64,000 nucleotides of DNA from Curvibacter sp. PAE-UM (lineage in GTDB: Bacteria > Pseudomonadota > Gammaproteobacteria > Burkholderiales > Burkholderiaceae_C). The translations under genes were made by a program, and so were the position numbers. Location of the stretch: positions 1,700,857 to 1,764,856 of the forward strand of contig NZ_KQ483358.1 of the NCBI RefSeq assembly GCF_001432305.1, in the 5' to 3' direction. The stretch's first letter is position 1. Every line of letters begins with the position of its first letter. The notes beneath the pieces were generated by a model. It was not told the DNA's origin. It saw only the letters and a list, made by a program, of their open reading frames with translations, and searched no databases. Shown one piece after another: positions 1-64,000 of this stretch.

Positions 1-69
1 CGTCGCGCGCCTAGATTGGCGCGGTTTTAACCACGTTCGCACTTGAGAAATCAGTGTGAACAGGCCCTA

Positions 70-669
70 ATGCAAAAGCCGACCGACTGCCTGCTGCTGC
101 AGTTCACGCTGGAGCCTGCGCCCGCCGACCGCCTGGCCGCCGCCGCGGCCCAGTGCTGCGCCGACAGCGGGCTGTCGCTGCAGCGCCTGGCCCGTGCGCA
201 GCAGGACGGGTTGGCGTATCTCTACGCGCGCCTGCCGCAGCGCACGCTGCTGGGCGAGGAGGCCCTGCCGCCCCTGGCCGCCCTGCTGGGGCGGCGCATC
301 CCCGTGGCACGCGACATCCGCGTCTCGCGCCTGCAGCAGGTCTACACGGCACCGGGTCATGCCCACGGCGAAACCGCTGTTTTCCACTACGTGGTCGAGA
401 CCGATCCGGAAGCCGGCTGGTTGCCCGAACTGGAACGCTGGTACGACCAGGAGCACATGCCCGGCCTGGCCCGCGTGCCCGGCTGCATCCTGGCCCAGCG
501 TTATTACAACCACGACCAGGGCCCGCTCTCGCTGGCCTGTTATGACCTGGTCTCCGAGCAGGTGCTGGGCTCGCCGCCCTGGCTGGCCGTGCGCGGCACC
601 CCCTGGAGCGACATCGTGCGTCCGCATTTCACCAACACCAGACGCACCATGTTCCGCGCGCTGGGCTGA
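70..669 (+). CDS. EthD-like dimeric alpha/beta-barrel protein (hypothetical)
   Basis: The 199-residue product has no signal peptide or membrane segment. Its second half (about residues 110-190) carries a pattern seen in EthD/dimeric alpha-beta-barrel proteins, a Trp-Tyr-x-x-Glu-His-Met-Pro-x-Leu stretch followed by a Val-Pro-Gly turn and an Arg-Tyr-Tyr strand. The first half could be a weaker copy of the same fold. An in-frame TTG at 43 would add nine residues; I prefer the ATG at 70. No ligand or reaction can be named. The gene stands alone, pointing toward the convergent gene that ends at 682. Confidence 0.7.
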   Translation: MQKPTDCLLLQFTLEPAPADRLAAAAAQCCADSGLSLQRLARAQQDGLAYLYARLPQRTLLGEEALPPLAALLGRRIPVARDIRVSRLQQVYTAPGHAHGETAVFHYVVETDPEAGWLPELERWYDQEHMPGLARVPGCILAQRYYNHDQGPLSLACYDLVSEQVLGSPPWLAVRGTPWSDIVRPHFTNTRRTMFRALG

Positions 670-681
670 ATCGGAAGGATC

Positions 682-1107
682 TCAACGCGCCCGGCGCAGG
701 CAGTCCATGCGGGCGTCCAGGATGCGGGTCTCCGCCTCGCGGTAGGCGCGCTGCTGCTCGAAGCTGGGTTTGGGAGGCAGCTTGATCTGATCGATCTCCC
801 GGTTCGCCGTGTCCGTGCACTGCCTTTCGCGGGCCACGGCTGCCTGGGCCGCCGGGCTGCCGGGCCTGGGCCGGCTGGCCTCTTCGCAGGCACGAGCCTT
901 TGCTCCTGCGGCTTCCAGCGCGGCATGGATGGGCGCCATGAACTGCCGCTGTGTCTCTTGATCGCTGCCGGGGGCCGGCGCACGGGCCATGGCCTCGCGC
1001 TGGATGCGTGCCGATTCGGCCTCGAATTCGGCGATGCAGCGCGGGTTCTCGGCCCGGGCCGTGGTGGCCAGCAGCAGGCTGCAGATAAGGGCAAGGACGT
1101 ACTTCAT
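682..1107 (-). CDS. Small secreted hypothetical protein
   Basis: The gene encodes 141 residues with a clear Sec signal peptide ending in Ala-Arg-Ala at about residue 19. The mature part is helical, rich in Arg, Glu, Gln and Ala, with four Cys residues spread along it (CIAEF, ACEE, QCTD, DCLR), so disulfides in the periplasm are plausible. A GGGAG ribosome binding site lies just before the ATG at 1107. A much longer open frame continues upstream, antisense to the neighbouring phosphatase gene; the signal peptide fixes this shorter start. I recognise no family. Confidence 0.75.
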   Translation of the reverse strand: MKYVLALICSLLLATTARAENPRCIAEFEAESARIQREAMARAPAPGSDQETQRQFMAPIHAALEAAGAKARACEEASRPRPGSPAAQAAVARERQCTDTANREIDQIKLPPKPSFEQQRAYREAETRILDARMDCLRRAR

Positions 1108-1233
1108 CGCGGGTCGCTCCCGTGAGGGTGATGGGGAAACATTGTGCGTTATGGCGACACCTCCCACGTTCAGGGGATGACGGCTCAGGCTCGAGAGGCT
1201 AAGCTCGCGCGAACTCGCAACAGGGAGCACACC

Positions 1234-2787
1234 ATGAAACGACTCGGACCCGTCCTGCAATTTCTCGGCTGCGAACAAGGCCAGTGGCGTGTCAGCGCCC
1301 TGTGGGCGCAGGACAGCGCCGACGCTGCGCCTGTGCTCACGGCCGGTGGACGGCCGGTGCAGCTTGCGCAGGCCAGCGTGCCCGGCAGCACCTGCACCGC
1401 CTGGCGTTTCGAGTTCGCGGTGGCGCAGACGGCCGCGGTGCAGGAGGTGGCCTACAGCATCGGCGGCGAGCAGCACGGTTTCTGCGTGCCGGCGCGCGAC
1501 ACCATGCCCTCGATGGCCTATGCCTCGTGCAACGGCTTTTCCGATCCGACCCTGATGAAAAAGGTCAAAGAGCCCAACGCGCTGTGGGCACGCCTGGGCC
1601 GGCTGCACGCAGGCACGGACCGCGTCGATAGCCAGAGCTACGGCCCCCTGCACCTGCTGCTGCTCGGCGGCGACCAGGTCTACAGCGACGCCATGTGGGC
1701 CGTGATTCCCGAGCTCAAGGCCTGGTGCGCGCTGCCGCGCGACAAGCGCTTCAAGGCCGCTTTCACCGCCACCTTGCGCCGCAAGATCGAGGCGCATTTC
1801 AGCAGCATCTACCTGGACCGCTGGTCCCAGCCCGAGGTGGCGACCATGCTGGCCCGCCTGCCCACCGTGATGATGTGGGATGACCACGACATCATGGACG
1901 GCTGGGGTTCCTACCCGGCCGAGCAGCACCAGTGCCCCGTCTACCAGGGCATCTTCGAGGTGGCGCGCAATGCTTTCGCGCTGTTCCAGCGGCAGGCCCT
2001 GGGCGCGCTGCCGCCGGCCACGTTGCCGGGGCAGGACCAGCACAACAGCGCCTGGCGCATCGGCGAGCTGGGCCTGCTGGTGCTGGACATGCGCAGCGAG
2101 CGCCGCCCGCGCTCGGGCGACGCGCAGGCCACGGGCGGCGTGCTGCAAGCCGAGCAGGTGCTCAGCCCCAAGAGCTGGGCGGCCGTCTACCAGTGGCTGG
2201 CCGGACAGGAGGCTGCGGGTGGTTTGAAACATCTCTTTGTCATGAGCAGCATTCCCGTGGTGCATCCGGGTCTCGACCTGATCGAGAAGGTGCTGGGCGT
2301 GCTGCCGGGCCAGCAGGAGATGGAGGACGACCTGCGCGACCACTGGGCCAGCGCGCCGCACAAGGCCGAGCGCCTGCGCCTCATCCACCGCCTGCTGCAG
2401 GTCGCGGCCCGGGGCGTGCGCGTCACTCTCCTCTCAGGCGACGTGCATGTGGCGGCGCTGGGGGTGATCGAGTCCACGCGCGAGGGCGGCAAGGCCTGTG
2501 TCATCAACCAGCTCACCAGCAGCGCCATCGTGCACCCGACCTCCTCGGCGATGGAGGTGTTCGTGCTGGAGCACGTGGCCCGGCACGAGGAACAGGTCGA
2601 CCGCGGCATCACCACCCGCATGCTGGAGTTCCCCACCACCAGCCGCTGCATCAAGGCCAGCCGCAACTTCCTCACCCTGCAGCCCGATGCTGCGGGCGGC
2701 GAAGACCGCTACTGGGCCAACTGGTGGGTCGAGGGTGAGCCCCACCCCTATACCAAGGTGGTCCACACCACCACCGCACCTGCATAA
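1234..2787 (+). CDS. PhoD-like metallophosphatase family protein
   Basis: The 517-residue protein belongs to the PhoD-like metallophosphoesterases, binuclear-metal enzymes hydrolysing phosphate mono- or diesters. Visible metal-site motifs are Gly-Gly-Asp-Gln (residues 145-148), Trp-Asp-Asp-His-Asp (215-219) and, near the C-terminal third, Leu-Ser-Gly-Asp-Val-His. The YASCNG segment near residue 96 also fits the family. The N-terminal about 90 residues look like the beta-sandwich domain found before PhoD catalytic domains. No signal peptide is seen, unlike exported PhoD enzymes, so a cytoplasmic role is possible. The ATG at 1234 is chosen because CAGGGAG lies in front; the frame stays open upstream to 1144. 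The substrate is unknown. Confidence 0.85.
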   Translation: MKRLGPVLQFLGCEQGQWRVSALWAQDSADAAPVLTAGGRPVQLAQASVPGSTCTAWRFEFAVAQTAAVQEVAYSIGGEQHGFCVPARDTMPSMAYASCNGFSDPTLMKKVKEPNALWARLGRLHAGTDRVDSQSYGPLHLLLLGGDQVYSDAMWAVIPELKAWCALPRDKRFKAAFTATLRRKIEAHFSSIYLDRWSQPEVATMLARLPTVMMWDDHDIMDGWGSYPAEQHQCPVYQGIFEVARNAFALFQRQALGALPPATLPGQDQHNSAWRIGELGLLVLDMRSERRPRSGDAQATGGVLQAEQVLSPKSWAAVYQWLAGQEAAGGLKHLFVMSSIPVVHPGLDLIEKVLGVLPGQQEMEDDLRDHWASAPHKAERLRLIHRLLQVAARGVRVTLLSGDVHVAALGVIESTREGGKACVINQLTSSAIVHPTSSAMEVFVLEHVARHEEQVDRGITTRMLEFPTTSRCIKASRNFLTLQPDAAGGEDRYWANWWVEGEPHPYTKVVHTTTAPA

Positions 2788-2808
2788 GGGCGGGTGGAGC
2801 GTCGACGC

Positions 2809-3507
2809 TCAACGCCGGCCCATGTGCCCGGGGTTGTGGCCATGGCCGTGGTGGCGAGGGGCGCCGTGCCGCGGGTAGCCGCCACCGAAGTGCAGCTGCA
2901 CCCCCACGGACGGGGGGCGATAGTACGGGTAGGGATAAGCATAGGGATAAGGGCGCACGTAATAGACCGACGGCGCAACGACCACGGGTGGCGCATACAC
3001 CGGGGCCGTCGTCACCATGGGTTCGGGCGGCGGTGCGCCAGGCTCGCCCAAGTCCGCCGGTGACACGCGCAGCGCGATGGTCTGGCCCGGGTCGTAGGGC
3101 AGTTGCACCGTGTATTCCTTGTCGGCGTAGATGTAGATCACGCGGTAGCCCACCGTGCGGTTCTCGTAGAAGGTCTGCATGCCGCAGCGTTGCACCTCGT
3201 GCAGTTCGGTGGGCGGGGCTCCCTCGATGCGGTCGCCGATCACTGCGCCACCGATGGCGCCCAGCACCGTGGCCGCGCCCGAACCTTGGCCGGCCGCATT
3301 GCCGACGATGCCGCCAGCGACGGCGCCGATGACTGCACCCGCGCCGCTCCTGGGCGGTTGCACCGCAACGCGCTCGGTGCTGCACACCTGGCGCGGTACC
3401 GGCACCTGCTGCACCACCGGGGTGGCCGACAGCACCAGCCCCTGCTCCTGCGCGGCGCACAGGCCGGCGGCGAGCAGGGCGCCGGCCAGAACCAGCGTTT
3501 TCTTCAT
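2809..3507 (-). CDS. Glycine-zipper 2TM-type envelope protein
   Basis: The 232-residue product starts with a signal peptide (about residues 1-19, ending in Leu-Cys-Ala-Ala-Gln). Residues about 50-90 form a Gly/Ala-rich pair of hydrophobic hairpins (GAVIGAVAGGIVGN and AVLGAIGGAVIGD type), the signature of glycine-zipper 2TM outer-membrane-associated proteins such as the SlyB/YmgG group. A short beta-rich region follows (Arg-Val-Ile-Tyr-Ile-Tyr). The tail is Tyr/Pro-rich and ends His/Gly-rich. GAGGAG precedes the ATG at 3507. It converges with the PhoD-like gene. Function is probably envelope-related; details are not readable from sequence. Confidence 0.8.
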   Translation of the reverse strand: MKKTLVLAGALLAAGLCAAQEQGLVLSATPVVQQVPVPRQVCSTERVAVQPPRSGAGAVIGAVAGGIVGNAAGQGSGAATVLGAIGGAVIGDRIEGAPPTELHEVQRCGMQTFYENRTVGYRVIYIYADKEYTVQLPYDPGQTIALRVSPADLGEPGAPPPEPMVTTAPVYAPPVVVAPSVYYVRPYPYAYPYPYYRPPSVGVQLHFGGGYPRHGAPRHHGHGHNPGHMGRR

Positions 3508-3662
3508 GGTCTTGCTCCTCGTCATGCCCTGTCTAACGCGGCCGGCCGGTGCCCAGCCGACGGACAGCCCTGTCTTTTGCCTGTCGCGTGTGTAAAGACG
3601 GTCGGGGCGCGGCGGCGGTGTAGAGTTTGCTTGTTCCGGTCTCACAACAACGAGGAGAAATC

Positions 3663-4481
3663 ATGATCCGCATGCATGCCGCCCGGCTCCGGGCCTTCCT
3701 GGGTATCGCTTTCCTGTCCCTGGCCGCCTTGACGGCCGGCGCGCAGACCAAACCCCGCGTGCTCGACGCCGGCGTCGTCAACCCGGCCTCGGCCATCTAC
3801 ATCGGCAACAGCTTCTTCTATTACAACAACAGCCTGCACGGCCATGTGGGCCGGCTCATTGCAGAGGGCATGCCGGGCCACCGCCACCGCGCCAGCTCGG
3901 TCACCATCAGCGGTTCGGGCTTCGACTGGCACGACGTCGACTCCTACTTCCGTCCCAACGCCATCGGCGGCTACTCCTTCGGTCCCAACAACGTGGTGAG
4001 CTTCAACAAGCTCGACAAGCTGTTCGACGTGGCCATCATGATGGACTGCAGCCAGTGCCCGCTGCACCCGCAGCTCAAGACCGTGTTCAAGGAGTATGCG
4101 AAGAAGCACAGCGACACCGTGCGCAAGCACGGCGCCAAGCCCGCGTTTTTCATGTCCTGGGCTTACCAGGATGCGCCCGAGATGACGGCCCAGTTGGCCG
4201 AGGCCTACACCCAGGCCGCCAACGAGAACGACGTCTTCGTCATCCCCGCCGGCCTGGCCTTCGCGCGTTCCATCGCACAAAAGCCGGATCTGAACCTCTA
4301 CGTCGCCGACAAGCGTCACCCCAGCCTGGCCGGCACCTACCTGGCGGCCTGCACGGTGTATGCCTCACTGTTCAAGAAGTCGCCCGTGGGCCTGGCCTAC
4401 AACGCTGGCCTGAGCCCGGAGGTGGCGCGCCACCTGCAGACCGTGGCCTGGGAAACCGTGCAGGCCTATCACCAACCCTGA
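3663..4481 (+). CDS. Secreted SGNH/GDSL-like protein
   Basis: The 272-residue protein has a signal peptide (about residues 1-28, cleavage near Ala-Gly-Ala-Gln). After it comes Ile-Tyr-Ile-Gly-Asn-Ser-Phe-Phe-Tyr-Tyr-Asn, which resembles block I of SGNH hydrolases with Gly-Asn-Ser in place of Gly-Asp-Ser. Near the C-terminus Asp-Lys-Arg-His-Pro-Ser-Leu-Ala-Gly matches the Asp-x-x-His block V. Catalytic Ser, Asp and His therefore appear to be present. This points to a periplasmic esterase or carbohydrate-modifying enzyme, but the substrate cannot be inferred. GAGGAG precedes the ATG at 3663. It is divergent from the glycine-zipper gene. Confidence 0.7.
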   Translation: MIRMHAARLRAFLGIAFLSLAALTAGAQTKPRVLDAGVVNPASAIYIGNSFFYYNNSLHGHVGRLIAEGMPGHRHRASSVTISGSGFDWHDVDSYFRPNAIGGYSFGPNNVVSFNKLDKLFDVAIMMDCSQCPLHPQLKTVFKEYAKKHSDTVRKHGAKPAFFMSWAYQDAPEMTAQLAEAYTQAANENDVFVIPAGLAFARSIAQKPDLNLYVADKRHPSLAGTYLAACTVYASLFKKSPVGLAYNAGLSPEVARHLQTVAWETVQAYHQP

Positions 4482-4523
4482 GACGGGGCGCTCCGGCCAT
4501 CGCGCGGTGGCCCCCGTTCGAGG

Positions 4524-4564
4524 GCCGTCCGCTTGCCGCGGACGGCGCAGGCCTGCAAGCAGGC
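4524..4564. repeat. Two adjacent GC-rich inverted repeats
   Basis: GCCGTCCGC (4524-4532) pairs with GCGGACGGC (4538-4546), and GCCTGC (4551-4556) pairs with GCAGGC (4559-4564). They sit downstream of the SGNH-like gene and could be 3'-end hairpins. There is no T-run, so an intrinsic terminator is not supported. Confidence 0.4.
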
Positions 4565-4654
4565 GGGCGCGAAGCCGGATTGAGGGCCGGCGTCCGGTCC
4601 TCGTTTTCTCGCCTGCGGGACCGTTAAGATCGCCCGTCAGGGAGGAACATCAAG

Positions 4655-5209
4655 ATGACCGAAGTCATAGGCCGCTTTTTCAAATACCTGCTCGTGGTCG
4701 TGCTGGGCGCCGGTGGACTGGTGCTGGCCCTCAGCCATGACCGTCTCCATGTCTACCAGAGTTCTTTGGGCGAAACCTCGCCGCAGATCACCATGCGCTA
4801 CGAACAACTGTCCGTGGACATGGACGAAGCCGCCGTGCGCCGGCACTTCACGGGCGTGAACCTGGATTGTTTTGGCCAGCCCAAGGAGGCCAATGGGCTG
4901 GGCGACCGGGTCTGCTATGCCCCGATAGACGCAGTGGACGGCAATGCAGCACTGACGCTGGCACTCTTTTTCAACAAAGGCCGCCTCAGCGTGGCCGTGG
5001 TGCATGTGCCCTGGTGGCGGCATCTGGGCATGAAGAAGCGCCTGCTGGCACGATACGGGGAACCCGGTTCCGGCGGGGTGACCGACAAGGGCACCCCCGT
5101 CCTGCGCTGGAAGTTGCCTAACGGCGACCTGGACTTTATCCGCGACCGCGACCTCAATCCCCTGAACTGGAGCGGTGTGGTCTGGCTCGGCAAGGACAGC
5201 AGCCGCTGA
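4655..5209 (+). CDS. Membrane-anchored hypothetical protein
   Basis: The 184-residue product has one N-terminal hydrophobic helix (about residues 8-28) that acts as a signal anchor, followed by a roughly 150-residue extracytoplasmic domain. The mature part contains two Cys residues (Leu-Asp-Cys and Arg-Val-Cys-Tyr) that could form a disulfide. A conserved-looking core Arg-Tyr-Gly-Glu-Pro-Gly is followed by a Trp-rich end. GGAGGA lies ten bases before the ATG. I recognise no family. It is convergent with the dehydrogenase-like gene that ends at 5224. Confidence 0.7.
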   Translation: MTEVIGRFFKYLLVVVLGAGGLVLALSHDRLHVYQSSLGETSPQITMRYEQLSVDMDEAAVRRHFTGVNLDCFGQPKEANGLGDRVCYAPIDAVDGNAALTLALFFNKGRLSVAVVHVPWWRHLGMKKRLLARYGEPGSGGVTDKGTPVLRWKLPNGDLDFIRDRDLNPLNWSGVVWLGKDSSR

Positions 5210-5223
5210 GGCGCTGGCGCGAC

Positions 5224-6294
5224 CTACTTCTTCGCCGCGCGGTTGCGTTCCAGCTGCGCGTCCACCAGCGCCACCACCTCGTCCACAGCGGGGTGGCGTA
5301 GGCCCTTCTGTGCAGCGACGGCCTGCACGAGGCGGTCCACGCGTTCGATGTTGGGCGCGCCGGCGTACAGGGCGCGCGCAGCAGAGGACGGGCTGGCCAG
5401 TCCCTGCGCGGCCGCGGCGTATTTCTCGAAAGGCACCAGGTCCTCGTCCTTCGCGCCGAGCGACTTGCACAAGTCACCGACCCAGTTGTAGACCGCGCGC
5501 GAAGTGGCCAGATCGCTGTGCACCGCTTCCTTGATGGGGCGCACGCCCTGCGGCGTCACGCAGCGGTAGTTGCCGGCCAGCAGCATGCTCCACTTGGCCA
5601 GCGGCACGAAGACCGAATCGTGCACCTTGAGCTTCACCGGCAGTTCGGTGGGCTGGCCATCCACCTCGAAGCGGATCGCCTCGATGTCGGCCTGCAGGCG
5701 GCGCAGCATGGCGGTGTGCGTGTCGGAGACGAAACGCGCCGCCTTGAAGTTGGTGGGCAGGCGCACCTGCAGCACGTTGACCTGTTCCTCCGGCGGGCGG
5801 AAGGCCTGCGGGTCGGGGCTGCACAGTGTCATGCTGGCCGGGTCGAAGCTGTCCCACACCGTGGGGTCGGTATAGGCGCTGCGGCAGGCATCGGTGGCCA
5901 CGCCGGGCAGGCGCGCCAGATAGGGCAGGGGCGGCATGTTCATGATGGACATGCAAGGCACCTTCGACTTGGCCACCGCGTCGAGCAGCTCCCGCACGCC
6001 GGGGCTGCGGTACTGCGGCTCCTGCATGGCCAGGCCTACCAGGTCGTAGTCGGCCGGCTTCACGTCGGCCGGGCCGGCGGCCAGGAGCTGTCCCGGATAG
6101 CGGCGCGAATCCAGTTCCACCAGGCCTTCGCGGCCCTTGAGGGGCAGGCGCACGCGGATGCCTTCGCGGTTGATCAGCTCCACTTCATTGGGCAGGCACA
6201 CCAGGGTGACCTGGTGGCCGGCCATGACCAGCTTGATGCCCAGCAGCGAACCGTAGGACGCGCCGAGGATGAGGATCTTGCAGGGCTGGCTCAT
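5224..6294 (-). CDS. Ketopantoate reductase (PanE/ApbA)-like dehydrogenase
   Basis: The 356-residue protein begins with a Rossmann nucleotide-binding segment, Ile-Leu-Ile-Leu-Gly-Ala-Ser-Tyr-Gly-Ser-Leu-Leu-Gly, followed by the His-Gln-Val-Thr-Leu-Val-Cys strand. This matches the 6-phosphogluconate-dehydrogenase-like fold of ketopantoate reductases. The glycine pattern (GASYGS) differs from the usual GxGxxG. The family reduces 2-ketopantoate with NADPH or acts on related 2-keto acids. The protein is longer than typical PanE (about 300), and no linked pantothenate gene is present, so a different substrate is likely. A good AGGAGA site precedes the ATG at 6294. Confidence 0.65.
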   Translation of the reverse strand: MSQPCKILILGASYGSLLGIKLVMAGHQVTLVCLPNEVELINREGIRVRLPLKGREGLVELDSRRYPGQLLAAGPADVKPADYDLVGLAMQEPQYRSPGVRELLDAVAKSKVPCMSIMNMPPLPYLARLPGVATDACRSAYTDPTVWDSFDPASMTLCSPDPQAFRPPEEQVNVLQVRLPTNFKAARFVSDTHTAMLRRLQADIEAIRFEVDGQPTELPVKLKVHDSVFVPLAKWSMLLAGNYRCVTPQGVRPIKEAVHSDLATSRAVYNWVGDLCKSLGAKDEDLVPFEKYAAAAQGLASPSSAARALYAGAPNIERVDRLVQAVAAQKGLRHPAVDEVVALVDAQLERNRAAKK

Positions 6295-6380
6295 GATGTC
6301 TCCTGTTGGGGGTCGCCCCCGCTGTCGTCAGGGTGAACCGGCCCTGGCCCCGTGCGCTGGCGGGCGCCGGCTGGCGGGTC

Positions 6381-6521
6381 TTATTTGTTCTTTTCCTTGC
6401 CGCGCGGAATGACGGCCGTGATCGGCGGCATCGGGCGGTCGGAGGTTGAAGTCTTGGGCGGCGAAGTGTCTTTCTTCGGTTTCTTTGCCATCTTGTTGCT
6501 GCGTTGTTCACCTTTGGCCAT
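6381..6521 (-). CDS. 46-residue basic protein
   Basis: This short gene encodes 46 residues, strongly basic, opening Met-Ala-Lys-Gly-Glu-Gln-Arg-Ser-Asn-Lys and containing Lys-Lys-Pro-Lys-Lys-Asp. Small proteins with this kind of opening occur in many proteobacteria as conserved hypotheticals. GGAGG is well placed before the ATG at 6521. It lies about 90 bases downstream of the dehydrogenase-like gene on the other side of its start, on the same strand. The lysine-rich, disorder-like composition suggests nucleic acid or ribosome contact; that is only inference. Confidence 0.65.
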   Translation of the reverse strand: MAKGEQRSNKMAKKPKKDTSPPKTSTSDRPMPPITAVIPRGKEKNK

Positions 6522-6674
6522 AAGTCCTCCATGGGTTGCGGTCCCGGAACGGCACCTGACCCGCATGGTAAGCCAGAAAACCGGCCGCATTACAAATCGA
6601 CACGCACATCTCTTGGAGTCGTCATGGCCTGGTGCTAGCATGACCGTCCCGCAACCCTGCATCGGCGTGCGTCC

Positions 6675-7544
6675 ATGAACAGAAGCAGCAGAATCGTCCT
6701 GGCCTTCCTCGTCACAGCCGTGCTGGTCGGTCTCATCGCCTGGCTGCTCTGGCCCCAGCCGGCGCCGCCCGCGCCCAAGCCGGTGCCCATCACCCTGCCG
6801 GTCAACAGCGGCGCAGAGGTCACGGTCTCGCCCGTGCCGTCCAACGATCCCATCCGCCATCCGGTGCAGGCCATCGAGGCCACCGAGGCGTCCCCGCGGC
6901 CGCTGCCCGCCCTGGGCCAGTCCGACGCGCGCCTGCAGCAGGACCTCAACGCCCTGGTGGGCCGCAAGAACGTGCAGACCTTCGTGCTGCTGGAGAGTTT
7001 CGTGCGCCGCGCCGTGGCCACGGTGGACAACCTGGGGCGCGAACACGCCGCGCCCAGCATGTGGCCCGTGCACCCGACCGCCGGGCGTTTCACCACGCTC
7101 AAGCAGGGCGAGGGCGAAGTCATCAACCCCGACAACGGGCAGCGCTACGTGCCCCTGGTGCAGTTCATCGAATCGGTGGACAGCCGCAAGGCCGTGCAAC
7201 TCTACGTTTCGCTCTACCCGCTGTTCCAGCAGGCCTATGTGGAGCTCGGCTACCCCAAGGCTTATTTCAACGACCGCCTGGTCGCCGTCATCGACCAGCT
7301 GCTCAGCACCCCGGTGATCGAAGGCCCGCTGGCCGTGACCCTGGTGGACGTGAAGGGCCCCATCGCTTCCGAGCGCCCCTGGACCCGCTACGAGTTCTCC
7401 GACGAGAAGCTGCAGTCGCTGGCCGCCGGGCAGAAGATGCTGCTGCGCACCGGCCCGGTCAACCACCGCCGCCTCAAGGCCAAGCTGCTCGACATCCGCA
7501 AGCTGCTGACCAAGGCCGAACTGCCGGCCAGCGTCAAGCCCTAG
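6675..7544 (+). CDS. DUF3014 family membrane-anchored protein
   Basis: The 289-residue protein has an N-terminal transmembrane helix (about residues 8-27), a Pro-rich linker, and a soluble domain from about residue 80 to the end. The domain contains Leu-Leu-Glu-Ser-Phe-Val-Arg-Arg, Tyr-Val-Ser-Leu-Tyr-Pro-Leu-Phe and Tyr-Pro-x-Ala-Tyr-Phe-Asn-Asp, which I associate with DUF3014. The domain should be periplasmic. The biochemical role of the family is not known. It is divergent from the 46-residue gene and convergent with the DUF2855 gene. Confidence 0.75.
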   Translation: MNRSSRIVLAFLVTAVLVGLIAWLLWPQPAPPAPKPVPITLPVNSGAEVTVSPVPSNDPIRHPVQAIEATEASPRPLPALGQSDARLQQDLNALVGRKNVQTFVLLESFVRRAVATVDNLGREHAAPSMWPVHPTAGRFTTLKQGEGEVINPDNGQRYVPLVQFIESVDSRKAVQLYVSLYPLFQQAYVELGYPKAYFNDRLVAVIDQLLSTPVIEGPLAVTLVDVKGPIASERPWTRYEFSDEKLQSLAAGQKMLLRTGPVNHRRLKAKLLDIRKLLTKAELPASVKP

Positions 7545-7550
7545 CCAGTT

Positions 7551-8675
7551 TCAGGGCGCCAGCATCAGCCCGGCACGCGGATCGCTGCGCCCGGCCAGCA
7601 GTTGTTGGTAGGCCGCGCTCACGGCCTCGGCCCCCCGGTCGGCGTGGATCACCAGCCAGGGCTGCGCGGGGTCGTTCACCTTTTGCATGAACGCCGACCA
7701 GGCCTGGTCCAGGCGCTCTTCGAAACCCGCCGCTCCCCAGCCCTCGGGCGGTGGTGCACTGCGTTTCTTGCCCTGGGCCGGGGCAAAGAACAGCTCGGGC
7801 CGCGGCCCGGGCAGGCCGCCGGCACCGCCCAGCGCTTCCCAGTGGCTGCCGCCCACCGAACAGCTGTACTTCAAGGCCGTGCCGAAATGCTCGTGGATCG
7901 TGCGGCGCAGGCCGGCATCGCCGGCGAAGTCGATGTAGACCGTGGGCAGGTCCGGGTCCAGGCTGGCCACCTCCTCGTAGCGCGTCACGGCGCCATAACA
8001 GCCCAGCCCGCGCGTGAAGTCCAGGTTGCCGGCCGAGGTGAGCCCGTGCACCGTGGGGCCACCGGCGCGGCGCGCGAGACAGAAGGCCGTGCCGTAGGCG
8101 GTCTTGCTCGATGCGCTGGACAGCAGCAACTGGTCCGCACCGAAGAAATCGTGCTCGGCCATGAAATCGTCGATCAGGAAGGAGGTGGTGAACAGCGGGC
8201 GCAGCACGGCCTGCTGGCCTTCGAGTGCGGGGTCGTAGGCCGGGTCGGCGGCGCAGAACACCAGCTGGTTGTAGACCACGGCCAGCTCGCGCCGGTGCGC
8301 CGCGGCGTCCATGAAACCGCGCGGGTTCACGCGCGCGGCTTGCACCACCAGGTAGTGGCCCATGGGCAGATAACCATAGACGCGCTGGCCGGTGGCCACG
8401 TCCGCGTTGCGCGACTCCACCACCTCGGCAAAACCCCAGACCGGGATGCAGCCCCAGCCCTCGGCCCCGCTGGGGAAGAACTGCCAGTACTTCATCTTGT
8501 CGCCGAAGGCGGCGTAGGTGATGTTGTTGGCCGTCAGCGCGAAGGACAAGACCCGCAGGCGCACTTCGCCCTCGGCCAGGGCACGCGTGGCTGGCGTATC
8601 GGGATCGGGCAGCAGGCGGGTGGCGTGCAGGTCGGCGCGGCTGACGCAGAAACGCGAGGCAGTGGTGGCATTCAT
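7551..8675 (-). CDS. DUF2855 family protein
   Basis: The 374-residue soluble protein matches the DUF2855 family, which resembles medium-chain dehydrogenase/quinone-oxidoreductase folds. Features include Leu-Thr-Ala-Asn-Asn-Ile-Thr-Tyr-Ala near residue 50, a Trp-Gly-Phe-Ala-Glu-Val strand, and Ser-Ser-Ala-Ser-Ser-Lys-Thr-Ala-Tyr-Gly in the centre. A canonical GxGxxG is not obvious. AAGGAA precedes the ATG at 8675; seven further codons are open upstream. The gene is monocistronic. Substrate unknown. Confidence 0.75.
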   Translation of the reverse strand: MNATTASRFCVSRADLHATRLLPDPDTPATRALAEGEVRLRVLSFALTANNITYAAFGDKMKYWQFFPSGAEGWGCIPVWGFAEVVESRNADVATGQRVYGYLPMGHYLVVQAARVNPRGFMDAAAHRRELAVVYNQLVFCAADPAYDPALEGQQAVLRPLFTTSFLIDDFMAEHDFFGADQLLLSSASSKTAYGTAFCLARRAGGPTVHGLTSAGNLDFTRGLGCYGAVTRYEEVASLDPDLPTVYIDFAGDAGLRRTIHEHFGTALKYSCSVGGSHWEALGGAGGLPGPRPELFFAPAQGKKRSAPPPEGWGAAGFEERLDQAWSAFMQKVNDPAQPWLVIHADRGAEAVSAAYQQLLAGRSDPRAGLMLAP

Positions 8676-8842
8676 GGCTGGTTCCTTGCTGAGCAAACCA
8701 GAGCATGCCTGTGCCCGGCCCGCGCCGCTGTCACCGAGGCGATGGGCTGGGCATCACCCTTGCGCAGCACCACGCTGCGGCGCATGATCGGTGACCGGGT
8801 TCTCCGGGTCGAGTTTCCTCTGATCACACACGGGAGCAAGGC

Positions 8843-9304
8843 ATGAACAAGCTGATGGTGGCTGTTTCGTTATGGATGTTGGGTGGCATGGCATGGGCCG
8901 AGAGCGGGCCTGCCTGCCTCTACACGCCCGCTGATCTGAGTGCGGCCCTCGGGCATACGCCCCAGGAAGGGGTGGCCAGCAAGGACGGGCTGGGCATGCA
9001 GTTGTGCCGTTACGTCGGCAAGGACTCCCCGAACAGGAAGTTTTCAGTCCGCATCAAAACCAAGTGCGATCAGCAGCGATTTGAAATCCACGCCAAGACC
9101 ATGCAATCCATCAGCGGCAAGGCCAACAAGCCGCTCAGCGGTATTGGTGATGGTGCGTATTTTTCCCCGGGCGGTACCGCCGCCATGCGCCTGGGCGCCC
9201 AGTGTGTCGAGTTGAGCGGCCTGCGTGTCGGCGCCAAGCGTGTGCTCACCGAGGCCGATGCCGGGCAGCTGCTCAGCCTGGCCGCTACCCGCCTCGGGAA
9301 ATAG
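8843..9304 (+). CDS. Small periplasmic hypothetical protein
   Basis: The 153-residue product has a signal peptide ending Met-Ala-Trp-Ala at about residue 19. The mature domain has four Cys residues (ACLYT, LCRYV, KCDQQ, QCVEL), compatible with two disulfides, and a central Gly-Ile-Gly-Asp-Gly-Ala-Tyr-Phe turn. That arrangement is common in small DUF3558-like or lipoprotein-like sensor domains, but I cannot place it firmly. A GGGAG site precedes the ATG. It is convergent with the Gly-rich gene. Confidence 0.65.
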   Translation: MNKLMVAVSLWMLGGMAWAESGPACLYTPADLSAALGHTPQEGVASKDGLGMQLCRYVGKDSPNRKFSVRIKTKCDQQRFEIHAKTMQSISGKANKPLSGIGDGAYFSPGGTAAMRLGAQCVELSGLRVGAKRVLTEADAGQLLSLAATRLGK

Positions 9305-9308
9305 GGCT

Positions 9309-10418
9309 TCAGGGTCGCGGTGCGCCGGGGCTGACGATACGCCCCACATCGGCCGCCCCGCTGCCTGGTCCCCGGCGCTGCCCGGCCTCGCCGGGTTGAC
9401 CGGCCAGCCCCTCGCGCTGCCCCAGCCCGGGTTGGTTGGTCGAGGTGCCGCCCTCTCTGCCCGGCTGAACCAGCCCGCCCACACCTCCTCCGGGCCGACT
9501 GCCGCCGCCACTGCTGCGGGCACCGCCTTCGGAGGGCATGGCGCTGTTCTTGTCGGGCTTGCCCGGTTTGCTATCGGGCTTGTCCGGTTTGCTGTTGTCA
9601 GGTTTATCGGGTTTGCCTGCGGGCTTGTCAGGCTTGCTGTCCGGTTTGTCAGGGTTGCCCGCGGGTTTGCTGTCGGGCTTGCTATCGGGTTTGACACCGC
9701 TGCCCCCGCCGGCCGGTTTGGGATCCGGCTTGACGGCCCCGCCACTGCCGCCAGATGACCGGGGTTCCGGCTTGGCGCCACCACTGCCACCGCCAAACGG
9801 TTTGTCGTCGGGTTTCTTGCCGCCCTCTGACCTCGGCTTGTGCTCCTGGGGTTTCCCCATGCTGAAGCCGCCCGCCCTGCCGTCACTTTCCTGCGCCGCG
9901 CCACCCCGGTTCACACTGCCGGGTGCGGCATTGCCTGGCCCACCGCCACCCGGCGTTCTGCCGGCGCCGGGGTCGCCCATGCCGAAGTTCCCGCGCGCAC
10001 CACCGCCCGTCCCGGCATTGCCTTGCCGGTCGCCGCGTTGTGTGTTGCCGGCGCCAGGCTCGCCCCTGCCGAAATCGCCGCTCGCGCTACCGCCAGGCCT
10101 GCTCTCGCTGCCACTTTCGCGCGCCATGCCGCCGCGCTCCATCCCCCCGGGGCGGGCACTGCCTTGCCCGGCACCACCGGGCATGCCAGCGGCCCCCTGC
10201 ATCTCCCGGGCGCTTTTCATGTCCTTGCCTGCCTGCATGTCTTTGCGCTCAGGCGACACCGCAGCTTTTTTGTCCACGTCCGAACGCTGCGGGGCTGCCT
10301 TTGGCGTGGCCTTGACGGCTGGCCTGGCGGCGGGCGAATCTTCCTTCTTGAGGGCTTGCGCCAGCGCAGCGCTGCAGGCCAGCACACTGCACAAAACAAA
10401 GACCGGTCTGATCAGCAT
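9309..10418 (-). CDS. Secreted low-complexity Gly/Lys/Asp/Pro-rich protein
   Basis: The 369-residue product has a signal peptide (about residues 1-21, ending Ala-Leu-Ala-Gln). The rest is low complexity. A Lys/Glu-rich segment comes first, then a Gly/Arg/Met-rich part, then a repetitive block around residues 230-300 built from Lys-Pro-Asp-Lys-Pro-Asp-Ser-Lys-Pro units, then a Gly/Pro/Arg-rich tail. No catalytic domain is visible. It is probably an intrinsically disordered periplasmic or surface protein. AAGGAG precedes the ATG at 10418. The repeat block makes the gene prone to length variation. Confidence 0.65.
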   Translation of the reverse strand: MLIRPVFVLCSVLACSAALAQALKKEDSPAARPAVKATPKAAPQRSDVDKKAAVSPERKDMQAGKDMKSAREMQGAAGMPGGAGQGSARPGGMERGGMARESGSESRPGGSASGDFGRGEPGAGNTQRGDRQGNAGTGGGARGNFGMGDPGAGRTPGGGGPGNAAPGSVNRGGAAQESDGRAGGFSMGKPQEHKPRSEGGKKPDDKPFGGGSGGAKPEPRSSGGSGGAVKPDPKPAGGGSGVKPDSKPDSKPAGNPDKPDSKPDKPAGKPDKPDNSKPDKPDSKPGKPDKNSAMPSEGGARSSGGGSRPGGGVGGLVQPGREGGTSTNQPGLGQREGLAGQPGEAGQRRGPGSGAADVGRIVSPGAPRP

Positions 10419-10805
10419 GGTGGCTCCTTGGGGGACGGGGTGAGGCAGGACGTCTGCCGGGTCAGCGAGGTTCAGTCGCGAGTGGCCGATGTTGCGGCCA
10501 GCAGCCCGGCCCCAAGCCAGGCCGCCCACACGCCGGGCGTGCCGCTGCCGCAGTCCAGAGATTCATCCGCATCGCGGCCTCCCTTGCTTGATAGGCTCTG
10601 CTGACAGAGGCGTCTTGCTGCACCGCAAGCCCATTATTCGCCCGGCGTTTCTCGGGTGTCAAACCCGTCGGTCCATGGCACTCACGCCACCTGTATGCCA
10701 CTGCACAACGCAAGGCGGGTCCAAAAGGACGACAGGGTTTTCCTGCCTGGGCGGCAGGGCCCCGACGATCTGCATGGCCCGATCGACCGGCTTCTCAGCC
10801 CGGTG
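10419..10805. other. Intergenic stretch without a recognisable gene
   Basis: Apart from the promoter and ribosome binding site of the Gly-rich gene, I see no credible reading frame, RNA gene or strong inverted repeat in these 387 bases. The 5' part (10440-10560) has coding-like GC bias but no supported start. Confidence 0.5.
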
Positions 10806-11222
10806 TCATCTGGCGCGCAGCCCCTGCACCAGCGCGCCCAGGGCGATGCCGCCCAGCGCCCACAGCAGGTCCCAGTTGCCCGTGCCCAGGCCGGCAATCG
10901 CCGGGCCTGGGCATACGCCGCACAGGCCCCAGCCCACGCCGAACAGCGCAGCGCCGACGGCGGTATCGCGGTTCCAGTTGCTGGGATGGGTGTGGAAGTA
11001 GCCGCCCAGCAGCGGGCGGTTGACAAAGAGGGGCAGCACCTTGTAGGCCAGCAGGGTCACCAGCACCGCGCCGCCCATCACCAGCATCAGGCCCCAGTCT
11101 TCAAAGCGCAGGAAGCTCAGCACCACCTCGGGCTTCACCATGGTGGAGTACGAGAGGCCGAAGCCGAACAGCGCACCCGCGGCCAGCGTGGCCAGGGCGC
11201 TCTTGACATTCGTCGTGTTCAT
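10806..11222 (-). CDS. YeeE/YedE family protein, C-terminal-type half (PmpB-like)
   Basis: The 138-residue integral membrane protein has four hydrophobic helices and the motif Gly-Val-Gly-Trp-Gly-Leu-Cys-Gly-Val-Cys-Pro-Gly-Pro-Ala, typical of the second half of YeeE/YedE sulfur-compound transporters. It overlaps the upstream half gene by one base in a TGATG arrangement, so the two are translationally coupled. In TsuA/YeeE the halves are fused; here they are split as in PmpA/PmpB. Conserved Cys residues in the motif are intact. Transport of thiosulfate or a related sulfur species is inferred from family knowledge. Confidence 0.85.
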   Translation of the reverse strand: MNTTNVKSALATLAAGALFGFGLSYSTMVKPEVVLSFLRFEDWGLMLVMGGAVLVTLLAYKVLPLFVNRPLLGGYFHTHPSNWNRDTAVGAALFGVGWGLCGVCPGPAIAGLGTGNWDLLWALGGIALGALVQGLRAR

Positions 11223-11692
11223 CACAGCCACCTCGCTGCCAGGTTCGCCGTGAGGAAGGCCGTGGCCATGAAGGTCAGCACCGCGCCCAGCGCGGGCAGC
11301 TGCAGCGAACCCAGGCCACAGATGCCGTGGCCCGAGGTGCAGCCATTGCCCAGGCGTGCGCCGTAGCCCACGAAGAAGCCGCCCACCGCCAGTTGCCAGG
11401 CCGGCACCTGCGTGCCCTGCGCGGCACCGCCGGCAAAACCCAGCCACCACACCAGTGCGCCGACGATCAGCCCGGCCGCGTAGACCAGGCGCCAGCCGCG
11501 GCTGTCCACGAAACGCGGCTGCTGGAAAAACGGCCGGCGCACCAGGTACGACCAGCTGCTGGAAAACACCGTGCTCATGCCGCCGATGCGGCCGGTGAAG
11601 AGAAAGAGCAGGGCCGTGCCCAGCCCGATCAGCAGGCCGCCCAGCAGATAGTGCTGCCAGCCCAGGGGGAAGAGGGTGGTGAGGAGGTTCAT
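11222..11692 (-). CDS. YeeE/YedE family protein, N-terminal-type half (PmpA-like)
   Basis: This 156-residue membrane protein has about four or five helices. It carries Gly-Asn-Gly-Cys-Thr-Ser-Gly-His-Gly-Ile-Cys-Gly near residue 115, the hallmark of the first half of YeeE/YedE transporters, with the Cys thought to relay thiosulfate or persulfide sulfur. It is the first gene of a two-gene operon with the 10806-11222 gene. A GATAAT hexamer lies eight bases upstream of the ATG. No sulfur oxidation gene is adjacent. Confidence 0.85.
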   Translation of the reverse strand: MNLLTTLFPLGWQHYLLGGLLIGLGTALLFLFTGRIGGMSTVFSSSWSYLVRRPFFQQPRFVDSRGWRLVYAAGLIVGALVWWLGFAGGAAQGTQVPAWQLAVGGFFVGYGARLGNGCTSGHGICGLGSLQLPALGAVLTFMATAFLTANLAARWL

Positions 11693-11741
11693 GGCACGGC
11701 ATTATCCGCGCTGCGGCCCCTGGGAGACCGTGAACAGGCTC

Positions 11742-12971
11742 TTACCAGGCGGTGTCGATCGCGTCCTGGGACGGGCGGACGGAAGGTGGCGAGGTGACGT
11801 TGCCGCCGTCCGAGCCCAGGGACAGGCGCTCGGCCTCGTTGAGCATGTCCAGCGGCACGGCATCGCCCGGCTGCTCCAGCGTGACGATGCCCATGCCCAG
11901 TTGCGGCGTGTAGTCGTGCCGGCTCTGGTCGCGGCCCACCACCATCAGCGGTCGGCCCACTGTGGCGCGCAGCCGCGCTATCGTCTCGTTGACGAACTCG
12001 TGGCGCGAGTCGGTGGAGATCACCACCACGAAACAGCGCGGGTGGTACAGACCGACCACGCAGCGAAAGCCCGCCGCGCGGCGGATGCGCGCCGCCATCG
12101 CTGCCAGGATCTGGTGTTCCACGCCGTGGCCGGCCGCCTGGCCCAGCTCGTAGAGATTGCGCAGATGCAGGCACACCACGGTGCAGCTGCCGTGCAGGCG
12201 CGCCGTACGCCAGAAGGCGTGTTCCACCTCGGACAGCAGCAGCGAGCCGGTGGGCAGGCCGGTGGCCGGGTCGGCGCCGACCTGCAGGCGCGACAGCCGC
12301 GTGAGCTGGCGCTGCTGGCGGTTGCGCACGAAGACCAGCACGCTGCAGGCCAGGAAATACACCACGGTGATCGTCGCCGTAAAAATCCAGGTGCCCAGGC
12401 CAAAGCCGGGCACGTTCAGCCCGCGCAGGTACAGGCCCCCCACCAGGGCGGCCAGCAGCACGCAGGCCAGCACCATCCAGCGCGCCAGCGGGTCACCCAG
12501 TGTGGCGGCGCGCAGCGTGGCCACCAGGCCCAGCACCGCAGCCGCCATGTTGACCACGGCCGTGACCAGCAGCAACTGCTGGAATTCCTCGGGGCTGGCG
12601 CGCGCCACCATCGCGGCCAGGGCCAGGGACGCCAGGAACAGCACGCCGGCCCCCCAGGTGGTGATGCGGTAGACCGTGCGGTCCTCGCGGCTGCCGCCCA
12701 GCCAGATGCCCAGGTAGTTCAGGGCCATGGCGCCGGCCAGAGGCCCCAGGCTGCCCTTGAGCAACTGCAGCAGCCACTGCGGCAGGCCGGGCCACAGCAC
12801 CTCGGGCAGGCCGGTCATCACCACGCAGCTTGCGCCGGCGATCAACACGAAGACCAGATTGCGCAGCGAGCCACGCTTGCGGTTGAACAGCGCGTCGGCC
12901 ATGGCCAGCGCAGTGAGGGTCAGCAAACCCCCGAGCATGGAAGACCAGACGGCGACTTCGGAAACGGGCAT
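11742..12971 (-). CDS. 7TM protein with degenerate GGDEF domain (tandem paralogue 1)
   Basis: The 409-residue protein has seven predicted transmembrane helices in residues 5-217, then a juxtamembrane Arg/Gln-rich helix and a cytoplasmic domain (about 230-380) with the layout of a GGDEF domain. Asp-Pro-Ala-Thr-Gly-Leu-Pro-Thr-Gly (234-242) matches the usual DxLTGLPNR start. The signature GGDEF is replaced by His-Pro-Arg-Cys-Phe (310-314), and the usual metal-binding Asp of the DLDxF strand is Leu-His-Leu. Diguanylate cyclase activity is therefore unlikely; a ligand-sensing or partner-binding role is inferred. It aligns without gaps to the next two genes over about 320 residues. Confidence 0.8.
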   Translation of the reverse strand: MPVSEVAVWSSMLGGLLTLTALAMADALFNRKRGSLRNLVFVLIAGASCVVMTGLPEVLWPGLPQWLLQLLKGSLGPLAGAMALNYLGIWLGGSREDRTVYRITTWGAGVLFLASLALAAMVARASPEEFQQLLLVTAVVNMAAAVLGLVATLRAATLGDPLARWMVLACVLLAALVGGLYLRGLNVPGFGLGTWIFTATITVVYFLACSVLVFVRNRQQRQLTRLSRLQVGADPATGLPTGSLLLSEVEHAFWRTARLHGSCTVVCLHLRNLYELGQAAGHGVEHQILAAMAARIRRAAGFRCVVGLYHPRCFVVVISTDSRHEFVNETIARLRATVGRPLMVVGRDQSRHDYTPQLGMGIVTLEQPGDAVPLDMLNEAERLSLGSDGGNVTSPPSVRPSQDAIDTAW

Positions 12972-12976
12972 GCGGC

Positions 12977-12982
12977 ATTATG
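12977..12982 (-). promoter_or_regulatory. Candidate -10 element CATAAT, leaderless arrangement
   Basis: CATAAT ends five bases (GCCGC) before the ATG at 12971. Transcription would then begin at or beside the start codon, and no Shine-Dalgarno sequence is present. The same bases recur before the two paralogous genes. Confidence 0.45.
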
Positions 12983-13048
12983 AAGGGACGCCAGCGGGGT
13001 TTGACGAAATTTATTGCTCGTTTTCACGGGGGACTACCCCGGGGAGCA

Positions 13049-13069
13049 CAGCAGCAGGGGCTGCTGCTG
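13049..13069 (-). repeat. CAGCAGCAG/CTGCTGCTG inverted repeat after paralogue 2
   Basis: A perfect 9-bp stem with a three-base loop lies just beyond the stop codon at 13074. It could protect or end the transcript of the 13074-14276 gene, but no T-run follows on that strand. Confidence 0.4.
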
Positions 13070-13073
13070 CGGT

Positions 13074-14276
13074 CTACCAGGTCGTGTCGACCCGGTCGGC
13101 AGGCAGCGGGCGACGAACCTGCTGCATGGCCTCGTGCTCCACCTCGTCGATCACGTCCTGCGGCACGGAGTGGTCGGGCTGCACCGTGCGCAAGGCAATG
13201 CCCACCTGGGGTACGAAGGGCTGGCGCTGGTCCTTGCTGCCCACCACCTGCAGCGGCTGCGTCACCAGGCCCAGCAGGCGGGCGATGTAGGTCTCGTTGA
13301 AGGTGCGCTTGCGGTCGATGGAGAACACCACGATGAAACAGCGCGGGTGATAGATGCCCACCACACAGCGAAAGCCCGCCGCACGACGGATGCGTGCGGC
13401 CGTGGCGGCCAGGATCTGGTTGTCGCTGGTGCGGCCCATGGAGTCGCCCAGCTCGTACAGATTGCTCAGGTAGATGCCCACCACGACGCAATGGCCGTGC
13501 AGCCGGCCGGTGCGCCAGAAGGCGTGCTCCACCTCGCTCAGCAGCTTGGCGCCGGTGGGCAGGCCGGTGGCCGGGTCCCAGCCCATCTCCAGGCGCGACA
13601 GCCGGACCAGCTGGCGCTGCTGGCGGTTGCGCACGACGATCAGCACCATCACGATCAGCAGGAAAAGCACCGCGCTCGTCGCAGTGAGGGCCTGCAGGCC
13701 CAGGCCGATGCCCGGGACCTTCAGGGCATGCAGGTACAGGCCGGCCATCAGGCCCGTCAGGATCAGGCAGGCCAGCACCAGCCAGCGCGCCAGCGGGTCA
13801 CCCAGCAGGGCGGCGCGCACGGCGATCACCATGCACAGCACCACCGCAATGGCGTTGAGGCCTGCCGTCAGCATCAGCAGGCCGTGGAAGTCCTGGGGGG
13901 CCACCAGCGTGGCCAGCACCGTCGTCACCAGCGATGCGATCAGCATGCCGTAGGCGCCCCAGACCGTGAGGCGGTGGACCAGGTAGTCCTCGCGGTCGCC
14001 GCCGGCCCAGATGCCCAGGAAGCGCAGGCCCAGCGCGCTGCTCAGCAGGCCGAAGCCCGCCTTGAGTGCCATCATGAGACGTTCGGGCAGGCTGGGAAAA
14101 AGCGTTTCGGGCAGGCCGGAGAGAAAGATGCAGGCACTGCCGATCGCGAAGATCAGCAGCATGTTGCGCGCCGCGCCCAGGCTGCGTGTCACCACGGTGT
14201 CGGCGGCGGCCAGCAGGACCAGCGACAACAATCCGCCGGCCATGATGGCCCAGATTGTGTTCTCTGCCATGTCCAT
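13074..14276 (-). CDS. 7TM protein with degenerate GGDEF domain (tandem paralogue 2)
   Basis: The 400-residue protein is the second of three tandem paralogues. It has seven membrane helices in residues 5-217, the Asp-Pro-Ala-Thr-Gly-Leu-Pro-Thr-Gly segment at 234-242, and His-Pro-Arg-Cys-Phe at 310-314 where GGDEF should be. Flanking residues are nearly identical to paralogue 1 (His-Ala-Phe-Trp-Arg-Thr at 251-256; Ala-Arg-Ile-Arg-Arg-Ala-Ala-Gly-Phe-Arg-Cys near 295-304). Active-site residues are lost but the substitution is shared, which argues for selection rather than decay. An ATG six bases downstream of the chosen start also exists. Confidence 0.8.
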   Translation of the reverse strand: MDMAENTIWAIMAGGLLSLVLLAAADTVVTRSLGAARNMLLIFAIGSACIFLSGLPETLFPSLPERLMMALKAGFGLLSSALGLRFLGIWAGGDREDYLVHRLTVWGAYGMLIASLVTTVLATLVAPQDFHGLLMLTAGLNAIAVVLCMVIAVRAALLGDPLARWLVLACLILTGLMAGLYLHALKVPGIGLGLQALTATSAVLFLLIVMVLIVVRNRQQRQLVRLSRLEMGWDPATGLPTGAKLLSEVEHAFWRTGRLHGHCVVVGIYLSNLYELGDSMGRTSDNQILAATAARIRRAAGFRCVVGIYHPRCFIVVFSIDRKRTFNETYIARLLGLVTQPLQVVGSKDQRQPFVPQVGIALRTVQPDHSVPQDVIDEVEHEAMQQVRRPLPADRVDTTW

Positions 14277-14282
14277 GCGGCA

Positions 14283-14288
14283 ATTATC
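14283..14288 (-). promoter_or_regulatory. Candidate -10 element GATAAT, leaderless arrangement
   Basis: GATAAT is followed by six bases (TGCCGC) and the ATG at 14276. The position predicts a transcript starting at the start codon. Confidence 0.45.
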
Positions 14289-14338
14289 CCCATCTTGTCA
14301 GGATGACACGCTGTTGCAGTGTGACGAAGTTGGCAGCA

Positions 14339-14356
14339 AGCAACGATTTCGTTGCT
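14339..14356. repeat. Inverted repeat AGCAACGA-TT-TCGTTGCT
   Basis: A perfect 8-bp inverted repeat with a 2-base centre lies between paralogues 2 and 3, followed on the + strand by an A-run. On the - strand the T-run precedes the stem, so this is not a normal intrinsic terminator. It may be a protein-binding site or a repeat-family remnant. Confidence 0.4.
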
Positions 14357-14427
14357 ACAAAAAAAGAAGCGCGCAGCGAAAGCAGTGCCTGGGCCTCGCG
14401 GCGGATACCCCGGTGCGTGTCCGGTGT

Positions 14428-15669
14428 CTACAGCGCGGCGCTGTCCGTGGTGGCCAGGCTGTCGCTGGGCCGGGTCGCGATATTGTCTTCCGACCGGCCA
14501 TGCCGCAGGGGCGGGCCCAGGGCCTGCCGCTCGGCCTCGTCGATGGCATCCATGGGCTGGGCACGCTGCGGATGGAGCGTGACGACCCCGCAGCCGACCC
14601 GGGGCCAGAAATCCTGTTGCGTGCCGTCCTTGCTGGTCACGGTCAGCGGCTCGGCGGCCAGGGTCCGCAGCCGCGCCACGGTCAGCCCGACGTACTGGCG
14701 GCGCTTGTCCGCGGAGATCACCACGACAAAGCAGCGCGAGTGATAAAGCCCCACGATGCAGCGAAAGCCTGCGGCGCGCCGGATGCGGGCCGCCATGATC
14801 GCCAGGATCTGCGGCTCCACGAGACGGCCGTCGGCTTCACCGAGCCCATACAGATTGTTCAGGCGCAGGCAGACCACCGTGCATTCGCCGTTCAGGCGGG
14901 CCGTGCGCCAGAAGGCGTGCGCCACCTCGGACAGCAGCATGGAGCCGGTGGGCAGGCCCGTGGCCGGATCGGTCCCCGTGGGCAGCGTGGCCAGGCGTTC
15001 GAGCTCCCGGGTTTGCCGGATGCGCTTGATGACCACTACGGAGCCGACCAGAAAATAGGCCACGGTGCACACCGCCGTCAGGATCCAGGTGCCCAGGCCG
15101 AAGCCTGCCAGTTCCAGGCTGCGCACCCACAGCCCGAGCACCTCCAGGGCCAGGCAGATACCGGCCAGCACCACCCAGGGGGCCAGCGGGTCGCCCAGCA
15201 GCGCTGCCCGGACCGAGGTGGCCAGGCCCAGCATCACGGCGATCACCGTGATGACCGCAGTGGCGTTCAGCAGCTGATGAAACTGCTCGCCGGGCGTCAG
15301 CGGCAGCAACAGGCCCAGCACCAGCGCGGCCGCCAGCATGAGGCCGGAGCCCCAGCGCGTGATGCGATGGGTGACCGGGTCCACCTCCGGGCCGCCCAGC
15401 CAGATGCCCAGGTAGTGCAGCACCAGGGCGGCGCTCAGCGGTCCCGTGCAGACCTTGAGCAGGTCCAGCACGCCTTGTGGCGCGCCAGGAAAGAGCACTT
15501 CGGGCAGGCCGGTGCGCACCAGGCTGCTCGCGCCGGTGACGACCACAAAGACCAGATAACGCAGGGAATTGATGTTGCGCGTGGCCAGGGCATTCACCAT
15601 GGCGATCGCAGCCAGGGTCAACAGACCACCCAGCATGGCAGACCAAACGACAAATTCTGTGGTGTCCAC
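14428..15669 (-). CDS. 7TM protein with degenerate GGDEF domain (tandem paralogue 3)
   Basis: The 413-residue protein starts at the GTG at 15669. With this start, residue numbering matches paralogues 1 and 2 exactly up to residue 320 (DPATGLPTG at 234-242; His-Ser-Arg-Cys-Phe at 310-314), and the bases in front (GATAAT, then GACGGC) parallel those before the other two genes. A 34-residue longer form from an upstream ATG is less likely. The architecture is seven membrane helices plus a catalytically degenerate GGDEF-like domain. The C-terminal tail, like that of the others, is divergent and disordered. Confidence 0.8.
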   Translation of the reverse strand: MDTTEFVVWSAMLGGLLTLAAIAMVNALATRNINSLRYLVFVVVTGASSLVRTGLPEVLFPGAPQGVLDLLKVCTGPLSAALVLHYLGIWLGGPEVDPVTHRITRWGSGLMLAAALVLGLLLPLTPGEQFHQLLNATAVITVIAVMLGLATSVRAALLGDPLAPWVVLAGICLALEVLGLWVRSLELAGFGLGTWILTAVCTVAYFLVGSVVVIKRIRQTRELERLATLPTGTDPATGLPTGSMLLSEVAHAFWRTARLNGECTVVCLRLNNLYGLGEADGRLVEPQILAIMAARIRRAAGFRCIVGLYHSRCFVVVISADKRRQYVGLTVARLRTLAAEPLTVTSKDGTQQDFWPRVGCGVVTLHPQRAQPMDAIDEAERQALGPPLRHGRSEDNIATRPSDSLATTDSAAL

Positions 15670-15675
15670 GCCGTC

Positions 15676-15681
15676 ATTATC
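15676..15681 (-). promoter_or_regulatory. Candidate -10 element GATAAT, leaderless arrangement
   Basis: GATAAT stands six bases before the GTG at 15669, the same geometry as before the other two paralogues. Confidence 0.45.
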
Positions 15682-15721
15682 AGGGGCGTGCTTACGCCGA
15701 ACGGACAGCGCCCGCCAGTTC

Positions 15722-16330
15722 TCAGCCCGGTCGTTGCCAGACCAGCAGCAGGTTGTTGGCCGGCATGGCATGGCGCGCGGCCAGCTGCAGGCCGGCGGCG
15801 TGGGCCACGCTCTCCACGTCCTCGCGCCGGCGGATGCCCCAGTCCGTGTTTTCGGCGCGTAGCGCGGCGTCGAACTTCAGGTTGCCCTCCGCAGTGGGCA
15901 CCTCGTCTTCCAGGTAGGGCCCGTAGGTCACCAGCCGCCCGCCCGGGGCGAGATGCTCGGCGGCGCCGCGCATCAGGCCCGCGCAGCAGGCCCAGGGCGC
16001 GATGTGCAGCATGTTGGCGCAGTAGATCAGGTCATGGCGCTCGTACTCGTTGGGCCAGGAACCGGTCAGCACGTTGAGCAACTGCGGCGGCTGCACGTTG
16101 ACCAGCCGCGCTTCACCGATGCGCACCATGATGTCCGGAAAGAGATCGGCCGTCTGGTCCGTGGGCTGCCACGTCCACTGCGGAAGGTTGGCGGCGAACC
16201 AGACCACGTGCTGCCCTGTGCCGCAGGCGATCTCCAGCGCGCGGCCCTGCGCGGGCAGCAGCGTGCGCAGCACGTCCAGGATGGGTTTTTTGTTGCGCTC
16301 GGCAGGCGCACTGAAGGCGAGTTCGTTCAT
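15722..16330 (-). CDS. DUF938 family SAM-dependent methyltransferase
   Basis: The 202-residue protein carries a class I methyltransferase motif I, Ala-Leu-Glu-Ile-Ala-Cys-Gly-Thr-Gly-Gln-His, around residues 32-42. It also has Trp-Gln-Pro-Thr-Asp, an acidic-loop motif II equivalent, and Ile-Tyr-Cys-Ala-Asn-Met-Leu-His-Ile-Ala-Pro-Trp, characteristic of DUF938. The substrate of the family is not established. The chosen ATG at 16330 follows the pattern TACAAA plus six bases with no ribosome binding site. A longer frame upstream runs across a palindrome and is rejected. It is divergent from the 16517 gene. Confidence 0.8.
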   Translation of the reverse strand: MNELAFSAPAERNKKPILDVLRTLLPAQGRALEIACGTGQHVVWFAANLPQWTWQPTDQTADLFPDIMVRIGEARLVNVQPPQLLNVLTGSWPNEYERHDLIYCANMLHIAPWACCAGLMRGAAEHLAPGGRLVTYGPYLEDEVPTAEGNLKFDAALRAENTDWGIRRREDVESVAHAAGLQLAARHAMPANNLLLVWQRPG

Positions 16331-16387
16331 GCCATGTTTGTACCTCAGCTTCGCGCTCCGGGTGACATTCCGCATACGCGATGGCCT

Positions 16388-16420
16388 CCCATGAACATGG
16401 GGGACCCCATGTTCATGGGG
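16388..16420. promoter_or_regulatory. Perfect 15-bp inverted repeat in divergent promoter region
   Basis: CCCATGAACATGGGG at 16388-16402 is mirrored by CCCCATGTTCATGGG after only two bases (GA). It lies between two divergently transcribed genes, so a terminator is unlikely. Each arm is itself nearly palindromic (CCATGAACATGG), as expected for a pair of operator half-sites. It could control the 15722-16330 methyltransferase, the 16517 gene, or both. Confidence 0.5.
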
Positions 16421-16516
16421 TAGTAAAAGCACCAACGCTTCCTAGAGTGAAACCAGCGCATGGAAGAGGAGCCGTGCAGCGCATCTCCCCACACATCACA
16501 TCAAGGAGGTCTTTCC

Positions 16517-18205
16517 ATGCATACCGTCAGAATACTGATCGTGACCGACGGCGGTGGCGGCTACCAGCGCCCCACCGCCATCCCGCCACCCGGCAACACC
16601 GCCTTCCATCTCGGCGAATTCGTCCAGGTGCTGCAAGACACCGACTGGGTGGGCTTCAACCTGCAGATCACCAAGGCGCACCGCCGCAACCCGGCGGGGG
16701 CCGGCGCCGACGTGGTCGACCTCAGGTTCGACACGCACGACCTCTCGCAGTACGACGAGATCCTGCTCTTTGCCATCGAACGCGACGATATGGTCTCCAA
16801 CCGCGCCACGGCGGCCGAGGTGCAGGCCATCTCCAACTTCATGGACGCGGGGGGTGGCGTCTTCGCCACCGGCGACCACGAAGACCTGGGCGCCGGCCTG
16901 TGCCGCGAGATTCCGCGCGTGCGCAACATGCGCCGCTGGTACTACGACACCGCGCCGGCCGGTTTCCCCGTGGCGCCCTCGGGCAGCTCGGCCGACCGGC
17001 ACGACACCACGCGCCAGGGCTTCGACGCGTTCTACCAGTTCAGCGACCAGTCCGACACCATTGCCCAGGAGATCACCCCCCGGCTCTACTTCGGCGGCGG
17101 CAACCGCTACTTCCACTGGCGCTACCCGCACCCGCTGCTGTGCAGCCCGCACGGCGTGGTGCGCCACCTGCCGGACCATCCGCACGAAGGCCAGTGCGAG
17201 GTGCCGGCCAACCTGGGCCTCACCGTCCTGGGCCAGGACGAATACCCCGTGCTGCCCGGCAGCAGCACGCGCCTGGCGCCCGAACTCGTGGCCACCGGTC
17301 GTGTCATCGGCGGGCACAACCTGCTCAACAACAGCGGGGGCGAGTTCAAGCCCACCGTCAATGAAAAGACCTTCGGTGTGATTGGCGCCTACGACGGCCA
17401 TCGCATCGTGCGTGGCAGCACGCGCCTGGGCCGTGTGGTGGTCGACGCCACCTGGCACCACTTCTTCAACGTCAACCTGATGGGCGCGCAGACCGCCGGC
17501 GTCGATGGTTCGGGTGGCGACTTCGTCAAGGAGCGCGGCTTCTACGCGCCGCTCAACCCGGGGCAGGCCGACCACTACCGGATGATCAAGCACTACTTCC
17601 GCAACATCGTCTACTGGCTCATCCCGGCCGGCCGCTACCGCTGGATCTTCGACATCTTCGACCGCTTCGTCGCCTCGCCCTTCTTCTACGAGGAGTTCCG
17701 TTTCCCCTTCCGCGACCATGCGCACATTCCGATCCGCATCCACTTCGCCCTGGCGCAGCTCGCCGAGCAGTACTTTGCCTCGGTGCACGGCGCCTGCTCG
17801 GTGCCCCTGTTCGTGGGCGTGCTCTGGCGCGAGATTCAGCCGCTGCGCCCGATCTGGGACAAGCTCCAGCCCCTGCTCGACCCCTGGCAGCCCGAGCTGC
17901 CCCAGCCCAAGCCGGGCCCGGACCCGCTGCCCTGGGCAAGCAGCGGCCCCACTCCGCAGGACCTGATGCGCCTGCTGCTGGGCGTGACGGTTGCCAGCGC
18001 CGTGCTGGCGCAGCGCGAACTCGAAGGCAGCAAGGCCAAGGACATCACGGCCAAACGCGCCGAGCTCTTCGAGAAACTGCTGCCCAAGGTGGCCGACCAC
18101 GCCATCGGCGAATTCCGCGAGGCCCTCAAGGCCCAGAAGAAGGAACACAGCCAGTACCTGGAGGAGATGGACGCCCTGGTGGGCGTGGCCGGCAAGCGCG
18201 GCTGA
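16517..18205 (+). CDS. 562-residue protein of unrecognised family with GATase/ThuA-like N-terminus
   Basis: AAGGAGG precedes the ATG at 16517. Residues 1-20 form a beta strand plus glycine loop (Ile-Leu-Ile-Val-Thr-Asp-Gly-Gly-Gly-Gly). At 79-87 comes Tyr-Asp-Glu-Ile-Leu-Leu-Phe-Ala-Ile, and at 111-123 Ala-Gly-Gly-Gly-Val-Phe-Ala-Thr-Gly-Asp-His-Glu-Asp. This order resembles class I glutamine-amidotransferase-like or ThuA-like folds, without a nucleophile Cys at the elbow. Around residue 325 a Val-Val-Val-Asp-Ala-Thr-Trp-His-His-Phe-Phe-Asn segment, rich in His, may bind metal. The C-terminal about 150 residues are helical and charged. No signal peptide or membrane helix. I cannot assign a function. 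Confidence 0.75.
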   Translation: MHTVRILIVTDGGGGYQRPTAIPPPGNTAFHLGEFVQVLQDTDWVGFNLQITKAHRRNPAGAGADVVDLRFDTHDLSQYDEILLFAIERDDMVSNRATAAEVQAISNFMDAGGGVFATGDHEDLGAGLCREIPRVRNMRRWYYDTAPAGFPVAPSGSSADRHDTTRQGFDAFYQFSDQSDTIAQEITPRLYFGGGNRYFHWRYPHPLLCSPHGVVRHLPDHPHEGQCEVPANLGLTVLGQDEYPVLPGSSTRLAPELVATGRVIGGHNLLNNSGGEFKPTVNEKTFGVIGAYDGHRIVRGSTRLGRVVVDATWHHFFNVNLMGAQTAGVDGSGGDFVKERGFYAPLNPGQADHYRMIKHYFRNIVYWLIPAGRYRWIFDIFDRFVASPFFYEEFRFPFRDHAHIPIRIHFALAQLAEQYFASVHGACSVPLFVGVLWREIQPLRPIWDKLQPLLDPWQPELPQPKPGPDPLPWASSGPTPQDLMRLLLGVTVASAVLAQRELEGSKAKDITAKRAELFEKLLPKVADHAIGEFREALKAQKKEHSQYLEEMDALVGVAGKRG

Positions 18206-18273
18206 AGCGTGCCGCAGCCCGGTCTGGCGCCCCGGGCTGCGTGCATTTCCCGGGGTGTCGTGCCGCCGTGCGA

Positions 18274-18279
18274 TAGCAT
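18274..18279 (+). promoter_or_regulatory. Candidate -10 element TAGCAT, leaderless arrangement
   Basis: TAGCAT is followed by six bases (CGCCCC) and the ATG at 18286, with no ribosome binding site. Confidence 0.4.
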
Positions 18280-18285
18280 CGCCCC

Positions 18286-18972
18286 ATGAGTTTCCAATAC
18301 GAGAGCGTTCAAACCGCTGCGCTGTACCCCGACGTTTTCCGTGTCGCCGCGCCCGCAGTCCCTGTGGAGCGGCAGGTGTGGCCCCGCAAACCCGGGGTGT
18401 TCATCCGCCTGGCGGCCGCTCCGGCGCAAGCCGGCGAAACGGGCGCCGAGGTCGCCCCCCCGGTGCGCGAGCTGGTGGCCGGGCAGCTGGGCCTGGTGCC
18501 GCGCTGGGTCAAGTCGGCCTCGGACGCCAAGTTGCGCTCGACCAAGCTGGATGTGGCGCGTTCGGAGATCGTCACCACCTCCAACAACTTCCGCGATGCC
18601 TGGCTGGCCGGCCAGTTCTGCATCGTGCCCATGATGGCCTTCCTGGAAGACGACTGGCGCAGCGGCAAGGCCGTGCCCACCCGCATCGCCCGCGTGGACG
18701 GCCAGCCCATGGGGGTGGCGGGCCTGTGGGAGCGCTGGGTGGGGGCGGGGGGCGAGGACATCGTCAGCTACACCCTGCTCACGGTGAACGCCAACAGCCA
18801 CGCCCTGATGCACCGCTACCAGCAGCCCGGCAGCGAAAAACGCATGCCGGCCATCCTGAACGAAGGTGCGTATGAGGCCTGGCTCGGCGCGCGCCCCGAG
18901 AAGGCCAGGGAATTCATGCGGGCCTATGCGGCCAGCGCGCTGACGGCCAACCCGGTCGAGAAAACCCGCTGA
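18286..18972 (+). CDS. SRAP (YedK/HMCES)-family protein lacking the catalytic residues
   Basis: The 228-residue protein shows the SRAP fold order: Gly-Leu-Val-Pro-Arg-Trp-Val-Lys (69-76), Ala-Arg-Ser-Glu-Ile-Val (91-96), Phe-Arg-Asp-Ala-Trp (102-106), Cys-Ile-Val-Pro (112-115), Gly-Val-Ala-Gly-Leu-Trp-Glu-Arg-Trp (143-151) and Glu-Lys-Arg-Met-Pro (184-188). SRAP proteins cross-link to abasic sites in single-stranded DNA through Cys2, with an Asn, a Glu and a His assisting. Here residue 2 is Ser, the Asn of the Asn-Ala-Arg motif is Val90, and the His before Arg-Met-Pro appears replaced by Gln179/180; only the Glu (121) remains. It may bind DNA without cross-linking. Confidence 0.8.
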   Translation: MSFQYESVQTAALYPDVFRVAAPAVPVERQVWPRKPGVFIRLAAAPAQAGETGAEVAPPVRELVAGQLGLVPRWVKSASDAKLRSTKLDVARSEIVTTSNNFRDAWLAGQFCIVPMMAFLEDDWRSGKAVPTRIARVDGQPMGVAGLWERWVGAGGEDIVSYTLLTVNANSHALMHRYQQPGSEKRMPAILNEGAYEAWLGARPEKAREFMRAYAASALTANPVEKTR

Positions 18973-19003
18973 GCTGCACCCGGCCCGCTGCCGGGCTCAC
19001 CCG

Positions 19004-19252
19004 CTAGTGGGTGACGAACTCGTAGACGATCTCTTCGCTCTCCACCATGTCCAGGATGTCGTTCAGCATCTCGTCGCTGTCCGTGCTGCTCCAGGTCTCC
19101 TCGGGGTCGCTGGCGAACAGCGGCTCGATGGCCAGGTCCATGAACTGGCCGTTGGGCAGCTTCAGGACAGGCGTGCCCTCGGAGGTCTGGACCAGCTCCC
19201 AGTCGGCGGGGACGGTCATCTCCAGATTGATCTGGACCTTGAGTTTTTTCAT
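19004..19252 (-). CDS. Acidic 82-residue hypothetical protein
   Basis: The product is small and acidic, rich in Glu, Asp and Ser, with a beta-strand-like start (Leu-Lys-Val-Gln-Ile-Asn-Leu) and an acidic helical end. AAGGAA precedes the ATG at 19252. No cysteines, no membrane segment, no family recognised. It converges with the SRAP-like gene and lies downstream of a diguanylate cyclase gene on the same strand. Confidence 0.65.
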   Translation of the reverse strand: MKKLKVQINLEMTVPADWELVQTSEGTPVLKLPNGQFMDLAIEPLFASDPEETWSSTDSDEMLNDILDMVESEEIVYEFVTH

Positions 19253-19291
19253 GGGGGTTCCTTGTGTGTGTGGCTGTGTGTGGCCGCGAGC

Positions 19292-19534
19292 TTAGCCCAG
19301 TGGCGTGACATTGAGTTTGGCGCTCACCTCGGCGGCATCCGGGGCGGCAAAGGGCGTGTTGTGCTTGTCGGTGAGCGGGCCGCCCCCGGGGATCACCTGG
19401 CCCGCGGCGTCAAAACCGATGGCCTTGAATTTCCAGACCGCGCCGATGCGCTTGAGATAACCCAGGTGCGCACCATCGGGCCCGTGCACGCTGCGCACGT
19501 CGGGGTTCACCGGGCGCAAGGTGAGGGCCGCCAC
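19292..19534 (-). CDS. 80-residue hypothetical protein coupled to the diguanylate cyclase gene
   Basis: The product is a small soluble protein with Leu-Gly-Tyr-Leu-Lys-Arg-Ile-Gly-Ala-Val-Trp-Lys-Phe-Lys-Ala in its centre, a compact beta-rich pattern. The start is GTG at 19534, three bases after the TGA of the upstream cyclase gene, so translation is probably coupled. I cannot name the family. It might modulate or simply travel with the cyclase. Confidence 0.6.
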   Translation of the reverse strand: MAALTLRPVNPDVRSVHGPDGAHLGYLKRIGAVWKFKAIGFDAAGQVIPGGGPLTDKHNTPFAAPDAAEVSAKLNVTPLG

Positions 19535-19537
19535 GTT

Positions 19538-20758
19538 TCAGCCCGCCCGTGTCTCGGCGGACACCATGTGGCCGCGGCCGGCGTGCTTGGCGCCATAGAG
19601 CGCCGCATCGGCGCGGGCCATGAGCGACTCCAGCGTCTCGTGCCGGTCACGGCACAGGGCATGGCCGGTGCTGAAGTCCAGGTTGAAGTGGATGGCCTGC
19701 GGTGCGGCCTTGGCCAGTTCGGCACGCAGGCGATGGTCGAAGGCCTGTGCGGCGGCGGTGTCGGCGTGGGCCAGCAGCACGCAGAACTCCTCGCCGCCCA
19801 GGCGCGCATTCACGTCGCCTGCGCGCTGGCACTGTTTGAGCAGGTCGCCGAAGAACACCAGCGCCGCGTCACCGGTCTCGTGGCCGTAGGTGTCGTTGAT
19901 GCGCTTGAAGTGGTCCAGGTCGATCATCAGCAGTGACAGCGGATACCCGTGGCGCTGCGCATAACGCAGGGCCCGGTCCGCCTGCTCGGCCCAGCCGTTG
20001 CGGTTGACCAGGCCTGTGAGCGCATCGGTGACGACCAGGGTGCGCAGCTTGTGCTGCGCCTCTTCGCGCCAGGCCGCCAGGATGGCGATATTGATCAGCA
20101 CCAGCGTCACGTTGGCGGCCACCAGCGCCGTCAGGTTGACCGGCGTGGGTGCGCGGAAAAAGGGGTAGAGCTCGGTGAACCAGGCGCCCAGGATGCCGCG
20201 CAGCGCGGTGAGGATGGCCATCAGGCCGACACAGCCGAACAGCAGGAAACGCCAGTTGCCCTGGCCGAACTCGCGGTTCACCGGCAGCAGCGCGGCGCGC
20301 GCCAGGATCAGCAACTGCCCCGCGATCAGCAGGTTGGCCCAGCCCACACGCACCGGGTAGCTGCCAAAACTCAGGGCGTAACCCAGCGGCGTGGCCAGCA
20401 CCAGCACCAGCAACAAGCGGCCCAGCGGGCGCGGTCCCAGCCAGTGGCTGAGGGCGCGATAGACCAGCCAGTTGCTCAGGCTCAGCAGTCCCATGGCCAC
20501 GCTGGAGAGCAGCCAGTCGGGCCACTGCTCGCGCCAGAAGCCGGCAAAGATCAATGCCAGCCAGGCGGCCCCGTTGATCATCAAGGAGGCGCGCGCATTG
20601 TGCGCGGCCGGGCTCAGGTTCTGCCCCATCACCAAGGGCAGGGCCAGCGACATCGCCAACAGGTTGGCGACGTTCAGAAAAATCAGGGTGGTGGGGTCGA
20701 GTGACACGGGCGGAGAGCGGGGCGGTAGGCCCGACGCGACCGCCAGTTTAGTCGACAT
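19538..20758 (-). CDS. Membrane-bound diguanylate cyclase (GGEEF)
   Basis: The 406-residue protein has six or seven membrane helices in its first about 225 residues. A GGDEF domain follows, with Asp-Ala-Leu-Thr-Gly-Leu-Val-Asn-Arg, Met-Ile-Asp-Leu-Asp-His-Phe-Lys-Arg-Ile-Asn-Asp and the active-site motif Gly-Gly-Glu-Glu-Phe (in Arg-Leu-Gly-Gly-Glu-Glu-Phe). All metal- and GTP-binding residues expected for cyclic-di-GMP synthesis are present. No RxxD inhibitory site is evident upstream of the motif (the preceding residues are Asp-Val-Asn-Ala). ATG 20758 and GTG 20767 are both possible starts; neither has a strong Shine-Dalgarno. Confidence 0.9.
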   Translation of the reverse strand: MSTKLAVASGLPPRSPPVSLDPTTLIFLNVANLLAMSLALPLVMGQNLSPAAHNARASLMINGAAWLALIFAGFWREQWPDWLLSSVAMGLLSLSNWLVYRALSHWLGPRPLGRLLLVLVLATPLGYALSFGSYPVRVGWANLLIAGQLLILARAALLPVNREFGQGNWRFLLFGCVGLMAILTALRGILGAWFTELYPFFRAPTPVNLTALVAANVTLVLINIAILAAWREEAQHKLRTLVVTDALTGLVNRNGWAEQADRALRYAQRHGYPLSLLMIDLDHFKRINDTYGHETGDAALVFFGDLLKQCQRAGDVNARLGGEEFCVLLAHADTAAAQAFDHRLRAELAKAAPQAIHFNLDFSTGHALCRDRHETLESLMARADAALYGAKHAGRGHMVSAETRAG

Positions 20759-20819
20759 TCCGCACACTGAGCCGTGTGCATGCCGCCCGGGCTATGGGCC
20801 AGGCTCCCGGCGCACGCCC

Positions 20820-22697
20820 TCAGTTGCAGGCGCCGCACTTGTTCGGGTCGACCCGCAGCGCGCTGGCCGTGCCCTTCATGCGGCGGCAGGACTCCTGGCG
20901 CTCGGCCTCGTAGCCGTTGAAGTTGAACTTGCGCTTCACGCAGGCGTTGCTGGAGGCCAGCACGCAGAAAGTGTCGAGCTGGGAGTCGCCATAGGGGCGG
21001 GCGCCGGACATGGCCTCCTGCTGGCAGGCCAGTTCGCCTGCGTCGAAGGTGGCCTTGGGCACGCCGCCCTTCATCGCGCCGCCGCTGCCGGACCCGCCGC
21101 CGCTGTTCGAGCCGGCACCCGTGCCGGCGCCAGCCACGCTCTGCTGGAAGTTGGACACGCCGCTCTGCCCGGCCATGCTGTCCTGCAGCACCCCCGAGAT
21201 CACCCGGGCCTGCTGCTCTGACGGCAGCTTGTCCAGCCCGCCGATGGCTGCCCCACCCAGCAGTGCCGCCGCCTTGCCCCACTGGAAGCCCGAGGACTCC
21301 TGGCGTTGCGGCTGCGGGGCCTGGGCCTGCTGCTGCGCGGCTGCGTCGGCGCGCTTGCCGTCCACCCAGTTGCCGGCGTAGCGGGTGCCGTCCTTGTAGG
21401 TCATGACGCCGTAGCCCGTCTCCTCGCCGTTCTCGTAGTTGCCTTCGTAGCGCTGGCCGCTGGGCCAGGTGTAGACCCCTGGGCCCGAGAACTTGTCGTT
21501 TGCATAGCCGCCCACATGGCGGTGGCCGCTTGCGTAGGTTCTCACGCCCTGGCCGTGCCGCTTGCCGGCGACGAAATCGCCCTCATAGCGGTCGCCGTTG
21601 GCCGCGACGAAGACGCCCTTGCCGTGGTACCTGTTGTCCGCCACGTCGCCCTCGTAGCGCTGGCCGCTGGGCCAGGTGTACACGGCCTTGCCGGCGCGAT
21701 TGCCATTGACGTAGTCGCCCTCGTAGCGCATGCCACTGGCGTGGACCACCACGGCCTTGCCGTGGAACTGGTCCGCCAGGAAATCGCCCTCGTAGCGGTC
21801 GCCGGTGGCCCAGGTGAAGACGCCCTTGCCCTGCTTCTGCCCGTTGACGAAATCGCCCTCGTAGCGATTGCCCGAGGCATAGGCCACGCTGCCGCGGCCG
21901 GTCTTCTTGGCGTTCACGAACTCCAGGTCCACCGGCATGCGCTCGCCGCTGGCGCTGATGCGCGTGCCCTGGCTGACGACGTCGTTCACGAAGCGGCCTT
22001 CGAAGCGCGAGCCGTCGGCGTACTGCAGCACCGCGTTGCCCTCGCGCTTGTTCGCGACGAACTCGCCCGTGTAGCGGTCGCCGTTGGCCAGCGTCAGCAC
22101 GCCCTGGCCGTGGAACTGGCTGTTGACGTAGTCGCCTTCATAGCGCTGGCCGTTGGCCCAGACCTGCAGACCTTTGCCCTGGCGCTGGTCCGCGACGAAA
22201 TCGCCCTGGTAGCGCATGCCGTCCGCCCAGGTGTAGACGCCCTTGCCCTGGTAGTTGTCCGTGATGAAGTCGCCCTCATAGCGGTTGCCGCTGGCCATGG
22301 TCTGAACACCCTTGCCATGGCGCTTGCCTGCGGCGAAGTCACCCTCGTAGCGCGCACCGTCCTTCCAGATGAACACACCCTTGCCGGAGCGCAGGCTCGC
22401 GGCGAAGTCGCCCTCGTAGCGGTCGCCACTGGCCAGGGTCAGCACCCCCTTGCCCTGCATCTGGCCCTGGACGAAATCGCCCTCGTAGCGTTGCCCGCTG
22501 GTCCAGGTCATCACGCCAGTGCCCTGGGGCTTGCCGTTGGCCATGCCGCCTTCGTAGCGGATGCCCTGGTCCCAGACATAGATCCCCTGGCCCGTGGCCG
22601 GGTCGAAAGAGACCAGCTTGTCGGCCAGGGCCGGGCCGGCGGCCAGGACGGTGAAAAGCGATGCAATGCCGATCAGGACGGAAAGACGCAGGCGCAT
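20820..22697 (-). CDS. Exported MORN-repeat protein with about 18 repeats
   Basis: The 625-residue protein begins with a signal peptide (ending Ala-Leu-Ala-Asp, about residue 25). About 18 consecutive 23-residue MORN units (Gly-Lys-Gly-Val-x-Thr-x-x-x-Gly-x-Arg-Tyr-Glu-Gly-Asp-Phe consensus) follow over residues 30-450; the tenth unit is degenerate and one residue longer. Next is a Gln/Ala/Pro linker and a Gly/Ser-rich segment. A C-terminal domain of about 90 residues has seven Cys (Ala-Cys-Gln-Gln, Phe-Cys-Val, Ala-Cys-Val-Lys, Ser-Cys-Arg-Arg, Lys-Cys-Gly-Ala-Cys), so disulfides are likely. MORN repeats usually bind lipids or proteins at membranes; here the location is periplasm or cell surface. 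Confidence 0.85.
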   Translation of the reverse strand: MRLRLSVLIGIASLFTVLAAGPALADKLVSFDPATGQGIYVWDQGIRYEGGMANGKPQGTGVMTWTSGQRYEGDFVQGQMQGKGVLTLASGDRYEGDFAASLRSGKGVFIWKDGARYEGDFAAGKRHGKGVQTMASGNRYEGDFITDNYQGKGVYTWADGMRYQGDFVADQRQGKGLQVWANGQRYEGDYVNSQFHGQGVLTLANGDRYTGEFVANKREGNAVLQYADGSRFEGRFVNDVVSQGTRISASGERMPVDLEFVNAKKTGRGSVAYASGNRYEGDFVNGQKQGKGVFTWATGDRYEGDFLADQFHGKAVVVHASGMRYEGDYVNGNRAGKAVYTWPSGQRYEGDVADNRYHGKGVFVAANGDRYEGDFVAGKRHGQGVRTYASGHRHVGGYANDKFSGPGVYTWPSGQRYEGNYENGEETGYGVMTYKDGTRYAGNWVDGKRADAAAQQQAQAPQPQRQESSGFQWGKAAALLGGAAIGGLDKLPSEQQARVISGVLQDSMAGQSGVSNFQQSVAGAGTGAGSNSGGGSGSGGAMKGGVPKATFDAGELACQQEAMSGARPYGDSQLDTFCVLASSNACVKRKFNFNGYEAERQESCRRMKGTASALRVDPNKCGACN

Positions 22698-22798
22698 GGG
22701 TGGGCTCACTGGGTGGTGTGGATGAGGTGGAAATGACTATAAGCGAGCCCCCGGCCCGGCCGGCGTGAAAAAAGCACGGCTTGCGCGCCCGGTGGCGC

Positions 22799-23125
22799 TC
22801 AGGCCTGCCAGACGCCAAAACCCGCCGAGCGCAAGTCGATGCCGATCTCGATTTCCTTGTCCACGGCGTCGTCGTAGCGCATGGGGTTGAAGCCCTCGTA
22901 CAGATCGGGCAGCAGGCGCAGGCCGTATTTCGTCACGTAGCTGTTGGCCTGGATGCCGGCCATGTGCTTGTCGAAACGCACATCCGGGTCCAGGCCCGTC
23001 ATGCCCACGTAGACGCAGGGCCTGCCGTCCACGTAGCCCGGGTTGTTCTTCCTGAACCTGGCCTCCAACAGCACGTCCTTCGACAGCTCGATGACGTAGA
23101 CGTGGTAGTGGGGACGGCGGGCCAT
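22799..23125 (-). CDS. GIY-YIG-like small protein
   Basis: The 108-residue product has paired strands His-Val-Tyr-Val-Ile-Glu-Leu and Cys-Val-Tyr-Val-Gly-Met-Thr-Gly, then Pro-Asp-Val-Arg-Phe-Asp-Lys-His. This is the pattern of the GIY-YIG nuclease core with its conserved Arg. A catalytic Glu candidate lies near the C-terminus (Val-Asp-Lys-Glu-Ile-Glu-Ile). There is no accessory DNA-binding domain, so cleavage and target are unknown. An upstream in-frame ATG (23152) is possible; the ATG at 23125 begins where homology-like sequence begins. Confidence 0.6.
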   Translation of the reverse strand: MARRPHYHVYVIELSKDVLLEARFRKNNPGYVDGRPCVYVGMTGLDPDVRFDKHMAGIQANSYVTKYGLRLLPDLYEGFNPMRYDDAVDKEIEIGIDLRSAGFGVWQA

Positions 23126-23344
23126 GGTGGAGGGGCGTTGCTTGCCCGCCATTATTGATGCGGGCCGCAAGACACGGCGGCTTGCTGTGCCGCCCTTGTT
23201 TTTCTGCCAGAAACCATGGCGCTGCGCAAAGCGGTAATAGTTCGCATCGTTATCGCGGCGATGTGTGAACTACGCCCGTGCGGGGGGATGCCAGATGCGC
23301 GCGGGCTGCCCATACTGACTCCATCGGCCTCTGAGGAGCACATC

Positions 23345-23869
23345 ATGAAGTTGACCGCCCTGCTTGTTTTCGTCACCGCGCTTGCCGCTGGCGGACCCGC
23401 GTGGTCCGATACGGTGCGCCATCCAACGTCGGCCGAAACCTGGCTGGCCCAGCGCCAGGCGCAGGAGCAGCAGGACGACACCCGCTACCGGGTCTGTGAC
23501 GCGCAGCGCGCCGACAACCCGGCCACCCGCAGCGTCGACTTCACCGCCGCCGGCCGCCGTTGCCTGATCGCCGCGCTGGGCCAGGCCGCCTCGGTGCAGG
23601 GCACGCTGGTGCTGCTGCGCAATGCCTCGGTGGCCCTGCGCAAGAACCCCGCGGATCAAGCACTGCGCAAGGCGGCACAAGGCGCCGTGGACCGGGCCCG
23701 CGTCAAGCTGGCCGCCGATCTGCCGGGCCTGCGCGAGCGTTTCAAGGAAGACGCCGCCGCGCTGGACCTGGCCGAGTTCTCCATCCACCTGCCGCAGCTG
23801 CATGAGCAGCAGCAACAGTGGCGGCTGAAGACCTACCTGGCAGCGTCGAAGGCATCGGGTCAGGACTGA
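23345..23869 (+). CDS. Secreted helical hypothetical protein
   Basis: GAGGAG precedes the ATG at 23345. The 174-residue product has a signal peptide (about 1-20) and a helical, Gln/Arg/Ala-rich mature region with two Cys residues about 37 apart (Arg-Val-Cys-Asp and Arg-Cys-Leu). The frame is open upstream to 23216 but lacks a signal for an earlier start. No family recognised. It is convergent with the OsmC-family gene. Confidence 0.65.
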   Translation: MKLTALLVFVTALAAGGPAWSDTVRHPTSAETWLAQRQAQEQQDDTRYRVCDAQRADNPATRSVDFTAAGRRCLIAALGQAASVQGTLVLLRNASVALRKNPADQALRKAAQGAVDRARVKLAADLPGLRERFKEDAAALDLAEFSIHLPQLHEQQQQWRLKTYLAASKASGQD

Positions 23870-23890
23870 ACCGGCGCACAGCGCGCGCGG

Positions 23891-24310
23891 TCACTTGCGG
23901 CGCAGCGTGCCCGCCAGTTCGGTGCCGGGTGCCACGGTGTTGAAGACCGTGCCGTATTTCTTCACGTTCTCGTGCAGCAGGGCCAGGCGCTGCTCGCTCT
24001 CGTCCGTGTCCACGATGATCTCGTAGCGGATGCTCTCCATCTTGGGTGGCACGTCCTGGCGCACGCCGTCCACCACCACCTCCACGCCGCGCAGCTGGAA
24101 CTTCAGGATGGGCACCACCCGCTCGATGCCCTTGACCATGCAGGCCGAGAGCGCGGCCAGCAACAGCTCGGCCGGGTTGAAGGCGGCGGGGTTGCCGGCC
24201 AGGTCCGTGTCCAGCGCGATCTCGGCGCTCTTGCAGACAGCGCGGCTGCTGTGCGCGTCCACGCGGCGGGTTTCCACGTGGAAGGTCATCTTGGCGGGAG
24301 GGGTCGTCAT
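23891..24310 (-). CDS. OsmC/Ohr-family protein with only one of the two family cysteines
   Basis: The 139-residue protein has the OsmC order: Asn-Pro-Ala-Glu-Leu-Leu-Leu-Ala-Ala-Leu-Ser-Ala-Cys (Cys57) followed by a long helix, then a beta-rich half with Ile-Arg-Tyr-Glu-Ile-Ile-Val-Asp. OsmC/Ohr peroxidases need a second Cys in a Cys-Pro-Val-like motif near residue 120; here the stretch is Lys-Lys-Tyr-Gly-Thr-Val. Peroxidase activity through a disulfide with Cys57 is therefore doubtful; Cys26 is elsewhere. The ATG overlaps the stop of the 24307-24453 gene by 4 bp (ATGA). Confidence 0.8.
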   Translation of the reverse strand: MTTPPAKMTFHVETRRVDAHSSRAVCKSAEIALDTDLAGNPAAFNPAELLLAALSACMVKGIERVVPILKFQLRGVEVVVDGVRQDVPPKMESIRYEIIVDTDESEQRLALLHENVKKYGTVFNTVAPGTELAGTLRRK

Positions 24311-24453
24311 GCGTCCGTCTGCTTGATCGCGTATTTCGCCAGCACTTCGGCCAAGGGGATAGCGGGTAGTTCACCGCGGCGGTAGGCGGCCAGGCGATCC
24401 TCGGCCTCTTGGGCCCACAGCTCATCCAGGGTGGAAACTGGCGGGTTGCTCAT
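24307..24453 (-). CDS. 48-residue addiction-module antitoxin-like protein
   Basis: The protein reads Thr-Leu-Asp-Glu-Leu-Trp-Ala-Gln-Glu-Ala-Glu-Asp-Arg-Leu, then Ala-Tyr-Arg-Arg-Gly-Glu-Leu-Pro-Ala-Ile-Pro. I associate this pattern with the short helical antitoxins of the addiction-module family paired with ParE-type toxins. GAAGG precedes the ATG at 24453; an upstream extension of 39 codons lacks support. No ParE-like gene follows. Instead the stop overlaps the OsmC-family start. It is 49 bases downstream of the 42-residue ORF behind the zeta-like gene. Confidence 0.6.
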   Translation of the reverse strand: MSNPPVSTLDELWAQEAEDRLAAYRRGELPAIPLAEVLAKYAIKQTDA

Positions 24454-24502
24454 TTCGTTACCTTCACACCCCTCCAGAAGACCGTGCGGCCTAAGCTTGA
24501 TG

Positions 24503-24631
24503 TCAGCTGGCTTTGCGGGAAACCGTTTTGCTTGAGGCCATCGGCACCTTGACGCCAAAGGCCTTCGCAAGCCGCTGGGCGTTCTGTGCAGACTGCACCA
24601 AGGCCTTTTCGAGCGCCTTGGGGGAGGGCAT
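24503..24631 (-). CDS. 42-residue partner ORF behind the zeta-like toxin gene
   Basis: An ATG at 24631 overlaps the TGA of the zeta-like gene by one base (TGATG). The frame encodes 42 residues and stops at 24503. It is Lys/Ala/Ser-rich and helical: Met-Pro-Ser-Pro-Lys-Ala-Leu-Glu-Lys-Ala, later Leu-Ala-Lys-Ala-Phe-Gly-Val-Lys-Val-Pro. Translational coupling argues for a real gene. It could be the antitoxin or a regulatory partner of the upstream kinase-like protein; that is inference from position. Confidence 0.6.
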   Translation of the reverse strand: MPSPKALEKALVQSAQNAQRLAKAFGVKVPMASSKTVSRKAS

Positions 24632-25236
24632 CAGAAGCGATTCGCCATTTTTTGCAGTTTGTGCCATGTGGTGGTCTCGATGATGCTCAGATTATCACCT
24701 TCGTTGGTGGCAACCAGGCGAGCATGAGGTGTTCGCGAATTGTCAAAGATTGCCCAGCGGGATGCAAGCGGTGCGTAGAGGCTGAAAAAATTGGTGAGGC
24801 TGCGGCCAAAACGCCTGCGTACCACGTCGGTGGGAACATCATGACCGCCCATCGCCACGCGCGCCTTCACGCGGCGCACCGCCAGCTGTGCGTTCGCCAA
24901 GGAGAAGTAGTAGATGGCGACACCATAGCCCTGTGCCCTCAGGCCGCGCAGGAAAGGTGCGAACGTGCGGCTTGAAAGGGTGCTTTCAAACGCGAAGTCT
25001 TCTTTGGCCTCAGCCAACTGGTGCAGGCGCTCCAGCATGATGCGCCCGGCGGTGAAGGTCACCGTCTCGGTGTGTCGGCCCGATAAGCCACGGGCAATGA
25101 AATCGGCATTGACAAAAGTGGTGATGCCGAGCGTGGCCAGAATCGCATCCGCGTGTGTGGACTTGCCGGCGCCATTGGGGCCGGCAAAAACGACCACGCG
25201 CGGGGCGGGTTTTCGGCGGGGCCGGGCAGTTGCCAT
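24631..25236 (-). CDS. Zeta-toxin-like P-loop kinase
   Basis: The 201-residue protein has a Walker A motif Gly-Pro-Asn-Gly-Ala-Gly-Lys-Ser-Thr (19-27), then Thr-Phe-Val-Asn-Ala-Asp-Phe-Ile-Ala, Phe-Glu-Ser-Thr-Leu-Ser-Ser and Gly-Gly-His-Asp-Val-Pro followed by Arg-Arg-Arg-Phe. This is the arrangement of chromosomal zeta-toxin/AAA-ATPase family proteins. Zeta toxins phosphorylate UDP-N-acetyl sugars and block cell-wall synthesis; the substrate of this one is unproven. It follows DUF427 after six bases and is coupled to a 42-residue ORF rather than an epsilon antitoxin. Confidence 0.85.
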   Translation of the reverse strand: MATARPRRKPAPRVVVFAGPNGAGKSTHADAILATLGITTFVNADFIARGLSGRHTETVTFTAGRIMLERLHQLAEAKEDFAFESTLSSRTFAPFLRGLRAQGYGVAIYYFSLANAQLAVRRVKARVAMGGHDVPTDVVRRRFGRSLTNFFSLYAPLASRWAIFDNSRTPHARLVATNEGDNLSIIETTTWHKLQKMANRF

Positions 25237-25242
25237 GACTGC

Positions 25243-25524
25243 CTATTCCTCGATCTTCACGCCCTTCCAGAAGGCCACGCGGCCCTGGATGAGGTGGGCT
25301 TCGGGCTTGGGCTCGGGGTAGTACCAGACGGCGTCGGGCAGCATGTCGCCGTTGACCATGAGCGCGTAGTAATGCGCCTCGCCCTTCCATGGGCAGGTGG
25401 TCTTGTGGTTGCTGAAGGTGACGTACTCGCGCTTGAGCGTGTGCTCGGGGAAGTAGTGGTTGCCCTCTACCAGCACGGTGTCGTCACTCTCGGCGATGAC
25501 GGTGTTGTTCCAGGTGGCTTTCAT
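25243..25524 (-). CDS. DUF427 domain protein
   Basis: The 93-residue protein is a single DUF427 domain: Glu-Gly-Asn-His-Tyr-Phe-Pro, then Thr-Thr-Cys-Pro-Trp-Lys-Gly-Glu-Ala-His-Tyr-Tyr, Asp-Ala-Val-Trp-Tyr-Tyr-Pro and Gly-Arg-Val-Ala-Phe-Trp. Cys-Pro-Trp-Lys-Gly is the family's signature. Biochemical function is unknown. The ATG overlaps the stop of the AT-rich nucleotidyltransferase gene by 4 bp (ATGA), and the zeta-like gene follows after six bases. Its composition is that of the host chromosome, unlike the two genes upstream. Confidence 0.85.
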   Translation of the reverse strand: MKATWNNTVIAESDDTVLVEGNHYFPEHTLKREYVTFSNHKTTCPWKGEAHYYALMVNGDMLPDAVWYYPEPKPEAHLIQGRVAFWKGVKIEE

Positions 25525-26228
25525 TTTGCGCCTTCCGCGACTTGCTGGTTTAGTAGATTTGTTTTCAAAAGGCTTAGATTGAGTTTGAGTTGTCTAGCGA
25601 GGGCTTCCCAATTTTTGTAGACCCTTACAGACGAAGGTTTGACGATGTAGCCCTCAAGCTTCAGTTTGTCAATAATGATTGACATTTCATTGTGAATTAT
25701 CGAGTTCAGAACATATTGATCAGCGGCTGGAATATGTTTTGTGTCGATCAGAATGTTGCGCCGAAGCTGTGCAGCAACAGTCTCTCGTGCATCTCTATAT
25801 CTATCGGGCTGGTTAGTGGAGAAGGTGAACTTTCTCGCTTCTGAAGAGATCGCTTCGAATAGATCTGTATTGACGACAAATAGATCTAAGTCCGATTGCT
25901 CCCCGAAAGGGGCGCCAAATTTCTTTGGCGATGCCGAGAAGCCGATGTTTGCGCTACCGCTCAACCCGAATTCCCAAAGGGAAATACTACATCCTCCAAT
26001 CGAGTTAATACGAGAACTGAGCCATGCTCTCAATGCTTGCCAAAGCATTGGTTTGTCTGCAAAAGCTGCTGGCGGTCGATCTCGAAAATATGCTTGGACT
26101 AGGTAGGGGAGCCTTTCTTCATCGATGCTTAATAGGAATCTTTTAAAAGAATTTGCATCAGACGAAATCCCGGGAAAGTTGCGTTCATTAACGCTTAGAT
26201 CGAACTTTGTGTCGCGCAGGCTCTTCAT
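25521..26228 (-). CDS. Nucleotidyltransferase-fold protein in an AT-rich island
   Basis: The 235-residue protein has Gly-Leu-Ser-Gly-Ser-Ala-Asn-Ile-Gly-Phe (88-97) and Ser-Asp-Leu-Asp-Leu-Phe-Val-Val (112-119). That is the Gly-Ser plus Asp-x-Asp layout of polymerase-beta-like nucleotidyltransferases, with about 20 residues between the two, longer than in minimal MNT enzymes. The C-terminal part is helical. Base composition differs sharply from the surroundings (40% G+C in 25561-25620), with rare-codon use. The ATG overlaps the stop of the GT51 gene by 4 bp. Substrate unknown; protein, RNA or nucleotide modification are all possible. Confidence 0.7.
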   Translation of the reverse strand: MKSLRDTKFDLSVNERNFPGISSDANSFKRFLLSIDEERLPYLVQAYFRDRPPAAFADKPMLWQALRAWLSSRINSIGGCSISLWEFGLSGSANIGFSASPKKFGAPFGEQSDLDLFVVNTDLFEAISSEARKFTFSTNQPDRYRDARETVAAQLRRNILIDTKHIPAADQYVLNSIIHNEMSIIIDKLKLEGYIVKPSSVRVYKNWEALARQLKLNLSLLKTNLLNQQVAEGAK

Positions 26229-26860
26229 CTTGGCATCCCATCATCTTGCATTAATTCAAGTATGTGATTGACTCGCGCTTCGATTTGCAGAGTTTGAAAT
26301 TGGGACGGTCGGTGCGGCTCCGGGTACTTCAGTCGCGCAATGATTTCGGCAGCTTGTTTTCCTGAGAATGGTGCAACGTAGCCTAACCGATCAGTTGCTT
26401 GATTGATGCCATTCATCTTCCAGCCGAAGTAAGCCCTAAAAAGATAAAGCTTGATCTGATCGTTTTTGGATAAGAGGTCATCAGCTAGCGATGCCAGCAT
26501 GATCTCTTTGAGTTTGCGACTGATTGAATAGCGATAGTCGCCAGAATAAACTCTTACCGGCTGTTGGGTAATCGTGCTGGCGCCTTCTATGCTTTTTCCG
26601 GTAGCAGCTCGATAGAGCGCGCGAGTAATGGAATAGAGATCAATTCCGTAGTGACTGAAAAATCTTCTGTCTTCACCTGCCACTAATGCCGTCGGGATAA
26701 GACCCAGGTCAAATGGCAGGAGTTTTTCGGCCGCTGATTTGCTGGCGGTAAGACGGGTTCTCAGCGCATCCCACTGAGCAGCATAAAAAATCCGCGCCGC
26801 AATTCGCGCGAACAAAGCTGCAAAGTAGTTGAGTGCTTTTACAAGTGCCGAAGATGCCAA
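26225..26860 (-). CDS. Stand-alone glycosyltransferase family 51 (peptidoglycan transglycosylase) domain protein
   Basis: The 211-residue protein contains the five GT51 blocks: Glu-Asp-Arg-Arg-Phe-Phe-Ser-His-Tyr-Gly (catalytic Glu), Gly-Ala-Ser-Thr-Ile-Thr-Gln-Gln, Arg-Lys-Leu-Lys-Glu, Tyr-Phe-Gly with Asn-Gly-Ile-Asn-Gln-Ala, and a final Ala-Ala-Glu-Ile-Ile-Ala-Arg-Leu. The family polymerises lipid II into glycan strands. There is no transpeptidase domain, and the N-terminus is a moderately hydrophobic Arg-containing helix rather than a clear membrane anchor. The only usable start is TTG at 26860 (an in-frame TAG is five codons upstream) without a Shine-Dalgarno, so the 5' end may be truncated. 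AT-rich, like its partner gene. Confidence 0.7.
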   Translation of the reverse strand: MASSALVKALNYFAALFARIAARIFYAAQWDALRTRLTASKSAAEKLLPFDLGLIPTALVAGEDRRFFSHYGIDLYSITRALYRAATGKSIEGASTITQQPVRVYSGDYRYSISRKLKEIMLASLADDLLSKNDQIKLYLFRAYFGWKMNGINQATDRLGYVAPFSGKQAAEIIARLKYPEPHRPSQFQTLQIEARVNHILELMQDDGMPR

Positions 26861-26900
26861 TTTGATTGGGTCAAGCTAGCTGTGTAACCGACCTGTTCCT

Positions 26901-28988
26901 CTATTTCCCCCAACTATCCTTCAAACCGGTGACACGGTTGAAGACGGGCTTACCCTTGCCATGGTCCAGCCGGTCCGCCACAAAGTAACCATGCCGCTCG
27001 AACTGGAACTTGTCGTCCACCGTGGCCTGGGCCAGTGAGGGCTCCACATAGGCGGTGACGGTCTTCAGGCTGTCCGGGTTCAGGCTGGCCAGGAAGTCCT
27101 TGCCGCCGGCATCGGGCTGTGCTTCGGTGAACAGGCGGTCATACAGGCGCACTTCGGCGGCCACGCCGTCGGCCACGGCCACCCAGGTGATGGCGGCCTT
27201 GGCCTTGACGCTGTCGGCACCCGGGGTCCCGCTCTTGGTGCCGGGGATGACCTTGGCGTGCACCTCGGTTACTTGGCCTGCCGCATCGCGTAGACAGCCG
27301 GTGCACTCGATCACGTAGCCGCCCTTGAGGCGCACCACATTGCCGGGGAACAAACGTTTGTAGCCCTTGGGTGGCACTTCTTCAAAGTCTTCGCGTTCGA
27401 TCCACACCTCGCGGCCGATCAGGAAGCGGCGCAGCGCGGGGGCCACCTGGCCTTCCTCCACGTGGGGCAGTGCGGGCAGCGTGCATTCCTCGGTGGTGTT
27501 GTCGCTGCCAAAGGCTTCGGCCCAGTTGGAGAGCACCAGTTTCACCGGGTCCAGCACGGCCATGCCGCGGTGGGCCTTGTTCTCCAGGTCTTCGCGCAGG
27601 CAGCCTTCCAGCGTGGAGTAGTCGATCCAGCTGTAGTCCTTGGTGACGCCGATGCGTTCGGCAAAGAGCTGGATGCTCTCGGGTGTGTAGCCGCGGCGGC
27701 GCAGGCCGACTATTGTTGGCATGCGCGGGTCGTCCCAGCCGCTCACACGCTTTTCCGTCACCAGCTGGGCCAGCTTGCGTTTGCTGGTGATCACGTAGGT
27801 GAGGTTGAGGCGGGCGAATTCATGCTGGTGCGGCAGCAGGAAGACGTTAGGGCGCTGGCCGTCCAGCGCGTGGGCCAGCAGGGGGGTGAACTGCGCGGTG
27901 TCCTTCTTGAGCAGGGCGAAGAAGGCGGGCAGGTCGTGCAGCACGGCGTCGGGGTTGTGGCCCCACTTGGAAAACATCGTGCGCAGCTGGGCTTCGGCCT
28001 CGCTGGCAAAGAGCTTGTCGGCGTGGTTGTGGCAGTGCAGGGCAAATTCCTTGCCGGCTTCCAGGCCCTGGCCTTCGATCTTCTCGATCAGCTCCCTGGC
28101 ATGTGCAAACTGCGGCGCGCGCAGGATGGGGACGATGCGCTCCAGCGTCCAGTCGTAGAAGGGGCGCTGGTCTTCGAACTCCAGCGTACAGATGCTGTGG
28201 GTGATGTTCTCCAGCGCGTCCTCGATGGGGTGGGCGAAGGAGTACATGGGGTAGATACACCAGGCGTCACCCGTGTTGTGGTGGGTGGCGCGACGGATGC
28301 GGTAGATGGCCGGGTCGCGCAGATTGATGTTGGGGCTGGCCATGCTGATCCTGGCGCGCAGCACCATGCTGCCGTCGGCATGTTTGCCGGCGCGCATTTC
28401 GCGGAAGCGGGCCAGGTTCTCGGCCGGGGTGCGGTTGCGGTACGGGCTGTCGGTGCCGGGCTTGCCGAAGTCGCCGCGGTTGGCGCGCATCTCCTCGGGC
28501 GTCTGCTCGTCCACATAGGCGTGGCCCGTCTCGATCAGGTACTCGGCGGCGCGGTACATGAAGTCGAAGTAGTTGCTGGCGTAGTAAAGGTGGCTGTCGC
28601 CATGGGCGTCCCAGCCGAAACCCAGCCACTTCACCGCGTCGGTGATGGAGTCGACGTACTCCTGCTCTTCCTTCTCGGGGTTGGTGTCGTCGAAGCGCAT
28701 GTGGCACACGCCGCCGTAGTCGCGCGCCAGGCCGAAATTCAGGCAGATGCTCTTGGCGTGGCCCACGTGCAGGTAGCCGTTGGGTTCGGGCGGGAAGCGG
28801 GTGCGGATGCGGGCCGGGTCGGCTACGCTGCCGGCGGCCTGCTCATGCTCGGTGGCGGTGCCGGGGGCATGGCCCCAGCGGCGGCCGCTGTAGGTGCCGG
28901 CGGCCAGGTCGTGCTCGATGATCTGGCGCAGGAAGTTGCTGGCTTTGGCGGGGGCTTCTTTGTTCTCGGGGGTGCTGGGCTTGCTCAT
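26901..28988 (-). CDS. glnS: Glutaminyl-tRNA synthetase with an internal insertion
   Basis: The 695-residue class I synthetase charges tRNA-Gln. It has the HIGH-type motif Pro-Asn-Gly-Tyr-Leu-His-Val-Gly-His (69-77) and Ser-Lys-Arg-Lys-Leu (402-406) as KMSKS. E. coli GlnRS is about 554 residues. Most of the surplus is a block of about 95-100 residues (about 285-384) between Tyr-Asp-Trp-Thr-Leu-Glu-Arg-Ile and Pro-His-Gln-His-Glu-Phe-Ala-Arg-Leu-Asn-Leu, just before the KMSKS loop. A smaller extra segment sits before the HIGH motif. TAAAAT lies six bases before the ATG, with no ribosome binding site. Confidence 0.95.
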   Translation of the reverse strand: MSKPSTPENKEAPAKASNFLRQIIEHDLAAGTYSGRRWGHAPGTATEHEQAAGSVADPARIRTRFPPEPNGYLHVGHAKSICLNFGLARDYGGVCHMRFDDTNPEKEEQEYVDSITDAVKWLGFGWDAHGDSHLYYASNYFDFMYRAAEYLIETGHAYVDEQTPEEMRANRGDFGKPGTDSPYRNRTPAENLARFREMRAGKHADGSMVLRARISMASPNINLRDPAIYRIRRATHHNTGDAWCIYPMYSFAHPIEDALENITHSICTLEFEDQRPFYDWTLERIVPILRAPQFAHARELIEKIEGQGLEAGKEFALHCHNHADKLFASEAEAQLRTMFSKWGHNPDAVLHDLPAFFALLKKDTAQFTPLLAHALDGQRPNVFLLPHQHEFARLNLTYVITSKRKLAQLVTEKRVSGWDDPRMPTIVGLRRRGYTPESIQLFAERIGVTKDYSWIDYSTLEGCLREDLENKAHRGMAVLDPVKLVLSNWAEAFGSDNTTEECTLPALPHVEEGQVAPALRRFLIGREVWIEREDFEEVPPKGYKRLFPGNVVRLKGGYVIECTGCLRDAAGQVTEVHAKVIPGTKSGTPGADSVKAKAAITWVAVADGVAAEVRLYDRLFTEAQPDAGGKDFLASLNPDSLKTVTAYVEPSLAQATVDDKFQFERHGYFVADRLDHGKGKPVFNRVTGLKDSWGK

Positions 28989-28994
28989 GAAGCC

Positions 28995-29000
28995 ATTTTA
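28995..29000 (-). promoter_or_regulatory. Candidate -10 element TAAAAT of glnS, leaderless arrangement
   Basis: TAAAAT is followed by GGCTTC and the ATG at 28988. No Shine-Dalgarno sequence is present. Confidence 0.45.
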
Positions 29001-29056
29001 GATGCCGCTCCCCGGGCCGTGCGGGCTTGCTACCATGCACGGCACAGGAGGGCGCC

Positions 29057-30151
29057 ATGAGCGAACCGCAAAGCGACAGTGTCACCGTCTCCCCAGCCGA
29101 TCTGCAGGCCGCCGTGCACGACGGGCTGATCACCGGCAGCCAGTCGGCGGCGCTCTGGGCGCGCTGGGGGCAGCAGGTCCGGCCGCCGGCTGCGGCGCCT
29201 GCCGGGCTGGCCCCGGGGCCGCGTTTCGGCTTCACCAATGTGCTGTATTACTTTGGCGGCATGGTGGCCATCGGGGCCATGACGCTGTTCATGACGCTGG
29301 GCTGGCAGCAGTTCGGCGACTGGGGCCTGCTGGCCATTGCCCTGGCCTATCTGGTGGCCAGCCTGCTGGTGGCCGACAACCTGAAGGGCCGGGGGCTGGG
29401 CACGCCGGCGGGCATTCTGGCCACGCTGGCGGTCTGCCTGGTGCCGCTGGCGCTGTGGGCCCTGCAAAGCGGCCTGGGCCTGTGGCCGCCGGGCGGGCCG
29501 CAGAGCTACCGGGCCTATCACACGCACATCGACTGGCGCTGGCTGACGCTGGAGTTCGGCACCCTGGCCGCCGGGGTGGTGATGCTGTGGCGCTACCGAC
29601 TGCCTTTCATGGTGATGCCCATCGCGGTGACGGTCTGGTACATGTACATGGACGTGGCCAGCCTGCTGATGCAGCAGGCCAGCTTCGACTACCGCTTCAT
29701 GCGCGACATGTCCCTGGTCTTCGGCATCGGCACCTGCCTGATCGCCATGTGGGTGGACACACGCAGCCGCCTGGCCCAAGAGGCCGAGTGGCGGCAGGAC
29801 TACGCCTTCTGGCTCTATATCTTCGGCGCCCTCATGTTCTGGGGCGGCCTGAGCCTGCAGAACTCGGGCTCGCAGCTGGGCAAGGCCCTGTACGCGCTGA
29901 TCAATGTGGGCCTGATCTTCGGGGGCGCGGCCATCGGGCGGCGGGTGTTCACCGTGTTCGGGGCCCTGGGGGTGGCGGGTTACCTAGGCTACCTGTCGCA
30001 CCGCATTTTCCAGAACAGCATGCTGTTTCCGTTTGCGCTCACTCTCCTGGGGCTGGCCGTGATTGCGCTGGGGATCTGGTGGCAGCGGCATGAACAGGCC
30101 ATCGAGGCACGGCTGGGCGGCTGGCTGCCGGCGGGGCTGCGGCCGCGCTGA
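29057..30151 (+). CDS. Polytopic membrane protein (DUF2157-like)
   Basis: The 364-residue protein opens with a short cytoplasmic helix-rich segment (residues 1-50). About ten hydrophobic helices follow, starting at Val-Leu-Tyr-Tyr-Phe-Gly-Gly-Met-Val-Ala. The short N-terminal sensor-like segment before the membrane block resembles DUF2157 proteins. No transporter signature is visible. AGGAGG precedes the ATG at 29057. It is divergent from glnS with a gap of 68 bases. Confidence 0.65.
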   Translation: MSEPQSDSVTVSPADLQAAVHDGLITGSQSAALWARWGQQVRPPAAAPAGLAPGPRFGFTNVLYYFGGMVAIGAMTLFMTLGWQQFGDWGLLAIALAYLVASLLVADNLKGRGLGTPAGILATLAVCLVPLALWALQSGLGLWPPGGPQSYRAYHTHIDWRWLTLEFGTLAAGVVMLWRYRLPFMVMPIAVTVWYMYMDVASLLMQQASFDYRFMRDMSLVFGIGTCLIAMWVDTRSRLAQEAEWRQDYAFWLYIFGALMFWGGLSLQNSGSQLGKALYALINVGLIFGGAAIGRRVFTVFGALGVAGYLGYLSHRIFQNSMLFPFALTLLGLAVIALGIWWQRHEQAIEARLGGWLPAGLRPR

Positions 30152-30177
30152 CATATAAGCCGCGACTTCAATAGGCG

Positions 30178-30194
30178 GGTTACATCCCGTAACC
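30178..30194. repeat. Small inverted repeat GGTTAC-ATCCC-GTAACC
   Basis: A 6-bp perfect stem with a 5-base loop lies between the membrane-protein gene and the His-rich protein gene. No T-run follows; it could be an operator or a 5'-UTR hairpin for the gene at 30284. Confidence 0.35.
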
Positions 30195-30283
30195 TCCTTC
30201 ACCGGCGCTTCGCAGCCGGGCCGGGGGTGAGGGCGTTGAGGGTACAGGGCAGCCCACCGGCGGCCCGGTAAAGGAGAACCTTC

Positions 30284-30736
30284 ATGACGAAACAAGCCAA
30301 ATCTTCCGCTGCTGCCCTGGCCCTGGTGGCCGCACTGGGACTGGGTGCCAGCGGTGCCGCCCAGGCCGGGCACGACGATGTGGATGTGTTCTGGTCCATC
30401 GCCATGTCGCAGCCGGGCATCCATGTCGGCGTGAGCAATATGCCGGCGGCGCCGGTGGTGGTGCACGAACGCCCCCATGTGCATGCGCGGCCCATCTATG
30501 TGCCCCCGCCCCGCGTGGTCTACCTGCCCCCGCATCCGGTACACCGCGTGCACCCGGGCTACTACGGCCATGGTTATGGCCATTGGAATGACCGTCACGA
30601 CCGCCGGGATGACCGCCACCATGGCCGCCACGACGATCGCCGCCGCGGCGAACACCATGCCCAGCGCGGCGGTGACCGGGGCGACAGGGGCCAGGGCGGC
30701 CGAGGCCCTGAGATGCACATGGGTAACCGACGGTGA
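30284..30736 (+). CDS. Secreted His/Arg-rich protein
   Basis: The 150-residue product has a signal peptide ending Ala-Ala-Gln-Ala at about residue 28. A short folded segment and a Pro/Val-rich strand region (Pro-Pro-Pro-Arg-Val-Val-Tyr) follow. The last 60 residues are dominated by His, Arg, Asp and Gly (His-Asp-Arg-Arg-Asp-Asp-Arg-His-His type). Such tails can bind divalent metals or polyanions. GGAGAA precedes the ATG. It is followed by a strong terminator at 30799. No catalytic domain is seen. Confidence 0.7.
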   Translation: MTKQAKSSAAALALVAALGLGASGAAQAGHDDVDVFWSIAMSQPGIHVGVSNMPAAPVVVHERPHVHARPIYVPPPRVVYLPPHPVHRVHPGYYGHGYGHWNDRHDRRDDRHHGRHDDRRRGEHHAQRGGDRGDRGQGGRGPEMHMGNRR

Positions 30737-30798
30737 TATCCTGCGGTTGAGCTGCGGTCCTCCCCCGCAGCTGATCGTGCCTTTGCACGGTCATTACA

Positions 30799-30824
30799 CG
30801 GCGCTCTTACGAGCGCCGTTTTTT
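30799..30824 (+). terminator. Rho-independent terminator
   Basis: CGGCGCTC (30799-30806), loop TTAC, GAGCGCCG (30811-30818) form a perfect 8-bp stem followed by a run of six T. It ends the His-rich protein transcript and separates it from the macA-like operon. Confidence 0.9.
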
Positions 30825-30934
30825 ATGGTGCCGCCAGGCCTGGCTTGCCTGCGTGGGCCGGGAAGCAGCAGTCGGGTTTGCCGCGTCTTTACACAGGCGA
30901 CACCTGCCCACGGCACGGGACATGGCCTTCTTCC

Positions 30935-30940
30935 TACAAT
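30935..30940 (+). promoter_or_regulatory. Candidate -10 element TACAAT of the macA-like operon, leaderless arrangement
   Basis: TACAAT is followed by seven bases (CGGCCGT) and the ATG at 30948. No Shine-Dalgarno sequence precedes the start. Confidence 0.45.
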
Positions 30941-30947
30941 CGGCCGT

Positions 30948-32567
30948 ATGAAAAAGACATATCTGGCGGCGGGCGCAGTGGCACTGGTGCTGGTGGGAGC
31001 CCTGGGCTGGTGGTGGACGCAGCGCGGCGGCGGCACCGAGGTGCAGTACCGCAGCGGCAAGATCGAGCGCGGGCCGCTGCAGTCGGCGGTGTCGGCCAGC
31101 GGTTCGGTGAGCCCGGTGACCCAGGTGACGGTGGGCACGCAGGTGTCGGGCCAGATCAAGGACCTGTATGTGGACTTCAACTCAGAGGTCAAGGCCGGCC
31201 AGCTGCTGGCCGTGATCGACCCCGAGACGTTTGAGTACCGCGTGCGCTCGGCCCAGGCCGACGTGGACGCCGCCCGTGCCGTGGTGCTGACCGCCCAGGC
31301 CAATGTGGTGGCCAGCCGCGCCCAGGTGTCGCGCGCGATGACCGACCTGGCCGAGGCGCGCCGCACGCATGAGCGCAACCTGATGCTCGTGGGCAAGGGC
31401 TTCATCGCGCAGAGCACGGCGGACCAGTCCAACGCCCTGGTCAACACCAGCAATGAATCCGTGAAGGCGGCCGAAGCCCAGCTGGGCGTGACCGATGCGC
31501 AGGTGAAAAGCGCGCAGGCCAGCGTGGCCCAGCGCGAGGCGGCGCTGGCGCAGGCCCGCATCGACCTGGCGCGCACCCGCATCACCTCGCCGGTCAACGG
31601 CATCGTGATCAAGCGCGCCATCGAAAAGGGGCAGACCGTGGCGGCCAGCCTGCAGGCGCCCGAACTCTTCGTGATTGCGCGCAACCTGCGCGACATGCAG
31701 GTGGAGGCCAGCATCGACGAGGCCGACGTGGGCCGCATCCGCAACGGGCAGAAGGCCAGCTTCACGGTGGACGCCTTCCCGGGCCAGACCTTCGAGGGCC
31801 AGATCTCGCAGGTGCGCAAGGCCGCGCTCAATGTCTCCAACGTGGTGACCTACGTGGCCGTGGTGACCTTCTCCAACACCGACGGGCGCCTGTTGCCGGG
31901 CATGACGGCCAATGTGCGCGTGGTGACCGACATGCGCGACAACGTGCTCAAGATGCCCAATGCCGCGCTGCGTGTGCGCATCGCCGGCGTGGAGCCGGCG
32001 GCGACCGCGGCTGCTTCAGCCTCGCCCGCGCCGATGGATGCGGCCTCGGCGCCGGCCGCCGCACCTGCTGCGCCCGCCGCGGCCGGCGCCGCCAATGCGA
32101 TAACGGAGTTCCGCAACCGCCTGGTGCGCGAACTGCAGCTGAACACGGCGCAGACGGAGAAGGTGGACGCCATCTACGCCAGCGCCCGGCCGAAGTTCAT
32201 GGCGCTGCGCGAGTTGCCCGAGGCCGACCGCAGCAAGGCGCGCGAGCGCATCACCGCCGACATCCGTGCGCGCATCGCCGAGGTGCTGACGCCCGAGCAG
32301 AAAAAACGTTACGCCGAGATGCAGGCCGAACTGGCGGGCCGCACCATCACCCGCGGGCGCATCTACGTGCTGGGTTCCGATGGCAAGCCGAAGGCGCTGA
32401 ACGTGCGCCTGGGGATCACCGACGGCAGCCAGACCGAGCTGGTCGTGGGGCCCAACTCGCCGGAAGCGGCCGAGCTGAAAGAGGGCGCCAGCGTGATCAC
32501 CGGCGTCAGCGGCGCGGCCGGCGGCACGGCGCGCCCGGGCGCCACCGGCCCGCGGATGATGTTCTGA
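30948..32567 (+). CDS. MacA-like periplasmic adaptor subunit with an LTPEQ-type helical insertion
   Basis: The 539-residue membrane-fusion protein has an N-terminal anchor helix (5-23), the lipoyl half Val-Gly-Thr-Gln-Val-Ser-Gly-Gln-Ile, a long coiled coil (about 90-210), the second lipoyl strand and a beta-barrel. It would link an inner-membrane MacB-type ABC exporter to an outer-membrane channel. Between Asn-Ala-Ala-Leu-Arg-Val and Gly-Arg-Ile-Tyr-Val-Leu, where MacA has a short turn, sits an insertion of about 125 residues. It consists of an Ala/Pro linker and then helices with Leu-Asn-Thr-Ala-Gln and Leu-Thr-Pro-Glu-Gln, as in Spy/CpxP-like proteins. It is the first gene of a three-gene operon. 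Confidence 0.85.
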   Translation: MKKTYLAAGAVALVLVGALGWWWTQRGGGTEVQYRSGKIERGPLQSAVSASGSVSPVTQVTVGTQVSGQIKDLYVDFNSEVKAGQLLAVIDPETFEYRVRSAQADVDAARAVVLTAQANVVASRAQVSRAMTDLAEARRTHERNLMLVGKGFIAQSTADQSNALVNTSNESVKAAEAQLGVTDAQVKSAQASVAQREAALAQARIDLARTRITSPVNGIVIKRAIEKGQTVAASLQAPELFVIARNLRDMQVEASIDEADVGRIRNGQKASFTVDAFPGQTFEGQISQVRKAALNVSNVVTYVAVVTFSNTDGRLLPGMTANVRVVTDMRDNVLKMPNAALRVRIAGVEPAATAAASASPAPMDAASAPAAAPAAPAAAGAANAITEFRNRLVRELQLNTAQTEKVDAIYASARPKFMALRELPEADRSKARERITADIRARIAEVLTPEQKKRYAEMQAELAGRTITRGRIYVLGSDGKPKALNVRLGITDGSQTELVVGPNSPEAAELKEGASVITGVSGAAGGTARPGATGPRMMF

Positions 32568-32568
32568 C

Positions 32569-33347
32569 ATGACGCTGATCGAAGCGCGCGCGCTCAGCAA
32601 GACCTACACCATGGGCAACACCACCGTGCACGCGCTGCGCGAGGTGTCGCTGGACATCGCCGAGGGCGAGTTCGTGGCCATCATGGGGGCTTCCGGCTCG
32701 GGCAAATCCACGCTGATGAACATCCTGGGCTGCCTGGACCAGCCCAGCAGCGGCCAATACCGACTGGCCGGCGAAGAGGTGGAAACCATGACGCCGGAGC
32801 AGCTGGCGTCCATCCGCAACCGGCGCATCGGTTTTGTCTTCCAGCAGTTCAATCTGCTGCCGCGCACCAGCGCGCAGGAGAACGTGGAGTTGCCCATGGT
32901 CTATGCCGGCGTGAAGTCGGCCGAGCGCAAGGCACGCGCCCTGGCTGCGCTGCAGACCGTGGGCCTGGGCGAGCGCTGGCAACACACGCCCAGTGAACTC
33001 TCGGGCGGGCAGCAGCAGCGCGTGGCGATTGCACGCGCGCTGGTGAACAACCCGCAGCTGATCCTGGCCGACGAGCCCACGGGCGCGCTGGACACCAAGA
33101 CCAGCGAAGACATCATGCGCATCCTGGCCGACCTGAACGCCCGGGGCATGACGGTGGTGCTGGTCACGCACGAGGCCGACATCGCGGCCTGGGCGCGCCG
33201 GCGCCTGGTGTTCCGCGACGGGCAGATCGTGGAGGACGTGCGCCAGCCGGGGCATGCGCCGACCGCCACCGTTCGCCCTGAGCTTGTCGAAGGGCCCGTG
33301 GAGGCAGGGCTTCGACAGGCTCAGCCCGAACGGACCGGAGTGACTCC

Positions 33348-33351
<4 letters not shown>
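32569..33351 (+). CDS. MacB-type ABC transporter ATPase
   Basis: The 260-residue ATPase has Walker A Gly-Ala-Ser-Gly-Ser-Gly-Lys-Ser-Thr, a Q-loop in Phe-Val-Phe-Gln-Gln-Phe-Asn-Leu-Leu, signature Leu-Ser-Gly-Gly-Gln-Gln-Gln-Arg, Walker B with Leu-Ala-Asp-Glu-Pro-Thr-Gly-Ala-Leu-Asp, and the H-loop His. It belongs to the MacB/LolD-type exporters. It begins one base after the adaptor's stop. The last about 27 residues (from Thr-Val-Arg-Pro-Glu-Leu) are the translation of a palindromic intergenic-type repeat, so the native C-terminus has been replaced or extended. The stop overlaps the permease ATG (ATGA). Confidence 0.95.
33269..33333. repeat. REP-like imperfect palindrome inside the ATPase reading frame
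   Basis: CCGTTCGCCCTGAGCTTGTC (33269-33288) is mirrored by GACAGGCTCAGCCCGAACGG (33314-33333) around a short spacer. The arms differ at a few positions. The unit resembles dispersed palindromes I associate with betaproteobacterial intergenic regions. Here it lies within coding sequence. Confidence 0.75.
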
Positions 33352-34577
<1,226 letters not shown>

Positions 34578-34670
34578 GCCGGGAAAAACCACACCGCCAG
34601 GAGACATATTGATACAGGGCCTGTGTCTGTCCGCGGCAGAATAGGCGGGTCAGCAGATGAGGAAATCAAA

Positions 34671-34955
34671 GTGCCCAGGTTCAGACCCAGCGGCTGCGGA
34701 TTCGAGCAGTCCATGCAGCAAGTCCAGCGAGTGGAGGACTTCCGCCAATTGCTCCAGGTCATCTCTTCCTACGTGGGCCGCAAGGTCAACCCCGAGGAGA
34801 TCAAGATGGACCCCTACGGCATGGACCCCCGCAACCGATGGGACACCTGGGCGGTGATCCTGGTGGACGTCGGCCCGATCGGTTTCACCAACGCCTGCCT
34901 GGACCCGAACTTCAACCCGGAACAGAGCCAGTTCTCGGGGCTCGCGCCGCTGTAG
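34671..34955 (+). CDS. 94-residue hypothetical protein
   Basis: I chose the GTG at 34671, preceded by GATGAGGAA; a GTG at 34623 is an alternative. The small soluble protein contains Val-Glu-Asp-Phe-Arg-Gln-Leu-Leu-Gln-Val-Ile, then Asn-Arg-Trp-Asp-Thr-Trp-Ala-Val-Ile-Leu-Val, and ends Ser-Gly-Leu-Ala-Pro-Leu. The Trp-rich core suggests a folded domain. No family is recognised. It lies between the exporter operon and a two-component system, all on the same strand. Confidence 0.55.
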   Translation: MPRFRPSGCGFEQSMQQVQRVEDFRQLLQVISSYVGRKVNPEEIKMDPYGMDPRNRWDTWAVILVDVGPIGFTNACLDPNFNPEQSQFSGLAPL

Positions 34956-35093
34956 GGCCTGCCGCCCGCTGCCTTCTCATCGGCGGCGTGTTGCATGAGG
35001 CCTGGGGCAACCCGGCGGCACGCAGCCTTGATGTCTGGGTGGCGCGCAAGTCACGCGCCAGGGCCATCCCGATTGGATGGAGAATCGGGCTCC

Positions 35094-36719
35094 ATGAGCA
35101 ACATGCACCCGACGGCCACGCCGCCAGCTTCGCTGGGGTTTTCCTGGCTCGTGGGGCTGGGCTACGTGCTGCTGTTCGTGCTGCTCGACTGGGCGAGCTA
35201 CATCCGGCCGTTCCAGGGCCTCAACATCACGCCCTGGAATCCACAAGCGGCGCTCGCTGTCGGCTTGCTCCTGTGGAACAGGCGCTGGATCTGGATGGTC
35301 TGGATGGGCCTGCTGGCTGCCGAAGTGGTGGTGCGTGGCCTGCCCGCGGACGGGTTGGCACTTCTGACATCAACGGGTGCGCTCTGCCTGGTCTACGCCG
35401 CCATGTCCCAGGGGCTGACGACCATGCTGGGACGTCCGCCTGCGCTGGCCACACGGCGCGACCTCCTCTGGTTCACAGGCATCCTGGTGGCCGGGGCACT
35501 GCTCAATGGGGTGGTCTATGTCACGACCTTGTCGGCAGCCGGGCTGGGGCCCACCGGCCCGATCTACGAAGCCATCATGAGGTTCTGGATCGGCGATGCC
35601 GTGGGTCTTGTCGTCGTGCTGCCGATGCTGCTCGTCCTGATGAATCCATCGCGTCGTGCCGCCCTCGTTGCATCCCTCAAGAGTCCGCGCTGGTGGGGCG
35701 TCACGGTTCTTCTGTGCCTGCTTCTGTGGATCGGCTTTGGCCGCTCCGGGCCGGAACACTACAGGTACTTCTACCTGCTTTTCCTGCCGGTGGTATGGAT
35801 GTCTGCGCAGCTTGGGGTGGTGGGGGCCGTGCTTGCTTCCGGCCTCACGCAAATCGGACTGATCATCGCCGTTCAGTCACTGCCTCACCAGGACCTGGCG
35901 GTTTTCGAGCTTCAGGTGCTGATGGCGGCCGTTTCCATGACCGGCCTGCTGCTGGGTGTCGTGGTGGACGAGAGGGCCCGGGCCGCCGTGGAGCTTCAGA
36001 GCAGTCTGCGGCTGGCGGCGGCCGGTCAGATGACGGCGTCGCTGGCGCATGAATTGAGCCAGCCGCTCACGGCCTTGAGCAACTACGCGCACGCATGTCA
36101 GATGCTGGCGGCCGAATCGCGCGGGCTGCGGGCGGAGGAGCGCGATCGCCTGGTCGAGGTGACCCGGCGCATGGTGGAGGATGCGGCGCGTGCAGGGGCG
36201 GTGGTCAAGCGCCTGCGCGACTTTTTCAGAACCGGTTCCACCCATCTGGAGGCTGTGTCGCCGGCCGCCCTCCTCGGTGAGGCGATCGATGCGCATACGC
36301 GTCGCGCCGATGTGCTTCAGATCCGGATGGAAAGCCGGATAGAGGAAAAATTGCCTGCGGTGTGGATCGATCCGATCCAGATTGCCGTCGTGTTGCGAAA
36401 CCTGATTGCAAATGCCATAGACTCCGCCTCTTCTGCGGGCAGGAGCGGGCACATCCTGGTCAGCGCCGCGATCGCTGATGACGAATTGCGGATCGAAGTA
36501 CAGGATAGCGGCCCTGGCGTTGACACCGCCCGGGTGCAAACCCTGTTTGAGCCCGGCGCATCAGACAAGCCGGGTGGCATGGGCATCGGTTTGAGCATCT
36601 GCCGCGCGATCGTCGAGGCCCATGGCGGCAGACTCTGGGTGGAAACCGGGTCTGGCGGGCGTTTCTGCTTTACGCTGCCCATGGATAAGGAAGGTCATTC
36701 CGGAGTGACAAATGCATAA
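35094..36719 (+). CDS. MASE1-type sensor histidine kinase
   Basis: The 541-residue protein has about eight membrane helices in residues 15-305, arranged as in MASE1 sensor domains. The cytoplasmic kinase follows: H-box Ser-Leu-Ala-His-Glu-Leu-Ser-Gln-Pro-Leu-Thr (near residue 325), N-box Leu-Arg-Asn-Leu-Ile-Ala-Asn-Ala, G1 Asp-Ser-Gly-Pro-Gly-Val-Asp and G2 Gly-Gly-Met-Gly-Ile-Gly-Leu-Ser. All catalytic parts are present. It overlaps the response regulator gene by 8 bp, so the two form a pair. The signal is unknown. The ATG at 35094 fits the start of the first helix; longer forms lack support. Confidence 0.9.
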   Translation: MSNMHPTATPPASLGFSWLVGLGYVLLFVLLDWASYIRPFQGLNITPWNPQAALAVGLLLWNRRWIWMVWMGLLAAEVVVRGLPADGLALLTSTGALCLVYAAMSQGLTTMLGRPPALATRRDLLWFTGILVAGALLNGVVYVTTLSAAGLGPTGPIYEAIMRFWIGDAVGLVVVLPMLLVLMNPSRRAALVASLKSPRWWGVTVLLCLLLWIGFGRSGPEHYRYFYLLFLPVVWMSAQLGVVGAVLASGLTQIGLIIAVQSLPHQDLAVFELQVLMAAVSMTGLLLGVVVDERARAAVELQSSLRLAAAGQMTASLAHELSQPLTALSNYAHACQMLAAESRGLRAEERDRLVEVTRRMVEDAARAGAVVKRLRDFFRTGSTHLEAVSPAALLGEAIDAHTRRADVLQIRMESRIEEKLPAVWIDPIQIAVVLRNLIANAIDSASSAGRSGHILVSAAIADDELRIEVQDSGPGVDTARVQTLFEPGASDKPGGMGIGLSICRAIVEAHGGRLWVETGSGGRFCFTLPMDKEGHSGVTNA

Positions 36720-37317
36720 AGAGACGGTGTTCATTGTCGATGACGATGCATCGGTTCGAGATTCCCTCTCGCTCCTGCTCAGCCTGCAGGGGTATGTCTC
36801 GGCGTCGTTCGCCAGCGCTGAAGATTTCCTGAGTGCGCTTCAGCCGGATTGGCGGGGCTGCCTGGTGGTTGATGTCCGTATGAACGGCATGTCCGGCCTG
36901 GAGCTTCAGCGCTGCCTGCAGGAACGCGGGCCGACCTTGCCCGTCATCGTCATCACAGCCCATGGGGATGTGGCTGCGGCCCGGCAGGCATTTCTGGCAG
37001 ACGCCGTTGATTTCATCGAGAAACCTTTCGATGGAAAACAGATCCTCGATGCACTCGCGAACGCCTTTGCCAGCTTGCGGGCGGTGGCCACCGCCCAGGA
37101 GGCGAGCGTGGAGGCGACCCCGGTGCGAAGCCAGCTCTCGACACGTGAACGCGAGGTCATGAAGCTGATCGTCGAAGGGCTCCATAACCGCCATATCGCC
37201 GACAAGCTGGGCATCAGCCCCCGGACGGTGGAAGTCCACAAGGCGCGCGTGATGGAAAAGCTGGGTGTGCAAAACATCGTTGAACTCGTCCGCCTGGCAG
37301 ACAAGGGCCTGATCTGA
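36712..37317 (+). CDS. FixJ/NarL-type response regulator with LuxR-type HTH
   Basis: The 201-residue regulator has a receiver domain with the acidic pocket Val-Asp-Asp-Asp (residues 9-12), phospho-acceptor Asp54 in Val-Val-Asp-Val-Arg-Met-Asn-Gly, and the conserved Lys-Pro. A LuxR-type helix-turn-helix follows: Leu-Ser-Thr-Arg-Glu-Arg-Glu-Val-Met, then Ile-Ala-Asp-Lys-Leu-Gly-Ile-Ser-Pro-Arg-Thr-Val-Glu-Val-His. This is the FixJ class. It is encoded with its kinase and lies directly upstream of a repeat-rich leader and an antiporter operon, which is its likely target. Confidence 0.92.
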   Translation: MHKETVFIVDDDASVRDSLSLLLSLQGYVSASFASAEDFLSALQPDWRGCLVVDVRMNGMSGLELQRCLQERGPTLPVIVITAHGDVAAARQAFLADAVDFIEKPFDGKQILDALANAFASLRAVATAQEASVEATPVRSQLSTREREVMKLIVEGLHNRHIADKLGISPRTVEVHKARVMEKLGVQNIVELVRLADKGLI

Positions 37318-37362
37318 GAACCCCGGTCAAACCGCAGCGGCGCCAGAGGCCTGCGTGATCCC

Positions 37363-37478
37363 CGTACGTGATAAGCGTACGTTGGTGCCCGAATTTCCTT
37401 TTGTGCCGCTGATGGATAACCTCAAGCTGATCCGAGGTTCAAGGTCAAGAACTGACAACCTCTTATCCAACGGAGGTT
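37363..37478. promoter_or_regulatory. Repeat-rich leader of the antiporter operon
   Basis: This gene-free stretch has CGTACG at 37363-37368 and again at 37376-37381 (each self-palindromic, one turn apart). It then has four alternating hexamers: AACCTC 37418-37423, GAGGTT 37434-37439, AACCTC 37457-37462, GAGGTT 37473-37478. GGATAA at 37414 also matches TTATCC at 37463. The CGTACG pair is a plausible operator for the FixJ-type regulator just upstream. The alternating hexamers can form competing hairpins in RNA or be protein sites. Confidence 0.5.
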
Positions 37479-37544
37479 CAGCGTGTTCGGCAGGCAAGGC
37501 GTATTCAACCAGGATGGCAGGCACTTCCGTGTCTCGGCAAACCT

Positions 37545-37862
37545 ATGATCCGGCTCTGGTTGGTGCTGTTGCCCGAGCTTCGGCAGTTTCCTGAGGGAAA
37601 ACAGGACAAGGCGTTGCAACTTGCGCGCGGCTGCGAACTGGAGCCCCTGGAGCTCATCGGCATCGCGGTCTGGCTGGTGCCGGTGATGACACTCGCCAAG
37701 TACATCCTCAGCCAGGCCTCGCTGGGCGAGGACGCCTTTGCAACGCTGGTGATGAATGTCTTTGTCGTTGTGCCGCTGCTGGCCGCAGTGTTCGCACCCA
37801 TCCACATCCGCCGCCTGCGCCGCGGCCTTCGCAAGCAACTGACGCAGCAGGGCCGGACGTGA
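37545..37862 (+). CDS. Small two-helix membrane protein coupled to the antiporter gene
   Basis: The 105-residue product has two hydrophobic helices (about 38-58 and 66-90) and a basic C-terminus (Arg-Arg-Leu-Arg-Arg-Gly-Leu-Arg-Lys). Its stop overlaps the GTG start of the next gene (GTGA), so it is translated together with the antiporter and could be an accessory subunit. The start ATG at 37545 has only a weak ribosome binding site. No family recognised. Confidence 0.65.
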   Translation: MIRLWLVLLPELRQFPEGKQDKALQLARGCELEPLELIGIAVWLVPVMTLAKYILSQASLGEDAFATLVMNVFVVVPLLAAVFAPIHIRRLRRGLRKQLTQQGRT

Positions 37863-39109
37863 GTGTGATCGAGTGGGTTGGCGCAGGGCTTTTCGCCCTG
37901 GCTCTGGTGCATACGTTTTCGACGAAATTCTTCGAACGGATGGCGCATCGCCGGCCGGACCATGCCGGCATCTGGCACCTGCTCGGCGAAGTGGAGGTCG
38001 TCTTCGGCTTCTGGGCCATGGTGCTGGTGCTGGCCATGGCGGCCCTGCAGGGTACCCAGGCGGCGACCAGCTATCTTGATTCGCGGAACTTCACCGAGCC
38101 GATGTTCGTCTTCGCGATCATGGTCGTCGCTGGCAGCCGGGCCGTTTTGCAGCTGGCCCGTAGCAGTGTGAACGCCATCGCCCGGTTCATCCCGCTGCGA
38201 GGCGGTATGGCGTTCTATTTCGTCGGGCTGTCGTTCGTGCCGCTGCTCGGCTCTCTGATCACCGAGCCTGCAGCCATGACCTTGGCGGCACTGATGCTGC
38301 GGGAGAGGATCTTTGGTACCAACGCCTCGACCAGGCTGAAGTACGCCACCTTGGGTGTCTTGTTCGTCAACATCTCCATTGGGGGTACGCTCACGTCCTT
38401 TGCCGCCCCGCCGGTCCTGATGGTGGCTTCCAAGTGGAACTGGGACAGCTGGTACATGTTCGCGCACTTCGGCTGGAAGGCGGCCATCGCCGTCGTGATC
38501 AATGCCCTGGTCACGACACTGGTCTTCAGGGGCGAGCTTTCCCGTCTGTTGCGGACCGTGCCGGCGACCGAGAAGAATCTGCCCCTGTGGGTCGGCGGGC
38601 TGCACATCCTGTTTCTGGCGGGTGTGATTGCATTTGCCCACCATCCTGCCGTTTTCATGGGGCTCTTCCTGTTCTTCATGGGTTTTGCAGCGGCGTACCC
38701 GCAATTCCAGGACCGCCTCATGCTGCGCGAAGGGCTGCTCGTAGCCTTTTTCCTGGCTGGCCTGGTGGTGCTTGGCGGGCAGCAGCAGTGGTGGCTTGAG
38801 CCGCTCCTCAGGGGCATGGACTCCACGACCGTGTACTTTGGCGCCACGGTCCTGACGGCTGTGACCGACAATGCCGCGCTTACCTACCTCGGCTCCCTGG
38901 TCGAGGGTCTGAGCGACAGCTTCAAATATGCGCTCGTGGCCGGCGCCGTGACAGGGGGTGGCCTGACGGTCATTGCCAATGCCCCGAACCCTGCCGGCTT
39001 TGCCATCCTGCGTGGCAGCTTTGAAGACGAGGCCATCCACCCGTTGGGACTGCTCGTGGCGGCGCTGCCGGCGACATTCACGGCGATACTGGCCTTCCAG
39101 CTGCTGTGA
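37859..39109 (+). CDS. Putative Na+/H+ antiporter
   Basis: The 416-residue membrane protein has about eleven helices. It contains Phe-Val-Pro-Leu-Leu-Gly-Ser-Leu-Ile-Thr-Glu-Pro-Ala-Ala-Met-Thr and Thr-Ala-Val-Thr-Asp-Asn-Ala-Ala-Leu-Thr-Tyr-Leu-Gly-Ser-Leu-Val-Glu, two inverted-topology-like segments with acidic residues inside the membrane. That fits the putative Na+/H+ antiporter family related to ion-transporter superfamily members. Cation and direction are not proven. It starts with GTG inside the stop of the small membrane gene; both lie downstream of the two-component pair and the repeat-rich leader. Confidence 0.8.
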   Translation: MSVIEWVGAGLFALALVHTFSTKFFERMAHRRPDHAGIWHLLGEVEVVFGFWAMVLVLAMAALQGTQAATSYLDSRNFTEPMFVFAIMVVAGSRAVLQLARSSVNAIARFIPLRGGMAFYFVGLSFVPLLGSLITEPAAMTLAALMLRERIFGTNASTRLKYATLGVLFVNISIGGTLTSFAAPPVLMVASKWNWDSWYMFAHFGWKAAIAVVINALVTTLVFRGELSRLLRTVPATEKNLPLWVGGLHILFLAGVIAFAHHPAVFMGLFLFFMGFAAAYPQFQDRLMLREGLLVAFFLAGLVVLGGQQQWWLEPLLRGMDSTTVYFGATVLTAVTDNAALTYLGSLVEGLSDSFKYALVAGAVTGGGLTVIANAPNPAGFAILRGSFEDEAIHPLGLLVAALPATFTAILAFQLL

Positions 39110-39197
39110 CACGCAAGGGCCGCTGACGCGTCTTGCGCTGTGCTGCCGGGCCGCGCCCGAAGGCCAGCGATAATCCACGGTCTTCTCTGGAGTCCCC

Positions 39198-40031
39198 GTG
39201 GATATCACCCTGTTGATCAAGGCCGCCCTGATGGGCATCGTCGAAGGCCTGACCGAATTCCTGCCCATTTCCAGCACCGGCCACCTGATCCTGGCCGGCG
39301 CGCTGCTGGGCTTCGATGACGAGAAGGCCAAGGTCTTCGACATCGCCATCCAGACCGGCGCCATCCTGGCCGTCATCCTGGTCTACTGGCAGAAGCTGCG
39401 CGCCACCGTGGTGGCCCTGCCCACCAGCCGGCAGGCGCAGCAGTTCACGCTCAATGTGCTGATCGCCTTCGTGCCGGCCGTGGTGCTGGGCCTGCTGTTC
39501 GGCAAGGCCATCAAGGCGAACCTGTTCACGGCCGAGGTGGTGGCGACGACCTTCATCATCGGCGGTTTTGTCATCCTCTGGGCCGAGCGGCGCCAGGCGC
39601 GCGCCGAGACCGCGCCGCGCATTCTTGATGTGGACCAGATGGGCTGGAAGGACGCCGTGAAGGTGGGCCTGGTGCAGTGCCTGGCCATGATCCCGGGCAC
39701 CAGCCGCAGCGGCGCCACCATCATCGGCGGCATGTTGCTGGGCCTGTCGCGCAAGGCGGCCACCGACTTCTCCTTCTACCTGGCCATCCCCACGCTGATC
39801 GGCGCCGGCGCCTACAGCCTGGTCAAGGAGCGCGCGCTGCTGTCCCTGGCCGACCTGCCCATGTTCGGCGTGGGCCTGCTGTTCTCCTTCATCAGTGCCT
39901 GGCTATGCGTGCGCTGGCTGCTGCGTTTCATCTCTACCCACAGCTTTGTCGGGTTTGCCTGGTACCGCATCGTCTTCGGCATCGTGGTGCTGGCCACGGC
40001 CTGGAGTGGTGCGGTGAAGTGGAGCGCCTGA
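39198..40031 (+). CDS. uppP: Undecaprenyl-diphosphatase (UppP/BacA)
   Basis: The 277-residue integral membrane enzyme recycles undecaprenyl diphosphate to the monophosphate lipid carrier for cell-wall synthesis. Signature blocks are [15 protein letters not shown] (residues 16-30) and [10 protein letters not shown] (near 165-175), both intact. The start is GTG at 39198 behind CTGGAG. It is alone in its transcription unit and ends at a strong bidirectional terminator. Confidence 0.97.
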
Positions 40032-40044
40032 GTCCCGGGTGCTG

Positions 40045-40080
40045 AAACAAAAGGCCGCAATTGCGGCCTTTTGTTTTTTA
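40045..40080. terminator. Bidirectional intrinsic terminator, 32-bp perfect palindrome
   Basis: Bases 40045-40076 read as a perfect palindrome centred on CCGCAA/TTGCGG. T-runs follow on the + strand (TTTTTT after GTT) and A-runs precede it, which give a T-run on the - strand. It ends both uppP and the convergent hydrolase gene, whose stop codon lies at its edge. Confidence 0.92.
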
Positions 40081-40920
40081 CGCGCTGTGGTTCTTGAGCT
40101 CGCGCACGCGCTGCAGGTTGAGCAGCGCGGCCTCCATGGCCGCAGCCGTGGTGACGGGCTGCTCCATGGGGAAGAGATGCGAGCCGTCGAGCATGCTGAT
40201 GCGGCCCTTGGTGACCTTCTCGGTCATGGCCATGCCGACCTGTTTCATCTCCACCGAATGGCGCCCGCCGATGAAGGCCACCGGGCACTTGAGCGGGTGG
40301 CGCTTGAGCAGGTTGTCCAGGTGGTCGGGGATGGTGTTGTAGATGGCGGTCTCGACTTCGCGCGTGAAGCTCAGCACGCGCTTGCCGTCCTCGTCGTGCA
40401 TGCCGTGTTCCACGTAGTCGCGCAGCACCTGTTCGTCCCAGTGGGCGAAGGCCTTCTTGTGGCGCAGGTGTTCGAAGGCGGTGTCGGCGTCGGGCCAGCT
40501 GTTGCGGCGTGCCTTGCTGATGGCACCGGGCGAGACCGCGCCGATGAGCTGGGTGCGCTTGGCCACGTTCACGCTGGTGGCGCGCCAGCCGCCCAGGATG
40601 GGCGAGTCGATCAGCAGCACGCCGCAGGCGAGTTCGGGGTGGCGCGCCGCCGCCATCAGGCTGAGGAAACCGCCCAGCGAGTGGCCGACCAGGAAGGCGG
40701 GCTCGCCGCTCTTGTCCACTTCGGCCGCGGTGAAGTCGGCCAGCTGCTGCACCAGGTGCGGCCAGTTGCTGGTGACGGGGTAACGCTCGTCATGCCCGAA
40801 CTTGTCCACGGCCTTGATCTTGAAGCCGCGGCGGCGCAGCTCGGCGAAGAGCACGCGGTAGGTGCTGGCCGGGAAGCTGTTGGCGTGCGAGAAGATGATC
40901 TGTGGCAGATGGGAATTCAT
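40078..40920 (-). CDS. Alpha/beta hydrolase
   Basis: The 280-residue protein has the nucleophile elbow Gly-His-Ser-Leu-Gly-Gly, an oxyanion-type start Phe-Ser-His-Ala-Asn-Ser-Phe-Pro, and a C-terminal Gly-Ser-His-Leu-Phe-Pro with the likely catalytic His; the acidic residue is probably the Asp in the preceding strand. It is an esterase- or lipase-like enzyme, and the substrate is unknown. Its ATG overlaps the mutS stop by 4 bp (ATGA), so it is co-translated with mutS. Confidence 0.88.
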
Positions 40921-43511
40921 GGACGGTCAGCGATTTTCTTCAGGGCGTAGAGCGCATCGAGCGCGTCGCGCGGGCTCAACTCGTCGGGGTTGATCTCGGC
41001 CAGGCGCGATTCAACGGCGCTGGGCGTAGTGTGCTCCACCACCGGCGGCGCGGCAAACAGGTCGACCTGGGCCTGGCTCTGCGAGGCGCTGGTCTCCAGC
41101 GCTTCGAGTGCGTGGCGCGCATGGTTGACCACGGCCGCCGGCATGCCGGCCAGGCGCGCGACCTGGATGCCGTAGCTGCGGCTGGCCGGGCCGGGCTGGA
41201 TCTCGTGCAGGAAGACGATGTCGTGGCCCGACTCGGTGGCGCTCACATGCACGTTGATGGCGGCGTGGTGTTTGGCCGGGAACTCGGTGAGCTCGAAGTA
41301 GTGCGTGGCGAACAGGGTGTAGGCCTGCGTCTTGTCGTGCAGCTGGGTGGCAATGGCGCCGGCCAGGGCCAGGCCGTCGAAGGTGGAGGTGCCGCGGCCG
41401 ATCTCGTCCATCAGCACCAGGGACTGCGGCGTGGCCGCGTGCAGGATCTGCGCGGCCTCGGTCATCTCCAGCATGAAGGTGGACTGGGCGTTGGCCAGGT
41501 CGTCGGCGGCGCCGATGCGGGTGTGGATGGCATCGATCGGCCCCAGGCGGCAGGCGCTGGCTGGCACGTGGCTGCCCATGGAGGCGAGTAGCACGATGAG
41601 GGCCACCTGGCGCATGTAGGTCGACTTGCCGCCCATGTTCGGGCCGGTGATGATCTGCATGCGCTGCTTCGGCCCCAGGCGGGTGTCGTTGGCGATGAAG
41701 GCACCGGAACTGGTCTCGGCCAGGCGGGCCTGCACCACGGGGTGACGGCCGGCCGTGATCTCGATGCAGGGTTCGTTGGCGAAAGTCGGTGCGCACCACT
41801 CCAGCGTGAGCGAGCGTTCGGTCAGGGTGCACAACACGTCCAGCGTGGCCAGGGCGCGCGCGGTGCGCGTGAGCGCGGGGATGTGCGGCGCCAGCTGGTC
41901 CAGCAGTTGTTCGTAGAGCCACTTCTCGCGCGCCAGGGCGCGCTCCTGCGCACTCAGGGCCTTGTCTTCGAAGGTCTTCAGTTCGGGCGTGATGAAACGT
42001 TCGGCGTTCTTCAGGGTCTGGCGGCGGCGGTAGTCTTCGGGCACGCGGTCCAGGTTGCTGCTGGTGATCTCGATGTAGAAACCATGCACCTTGTTGAACT
42101 GCACACGCAGGTTCGTGATGCCGGTGCGGGCCCGTTCGCGGGTTTCGAGGTCGAGCAGGAAACTGTCGCAATTGGTCTGGATGGCGCGCAGCTCGTCGAG
42201 TTCGGCGTCCAGGCCGTCGTTGATGACCCCACCGTCGCGCACCAGGGCGGCGGGCTCGGGCAGGATGGCGCGGGCCAGCAGTTCGGCGCAGCCCGCGGGC
42301 GGCAGCAGCTGTTGCGCCAATTGGGCCAGCAGACCCGTCTGGCCCCGCAGCACCGGTGCCAGATGCTCTGTTTTTTGTAGCGTCTGTTGCAGCGCGACGA
42401 GTTCGCGCGGGCGCACCTGGCGCAGGGCGATGCGGGCCGTGATGCGCTCCACGTCGCTGCAGCCCTTGAGCTGTTCGCGCAGTCTGGGCCAGGGGCCCGA
42501 ACGCAAGGCGGCAAGGGCGTCAAGCCGCTGCTGCGCCGGGGCGCGGTCGCGCGCGGGCTCCAGCAGCCAGCTTTTCAGCAGGCGGCTGCCCATGCCGGTC
42601 ATGCAGGTGTCGAGCAGGGAGAAGAGGGTGGGGCTGTCTTCGCCGCGCAGGGTCAACACCAGTTCGAGGTTGCGGCGCGTGGTCTGCGGCAGGTCGATCA
42701 GCTGGTCGTTGCGCTGCACGCGCACGTTGTGCACGTGGCTCAGGGCGCGGCCCTGGGTGTGTTCGGCATAGGCCAGGAGCGCGGCGGCGGCGGCGTGGGC
42801 CTGCGGCAGGTCCTGCGCGCCCCAGCTGGCCAGGCTGGCGGCCTTGAGCTGTTCGAGCAGCTTGTTCTGGCCCAGGGCGCTGTCGAACTGCCATTCGGGA
42901 CGCAGGGCTAGGGCCATGCCACTGGCCTGCTTGAGCGCCTGCAGGCGCTGCTCAAACGCCGGTGTGCAACCCGCGCTGTAGATCAGCTCGCCGGGGGCGA
43001 TGCGCGCCAGCCATTCGGGCAGCTCGTCTGGATTGCATTCGGCCAGGTTCACCTCGCCCTGCGTGACGCTGAGCCAGGCCAGGCCCAGGGTATTGCGCGG
43101 GCCCTGGTGCACGGCCAGCAGCATGGATTCGCTCTTGTCGCTGAGCAGGGCGGAATCGGTGAGCGTGCCGGGCGTAACCACGCGCACCACCTTGCGCTCC
43201 ACCGGGCCCTTGGCCGTGGCCACGTCGCCCACCTGCTCGCAGATGGCCACCGATTCCCCCAGCTTGATGAGGCGGGCCAGGTAGGTCTCGACCGAATGGA
43301 AGGGCACACCGGCCATGACCACGGGCTGGCCGCCGGACTGGCCGCGCTGGGTGAGGGTGATGTCGAGCAGGCGGGCGGCCTTCTCGGCATCGGCGTAGAA
43401 CAGTTCGTAGAAGTCACCCATGCGGTAGAACAGCAGGGTCTGCGGGTACCCGGCCTTCAGGCCGAGGTACTGCTGCATCATGGGGGTGTGGGGGGCGGCC
43501 GGATCTGACAT
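40917..43511 (-). CDS. mutS: DNA mismatch repair protein MutS
   Basis: The 864-residue protein recognises base mismatches. The N-terminal domain has the mismatch-stacking region [13 protein letters not shown], with the Phe-x-Glu motif split as Phe-Tyr-Glu. Connector, core and clamp domains follow. The C-terminal ATPase has [13 protein letters not shown] and [12 protein letters not shown], then the dimerising helix-turn-helix. Length is normal. TAGACT lies seven bases before the ATG. Confidence 0.98.
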
Positions 43512-43518
43512 CCGGGCG

Positions 43519-43524
43519 AGTCTA
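43519..43524 (-). promoter_or_regulatory. Candidate -10 element TAGACT of mutS, leaderless arrangement
   Basis: TAGACT is followed by CGCCCGG and the ATG at 43511. No Shine-Dalgarno sequence is present. Confidence 0.45.
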
Positions 43525-43546
43525 TCAACACCCGGCGTGCCGGTCT

Positions 43547-44329
43547 TCAGGCCAGGCCGAGCAGGCGGGCCAGGCTCTGTTCGTTGCCCGGCGCTTCGAT
43601 CATCAGGTGCTCTTCCAGCTCGCGCAGGTGCTGGTCCATGAGCTTGACTGCACCTTCTGCGTCGCCCTTGGCGATGCAGTCCACGATGCGTTCGTGTTCG
43701 TCGTGCTCGCAGGCCGCGTTGCCCGGGGGCTGGTGCACGGCGACGATGAGCGAGCAGCGCGAGACGATCTCGGCCAGGTAGCGCTGCAAGATGTCGTTGC
43801 CTGACAGTTCTGCCAGGCGCAGGTGGTAGGCGCTGGCGAGTCTTGCCCAGGCGGGCTGGTCGAAGCGGTGCATGGCCGCGTGTTCTTCACGCAGCTGTTC
43901 GCGCAGGCCCTTGAGGTCGCGCGCGGTGGCGCGTTCGGCCACCAGGCGCACGATGGCGGCTTCCAGCGAGCGGCGGGCTTCGAAGATCTGGCGCGTTTCC
44001 TCGCGGGTGGGCACGGCCACGATGGCGCCGCGATTCGGGCGCAGCTGCACGATGTGGTCGTGCTCCAGTTTTTGTAGCACCTTGCGCACCACCGAGCGGC
44101 TCACACCAAAGAGTTCACACAGCGGCGCCTCGGGCAGTTTGGTGCCGGGCTTGAGGCGCTGGCTCATCACGCTGTCGAAGACGGCACGGTAGATGCGCTC
44201 TTCCACGTCGCCGCTCTCGTCGTTCTTGAGCAGCGTGTCTTCCACGCGCGGCGCGGCCGCGGTCTTGCGGTTGGTTGCCACCGGGTGGGAGCGCCGGGCG
44301 CGGGTGGAGGTGTCAGTCGATTTCGGCAT
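43547..44329 (-). CDS. GntR-family (FCD subfamily) transcriptional regulator
   Basis: The 260-residue regulator has a disordered N-terminal tail (about 40 residues) and a winged helix with [18 protein letters not shown]. An FCD effector domain follows: Phe-Glu-Ala-Arg-Arg-Ser-Leu-Glu-Ala, then His-Leu-Arg-Leu-Ala-Glu and later His-Glu-Arg-Ile, metal-binding His positions. FCD regulators respond to small carboxylates or amides. The gene overlaps the amidase gene by 17 bp and is last in the - strand catabolic operon, so it probably controls that operon and the divergent transporter. Confidence 0.92.
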
Positions 44330-45503
44330 GCAGGGTACGGGCCAGTCTGATCAGTGCCAAGTCGCTGCCAGCGGGCCCCAGCAAGGAGATGCCCAGCATA
44401 TCACCGGAGGGCGCACGCACCGGCAGGCTGACCTGGGGCAGACCGCTCAAGCCCGCGATGCAGGTGATGGCCATGGTGCGCAGGCGCACGGCGTCCACGT
44501 CGGCCGGGTCGGCGTCGCGCCGCGGGGCCAGGCTGGCGGCCGAGGGCAGCACCAGCACACCGTCCGTGCCGACCAGGCTGCGCACCTGCGCGCGCATGGC
44601 GGCCGCGGCACCACGTGCCGTGGCGGCCGCCTCGGCCGTGACGGTGCTGGCGTTGTGCCAGCGCGCCGCAATGGCCGGGCTGAAGGCGGGCTGTGCGTCG
44701 CGTATCCAGGCGCCGTGGGTCAACCAGCCCTCGTAGGCGCCGGCGGTCATATAGGTCTGGCGCCATTGCGTCAGGCCCTGGGGTTCGGCGACGCGTTGCC
44801 CCTCGGGCGCCACCTTCAGTTGCCGCGCCAGGGCGTCGCGCACGCGTTGCAGGGGCTCGGTGAAGATCGGGTCGGCCAGGTCCCAGGCGTCCTGGGCCAC
44901 GAGCAGGCGGCGCGGCGTGTAGTTGCTGGCGGGCAGCAGCACAGCGCCCACGCGCTCGAACACCTCGCCATCGGCTGCCAGCCAGGTGGCGGTGTCGAAG
45001 CTGGGGTGCAGGGGCACCAGGCCGCGGGCCGAGACCAGGCCGTGCGTGGTGCGCAGGCCCCACAGGCCGCAGTAGCTGGCGGGCACGCGGGTCGAGCCGC
45101 CGGTGTCGGTGCCCAGGGCGAAGTCCACCAGGCCGGCAGTGACGGCGGCGGCCGAGCCGCTGGACGAACCACCGGTCACCCGCTCCGGGTAGCGGGCGTT
45201 GAGGGGCGTGCCGTAGTGGAGGTTGTCGCCGTGCAGGCTGTAGGCCAGCTCGTCGGTGAGCACCTTGCCCATGAGGGTGGCACCGGCGTCCAGCAATTGG
45301 GCCACTACGTCGCTGTGGCGCGTGGCGGGGCTGTGGGTGGCCAGCCAGCCGGGGTTGCCCGCGCCGGTGGTGTGGCCGGCCACGTCGAACAGGTCCTTGG
45401 CGGCGAAACGCAGGCCGGCCAGCGGGCCGGTGGGCTGGCCTTCGACGACGAAACGGCCGTGCGGCACCCAGGCGCCGACGGTGTCTGTGATGGGGAAGTT
45501 CAT
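44313..45503 (-). CDS. Amidase (amidase-signature family)
   Basis: The 396-residue hydrolase carries the Ser-cisSer-Lys triad of amidase-signature enzymes: Lys36 in Ala-Ala-Lys-Asp-Leu-Phe-Asp, the Ser cluster Gly-Gly-Ser-Ser-Ser-Gly-Ser (111-117), and Ser137 in Gly-Thr-Asp-Thr-Gly-Gly-Ser. Relatives include AtzE/HpxY-type ureide amidases and indole-acetamide hydrolases. GAGGA precedes the ATG. Its start overlaps the stop of the deacetylase-like gene (ATGA). Within this locus it probably cleaves an amide from the compound taken up by the divergent ABC transporter. Confidence 0.9.
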   Translation of the reverse strand: MNFPITDTVGAWVPHGRFVVEGQPTGPLAGLRFAAKDLFDVAGHTTGAGNPGWLATHSPATRHSDVVAQLLDAGATLMGKVLTDELAYSLHGDNLHYGTPLNARYPERVTGGSSSGSAAAVTAGLVDFALGTDTGGSTRVPASYCGLWGLRTTHGLVSARGLVPLHPSFDTATWLAADGEVFERVGAVLLPASNYTPRRLLVAQDAWDLADPIFTEPLQRVRDALARQLKVAPEGQRVAEPQGLTQWRQTYMTAGAYEGWLTHGAWIRDAQPAFSPAIAARWHNASTVTAEAAATARGAAAAMRAQVRSLVGTDGVLVLPSAASLAPRRDADPADVDAVRLRTMAITCIAGLSGLPQVSLPVRAPSGDMLGISLLGPAGSDLALIRLARTLHAEID

Positions 45504-46423
45504 GCGTGGTCCTCGGGGTGCTGGCGGGCCAGGCCCTCCATGTGCTGGCAGATGGCGCCGGGGGTGGTGAACCAGACTTCACCGCGGTCGCGCGCCGCAA
45601 CCAGATGCTGCAGGGCGCGGCGCAGGTGGCGCAGGCGGTAGGGCTGGCCCACCAGGTAGGGATGCAGGGCGATGCCCATGACCAGGGGCTGGGTGCGCGA
45701 CTGATCGAGCATCTCGTCGAAGTTGTCGATGATCATCTGCGCGAAGTCCTTGCCGTCGAGCTGGCGGCCCACGATCATGGGGATGTCGTTGAGCTCCTGC
45801 GGGTAGGGGATGGACCACAGGCCGCGGCCATCGCGCGTGCGCATGCGCACGGGCTGGTCATCGTGGCACCAGTTGAGCGTGTAGCGGTAGCCGGTTTCGG
45901 CCAGCAGGTCGGGGGTGAGCCTGCTCTCGCTGATCCAGGGCGAGAGCCAGCCGCCCGGGGTCACGCCGCTGCGCAGATGCATGCGCTCGCTGCACAGCTG
46001 CAGCAGCTCGCGCTCGCCGGCTTCGTCGAGCGCGCCCTGGCGTTCGGCATTGCTGTGGCCGTGGCCCACGAGCTCGTCGCCGCGCGCCACGAAGGCCGCC
46101 ACGAGTTCGGGGCAGTGGTCGTAGAGCGCGGTGTTGATGAGCGCGGCCGCGGGCAGGCGCAGCTGGTCGAACAGCTCCAGGCAGCGCCAGGCGCCCACGC
46201 GGTTGCCGTATTCGCGCCAGGAGTAGTTGAGCACGTCGGGCTGGGGCGAGGCCGGGCCGATCATGGCGCCCAAGCCTTCGCCGAAAGCGAAGTGTTCGAT
46301 ATTGAGCGCCAGGTAGACGGCCAGGCGCGCACCGCCGGGCCACTGGTAGTCGGGGCGTTGCGTGATGGGGCGGTAGGGGAAACGCCCGTGGTCGGGGAGC
46401 AGGCCAGGGTAGATCGCCGGCAT
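45500..46423 (-). CDS. Polysaccharide deacetylase/allantoinase (PuuE)-like hydrolase
   Basis: The 307-residue protein belongs to the carbohydrate-esterase-4-like group that includes the metal-independent allantoinase PuuE. Seen are Ala-Val-Tyr-Leu-Ala-Leu-Asn-Ile-Glu-His-Phe near residue 35, Arg-Glu-Tyr-Gly-Asn-Arg-Val-Gly-Ala-Trp-Arg, Gly-His-Gly-His-Ser-Asn-Ala-Glu and Leu-Ser-Pro-Trp-Ile-Ser-Glu. The same order occurs in PuuE-type enzymes. The start at 46423, with TGAGG in front, lies 11 bases after the upstream stop. It may open a cyclic or linear ureide; substrate not proven. Confidence 0.82.
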   Translation of the reverse strand: MPAIYPGLLPDHGRFPYRPITQRPDYQWPGGARLAVYLALNIEHFAFGEGLGAMIGPASPQPDVLNYSWREYGNRVGAWRCLELFDQLRLPAAALINTALYDHCPELVAAFVARGDELVGHGHSNAERQGALDEAGERELLQLCSERMHLRSGVTPGGWLSPWISESRLTPDLLAETGYRYTLNWCHDDQPVRMRTRDGRGLWSIPYPQELNDIPMIVGRQLDGKDFAQMIIDNFDEMLDQSRTQPLVMGIALHPYLVGQPYRLRHLRRALQHLVAARDRGEVWFTTPGAICQHMEGLARQHPEDHA

Positions 46424-46434
46424 GGTGCTGTACC

Positions 46435-46866
46435 TCACAACGTCGCCAGGCCGGCGCGCACGAGCAGCCATTCGGCGCTGTCGTTCCAGACCTCCATCTG
46501 CGTGATCAGGCCCTGCTTCACGACGTAGCGGTCCACGTAGCGGTTGCCTTCGAAGGGCGTGCCGTCGGGCCAGGCGCCGTAGAGCGTGCCGCGGCTATAG
46601 ACGATGGTCTCGTCGGCGCTGCCGCCGGTCACGGTTTCGGTGGCCTCGATGTTTTTCTTCACCCACTGGTAGCGCGTGGCGTTGAAGGCCGCGCATTCGG
46701 CCGGGGCCTTCATGGCGCGCCCGCCGGTGAAGCGGATGCGCAGGCCCGGCGCCACAAAGCGTGCTGCCGCGGCCGGGTCCGGGATCATCAGCAGGCGCAG
46801 GTACTCGTCCACCACGGCGGCGGGGCTGGCGGGTGCCTCGGTCTGGTTCATCACCTTGTTATCCAT
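46435..46866 (-). CDS. NTF2-like (SnoaL-type) protein
   Basis: The 143-residue protein has an NTF2-like pattern: a long helix with Val-Val-Asp-Glu-Tyr-Leu-Arg-Leu-Leu, a Phe-Val-Ala-Pro-Gly-Leu-Arg-Ile strand, and a strand pair ending Tyr-Val-Asp-Arg-Tyr-Val-Val-Lys-Gln-Gly-Leu-Ile. GAGGAAA precedes the ATG at 46866. It is the first gene of the - strand operon. NTF2-like proteins in such loci can be small isomerases, dehydratases or decarboxylases; none is proven here. Confidence 0.8.
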   Translation of the reverse strand: MDNKVMNQTEAPASPAAVVDEYLRLLMIPDPAAAARFVAPGLRIRFTGGRAMKAPAECAAFNATRYQWVKKNIEATETVTGGSADETIVYSRGTLYGAWPDGTPFEGNRYVDRYVVKQGLITQMEVWNDSAEWLLVRAGLATL

Positions 46867-46963
46867 GGTCCATTTCCTCTCGTGTATCCCCCTTTTGGTG
46901 CCGGATGCACCATCCGGAGCCGCCAGGGCTGTGCCATGCATGTGCTCGCAAAAGACATGCCAT

Positions 46964-46975
46964 ATTGTTGACAAT
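46964..46975. promoter_or_regulatory. Candidate GntR operator ATTGTTGACAAT in the divergent promoter
   Basis: ATTGT-TG-ACAAT is a 12-base palindrome (5-bp arms) of the TTGT-N-ACAA type bound by FCD-family GntR regulators. A second palindrome, CATATATATG, follows at 46981-46990. Both sit in the 230-base gap between the divergent NTF2-like and substrate-binding-protein genes. TTGACA at 46968-46973 inside the operator could be a -35 element. Confidence 0.55.
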
Positions 46976-47096
46976 CTGATCATATATATGAAAACAAAGT
47001 AATTGCCATCGTGGCGACACTGGCACGCGACTTGCATGGAGGTAGGAGCCCGCGGGCCAACCCGCTTTCTGTCCTTCCACTCACAGGAGTACCGCC

Positions 47097-48281
47097 ATGA
47101 ACCCTTGCTCTTTCTCCGCGACCCGTCGCACGCTGCTGGCCGCCGGCCTGGCCCTGGCCGCGGCCGGCCCGGTGCTGGCCAATGAACCCATCAAGATCGG
47201 CCTGGTGACGGCGCTGTCGGGCCAGTCGGCCCTGGCGGGCGAGGCCATCACGCGCGGCATGCAGGTGGCGATGGACGAGATCAACGCCAAGGGCGGCCTG
47301 CTGGGCGGGCGCAAGCTGGAACTGGTGCGCCGCGACGACGAAGCCAACCCCGCCAAGGGCGTGGTGGCTGCGCGCGAACTGATCTACCGCGAGAAGGTGG
47401 CCGTGGTCTTCGGCGGCCTGGACACACCGGTGTCCATGGCCATCGTGCCGCTGATGAACCAGGAGAAAGTGCCGTTCATGGGCCCCTGGGCCGCGGGCAC
47501 GGGCATCACCAAGAACGGTGCCAACCCCAACTTCGCCTTCCGCGTGTCGGCGGTGGACGAGATCGTCGACGTGGGCATGCTGGCCTACGCGCAGAAGAAC
47601 TTCAAGAGCGCCAAGCCCGGCCTGATCCTCGTGAACAACCCCTGGGGCGAGAGCAACGAGAAGGGTCTGAAAGCCGCCATGGCCGCCAAGGGCGTGACGC
47701 CCGCCGGCGTGGAGAAGTTCGAGGCCAACGACGTGGACATGGTGCCGCAGCTCACGCGCCTGAAGGCCGCGGGCGCCGACACCCTGTTCATGGTGGGCAA
47801 CGTCGGTCCCTCGGCCCAGGTGGTCAAGTCGCTGGAGCGCATGGGCTGGAAGGTGCCGGTGGTCTCGCACTGGGGTCCGGCCGGTGGCCGTTTCACCGAA
47901 CTGGCCGGTGCCATGGCCAAGGACGTGCACTTCGTGCAGACCTACAGCTTCTTCGGCAAGCAGACGCCGGTGGGTGAGCGTGTGATCAAGGCCCTGATGG
48001 CCAAGTACCCGGCCATCAAGGGCCCGGGCGACATCTCGCCCGCTGTGGGCGTGGCCAATGCCTACGACGCCATGCACCTGACGGCGCTGGCCATCCAGGC
48101 CGCGGGTTCGACCAGCGGTGACGCGGTGCGCCAGGGTTATTACAAGATCGACAAGTACGAAGGCCTGATCAAGACCTACGTCAAGCCCTTCTCGGCCGAG
48201 GTGCACGACGCCGTGCAGTCCAGCGACTACGTCTGGGCGCAGTTCATCGACAACCGCATCGTTCCGGTAGGAATGAACTGA
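47097..48281 (+). CDS. Branched-chain-type ABC transporter substrate-binding protein
   Basis: The 394-residue periplasmic protein has an export signal with a twin-arginine-like Arg-Arg-Thr-Leu-Leu and cleavage near Val-Leu-Ala-Asn (about residue 28). The mature part is the LivJ/HAAT type I fold: Ile-Lys-Ile-Gly-Leu-Val-Thr-Ala-Leu-Ser-Gly-Gln-Ser-Ala near its start, and Glu-Leu-Val-Arg-Arg-Asp-Asp-Glu-Ala-Asn. AGGAG precedes the ATG. It heads the transporter operon opposite the catabolic genes. The bound ligand is probably an amide or ureide rather than leucine, inferred from neighbours. Confidence 0.93.
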   Translation: MNPCSFSATRRTLLAAGLALAAAGPVLANEPIKIGLVTALSGQSALAGEAITRGMQVAMDEINAKGGLLGGRKLELVRRDDEANPAKGVVAARELIYREKVAVVFGGLDTPVSMAIVPLMNQEKVPFMGPWAAGTGITKNGANPNFAFRVSAVDEIVDVGMLAYAQKNFKSAKPGLILVNNPWGESNEKGLKAAMAAKGVTPAGVEKFEANDVDMVPQLTRLKAAGADTLFMVGNVGPSAQVVKSLERMGWKVPVVSHWGPAGGRFTELAGAMAKDVHFVQTYSFFGKQTPVGERVIKALMAKYPAIKGPGDISPAVGVANAYDAMHLTALAIQAAGSTSGDAVRQGYYKIDKYEGLIKTYVKPFSAEVHDAVQSSDYVWAQFIDNRIVPVGMN

Positions 48282-48304
48282 GCTGCTTCGGCAGCGTAGG
48301 CAAC

Positions 48305-48341
48305 GCGGGTCATCGTCTGCTGAGGACGGACCCGCTTTTTT
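48305..48341 (+). terminator. Attenuator-like terminator between binding-protein and permease genes
   Basis: GCGGGTC (48305-48311) pairs with GACCCGC (48329-48335), followed by six T (48336-48341). It lies 24 bases after the binding-protein stop. Partial termination here would raise the binding protein relative to the membrane components, a common layout in ABC importers. Confidence 0.7.
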
Positions 48342-48361
48342 GGGTTTGAAGAGGACGAGAT

Positions 48362-49240
48362 ATGTCGGAGTTATCCGCGCTGGTCAGCGGCCTGGGCCTG
48401 GGCAGCATGTACGGGCTGATGGCCCTGGGTTTTTACGTGACCTATGCCGTCAGCGGCACGGTCAACTTTGCCCAGGGCAGTTCCATGATGCTGGGCGCGG
48501 TGCTGACCTACACCTTTGCGCAGACGCTAGGCTGGCCGGGCTGGGCGGCGGTGTTGCTGGCCCTGGCGCTGTGCGCGGTCTACGGCCTGATCGTGGAACT
48601 GCTCGCGGTGCGGCCCTTCGTGAATCGCGGCTCGGACGCCTGGCTCATGGCCACGGTGGCGCTGGGCATCGTGCTCGACAACGTGGTCATGGCCACCTAT
48701 GGCAAGGAGCCGCGCAGCCTGCCTTCCCCGCTGGCGCAGTCGCCGCTGGAGGTGGCGGGGGTGGGCCTGGGGGTCTACCCGCTGCAACTGCTGATTCCCG
48801 TCGTGGGGCTGGCACTGGCTGCCGTGCTGCACACGCTGAGCCGGCGCACGCGCTGGGGCACGGCCATGCTGGCCGTGGTGCAGAACCGTGCGGCCGCGCG
48901 CCTCATGGGCATCCCGATCCGGCGCGCGGTGGCGCTGGCCTTTGCGCTCTCGGCCCTGTTCGCGGGCATTGCCGGCGTGCTGATCGCGCCGCTGACCAAT
49001 GTGCATTCCGACATGGGCACGCTGTTCGGCCTCAAGGCCTTTGCGGTGGCCATCCTGGGCGGCATCACCAGCGCCTGGGGCGTCATGCTCGCCGGCCTGC
49101 TGTTTGGTGTGGTGGAGGCGCTGATCACCGCCACGCTGGGCTCGGGGTACACGCAGATCCTGACCTTCGCGCTGGTCATCGCGGCGCTGGCCTGGCGGCC
49201 CAACGGCCTGTTCGGTCGCGCGGAGGTGAAGAAGGTATGA
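48362..49240 (+). CDS. LivH-type ABC transporter permease
   Basis: The 292-residue membrane protein has about eight helices in the order of LivH permeases: Gly-Leu-Gly-Leu-Gly-Ser-Met-Tyr-Gly-Leu-Met-Ala-Leu-Gly at the start, Thr-Val-Asn-Phe-Ala-Gln-Gly after the first helix, and Ala-Val-Ala-Ile-Leu-Gly-Gly-Ile-Thr-Ser-Ala-Trp-Gly near residue 230. GAGGACGAG precedes the ATG. Its stop overlaps the start of the fused permease-ATPase gene (ATGA). Confidence 0.93.
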   Translation: MSELSALVSGLGLGSMYGLMALGFYVTYAVSGTVNFAQGSSMMLGAVLTYTFAQTLGWPGWAAVLLALALCAVYGLIVELLAVRPFVNRGSDAWLMATVALGIVLDNVVMATYGKEPRSLPSPLAQSPLEVAGVGLGVYPLQLLIPVVGLALAAVLHTLSRRTRWGTAMLAVVQNRAAARLMGIPIRRAVALAFALSALFAGIAGVLIAPLTNVHSDMGTLFGLKAFAVAILGGITSAWGVMLAGLLFGVVEALITATLGSGYTQILTFALVIAALAWRPNGLFGRAEVKKV

Positions 49241-51768
49241 ACGTGTCTTTTGTGAAACGGCCCGTGCTGGGCCTGGGCACGCCGCTGCAGATTACGGCGC
49301 TGCTGGTGGTGCTGGGCCTGGGCGCCGGCCTGGTCCTCTCGCTCAACGGTTACTGGGTGTTTGTGTTGGCGCAGGTGGCGCTGCTGACCCTGGTGGGCGT
49401 GGGCCTCAATGTGCTGCTGGGGCTGACGGGCCAGGTGTCTTTCGGCCATGTGGGTTTCTACGCCATCGGCGCCTACACGGTGGCCATCCTCACCACCAAG
49501 GCAGGGTTCAGCTTCTGGCTGGCTTGGCCCCTCGCGGCCCTGATCGGTGGCGCTTGCGGTGCGCTGCTGGCAGTGCCGGCCCTGCGCGTGAAGGGGCCCT
49601 ACCTGGCGATGATCACCATCGCCTTCGGTTTCATTGTCGAGAACGGCATCATCGAGGCCGGCGCGCTGACCGGTGGGCAGAACGGCATCATGGGCCTGAC
49701 AGCTCCGGCGCTGGGTGGCCTGGCCCGGGGCGAACGCGCCGTGGCCTTGCTGGCCATCGCCGCCGCCGGCCTGGGGCTGGCAGCCTATGCCTGGCTGGCG
49801 CGCGGCACCTGGGGCGCGGCCATGCGCGCCGTGCGCGACGCCGAGACCGCCGCCGAATCGGTGGGCCTGAACCCGCTGGTCATCAAGACCGTGGCCTTTG
49901 CCGTTTCCGCCTTGTGCGCGGCGGCAGCGGGTGCGCTGTTCGCGCCGCTCTCGGGCTTTGTCACGCCGCATACCTTCGGTTTTCTGCAATCCATCCTCTT
50001 TGTGCTGGTGGTCATGCTGGGCGGTGCCGGCTCCGTCACCGGCCCGCTGGTGGGCGCGCTGCTGGTAGGCCTGCTGCCCGAGCTGCTGTCGGGGCTGGAA
50101 GAATTCCGCCTGCTCTTCTTCGGCGTGCTGCTGCTGGTGGTGCTCTGGGTGGCACCCGGCGGGGTGGTGGGTGGCTTGCAGCGCCTGCGCGCCCGCTGGC
50201 AGTCGGCCCCGGTCAACGTACCGCGTGTCCAGACGGCTGGCAGCCTGGCCTTGCCGGCGCGTGCGCGCCTGGGTCTGCAGGCCCAGGGCCTGAGCATGCA
50301 GTTCGGGGGGGTGCGCGCCGTGTCGGAATTGAGCTTTGAAGCGCAAGCCGGTGCGGTGACCAGCCTGATCGGCCCCAACGGCGCGGGCAAGTCCACCGCG
50401 CTGAACATGCTGGGCGGTTTTTACCTGCCCACGGCGGGCGCTTTTGCGCTGGGCGGCGAGGCGCTGGCCGGCCGCAGCGCCATGCAGATCGCGCGCCGGG
50501 GTGTGGCGCGCACCTACCAGACCTCACAACTTTTCGGTAGCCTCAGCGTGCTGGACAACGTGGTGCTGGCCATGCAGCGCGGCCGCCTGGGCCCGCTCTT
50601 GGGTGCGGCACGCCGCCATGCGCCCGCGCACACGGCGCGTGCGGCCGAGCTGCTGGCTTTCTGCGGCTACGGTGGTGACCCGGCTGCGCTGGCGGCGGAC
50701 CTGCCGCACGTGGACCGGCGCCTGGTGGAGATCGCCCGCGCTCTGGCTACCGACCCCGAGGCCCTGTTGCTGGACGAACCTGCCGCCGGCCTGTCGCGCG
50801 AGGACAAGGAGCGCCTGGGTGCGCTGCTGCGGCGCATTGCCGTGGCTGGCATCACCGTGCTGCTGGTGGAACACGACATGACGCTGGTCATGGGCATCAG
50901 CGACCACGTGGTGGTGCTCGACGCGGGTCTGCGCCTGGCCACCGGCACAGCGGCCGAGGTGCAGGCCAACCCCGCGGTGCAGCAGGCCTACCTGGGTGAA
51001 TCGCTCGAAGGGGATGCCGCAGCACGCGTGGTCGACACCACCCAACGCCCCGAGATGCTGGGTGTGGGTTCATTGGTGGCTGGTTACGGTGCCGAGCCTG
51101 TGCTGCACGGCATCAATCTGCAGGTGCGCCAGGGTGAGGTGGTGGCTTTGCTGGGCGCCAACGGCGCGGGCAAGTCCACGCTGATGAAGGCGCTGGCGGG
51201 CCTGCACCGGCCCGTGCAAGGGGGCATCCATCTCGAAGGCCGCGAGCTCAAGAACCTGGGCGCCGAACAGGTGGTGGCCCAGGGTGTGGTGCTGGTGCCA
51301 GAGGGACGCCAGGTCTTCCCCGAGCTCAGCGTGCTGGACAACATCCGCCTGGGCGCCTTCCTGCACCCGGCCGATCGCGATGCGCGGGTGGAGGAACAGC
51401 TGCAGCGTTTCCCGCGCCTGCGCGAGCGCCTGCACCAGCGCGCCGGCCTGCTCTCGGGTGGTGAGCAGCAGATGCTGGCGATTGCGCGCGCGCTGATGTC
51501 GAAGCCGCGTATCCTGCTGCTCGATGAACCTTCTCTGGGTCTGGCACCGAAAATCATTGCCGAACTGTTCGCCGCGCTGGACCAGTTGCGGCGCGAGGGC
51601 ATGACCCTGCTGCTGGTGGACCAGATGGCCGGGCTGGCGCTGGCGCTGGCGGACCGCGCCTATGTGATCGAAGGCGGGCGTATCGTGGCGCAGGGCACAG
51701 CGGCCGAGATTGCGGCCGATGGCGCCCTGGCCCAGGCCTATCTGGGCGAGCAGGTAGGGCATCACTGA
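49237..51768 (+). CDS. Fused LivM-LivG-LivF-type ABC transporter protein (permease plus two ATPases)
   Basis: One frame of 843 residues encodes three usually separate subunits. Residues 1 to about 325 are a LivM-type permease (about eight or nine helices). Residues about 350-590 are a LivG-type ATPase with Walker A Gly-Pro-Asn-Gly-Ala-Gly-Lys-Ser-Thr (379-387) and Walker B Asp513-Glu514. Residues about 610-843 are a LivF-type ATPase with Walker A from 640, Leu-Ser-Gly-Gly-Glu-Gln (739-744) and Asp763-Glu-Pro. The LivG signature is Leu-Pro-His-Val-Asp (489-493), with Val where Gly is expected. The fusion fixes a 1:1:1 ratio of the three parts. Confidence 0.9.
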   Translation: MNVSFVKRPVLGLGTPLQITALLVVLGLGAGLVLSLNGYWVFVLAQVALLTLVGVGLNVLLGLTGQVSFGHVGFYAIGAYTVAILTTKAGFSFWLAWPLAALIGGACGALLAVPALRVKGPYLAMITIAFGFIVENGIIEAGALTGGQNGIMGLTAPALGGLARGERAVALLAIAAAGLGLAAYAWLARGTWGAAMRAVRDAETAAESVGLNPLVIKTVAFAVSALCAAAAGALFAPLSGFVTPHTFGFLQSILFVLVVMLGGAGSVTGPLVGALLVGLLPELLSGLEEFRLLFFGVLLLVVLWVAPGGVVGGLQRLRARWQSAPVNVPRVQTAGSLALPARARLGLQAQGLSMQFGGVRAVSELSFEAQAGAVTSLIGPNGAGKSTALNMLGGFYLPTAGAFALGGEALAGRSAMQIARRGVARTYQTSQLFGSLSVLDNVVLAMQRGRLGPLLGAARRHAPAHTARAAELLAFCGYGGDPAALAADLPHVDRRLVEIARALATDPEALLLDEPAAGLSREDKERLGALLRRIAVAGITVLLVEHDMTLVMGISDHVVVLDAGLRLATGTAAEVQANPAVQQAYLGESLEGDAAARVVDTTQRPEMLGVGSLVAGYGAEPVLHGINLQVRQGEVVALLGANGAGKSTLMKALAGLHRPVQGGIHLEGRELKNLGAEQVVAQGVVLVPEGRQVFPELSVLDNIRLGAFLHPADRDARVEEQLQRFPRLRERLHQRAGLLSGGEQQMLAIARALMSKPRILLLDEPSLGLAPKIIAELFAALDQLRREGMTLLLVDQMAGLALALADRAYVIEGGRIVAQGTAAEIAADGALAQAYLGEQVGHH

Positions 51769-51783
51769 CAACCGGGAGTGAAG

Positions 51784-52185
51784 ATGACGATGGAGATCAA
51801 TGCGCCGGCCGTGCTGGCCGAAGTCACGGCGGCTTTTGCGCGCTACGAGGACGCGCTGGTGCACAACAAGGTGGAGGTGCTGGACGAGCTTTTCTGGGAC
51901 AGCCCGTTGACCCTGCGTTACGGCGTCACCGAGAACCTCTACGGCGCTGCCGAGATCCAGGCCTTCCGCGCGGGGAGGCCGTCGGCGGGGCTGATGCGCG
52001 AGCTCACGCGCACGGTGATCACCACCTACGGCACCGACTACGCCACGGCCAACACCGAGTTTCGCCGCGTCGGCAGCGAGGCCATCGGCCGCCAGAGCCA
52101 GACCTGGCTGCGCACGCCCGCGGGCTGGCGCGTGGTGGCCGCGCACGTCAGCCTGCTGGCTGCGCCGGCGGTCTCGGCGCGCTGA
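51784..52185 (+). CDS. HpxZ/AtzH-like protein (DUF3225, NTF2-like)
   Basis: The 133-residue protein matches the HpxZ/AtzH family: [11 protein letters not shown], Leu-Asp-Glu-Leu-Phe-Trp, [11 protein letters not shown], and Gly-Arg-Gln-Ser-Gln-Thr-Trp. Relatives lie beside amidases in oxalurate and cyanuric acid/biuret pathways. GGGAG precedes the ATG at 51784; a GTG two codons earlier is possible. It is the last gene of the transporter operon and the best clue that the locus handles a ureide-type compound. Confidence 0.85.
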
Positions 52186-52188
52186 GGC

Positions 52189-52575
52189 TCAGGGCTGGGG
52201 TTCGCGCTTGCCGGGCACCAGCGCGTGCGCGCGCAGCTGGTCCAGCGTGACGTAGTCCAGCGCGCGCAGGTGCGTGCATTCCAGCACCACGGGCGGGGCG
52301 ACACCGGCCTCCAGCGCCTCTTTCCAGCGCAGGGCGCACAGGCACCAGCGGTCCCCGGCTTTCAGACCGGGGAACCGGTACTCGGGGCGCGGGGTGACGA
52401 GGTCGTTGCCGCTGGCCACGGAGAAGTCGAGGAAGGCCTGGGTCAGACGCGCGCAGATCACGTGCGAGCCCAGGTCGTGCGCATCCGTCTTGCAACAGCC
52501 GTCACGGTAGAAGCCGGTGAGCGGATCGTAGGAGCAGGGCATGAGCTCGGAGCCCAGGACGTTCAGGGTGGTCAT
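52189..52575 (-). CDS. DUF2237 family protein
   Basis: The 128-residue protein fits DUF2237: Asn-Val-Leu-Gly-Ser-Glu-Leu-Met-Pro-Cys-Ser-Tyr-Asp-Pro-Leu-Thr-Gly-Phe-Tyr-Arg-Asp-Gly-Cys-Cys, then His-Val-Ile-Cys-Ala-Arg and Trp-Cys-Leu-Cys-Ala-Leu-Arg-Trp. The many conserved Cys suggest metal or disulfide use. Function unknown. It converges with the HpxZ-like gene, three bases apart, so transcripts overlap at the ends. Confidence 0.85.
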   Translation of the reverse strand: MTTLNVLGSELMPCSYDPLTGFYRDGCCKTDAHDLGSHVICARLTQAFLDFSVASGNDLVTPRPEYRFPGLKAGDRWCLCALRWKEALEAGVAPPVVLECTHLRALDYVTLDQLRAHALVPGKREPQP

Positions 52576-52629
52576 GGCCTGAGCTTATGGCAAAACGCCC
52601 CGCTTGGCATGGGTCCGGGCATCGGGCGC

Positions 52630-54180
52630 TCAGGCCAGGGTGCCGACCTCGCCCCGGCGGATGGCGGCCGCACGGTCCTGGATCGCGCTGCGCTCGGTCT
52701 CGTCAAGCCGGGCCAGGTTCCTGACCTGCAGCGCGGTGCGCGGGTTGCGCGCCAGCAGCGTTTCGTGGCGCAGCAGGAAATCCCAGTACAGCGTGGTGAT
52801 GGGGCAAGCGCGCTCGCCGGTGCGCTGGGCCGGGTCGTAGCGGCAGCCCTTGCACAGCGGGCTCATGCGTTCGATGTACTTGCCGCTGGCGATGTAGGGC
52901 TTGCTGGCCATCAGGCCGCCGTCGGCATACTGGCTCATGCCCAGGGTGTTGGGCAATTCGACCCATTCCACCGCGTCCACGTAGATGCCGAGGTACCAGG
53001 CGTGCACCTGCTTCGGTTCCACGCCATAGAGCAGGGCGAACAGGCCGGTGACCATGAGGCGCTGGATGTGGTGGGCGTAACCGTGTTGCAGCGTCTGGAC
53101 TATGGCGTCGGCCAGGCAGGCCAGATCGGTTCGGCCGTCCCAGAACCAGCTGGGCAGGTCCTCTTTCGCGTCGAGCGCATTGCCTTCGAGGTACTGCGGC
53201 ATCTGCGTCCAGTAGATGCCGCGCACGTACTCGCGCCAGCCCAGGATCTGGCGGATGAAACCCTCGCAGCTCTGGATGCTGGCGCGGCCGTCGCGCCAGG
53301 CAGCTTCAGCGGTAGCGACGACCTCGCGCGCGCCCAGCAGCTTGAGATTGAGCGCGGCAGCGAGGTGCGCGTGGTAGAGCCAGGGCTCACCCGGCCAGAT
53401 GGCGTCTTGCCAGTGGCCGAAATCAACCAGGCGCTGGTTGACGAAATCATCGAGCGCCTGCAGGGCCTGCTCTCGCGTGACGGGCCAGGCAAAGCTGTCG
53501 AGGGCGCCCGGGTGCGACGCAAAACGCTGCTGCACCAGCGCCATGACTTCAAGCGTGATCGCGTCGGGCGCGAACTGGCTGCGCGGCGGCACGAAACCCG
53601 GGCCCTGGGGGCCGAAGGCCTGGCGGTTGTCTGCATCAAAATTCCACTGGCCGCCGGCGGGCTGATCACCCTCCATCAGCACCTGGTGTTTCTTGCGCTG
53701 CTCGCGGTAGAAGTACTCCATGCGCAGGCTCTTGCGGCCTTTGGCGTGGGCGGCGAAGTCGCGCACCGTGGTGTAGAAGTGCCGGTCATCGCGGATCTCC
53801 AGCGGGACGCCTGCCGCCGCCGCCGTGGCCTGCAGGGCCTTGAGCACGCGCCAGTCGCCCGGCGCGGTCATGATGAGTTGCTGCGGCTGCAAGGTGGCCA
53901 GGTCATGCGCCAGCTGGGTTGCCAGGCTGCCCTGGTTGCCCGCGTCATCGAGCCGCACGTAATGCAGCGGCCGACCGGCCTGTGCCAGTGCCTGCGCGAA
54001 ATGGCGCATGGCGCTCAGGAACAGCACGGTGCGGGGCTTGCTTGAGGGGATGTGGGTGGATTCCTCGGCCACCTCGGCCATCCAGACGCGGTCCTGCGCG
54101 GGGTCGAAGCCGTCGAAGGCGGTCGCCTGCAGGTCGAGCTGGTCGCCCAGCACCAGAACGAGCGAGCGCAGTGCGTTCAT
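52630..54180 (-). CDS. Fe-S-cluster cryptochrome/(6-4) photolyase family protein (PhrB-like)
   Basis: The 516-residue protein begins Leu-Val-Leu-Val-Leu-Gly-Asp-Gln-Leu, typical of the prokaryotic FeS-BCP group. The FAD domain follows with [15 protein letters not shown]. The later Cys-Lys-Gly-Cys-Arg-Tyr-Asp and Ala-Cys-Pro-Ile-Thr-Thr supply, with the earlier Cys, the four ligands of a 4Fe-4S cluster. Relatives repair (6-4) photoproducts or act as light sensors. The ATG at 54180 overlaps the stop of a DUF2256 mini-gene (ATGA). Confidence 0.92.
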
Positions 54181-54338
54181 GCGGCGGGCCGGGCGCGGCG
54201 GCAGGCTTGAGAGCAGTACTTGACCTGCTCCCAGTTCTTTTCCCATTTCTTGCGCCAGCTCATGGGGCGCCCGCAGACGCAACAGGGTTTGCTGGGCAGG
54301 GACTGCTTGTTGCCCTTGAAGTCTTTGGACGGGGTCAT
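54177..54338 (-). CDS. DUF2256 zinc-finger-like mini-protein
   Basis: The 53-residue protein contains [10 protein letters not shown], Trp-Arg-Lys-Lys-Trp, and Lys-Tyr-Cys-Ser-Gln-Ala-Cys-Arg-Arg. It is a compact Cys-rich unit likely to bind zinc, matching DUF2256. Its TGA overlaps the photolyase ATG by 4 bp, so both are translated together. DUF2256 proteins are often linked to photolyase-family genes. The role is unknown; support of folding or nucleic acid binding is only inferred. Confidence 0.85.
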
Positions 54339-54600
54339 GGCCTGCGGGTGGATGCGGGGTGCAGAGCCGAATGTAGCGCTTGCCCGGCTTTCCCGCTCCC
54401 GCCCCGCGCATGACCCTGTGCTGCCGCCGGCTGGCCCCCGGGCTGTTGGATGCAGCAGGAATACCGGCTTTCAGGACTTATTCCCGCGGTGCCGGGGAGC
54501 CCCTGGCCCCAACTCGATTAACATCGTCCAACACTTCTGGGCAGCGTCCAGGGGCGCAGCCATCAGGCTGTGCGCGGGACGCTGCCGACCGGCACATTTC

Positions 54601-57570
54601 ATGGGTTCTTCTGACGACAAGGACGAGATCACGCGAGTGCGCGCGCAACTGCGCGAGGTTGAGCTGCGTTTGCAGGAGCGCGAGCGTGACTGGGCCTTTC
54701 TGGAGAGCCAGCGCCACCATACCGAGGTGCTGTTCACCGCAGCCTTCGACGAAAGCCCCGAGGCCATTGGCCTGTCCCGACTGAGCGATGGCCTGATCGT
54801 CGATGTGAACCAGGAGTGGCTGGCTGTCACCGGCTACACCCGCGAGGAGGTGATCGGTCACACGGTGGTGGAGATCGGCCATTGGCCGGACCAGGCCAGC
54901 CGCGAAGCCGCCGTGGCCGCCTTGCGCGTCAGCGGCCGTCTGCGGGACTACGAGGCCATCGTCCATCTGAAGGACCGGGGCAAACGCCTGGTGCGCCTCA
55001 ACGGCACGCTGATCGATGTGCGTGGCGAGAAGCACATCCTGATGTACATCAAGGACATCACCACCGAGCGCATGGCCGAGGAGTCGCTGCGCTCGGGTGA
55101 GCTGGCGCTGGCGCAGGCCAATGAAAAGCTCAACGCCCAGCTCGAACTCTACGACCTGACCGAGCGCCTGGCCCGCGTCGGCCACTGGACGGCCAGCCCG
55201 GATGCCCAGACCATCACCTTCTCGCGCGGCTTGCAGAGCCTGTCCGGCGAGGACTCGGGGCAGTCCGCCCGCACCAGCAACGTGGCCCGCAGCCGCATCC
55301 ATCCGCAGGACCTGCCGATCTTCGTGGCGGCACGCCAGAGCATGGACGGCCGCCTGCTGACCTACCGCTGGCTGCATCCGGACGGCAAGGTGCACTGGTT
55401 GCGCTCAAGCATGCACCGTCACCACAATGCTGACGGCAGCGTGACCGACATCGGTGTGGTGCAGGACGTCACGGGCGAGCATGAGGCGAGCCTTGCCTTG
55501 CAGGAGAAGCTCGATTTCATCGAAAAGCTCACCAGCCGCGTGCCCGATGTGCTGTTCCAGTACCGCTACCGCAAGGACGGGCGGCTCGCGTTTCCTTTCA
55601 TCAACGAGAGCGTGCGCAGCCTGTTCGGCCTGGACCCGGACGAAGTGCGCCAGGATGCCCGCAAGATGTTGGCGGTCATCAACCCGGAGGACATCCCGGC
55701 GCTGTTTGAATCCATGCGCACGGCGCACCAGGACGGCGCTTCGTGGCAGCATGAGTTCAGGGTGCGCTCGCCCGATGGCAGCACGCACTGGATGCGCGGC
55801 AACGCGATCACGATGCGCGAGCCGGATGGCGAACTGTCTTCCTACGGCGTCATGCGCGAGTTCACCAAGAGAAAGATGGCCGAGACCCAGCTGCAGGCCA
55901 GCGAAGAGCGCTTCCGCAGCCTGACCGACCTGTCGTCCGACTGGTACTGGGAGATCGACGAACACTTCCGCTTCACCAATTTCGTCGGCTACCGCGACGG
56001 CAAGTCCATCCTGACCCAGGAGGACAGCCTGGGCAAGACGCGCTGGGAGCTGGGCGCGCTGAACCTGGGCCCCGACGACTGGGACGCCCACCGCCGCGTG
56101 CTGGAGTCGCACCTGCCCTTTCGCGACCTGGAGCTGCAGCGGCTCGACGCCGACGGAAAGCCTTACTGGGTGGCCGTCAGCGGCACGCCCATCTTCGATG
56201 GCAAGGGCCGGTTCTGTGGCTATCGCGGTATCGGGCGAGACATCAGCAAGCGCAAGAACGCCGAGGACGAGACCCAGCGCCTGGCTTTCTACGACACTCT
56301 GACCGGCCTGCCCAACCGCCGCCTGCTGATGGACCGGCTCTCGCACGCCCAGGTCACCAGCGCGCGCAACAAGCGCTACGGGGCCCTGCTGTTCATCGAC
56401 CTGGACAATTTCAAGGACCTCAACGACACGCTGGGCCACGACGTCGGCGATCTGTTGCTGGAGCAGGTCGCCTTGCGCCTGGTTTCCTGCCTGCGCGAGG
56501 GCGACACGGCGGCGCGTTTCGGCGGCGACGAGTTCGTGGTGATGCTCGAAGACTTGAACGAGAGCGACACCGACGCTGCGAGCCAGGCCGAGCTGGTGGC
56601 CGAGAAGATCCTGACCCGACTCAACGCCCCCTACGAACTGGTGGGTCGCCAGCACAACAGCTCGCCCAGCATCGGCATCACGCTGTTCTGCGGCTCCTCG
56701 CTGGGCGTGGACGAACTGCTCAAGCGCGCCGACGTGGCCATGTACCAGGCCAAGGCGGCCGGTCGCAATACGATGCGCTTCTTTGATCCCGGCATGCAGG
56801 CCGCCGTGCTGGCACGCGCCGCGCTGGACGCCGACTTGCGCCTGGGCCTGCAACGCGACGAACTGCTGCTGCATTACCAGCCGGTGGTCGATGGCTACAA
56901 CAAGATCGTCGGCTACGAAGCGCTGTTGCGCTGGCGCCATCCGGGCCGTGGCATGGTGCTGCCGGGCGAGTTCATCGGCCTGGCCGAGCAGACCGGCCTG
57001 ATCCTGCCGATCGGCCAGTGGGTGCTGCGTTCGGCCTGCCGCCAGTTGGTGGCCTGGGCCGAGCAGCCCGCCACCCGCAAGCTGAGCCTGGCGGTCAATG
57101 TGAGCGCGCGCCAGTTCCGCCAGGCCGATTTCGTGAGCCAGGTCCAGGCCGTGCTGGACGACACCGGGGTCGACCCGCAGTACCTGAAGCTGGAGTTGAC
57201 CGAGAGCGTGCTGATCAGCGACGTGGAAGACGCCATCCGCAAGATGGGCGCCTTGCGCGAACGCGGCGTGCGTTTTGCGCTGGATGATTTCGGCACGGGC
57301 TACTCATCGCTGAGCTACCTCAAGCGCCTGCCGCTGGACCAGCTCAAGATCGACCAGTCCTTCGTGCGTGACGTGCTGACCGATCCCAACGATGCGGCCA
57401 TCGTGCGCACCATCCTGGCCCTGGCGCAGAGCATGGACCTGCAGGCCGTGGCCGAGGGGGTGGAGACCGAGGGGCAGCGTCAGTTCCTGCTGGACAGCGG
57501 CTGCACTGTGTTCCAGGGCTACCTCTTCGGGCGCCCTGGTCTGCTGGGGCTGCCAGTTTTGCCGGCTTAG
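54601..57570 (+). CDS. Multi-PAS GGDEF-EAL cyclic-di-GMP protein
   Basis: The 989-residue soluble protein has a short coiled coil (5-35) and then four PAS-type domains (about 40-165, 180-300, 305-430, 435-560), several with PAC ends. A GGDEF domain with intact Arg-Phe-Gly-Gly-Asp-Glu-Phe (around residue 641) and an EAL domain with Tyr-Glu-Ala-Leu-Leu-Arg-Trp (Glu773) and Asp-Asp-Phe-Gly-Thr-Gly-Tyr-Ser-Ser follow. Both synthesis and hydrolysis of cyclic-di-GMP are possible. Ligands of the PAS domains cannot be told. The start ATG has no clear ribosome binding site; a longer frame upstream is antisense to DUF2256 and rejected. Confidence 0.93.
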   Translation: MGSSDDKDEITRVRAQLREVELRLQERERDWAFLESQRHHTEVLFTAAFDESPEAIGLSRLSDGLIVDVNQEWLAVTGYTREEVIGHTVVEIGHWPDQASREAAVAALRVSGRLRDYEAIVHLKDRGKRLVRLNGTLIDVRGEKHILMYIKDITTERMAEESLRSGELALAQANEKLNAQLELYDLTERLARVGHWTASPDAQTITFSRGLQSLSGEDSGQSARTSNVARSRIHPQDLPIFVAARQSMDGRLLTYRWLHPDGKVHWLRSSMHRHHNADGSVTDIGVVQDVTGEHEASLALQEKLDFIEKLTSRVPDVLFQYRYRKDGRLAFPFINESVRSLFGLDPDEVRQDARKMLAVINPEDIPALFESMRTAHQDGASWQHEFRVRSPDGSTHWMRGNAITMREPDGELSSYGVMREFTKRKMAETQLQASEERFRSLTDLSSDWYWEIDEHFRFTNFVGYRDGKSILTQEDSLGKTRWELGALNLGPDDWDAHRRVLESHLPFRDLELQRLDADGKPYWVAVSGTPIFDGKGRFCGYRGIGRDISKRKNAEDETQRLAFYDTLTGLPNRRLLMDRLSHAQVTSARNKRYGALLFIDLDNFKDLNDTLGHDVGDLLLEQVALRLVSCLREGDTAARFGGDEFVVMLEDLNESDTDAASQAELVAEKILTRLNAPYELVGRQHNSSPSIGITLFCGSSLGVDELLKRADVAMYQAKAAGRNTMRFFDPGMQAAVLARAALDADLRLGLQRDELLLHYQPVVDGYNKIVGYEALLRWRHPGRGMVLPGEFIGLAEQTGLILPIGQWVLRSACRQLVAWAEQPATRKLSLAVNVSARQFRQADFVSQVQAVLDDTGVDPQYLKLELTESVLISDVEDAIRKMGALRERGVRFALDDFGTGYSSLSYLKRLPLDQLKIDQSFVRDVLTDPNDAAIVRTILALAQSMDLQAVAEGVETEGQRQFLLDSGCTVFQGYLFGRPGLLGLPVLPA

Positions 57571-57587
57571 GCCCGACTCCAGGCGGA

Positions 57588-58505
57588 TTATTCGAAAGCG
57601 CCCTGATCGCGCTCGTCGCCGTTGCCGTTCCCGTTACCCGACGACAGGCTGAGCTTGTCGGCGTTCTGGCGCGCTTCGGCTTTTTCGCCGGCGCCGGCGA
57701 ACTTGCTGTACTTGTGCAGCAGGGGTACCAGCTGGCCGTAGATGCGCGGGGCGCCGGCCAGGCATTCCTTCTGTTCCAGGAAGTCGGACTCCCCGGTGAA
57801 GTTGCCCACCAGGCCACCGGCCTCGGTGACCAGCAACGAACCCGCGGCCACGTCCCAGGGGCTCAGGCCGGTCTCGAAGAAACCATCGGTGAAACCGGCG
57901 GCCACATAGGCCAGGTCCAGCGCGGCTGCGCCCGGGCGGCGCAGGCCGGCGGTGCGCTGCATGACGTCGCTCATCATGGCCAGGTAGGCCGGGAAGTTGT
58001 CGCCCTGGCGGAAGGGGAAACCGGTAGAGATCAGGCACTGCGAGAGCATGGTGCGCTTGCTCACGCGGATGCGGCGCTCGTTCATGTAGGCGCCGCGGCC
58101 CTTGGTGGCCGTGAAGAGGTCGTTGCGCGAGGGGTCATAGATGACGGCCTGCTCGACCTTGCCCCGGACCGCCAGCGCGATGCTGACGCAATAGACCGGG
58201 AAGCCGTGGATGAAATTGGTGGTGCCGTCCAGCGGGTCGATGATCCAGACGTGGTCCGAATCCTGGGCGCCGCGCGTGCGACCGGTCTCCTCGCCCCAGA
58301 TGGCGTGGCCCGGGTAGGCGGTGAGCAGGGTCTCGATGATGGTCTCTTCGCTGGCGTGGTCCACCTCGGTCACAAAGTCGTTCACCTGCTTCTGCGAGAC
58401 ACGCACGGCCTCGACGTCGAGCGCAGCGCGGTTGATGATGGCGCCGGCGGCGCGGGCGGCCTTGATGGCCACGTTGAGCATGGGGTGCAGATTGGGGGAC
58501 GACAT
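57588..58505 (-). CDS. suhB: Inositol monophosphatase family protein (SuhB)
   Basis: The 305-residue enzyme has the Mg-binding motifs Trp-Gly-Glu-Glu-Thr-Gly, [17 protein letters not shown] and Leu-Ser-Pro-Trp-Asp-Val-Ala-Ala-Gly. The family hydrolyses inositol-1-phosphate; SuhB also joins rRNA antitermination complexes. A C-terminal extension of about 35 residues, with alternating Gly-Asn, is not part of the fold. It is divergent from trmJ. Confidence 0.92.
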
Positions 58506-58628
58506 AAATTGTGAGGCGTTGGGGGCGTAGCCGGTGGCGCTGCCCTGGAAGCTGAAGAGCGGGAAAGCCGGTCCGGCGATGCGGGCGGCGACAATAGGGC
58601 CAGATTTTACCCGCAGTGCCCGTTTTCC

Positions 58629-59399
58629 ATGCCAACCAGCCCCCAAACACCCGCATTTCGTACCCGTTTCGTGCTGATCCAGACCAGCCACGCCGGCAAT
58701 GTGGGTGCCGCCGCGCGCGCCATCAAGGTCATGGGTTTCGACGAGCTGGTGCTGGTGGCGCCGCGCTGGGCCAATGTGCTGCGGCGCGAGGAAACCATCC
58801 AGCGCGCCAGCGGGGCGCTGGACGTGCTGGAGAACGCCCGCATCGTCGAGACCCTGGACGAGGCGCTCGACGGCATGACCCACCTGTGCGCCACTGCCAT
58901 GACGCCGCGTGACTTCGGCCCGCCCACGCGCGCGCCGCGCGAGTACTTCGCCCAGCTGGTGCAGTCGGCCACGCCGGAGTCGGGTGCGCAGGGCGTGGCC
59001 TTCCTCTTCGGCTCCGAGCGCTTCGGCATGCGCAACGAGGACGTCTACCGCTGCCACGTGGCCCTGAGCATCCCGACCAACCCGAAGTTCGGCTCGCTGA
59101 ACCTGGCCTCGGCCCTGCAGGTCATTGCCTATGAATGGCGCCTCGCGCTGGGCGGGTTTCCCGTGCAGGAAGCCACAGCCCCGGTGGTGCGGGCCGACGC
59201 CCCCATGGTGGCCGGGATGCTGACGCACCTGGAGCAAGCCCTGGTGGCCGTGAATTTTCTGGACCCCGAGGCGCCCAAGAAACTGATGCCGCGCCTCAAC
59301 AGCCTGTTCAACCGCGCCGACCTGACGCAGGAGGAAATCCATATCCTCAGAGGTGTCGCCAAGGCCATGCTGGAGACGGCCGACAAGGCCAAGCGCTAG
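58629..59399 (+). CDS. trmJ: tRNA (cytidine/uridine-2'-O-)-methyltransferase TrmJ
   Basis: The 256-residue SPOUT methyltransferase has [14 protein letters not shown] at the start, Leu-Phe-Gly-Ser-Glu-Arg-Phe-Gly-Met, and the SAM knot [15 protein letters not shown]. A C-terminal helical tail follows. It methylates position 32 of tRNAs. The stop codon TAG is also the first part of the -10 hexamer of cysE. Confidence 0.93.
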
Positions 59400-59402
59400 A
59401 CT
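59397..59402 (+). promoter_or_regulatory. Candidate -10 element TAGACT of cysE, leaderless arrangement
   Basis: TAGACT includes the trmJ stop codon and is followed by AGCCAT and the ATG at 59409. No Shine-Dalgarno sequence is present. Confidence 0.4.
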
Positions 59403-59408
59403 AGCCAT

Positions 59409-60182
59409 ATGTTTGCCCGCCTCCGCTCCGACATCCAGTGCATCCTCGACCGCGACCCGGCTGCCCGCAGCGCCTGGGAGGTGCTGACCTGCTACCCCGG
59501 CCTGCATGCCATCGTGATGCACCGTTGGGGCCACTGGTGCTGGACCCACGGCCTGAAGTGGTTGGGGCGTTTCATCTCGCACATCGGCCGCTGGCTGACG
59601 GGCATCGAGATCCATCCCGGCGCCAAGATCGGTCAGCGTGTGTTCATCGATCACGGCATGGGCGTGGTGATCGGCGAGACCGCCGAGGTGGGCGACGGCT
59701 GCACCATCTACCACGGCGTCACGCTGGGCGGCACATCGCTCTACAAGGGCACCAAGCGCCACCCGACGCTGGGCCGCGACGTGGTGGTCAGCGCGGGCGC
59801 CAAGGTGCTGGGTGGCTTCGAGGTGGGTGACGGCGCCAAGATCGGCAGCAATGCGGTGGTGATCAAGCCGGTGCCGGCCGGCGCCACGGCCGTGGGCATC
59901 CCGGCGCGCATCATCCCGTCCAGGGCCGGCGAAAGCGCCGACGTGACCGCGCCGCAGAACAAGTTCACGGCCTACGGCATCACGCTGGATGACGATCCAC
60001 TGGGCCAGGCCATGAAGGGCCTGATCGACAACGCCTCCTCGCAGGAGCACCAGATCGCCCTGCTGTGGCAGGCCATCGAGAAGCTGTCCTCGGGCAAACC
60101 GATGTCCGATTGCGTGCCCGGTGACGCCGCGCGCGAAGAGAACTTCGAAAAAGACAAGCTCAACCAGCTGGTCGGCAAGTAA
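59409..60182 (+). CDS. cysE: Serine O-acetyltransferase
   Basis: The 257-residue enzyme makes O-acetylserine for cysteine synthesis. An N-terminal helical part precedes left-handed hexapeptide repeats with [11 protein letters not shown] and the catalytic His in [14 protein letters not shown]. The C-terminal tail (about 75 residues past the repeats) ends Leu-Val-Gly-Lys and lacks the final Ile that docks into cysteine synthase in E. coli. Confidence 0.95.
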
Positions 60183-60191
60183 GCCGCTGCT

Positions 60192-61070
60192 TCAGGCTTT
60201 TCCGGTCACGCGTGCGCCCAGCACGTTGACGACCAGCCCGCCCATCACCAGCGCCGCGGCGCCCAGCTTCCAGGCCTGCAGGGGCTCACCCAGCAGCAGG
60301 GCCGAACTGCCCATGCCGAAGACCGGGATCAGCAGGGCCATGGGCGTGATGGTGGCGGCCGGGTGGCGCGCCAGCAGCCAGCCCCAGGCACCGAAGCCGA
60401 ACAGGGTGTTGCCCACCGCCTGCCAGACGATGGCCGCCCAGGCCGCGAGGCTGGCGCGCGGCAGGGCCTCGGTGATGGCAGCCGGCCCTTCGAACCACAG
60501 GCTCAGCACCAGCAGGGGCGGTACGGCAAAGACCGAACTCCAGACCATGAACCCCAGCATGTCGACCTTGCCGATGCTGCGCGCGAGCACGTTGCCGCAG
60601 GCCCAGCACAGGGCACCGCCCAGGGCCAGACCCAGGCCCAGCGGCGTGACGTCGGTGTGGGTCTGGTGGAAGCTCTGCCAGGCGATCAGCGCAAAACCCA
60701 GGGTGGCCAGGGCCAGGCCGCCGAACTGCACACGCGGCATGCGCTCGTGCTGCAGCCAGGCCACCAGCAGCAACGTCATGAAAACCTGCGACTGCATCAG
60801 CAGCGAGGCCAGGCCGGGCGACACATCGTTGCGCATGGCCAGGAACAGCAGGCCGAACATGAAACCGATGAACACCCCGTAGCTCACCAAGTAGCGCCAG
60901 GCCACGGCCGGGCGCTTGATGAAAAGCAGCCAGGGCAGGGCACTGAGCACAAAACGCAGGGTCGCCAGCAGCAGCGGCGGCAGCTCGGTCAGGCCGAACT
61001 TGATGACGACGAAGTTGGTGCCCCAGACCGCGACCACGGCCAGCGCGAGCAGGAGGTGCGACAGGGGCAC
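60192..61070 (-). CDS. EamA/DMT-family transporter
   Basis: The 292-residue membrane protein has ten helices in two EamA repeats. The first begins Val-Trp-Gly-Thr-Asn-Phe-Val-Val-Ile-Lys-Phe-Gly-Leu, a typical DMT-exporter opening. It probably exports amino acids or other metabolites. The start is GTG at 61070, 22 bases after the mog stop and on the same strand, so it may be read with mog. It is convergent with cysE, nine bases apart. Confidence 0.9.
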   Translation of the reverse strand: MPLSHLLLALAVVAVWGTNFVVIKFGLTELPPLLLATLRFVLSALPWLLFIKRPAVAWRYLVSYGVFIGFMFGLLFLAMRNDVSPGLASLLMQSQVFMTLLLVAWLQHERMPRVQFGGLALATLGFALIAWQSFHQTHTDVTPLGLGLALGGALCWACGNVLARSIGKVDMLGFMVWSSVFAVPPLLVLSLWFEGPAAITEALPRASLAAWAAIVWQAVGNTLFGFGAWGWLLARHPAATITPMALLIPVFGMGSSALLLGEPLQAWKLGAAALVMGGLVVNVLGARVTGKA

Positions 61071-61092
61071 GGCGGACTCGCTCGGGCCGGGC

Positions 61093-61695
61093 TCAGGCGG
61101 TCTTGGGGGCGCGGATGGCCGACTTGGGACGGAAGGCCTTGCAGACTTCGTCGTTCGTTTCCATGTAGGGGCCGCCGATCAGGTCCACGCAGTAGGGCAC
61201 GGCGGCAAAGATGCCGGCCATGATGGATTTCCCCTCGGCGTCCTTCAGGCCTTCCAGCGTCTCCTGGATGGACTTCGGTTGCCCGGGCAGGTTGATGATC
61301 AGGCTCTTGTCGCGGATCACGGCCACCTGGCGCGAGAGGATGGCAGTCGGCACGAACTTCAGGCTGATCTGGCGCATCTGTTCGCCAAAACCCGGCATCT
61401 CCTTGTGCGCCACGGCCAGCGTGGCTTCGGGCGTGACGTCGCGCAGGGCCGGGCCGGTGCCGCCCGTGGTGAGCACCAGGGAGCAGCCGGCGTTCACCAG
61501 CTCGATCAGGGTGGCGCTGATGCGGGCCTGCTCGTCGGGGATCAGGCGCGGCTCGAAGCTGATGGGGTTCTTCAACGCGCGTGTCAGCCAGTCCTGCAGG
61601 GCGGGCAGGCCCTTGTCTTCATAGACGCCAGTGGAAGCGCGGTCGCTGATGGAGACGATGCCGATCTTGACGGCATCGCAGGTGGGATCACTCAT
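61093..61695 (-). CDS. mog: Molybdopterin adenylyltransferase
   Basis: The 200-residue protein adenylates molybdopterin before molybdenum insertion. It has Val-Lys-Ile-Gly-Ile-Val-Ser-Ile-Ser-Asp-Arg-Ala-Ser near the start, Leu-Thr-Thr-Gly-Gly-Thr-Gly-Pro-Ala-Leu-Arg-Asp-Val-Thr-Pro-Glu-Ala in the middle and Leu-Pro-Gly-Gln-Pro-Lys-Ser-Ile. All MoaB/Mog signature residues are present. The start at 61695 overlaps the darP gene end by 8 bp. Confidence 0.93.
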   Translation of the reverse strand: MSDPTCDAVKIGIVSISDRASTGVYEDKGLPALQDWLTRALKNPISFEPRLIPDEQARISATLIELVNAGCSLVLTTGGTGPALRDVTPEATLAVAHKEMPGFGEQMRQISLKFVPTAILSRQVAVIRDKSLIINLPGQPKSIQETLEGLKDAEGKSIMAGIFAAVPYCVDLIGGPYMETNDEVCKAFRPKSAIRAPKTA

Positions 61696-62332
61696 CGTCT
61701 TCTCCGGCTTCGGCATCGACCGAGGCGAGCAGTTCACGCACCAGCTGGAAGACCTCGCGGTAGGCGCGGCCCTGGCGCGGGGCCAGGCCCTGCGACACGG
61801 CGGCCTTGTCTGCGGGGATGGCGTCCTTGCGGGCCTGGCGCACCAGGGCGCGCAGCTGCTGGGTGTCGGTCTGCGGAAAGTCGCTGACCCAGGCGGCTAC
61901 GGCCTCGTCGTCGGCGATCAGGCGGTCGCGCCACTGTTCGGCCGTGTGCAGCAGGGCGGTCTCGCGGGCCGAGGGCATGTGCTGCTCGACCAGGGCGGCG
62001 CGCGCGGCGTCCAGCACGGCGGGGTCGAGCTGGCGCATGAGCTTGCCGACGAACTGCATCTGGCGGCGTTTGCCCTCGAAATTGGTGATGCGCTTGGCCT
62101 CGGCCAGGGCTTCCAGCAGCTTGTCCGGCAGTTCCAGCTTGGTCCGCAGGTCGGCGCGCAGGTTCAGCAGGGACTCGCCGAGTTTCTGCAGCTCGGTGCT
62201 CTCGCGCTTGAGGTCGGTGCGGCTGACGTCGGTGTCGCCCCGGAGCTCACGCTTGAGCTCCAGGTCGAGTTCGCTGCCTTCGGCGACGAACTGGCCTTTG
62301 ACGTAATAGCCTTTTTTGGGTTTGCGGGACAT
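61688..62332 (-). CDS. darP: Ribosome-associated protein DarP (YjgA, DUF615)
   Basis: The 214-residue protein opens Met-Ser-Arg-Lys-Pro-Lys-Lys-Gly-Tyr-Tyr-Val-Lys-Gly-Gln-Phe-Val. Its middle contains Ser-Arg-Thr-Asp-Leu-Lys-Arg-Glu-Ser-Thr-Glu-Leu-Gln-Lys-Leu-Gly and Arg-Arg-Gln-Met-Gln-Phe-Val-Gly-Lys-Leu-Met-Arg, typical of YjgA. The E. coli protein aids late 50S ribosome assembly. ATG 62332 is chosen to match that opening; ATG 62359 is nine codons longer. It is divergent from pmbA. Confidence 0.93.
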   Translation of the reverse strand: MSRKPKKGYYVKGQFVAEGSELDLELKRELRGDTDVSRTDLKRESTELQKLGESLLNLRADLRTKLELPDKLLEALAEAKRITNFEGKRRQMQFVGKLMRQLDPAVLDAARAALVEQHMPSARETALLHTAEQWRDRLIADDEAVAAWVSDFPQTDTQQLRALVRQARKDAIPADKAAVSQGLAPRQGRAYREVFQLVRELLASVDAEAGEDDE

Positions 62333-62394
62333 GAGTGGGGTGAATTCGTTATGCCGCAATGCCTGCGTACACGGGCAAGTATCATAGCCTTGCC

Positions 62395-63774
62395 ATGAAT
62401 AAACCCGATCCCCGTGCCGAAAGCGGCTTCAGCTACAGCCGCGCCTACTTCGAAGAACTCGTGGACGCCGCGCTGTCCCACGCCAAAAAGCTCGGCGCCA
62501 CCGACGCGGGTGCCGAGGCCTCCGAGGGCTGCGGCCTGAGCGTCTCGGTGCGCAAGGGCGAGCTGGAGAACGTGGAGCGCAACCGCGACAAGTCGCTCGG
62601 CGTGACCGTCTACCTGGGCCAGCGCCGCGGCAATGCCAGCACCTCCGATTTCTCGCGCGCCGCCATCGAGCAGACCGTGCAGGCGGCCTACGACATCGCC
62701 CGCTTCACGGCCGAAGACCCGATGGCCGGTCTGCCCGACGCCGAAGACATTGCCTCGCACGCCGACACGCAGCGCGAGCTGGACCTGTTCCACCCCTGGA
62801 GCATCGACAGCGCGCAGGCCGCCGAGCTGGCACGCGTCACCGAGGCTGCGGCCTTCAAGACCGACAAACGCATCACGAACAGCGAAGGTGCCGCAGTGTC
62901 GGCCCAGCAGTCGCATTTCTTCAGCGCCCACACGCGCGGTTTCCGCGGGGGTTACCCCAGCTCGCGCCATTCGATCTCGGTCTCGCCGATTGCCGGCAAG
63001 GGCGCCGGCATGCAGCGCGACTACTGGTACAGCTCGCACCGCCACCCGGAAGACCTGGCCCTGCCCGAAGCCATCGGCCGGTATGCCGCCGAGCGCGCGC
63101 TCAGCCGCCTGAAGTCGCGCAAGATCAGCACCCGCGAAGTGCCCGTGCTGTTCGAGTCACCGCTGGCCGCCGGCCTGCTGGGGGCGCTGGTGCAGGCCCT
63201 GAGCGGCGGGGCCCTGTACCGCAAGAGCTCCTTCCTGCTGGACTCGCTGGGCCAGCAGGTGCTGCCGGCGCACATCGACCTGCTGGAAGATCCCTTCCTG
63301 CTGCGCGGCAAGGGCAGCTCGCCCTTCGACGAAGAAGGCGTGCGGGTCCAGCCGCGCTCGGTCATCAACGCCGGCCGCGTGCAGGGTTATTTCCTGAGCA
63401 GCTATTCGGCGCGCAAGCTGGGCATGAAAACCACCGGCAACGCCGGCGGCTCGCACAATCTGATCCTGAGTTCGCGCCTGACCAAGGCGGGCGACGACCT
63501 GGACGCCATGCTGAAAAAGCTGGGCACCGGCCTCTTCGTGACCGAGCTGATGGGCCAGGGCGTGAACTACGTGACCGGCGACTACTCGCGTGGCGCCAGC
63601 GGTTTCTGGGTCGAGAAGGGCCGCATCGCCTACCCGGTGGAGGAGATCACCATCGCCGGGAACATGAAGGACATGCTGATGGGCATCACGGCCGTGGGGG
63701 CCGATGCCTACAACTACGGTGCCAAGACCGTGGGCTCCATCCTGGTCAACCGCATGAAGGTGGCCGGGAGCTGA
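62395..63774 (+). CDS. pmbA: Metalloprotease PmbA/TldE
   Basis: The 459-residue protein is the PmbA/TldE partner of the TldD/TldE protease that matures or degrades small peptides. Seen are Asp-Ala-Gly-Ala-Glu-Ala-Ser-Glu near residue 38, Asp-Lys-Ser-Leu-Gly-Val-Thr-Val-Tyr, Gly-Ala-Leu-Val-Gln-Ala-Leu-Ser-Gly, and the C-terminal Gly-Val-Asn-Tyr-Val-Thr-Gly-Asp-Tyr-Ser-Arg-Gly-Ala-Ser-Gly-Phe-Trp. The HExxxH zinc motif of TldD is absent, as expected for TldE. A TATCAT hexamer lies nine bases before the ATG. Confidence 0.95.
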   Translation: MNKPDPRAESGFSYSRAYFEELVDAALSHAKKLGATDAGAEASEGCGLSVSVRKGELENVERNRDKSLGVTVYLGQRRGNASTSDFSRAAIEQTVQAAYDIARFTAEDPMAGLPDAEDIASHADTQRELDLFHPWSIDSAQAAELARVTEAAAFKTDKRITNSEGAAVSAQQSHFFSAHTRGFRGGYPSSRHSISVSPIAGKGAGMQRDYWYSSHRHPEDLALPEAIGRYAAERALSRLKSRKISTREVPVLFESPLAAGLLGALVQALSGGALYRKSSFLLDSLGQQVLPAHIDLLEDPFLLRGKGSSPFDEEGVRVQPRSVINAGRVQGYFLSSYSARKLGMKTTGNAGGSHNLILSSRLTKAGDDLDAMLKKLGTGLFVTELMGQGVNYVTGDYSRGASGFWVEKGRIAYPVEEITIAGNMKDMLMGITAVGADAYNYGAKTVGSILVNRMKVAGS

Positions 63775-63778
63775 AGCG

Positions 63779-64000
63779 ATGAGCACCCAAGGGCCGATGA
63801 AGTGGTCGCGCCTGTTTCAGCCGCGCCATCCGCTGTTCTGGATGATCATGGCGCTCAACGGGCTGTCGGCCATGCTCTCGTGGATCGTCCAGAGCAAGCC
63901 CCTCAACACCCTGGGGCTGGGCCTGGTGCTGATCTTCCTGCTCGGCAATGCGCTGGTCAGCATGTGGCTGGGCTGGCGGTTGTTGCGCGAGGAGCCGAAC
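63779..64000 (+). CDS. Small membrane protein, cut by the window end
   Basis: An ATG behind GGGAG, four bases after the pmbA stop, opens a frame of 74 codons that is still open at the last base. Two hydrophobic helices are visible (about 20-37 and 44-66), with a basic start and an Arg/Glu segment after the second. It is probably a co-transcribed small inner-membrane protein; the C-terminus is outside the window. Confidence 0.6.
   Translation, partial: MSTQGPMKWSRLFQPRHPLFWMIMALNGLSAMLSWIVQSKPLNTLGLGLVLIFLLGNALVSMWLGWRLLREEPN

Follow-up and report, generated by a model that had tools for sequence, protein, structure and literature searches.

Tandem pseudo-GGDEF proteins of Curvibacter with a predicted seven-helix membrane part and a conserved substitute for the cyclase motif

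Three tandem genes of Curvibacter sp. PAE-UM code for related proteins in which a membrane part of seven predicted helices is followed by a GGDEF-type domain with H-P-R-C-F or H-S-R-C-F at the place of the signature motif, and the conservation of this substitute over many genomes confirms the observation. The genes are located in the window, i.e. the whole stretch of 64,000 nucleotides of contig NZ_KQ483358.1 analysed here. With about an even chance of being right, we propose that they encode 7TM pseudo-diguanylate cyclases which would tune c-di-GMP locally via contact-based signalling and which would be present as separately promoted copies. The genes with their motif codons are the following:

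11742..12971, minus strand: P1 (P0001), open reading frame of 409 aa, predicted helices followed by a pseudo-GGDEF domain at residues 231-391
P1 residues 3-30, 33-53, 65-90, 98-124, 127-157, 161-184 and 192-228: predicted helices of the AlphaFold2 model
12030..12044, minus strand: P1 HPRCF codons, residues 310-314, at the GGDEF place
13074..14276, minus strand: P2 (P0002), open reading frame of 400 aa, 7TM-like and pseudo-GGDEF paralogue
13335..13349, minus strand: P2 HPRCF codons, residues 310-314, at the GGDEF place
14428..15669, minus strand: P3 (P0003), open reading frame of 413 aa from GTG 15669, 7TM-like and pseudo-GGDEF paralogue
14728..14742, minus strand: P3 HSRCF codons, residues 310-314, at the GGDEF place

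The first-pass annotation had described three adjacent paralogues on one strand that align without gaps over 320 residues. Both statements hold, since there are three tandem minus-strand reading frames and the MAFFT alignment is gap-free up to column 366, where the first gap falls; the identity to P1 amounts to 52% for P2 and 57% for P3. Its claim of H[PS]RCF at residues 310-314 of all three proteins was verified by codon read-out, and the homologues exclude a chance reading. GTG 15669 is preferred as the P3 start because of the alignment and of a -10-like box ahead of it. An alternative start, ATG 15771, lies within the upstream gene.

Seven membrane helices had also been claimed, and they are found for P1 in the AlphaFold2 model (residues 3-228) and for P2 and P3 by alignment to P1. 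Structure prediction had been proposed as a check; the model, calculated for P1 only, predicts seven long helices in the N-terminal part, followed by a GGDEF fold that spans 231-391, with a mean pLDDT of 88.3 (block means 84-97 over residues 1-220 and 66 in 221-230). Structure neighbours listed for it are GGDEF-domain matches only. The Pfam GGDEF profile is matched with E-values of 2.2e-7 (P1), 1.6e-3 (P2) and 1.1e-3 (P3), only P1 being above the Pfam cut-off. For 7TMR-DISM_7TM (PF07695) the E-values are 8.6e-5, 3.8e-3 and 1.4e-8, and only P3 with 35.3 bits exceeds the cut-off of 29 bits, P1 and P2 reaching 23.0 and 17.6 bits, respectively. At E <=0.01 this profile is matched by 16 of 22 family members (best 4.6e-9). 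No Pfam match to an extracytoplasmic DISMED1/2 domain was found in P1, P2 or P3, and P1 starts straight at helix 1.

The genome that harbors the window contains 50 GGDEF matches (39 with GG[DE]EF, one with AGDEF, seven other variants, plus the triplet), among which only P1, P2 and P3 have no acidic residue at motif positions 3 and 4. In comparison with the best 39 of these 50 (L184-L222; 37 with GG[DE]EF, one with AGDEF, one with GGDEL) the three proteins lack the DxDxFK, ND and GG[DE]EF motifs, the GD of GHxxGD and the RxxD I-site, and they retain D-x-x-T-G-L-P. The earlier statement that the metal-binding aspartate of DLDxF is lost and D-P-A-T-G-L-P retained is thus borne out by this within-genome comparison. 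The C-terminal AxYxAKxxGRN is also absent, as judged by eye from the full sequences, the aligned stretches ending earlier. The RxxD place is taken by an invariant G-F-R followed mostly by cysteine. The roles of DxDxF (metal), ND and GD (guanine) and the other cyclase residues are those assigned from work on PleD. With the residues for metal, guanine and the I-site gone, cyclase activity of P1, P2 and P3 is very unlikely by sequence; in addition, the three proteins may have lost nucleotide binding altogether.

Among the genomes sampled, members of this protein family came up solely within the bacterial family to which the host belongs. A scan of genome contigs gave 40 loci listed, mostly from Hydrogenophaga, Hylemonella, Curvibacter, Rhodoferax and other Burkholderiales or Betaproteobacteria, with one from a Gammaproteobacteria bacterium. 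Among relatives 13 of 60 genomes (own genome included) possess a family gene, 12 of them among the 26 that represent the own genus. Within the own bacterial family the gene is present in 31/399 genomes and 17/141 genera (E 1e-15; own genome included), and seven additional loci from this search were added to those listed. Searches at order level (2 of 200 genomes) and, with the 7TM part alone, at class level (2 of 274) detected only members of the host's own family, in each case including the own genome. A mobile origin was rejected, as plasmids and phages gave no match to P0001 at E 1e-10. In the open-licence literature nothing was found on the family or the H[PS]RCF motif, the string HPRCF occurring in one paper that is listed under another subject.

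Homologues were compared after matches spanning <300 profile positions had been left out. The 83 distinct rows (triplet included) contain HPRCF in 56, YDRCF in seven, QPRCF in five and HPGCF in three cases, two cases each of HSRCF, QARCF and HQRCF, and EPRSF, HPQCF, WERCF, YDRCY, GDNSF and WDRCF once each. Positions 310-314 of the homologues are hence not random; GG[DE]EF, which had been named as a possible common state of the orthologues, occurs in 0/83 rows, and 81/83 have cysteine at motif position 4. Farther full-length relatives show DGF, ACF or [NS]SF at the motif, and GGDEF matches with other domain layouts are mostly intact. In a tree of 104 rows, reconstructed by a quick method with SH-aLRT support only and with some deeper forks unsettled, each motif type forms its own clade, namely 13 DGF, three [NS]SF, three ACF, 13 [YW][DE]RC[FY] and 72 rows of the H-x-R-C-F type. 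Left out of this tree were L152-L169, GGDEF matches of other families of which most have an intact GGDEF, as well as L178, L181 and L183 (motifs GESRY, GETKF and GDARY). This means that the view of a shared, specific replacement under constraint instead of decay stands, but the motif is not peculiar to the triplet, being common to a larger family and not absolute.

The same tree separates the three copies into ortholog clades of 12 rows for P1 (support 93), 10 for P2 (100) and 7 for P3 (100). Further genes of the window that matter for the history of the array are:

19538..20767, minus strand: P0004, intact GGDEF (LGGEEF), N-terminus hydrophobic by eye
15722..16321 (as searched; in-frame ATG 16330), minus strand: DUF938 methyltransferase-like gene, syntenic neighbour
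11222..11692, minus strand: YeeE/YedE-type Sulf_transp gene, syntenic neighbour

Nine array loci, i.e. loci with two or more array copies or remains, were available, and the full order DUF938 - P3 - P2 - P1 - YeeE - DUF6691 is present in five of them (window, L013, L015, L016 and L040). From ortholog clades and common order it follows that the triplication goes far back and that the copies have remained distinct. At L018 the genes for YeeE, DUF6691 and DUF938 sit between P3 and P2, P3 was not found at L017, a P3 remnant of 64 residues is present in L014, and P2 is broken over several frames in L050. Within the own genus (26 genomes) three copies are present in eight genomes, two copies in two and a single copy in one; another genome combines an intact copy with pieces, and the remaining 14 (some of them incomplete) have none. 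Because of these 14 genomes and of the P3 remnant the triplet genes must be regarded as dispensable. P0004 is located upstream of the array on the same strand in 6/9 array loci; it was not found in L017, L018 or L050, nor in any of the 32 remaining loci (41 compared in all; flanks <=6 kb; some loci short). From this synteny P0004 may be considered as a candidate partner of the array, which is a lead only. It gave no sign of being a sister gene, since a profile comparison aligned only residues 210-340 with a probability of 0.3%. As the neighbours vary among genera, none of them is put forward as a functionally linked operon partner.

That the genes are pseudogenes decaying after duplication could be suspected from the P3 remnant and the frame-split P2, for copies do get lost, but open frames in all three genes, omega values of 0.13-0.53 and the family-wide motif rule this out, so that its probability is close to nil. 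Omega was calculated by the Nei-Gojobori method for 13 pairs, which is rough at high G+C, and is lower in the C-domain than in the membrane part in 11 of them. A motif filter reduced the 83 rows to 70, and keeping only rows with <85% identity left 52, in which the nine-residue segments of highest conservation fell within 306-317. On the tree of the 72-row H-x-R-C-F clade the parsimony changes per column amount to 15.4 in the 7TM part and 13.2 in the C-domain, and to 2.9 for residues 294-303 and 3.1 for 306-315. The stretches that correspond to the canonical I-site and A-site thus form a single slow block that is the slowest part of the protein in this clade. No change at all is found at R297, G301, F302, R303, G307 and F314, one at C313, two at R312 and three each at H310 and P311.

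Part of the conservation of the hairpin is structural, because GGDEF families are generally conserved there, and F314, G307 and Y309 are residues that we take to match canonical or near-canonical structural GGDEF positions. Together with the well-predicted fold this would agree with a C-domain that has no role beyond stabilising or dimerising the 7TM sensor, its motif being kept for packing. We regard such a structural remnant as quite improbable, since H310, P311, R312 and C313 occupy the former catalytic place, the motif types sort by clade and the C-domain is the more constrained part in most pairs.

A redox or thiol sensor, in which C313 together with C263, C267 or C304 would be oxidised or modified and thereby alter the state of the 7TM protein, could also account for the cysteine at position 4, and there are sulfur-related neighbours (YeeE/YedE in the window and, in L045, a Rhodoferax-like locus, a glutamate-cysteine ligase). 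It is nevertheless very improbable: C313 is kept in 71/72 rows of the clade, but C263 in 67, C267 in 58 and C304 in 56, the latter three giving way to residues such as Ala, Gly, Ser and Asn and missing in the YDRCF-type rows shown; a buried cysteine may be simply structural, and the neighbours differ between genera. Such replacements, each found in several rows, also weaken the idea of a Fe-S or metal site formed by the four cysteines.

In the contact-based mechanism, our preferred reading, the 7TM domain would sense a membrane or periplasmic cue and relay the signal to a cytoplasmic GGDEF-fold domain for which the usual mode of binding Mg-GTP or c-di-GMP is probably lost. The remade hairpin Y-H-P-R-C-F together with the remade I-site loop R-I-R-R-x-x-G-F-R could then form a surface for contacts, whose most likely counterpart is another GGDEF domain or a dedicated partner, and this contact might tune the c-di-GMP output locally. 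There are counterpoints to this reading. The hairpin could be retained for fold stability (G307, Y309, F314), and motif positions 1-4 vary in orthologues of P1 (also QPRCF and EPRSF) and P3 (also HPGCF, HPQCF and HPRCF). The limited synteny with P0004, the dispensability of the genes and the rarity of the near-start box in outlying rows (see below) count against it as well.

The main rival of the contact model is a remade pocket that would bind another ligand (a nucleotide, an anionic metabolite or RNA) via R295, R297, R298, R303, R312, H310 and C313, which would make the protein a 7TM-coupled receptor. A-site hairpin and I-site loop are both Arg-rich and both in the slowest-changing part, FimX scores best by profile among solved structures (E 2e-6), and the degenerate GGDEF domain of FimX (GDSIF) is reported still to sense GTP (PMC8846402). 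We consider this pocket possible yet rather unlikely, given that the guanine- and metal-contact residues are gone and that the incomplete retention of C263, C267 and C304 argues against a fixed site for a metal or an Fe-S cluster.

A -10-like box is found close to the start of each of the three genes:

12977..12982, minus strand: CATAAT, 5 nt before the P1 ATG, putative leaderless-type promoter
14283..14288, minus strand: GATAAT, 6 nt before the P2 ATG
15676..15681, minus strand: GATAAT, 6 nt before the P3 GTG

In the window there are four occurrences of ATAATN{5,7}RTG (1.06 expected; four reached by 2/100 shuffles), three of which are the starts of P1, P2 and P3. In 40/49 hand-picked family starts [CGT]ATAAT is present <=30 nt upstream. 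A less strict criterion accepted [CG]ATAAT at a distance of 5-8 nt ahead of any in-frame start, provided that this start lay within the initial 35% of the frame. By it the box is found in 41/54 core-family genes, which are not 54 independent events because the rows are related, versus 1/329 other conserved reading frames of the same loci. Among 48 outlying family rows three have a near-start box (all three among 13 of the H-x-R-C-F type; starts approximate). The near-start -10-like box is a new observation for the core family and is mostly missing in outlying homologues. From its position transcripts would start at or beside the start codon, which suggests separate leaderless transcripts for P1, P2 and P3, each copy probably being expressed from its own leaderless-type promoter. 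As long-separated paralogues with own promoters the copies presumably serve different inputs or conditions.

Additionally, a CRP/FNR-like dyad is found at -38 to -48 from the start in 13/47 hand-picked upstream regions (P1 4/10, P2 0/8, P3 1/6, Hydrogenophaga-like 8/17, Rhodoferax-like 0/6) and is almost absent from single-base shuffles as well as from four control positions. No such dyad is claimed for the window genes themselves, their scores being only 4, 4 and 5 of 10. One could combine these features into an RCF class of 7TM-coupled pseudo-cyclases, in which A-site hairpin and I-site would be rebuilt into an Arg/Cys site for a ligand other than GTP or c-di-GMP, encoded by an array of leaderless receptor genes with a CRP/FNR-type activator in relatives; this composite reading seems unlikely to us.

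Degenerate GGDEF domains are usually handled singly, but here a whole family has lost catalysis and has conserved a specific substitute for a long time. As the substitute differs from clade to clade (DGF, [NS]SF, ACF, YDRCF, HPRCF), the purpose of dead GGDEF domains becomes testable by comparison of clades, and the tandem, apparently separately promoted copies are natural variants of one receptor within one cell.

Degenerate GGDEF domains that serve as receptors or interaction modules are already known, as described for FimX (PMC8846402), RgsP (PMC6107284), CdgI and CsrD (PMC5635695). The domain of FimX is joined to an EAL domain and not to a 7TM part, and in contrast with its sensing of GTP the residues that usually bind GTP are missing from the window proteins. 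Receptors of the 7TMR-DISM type (PF07695; RgsP, NicD, RetS, LadS) likewise have a cytoplasmic signalling domain behind a 7TM block, but the window proteins have no visible DISMED domain, EAL or PAS, and their Pfam matches are weak with two of three under the cut-off. RgsP also has a degenerate GGDEF domain (GGDQF) devoid of cyclase activity and, according to PMC6107284, an essential N-terminal part. It retains RxxD and an active EAL domain, whereas in the window proteins A-site and I-site are both remade. CdgI and CsrD from E. coli are membrane-linked, and the CsrD motif is HRSDF. In both, an enzymatically dead GGDEF domain contacts other GGDEF domains (PMC5635695). CdgI retains its I-site and binds c-di-GMP and CsrD has an EAL domain, in contrast with the window proteins that have neither. 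Within the same bacterial family, 7TM proteins with GRL[GDA][DE]DGF (among L172-L182) differ by their motif, by their long separation on the tree and by having no near-start -10 box in the rows examined, but they share the same layout by profile, their motif is also dead and they, too, occur in tandem pairs (L172, L174, L180).

In upstream regions of homologues and of the window genes a -10-like box is found 5-8 nt ahead of the start codon, including the three tandem minus-strand paralogues of the array (P1, P2 and P3):

12977-12982, -10-like box before P1
14283-14288, -10-like box before P2
15676-15681, -10-like box before P3

Such a near-start box occurs in 41 of 54 core-family genes versus 1 of 329 neighbour ORFs, but in only 3 of 48 outlying family rows, whose start codons are approximate. 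This location implies that the mRNAs of the genes concerned would be leaderless, as predicted from sequence.

A perfect dyad, AGCAACGAAATCGTTGCT, is located about 70 nt upstream of the P2 start (14339-14356) and is partly conserved in loci L013 and L014. In loci L172, L174 and L180, genes of a separate 7TM pseudo-GGDEF clade with the motif GRL[GD][DE]DGF are organized as tandem pairs.

Further reading frames of the window are:

9309-10529, 406-residue low-complexity frame rich in Gly, Pro, Lys and Ser, downstream of the array
16460-18205, 581-residue frame between the SRAP and DUF938 genes, with zero Pfam matches at E 0.001
20820-22709, long MORN-repeat protein (MORN repeats, E 1.1e-97)

A CRP/FNR-like dyad, defined as TGTGA-N6-TCACA with at least 8 of 10 positions matching, was not found upstream of P1, P2 or P3 in the window. 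It precedes the family gene in L014, L015, L016, L018 (P3), L020, L021, L023, L026, L028, L030, L031, L037 and L050. Its centre lies at -38 to -48 relative to the start of the family gene, a putative arrangement that roughly resembles class II activator spacing.
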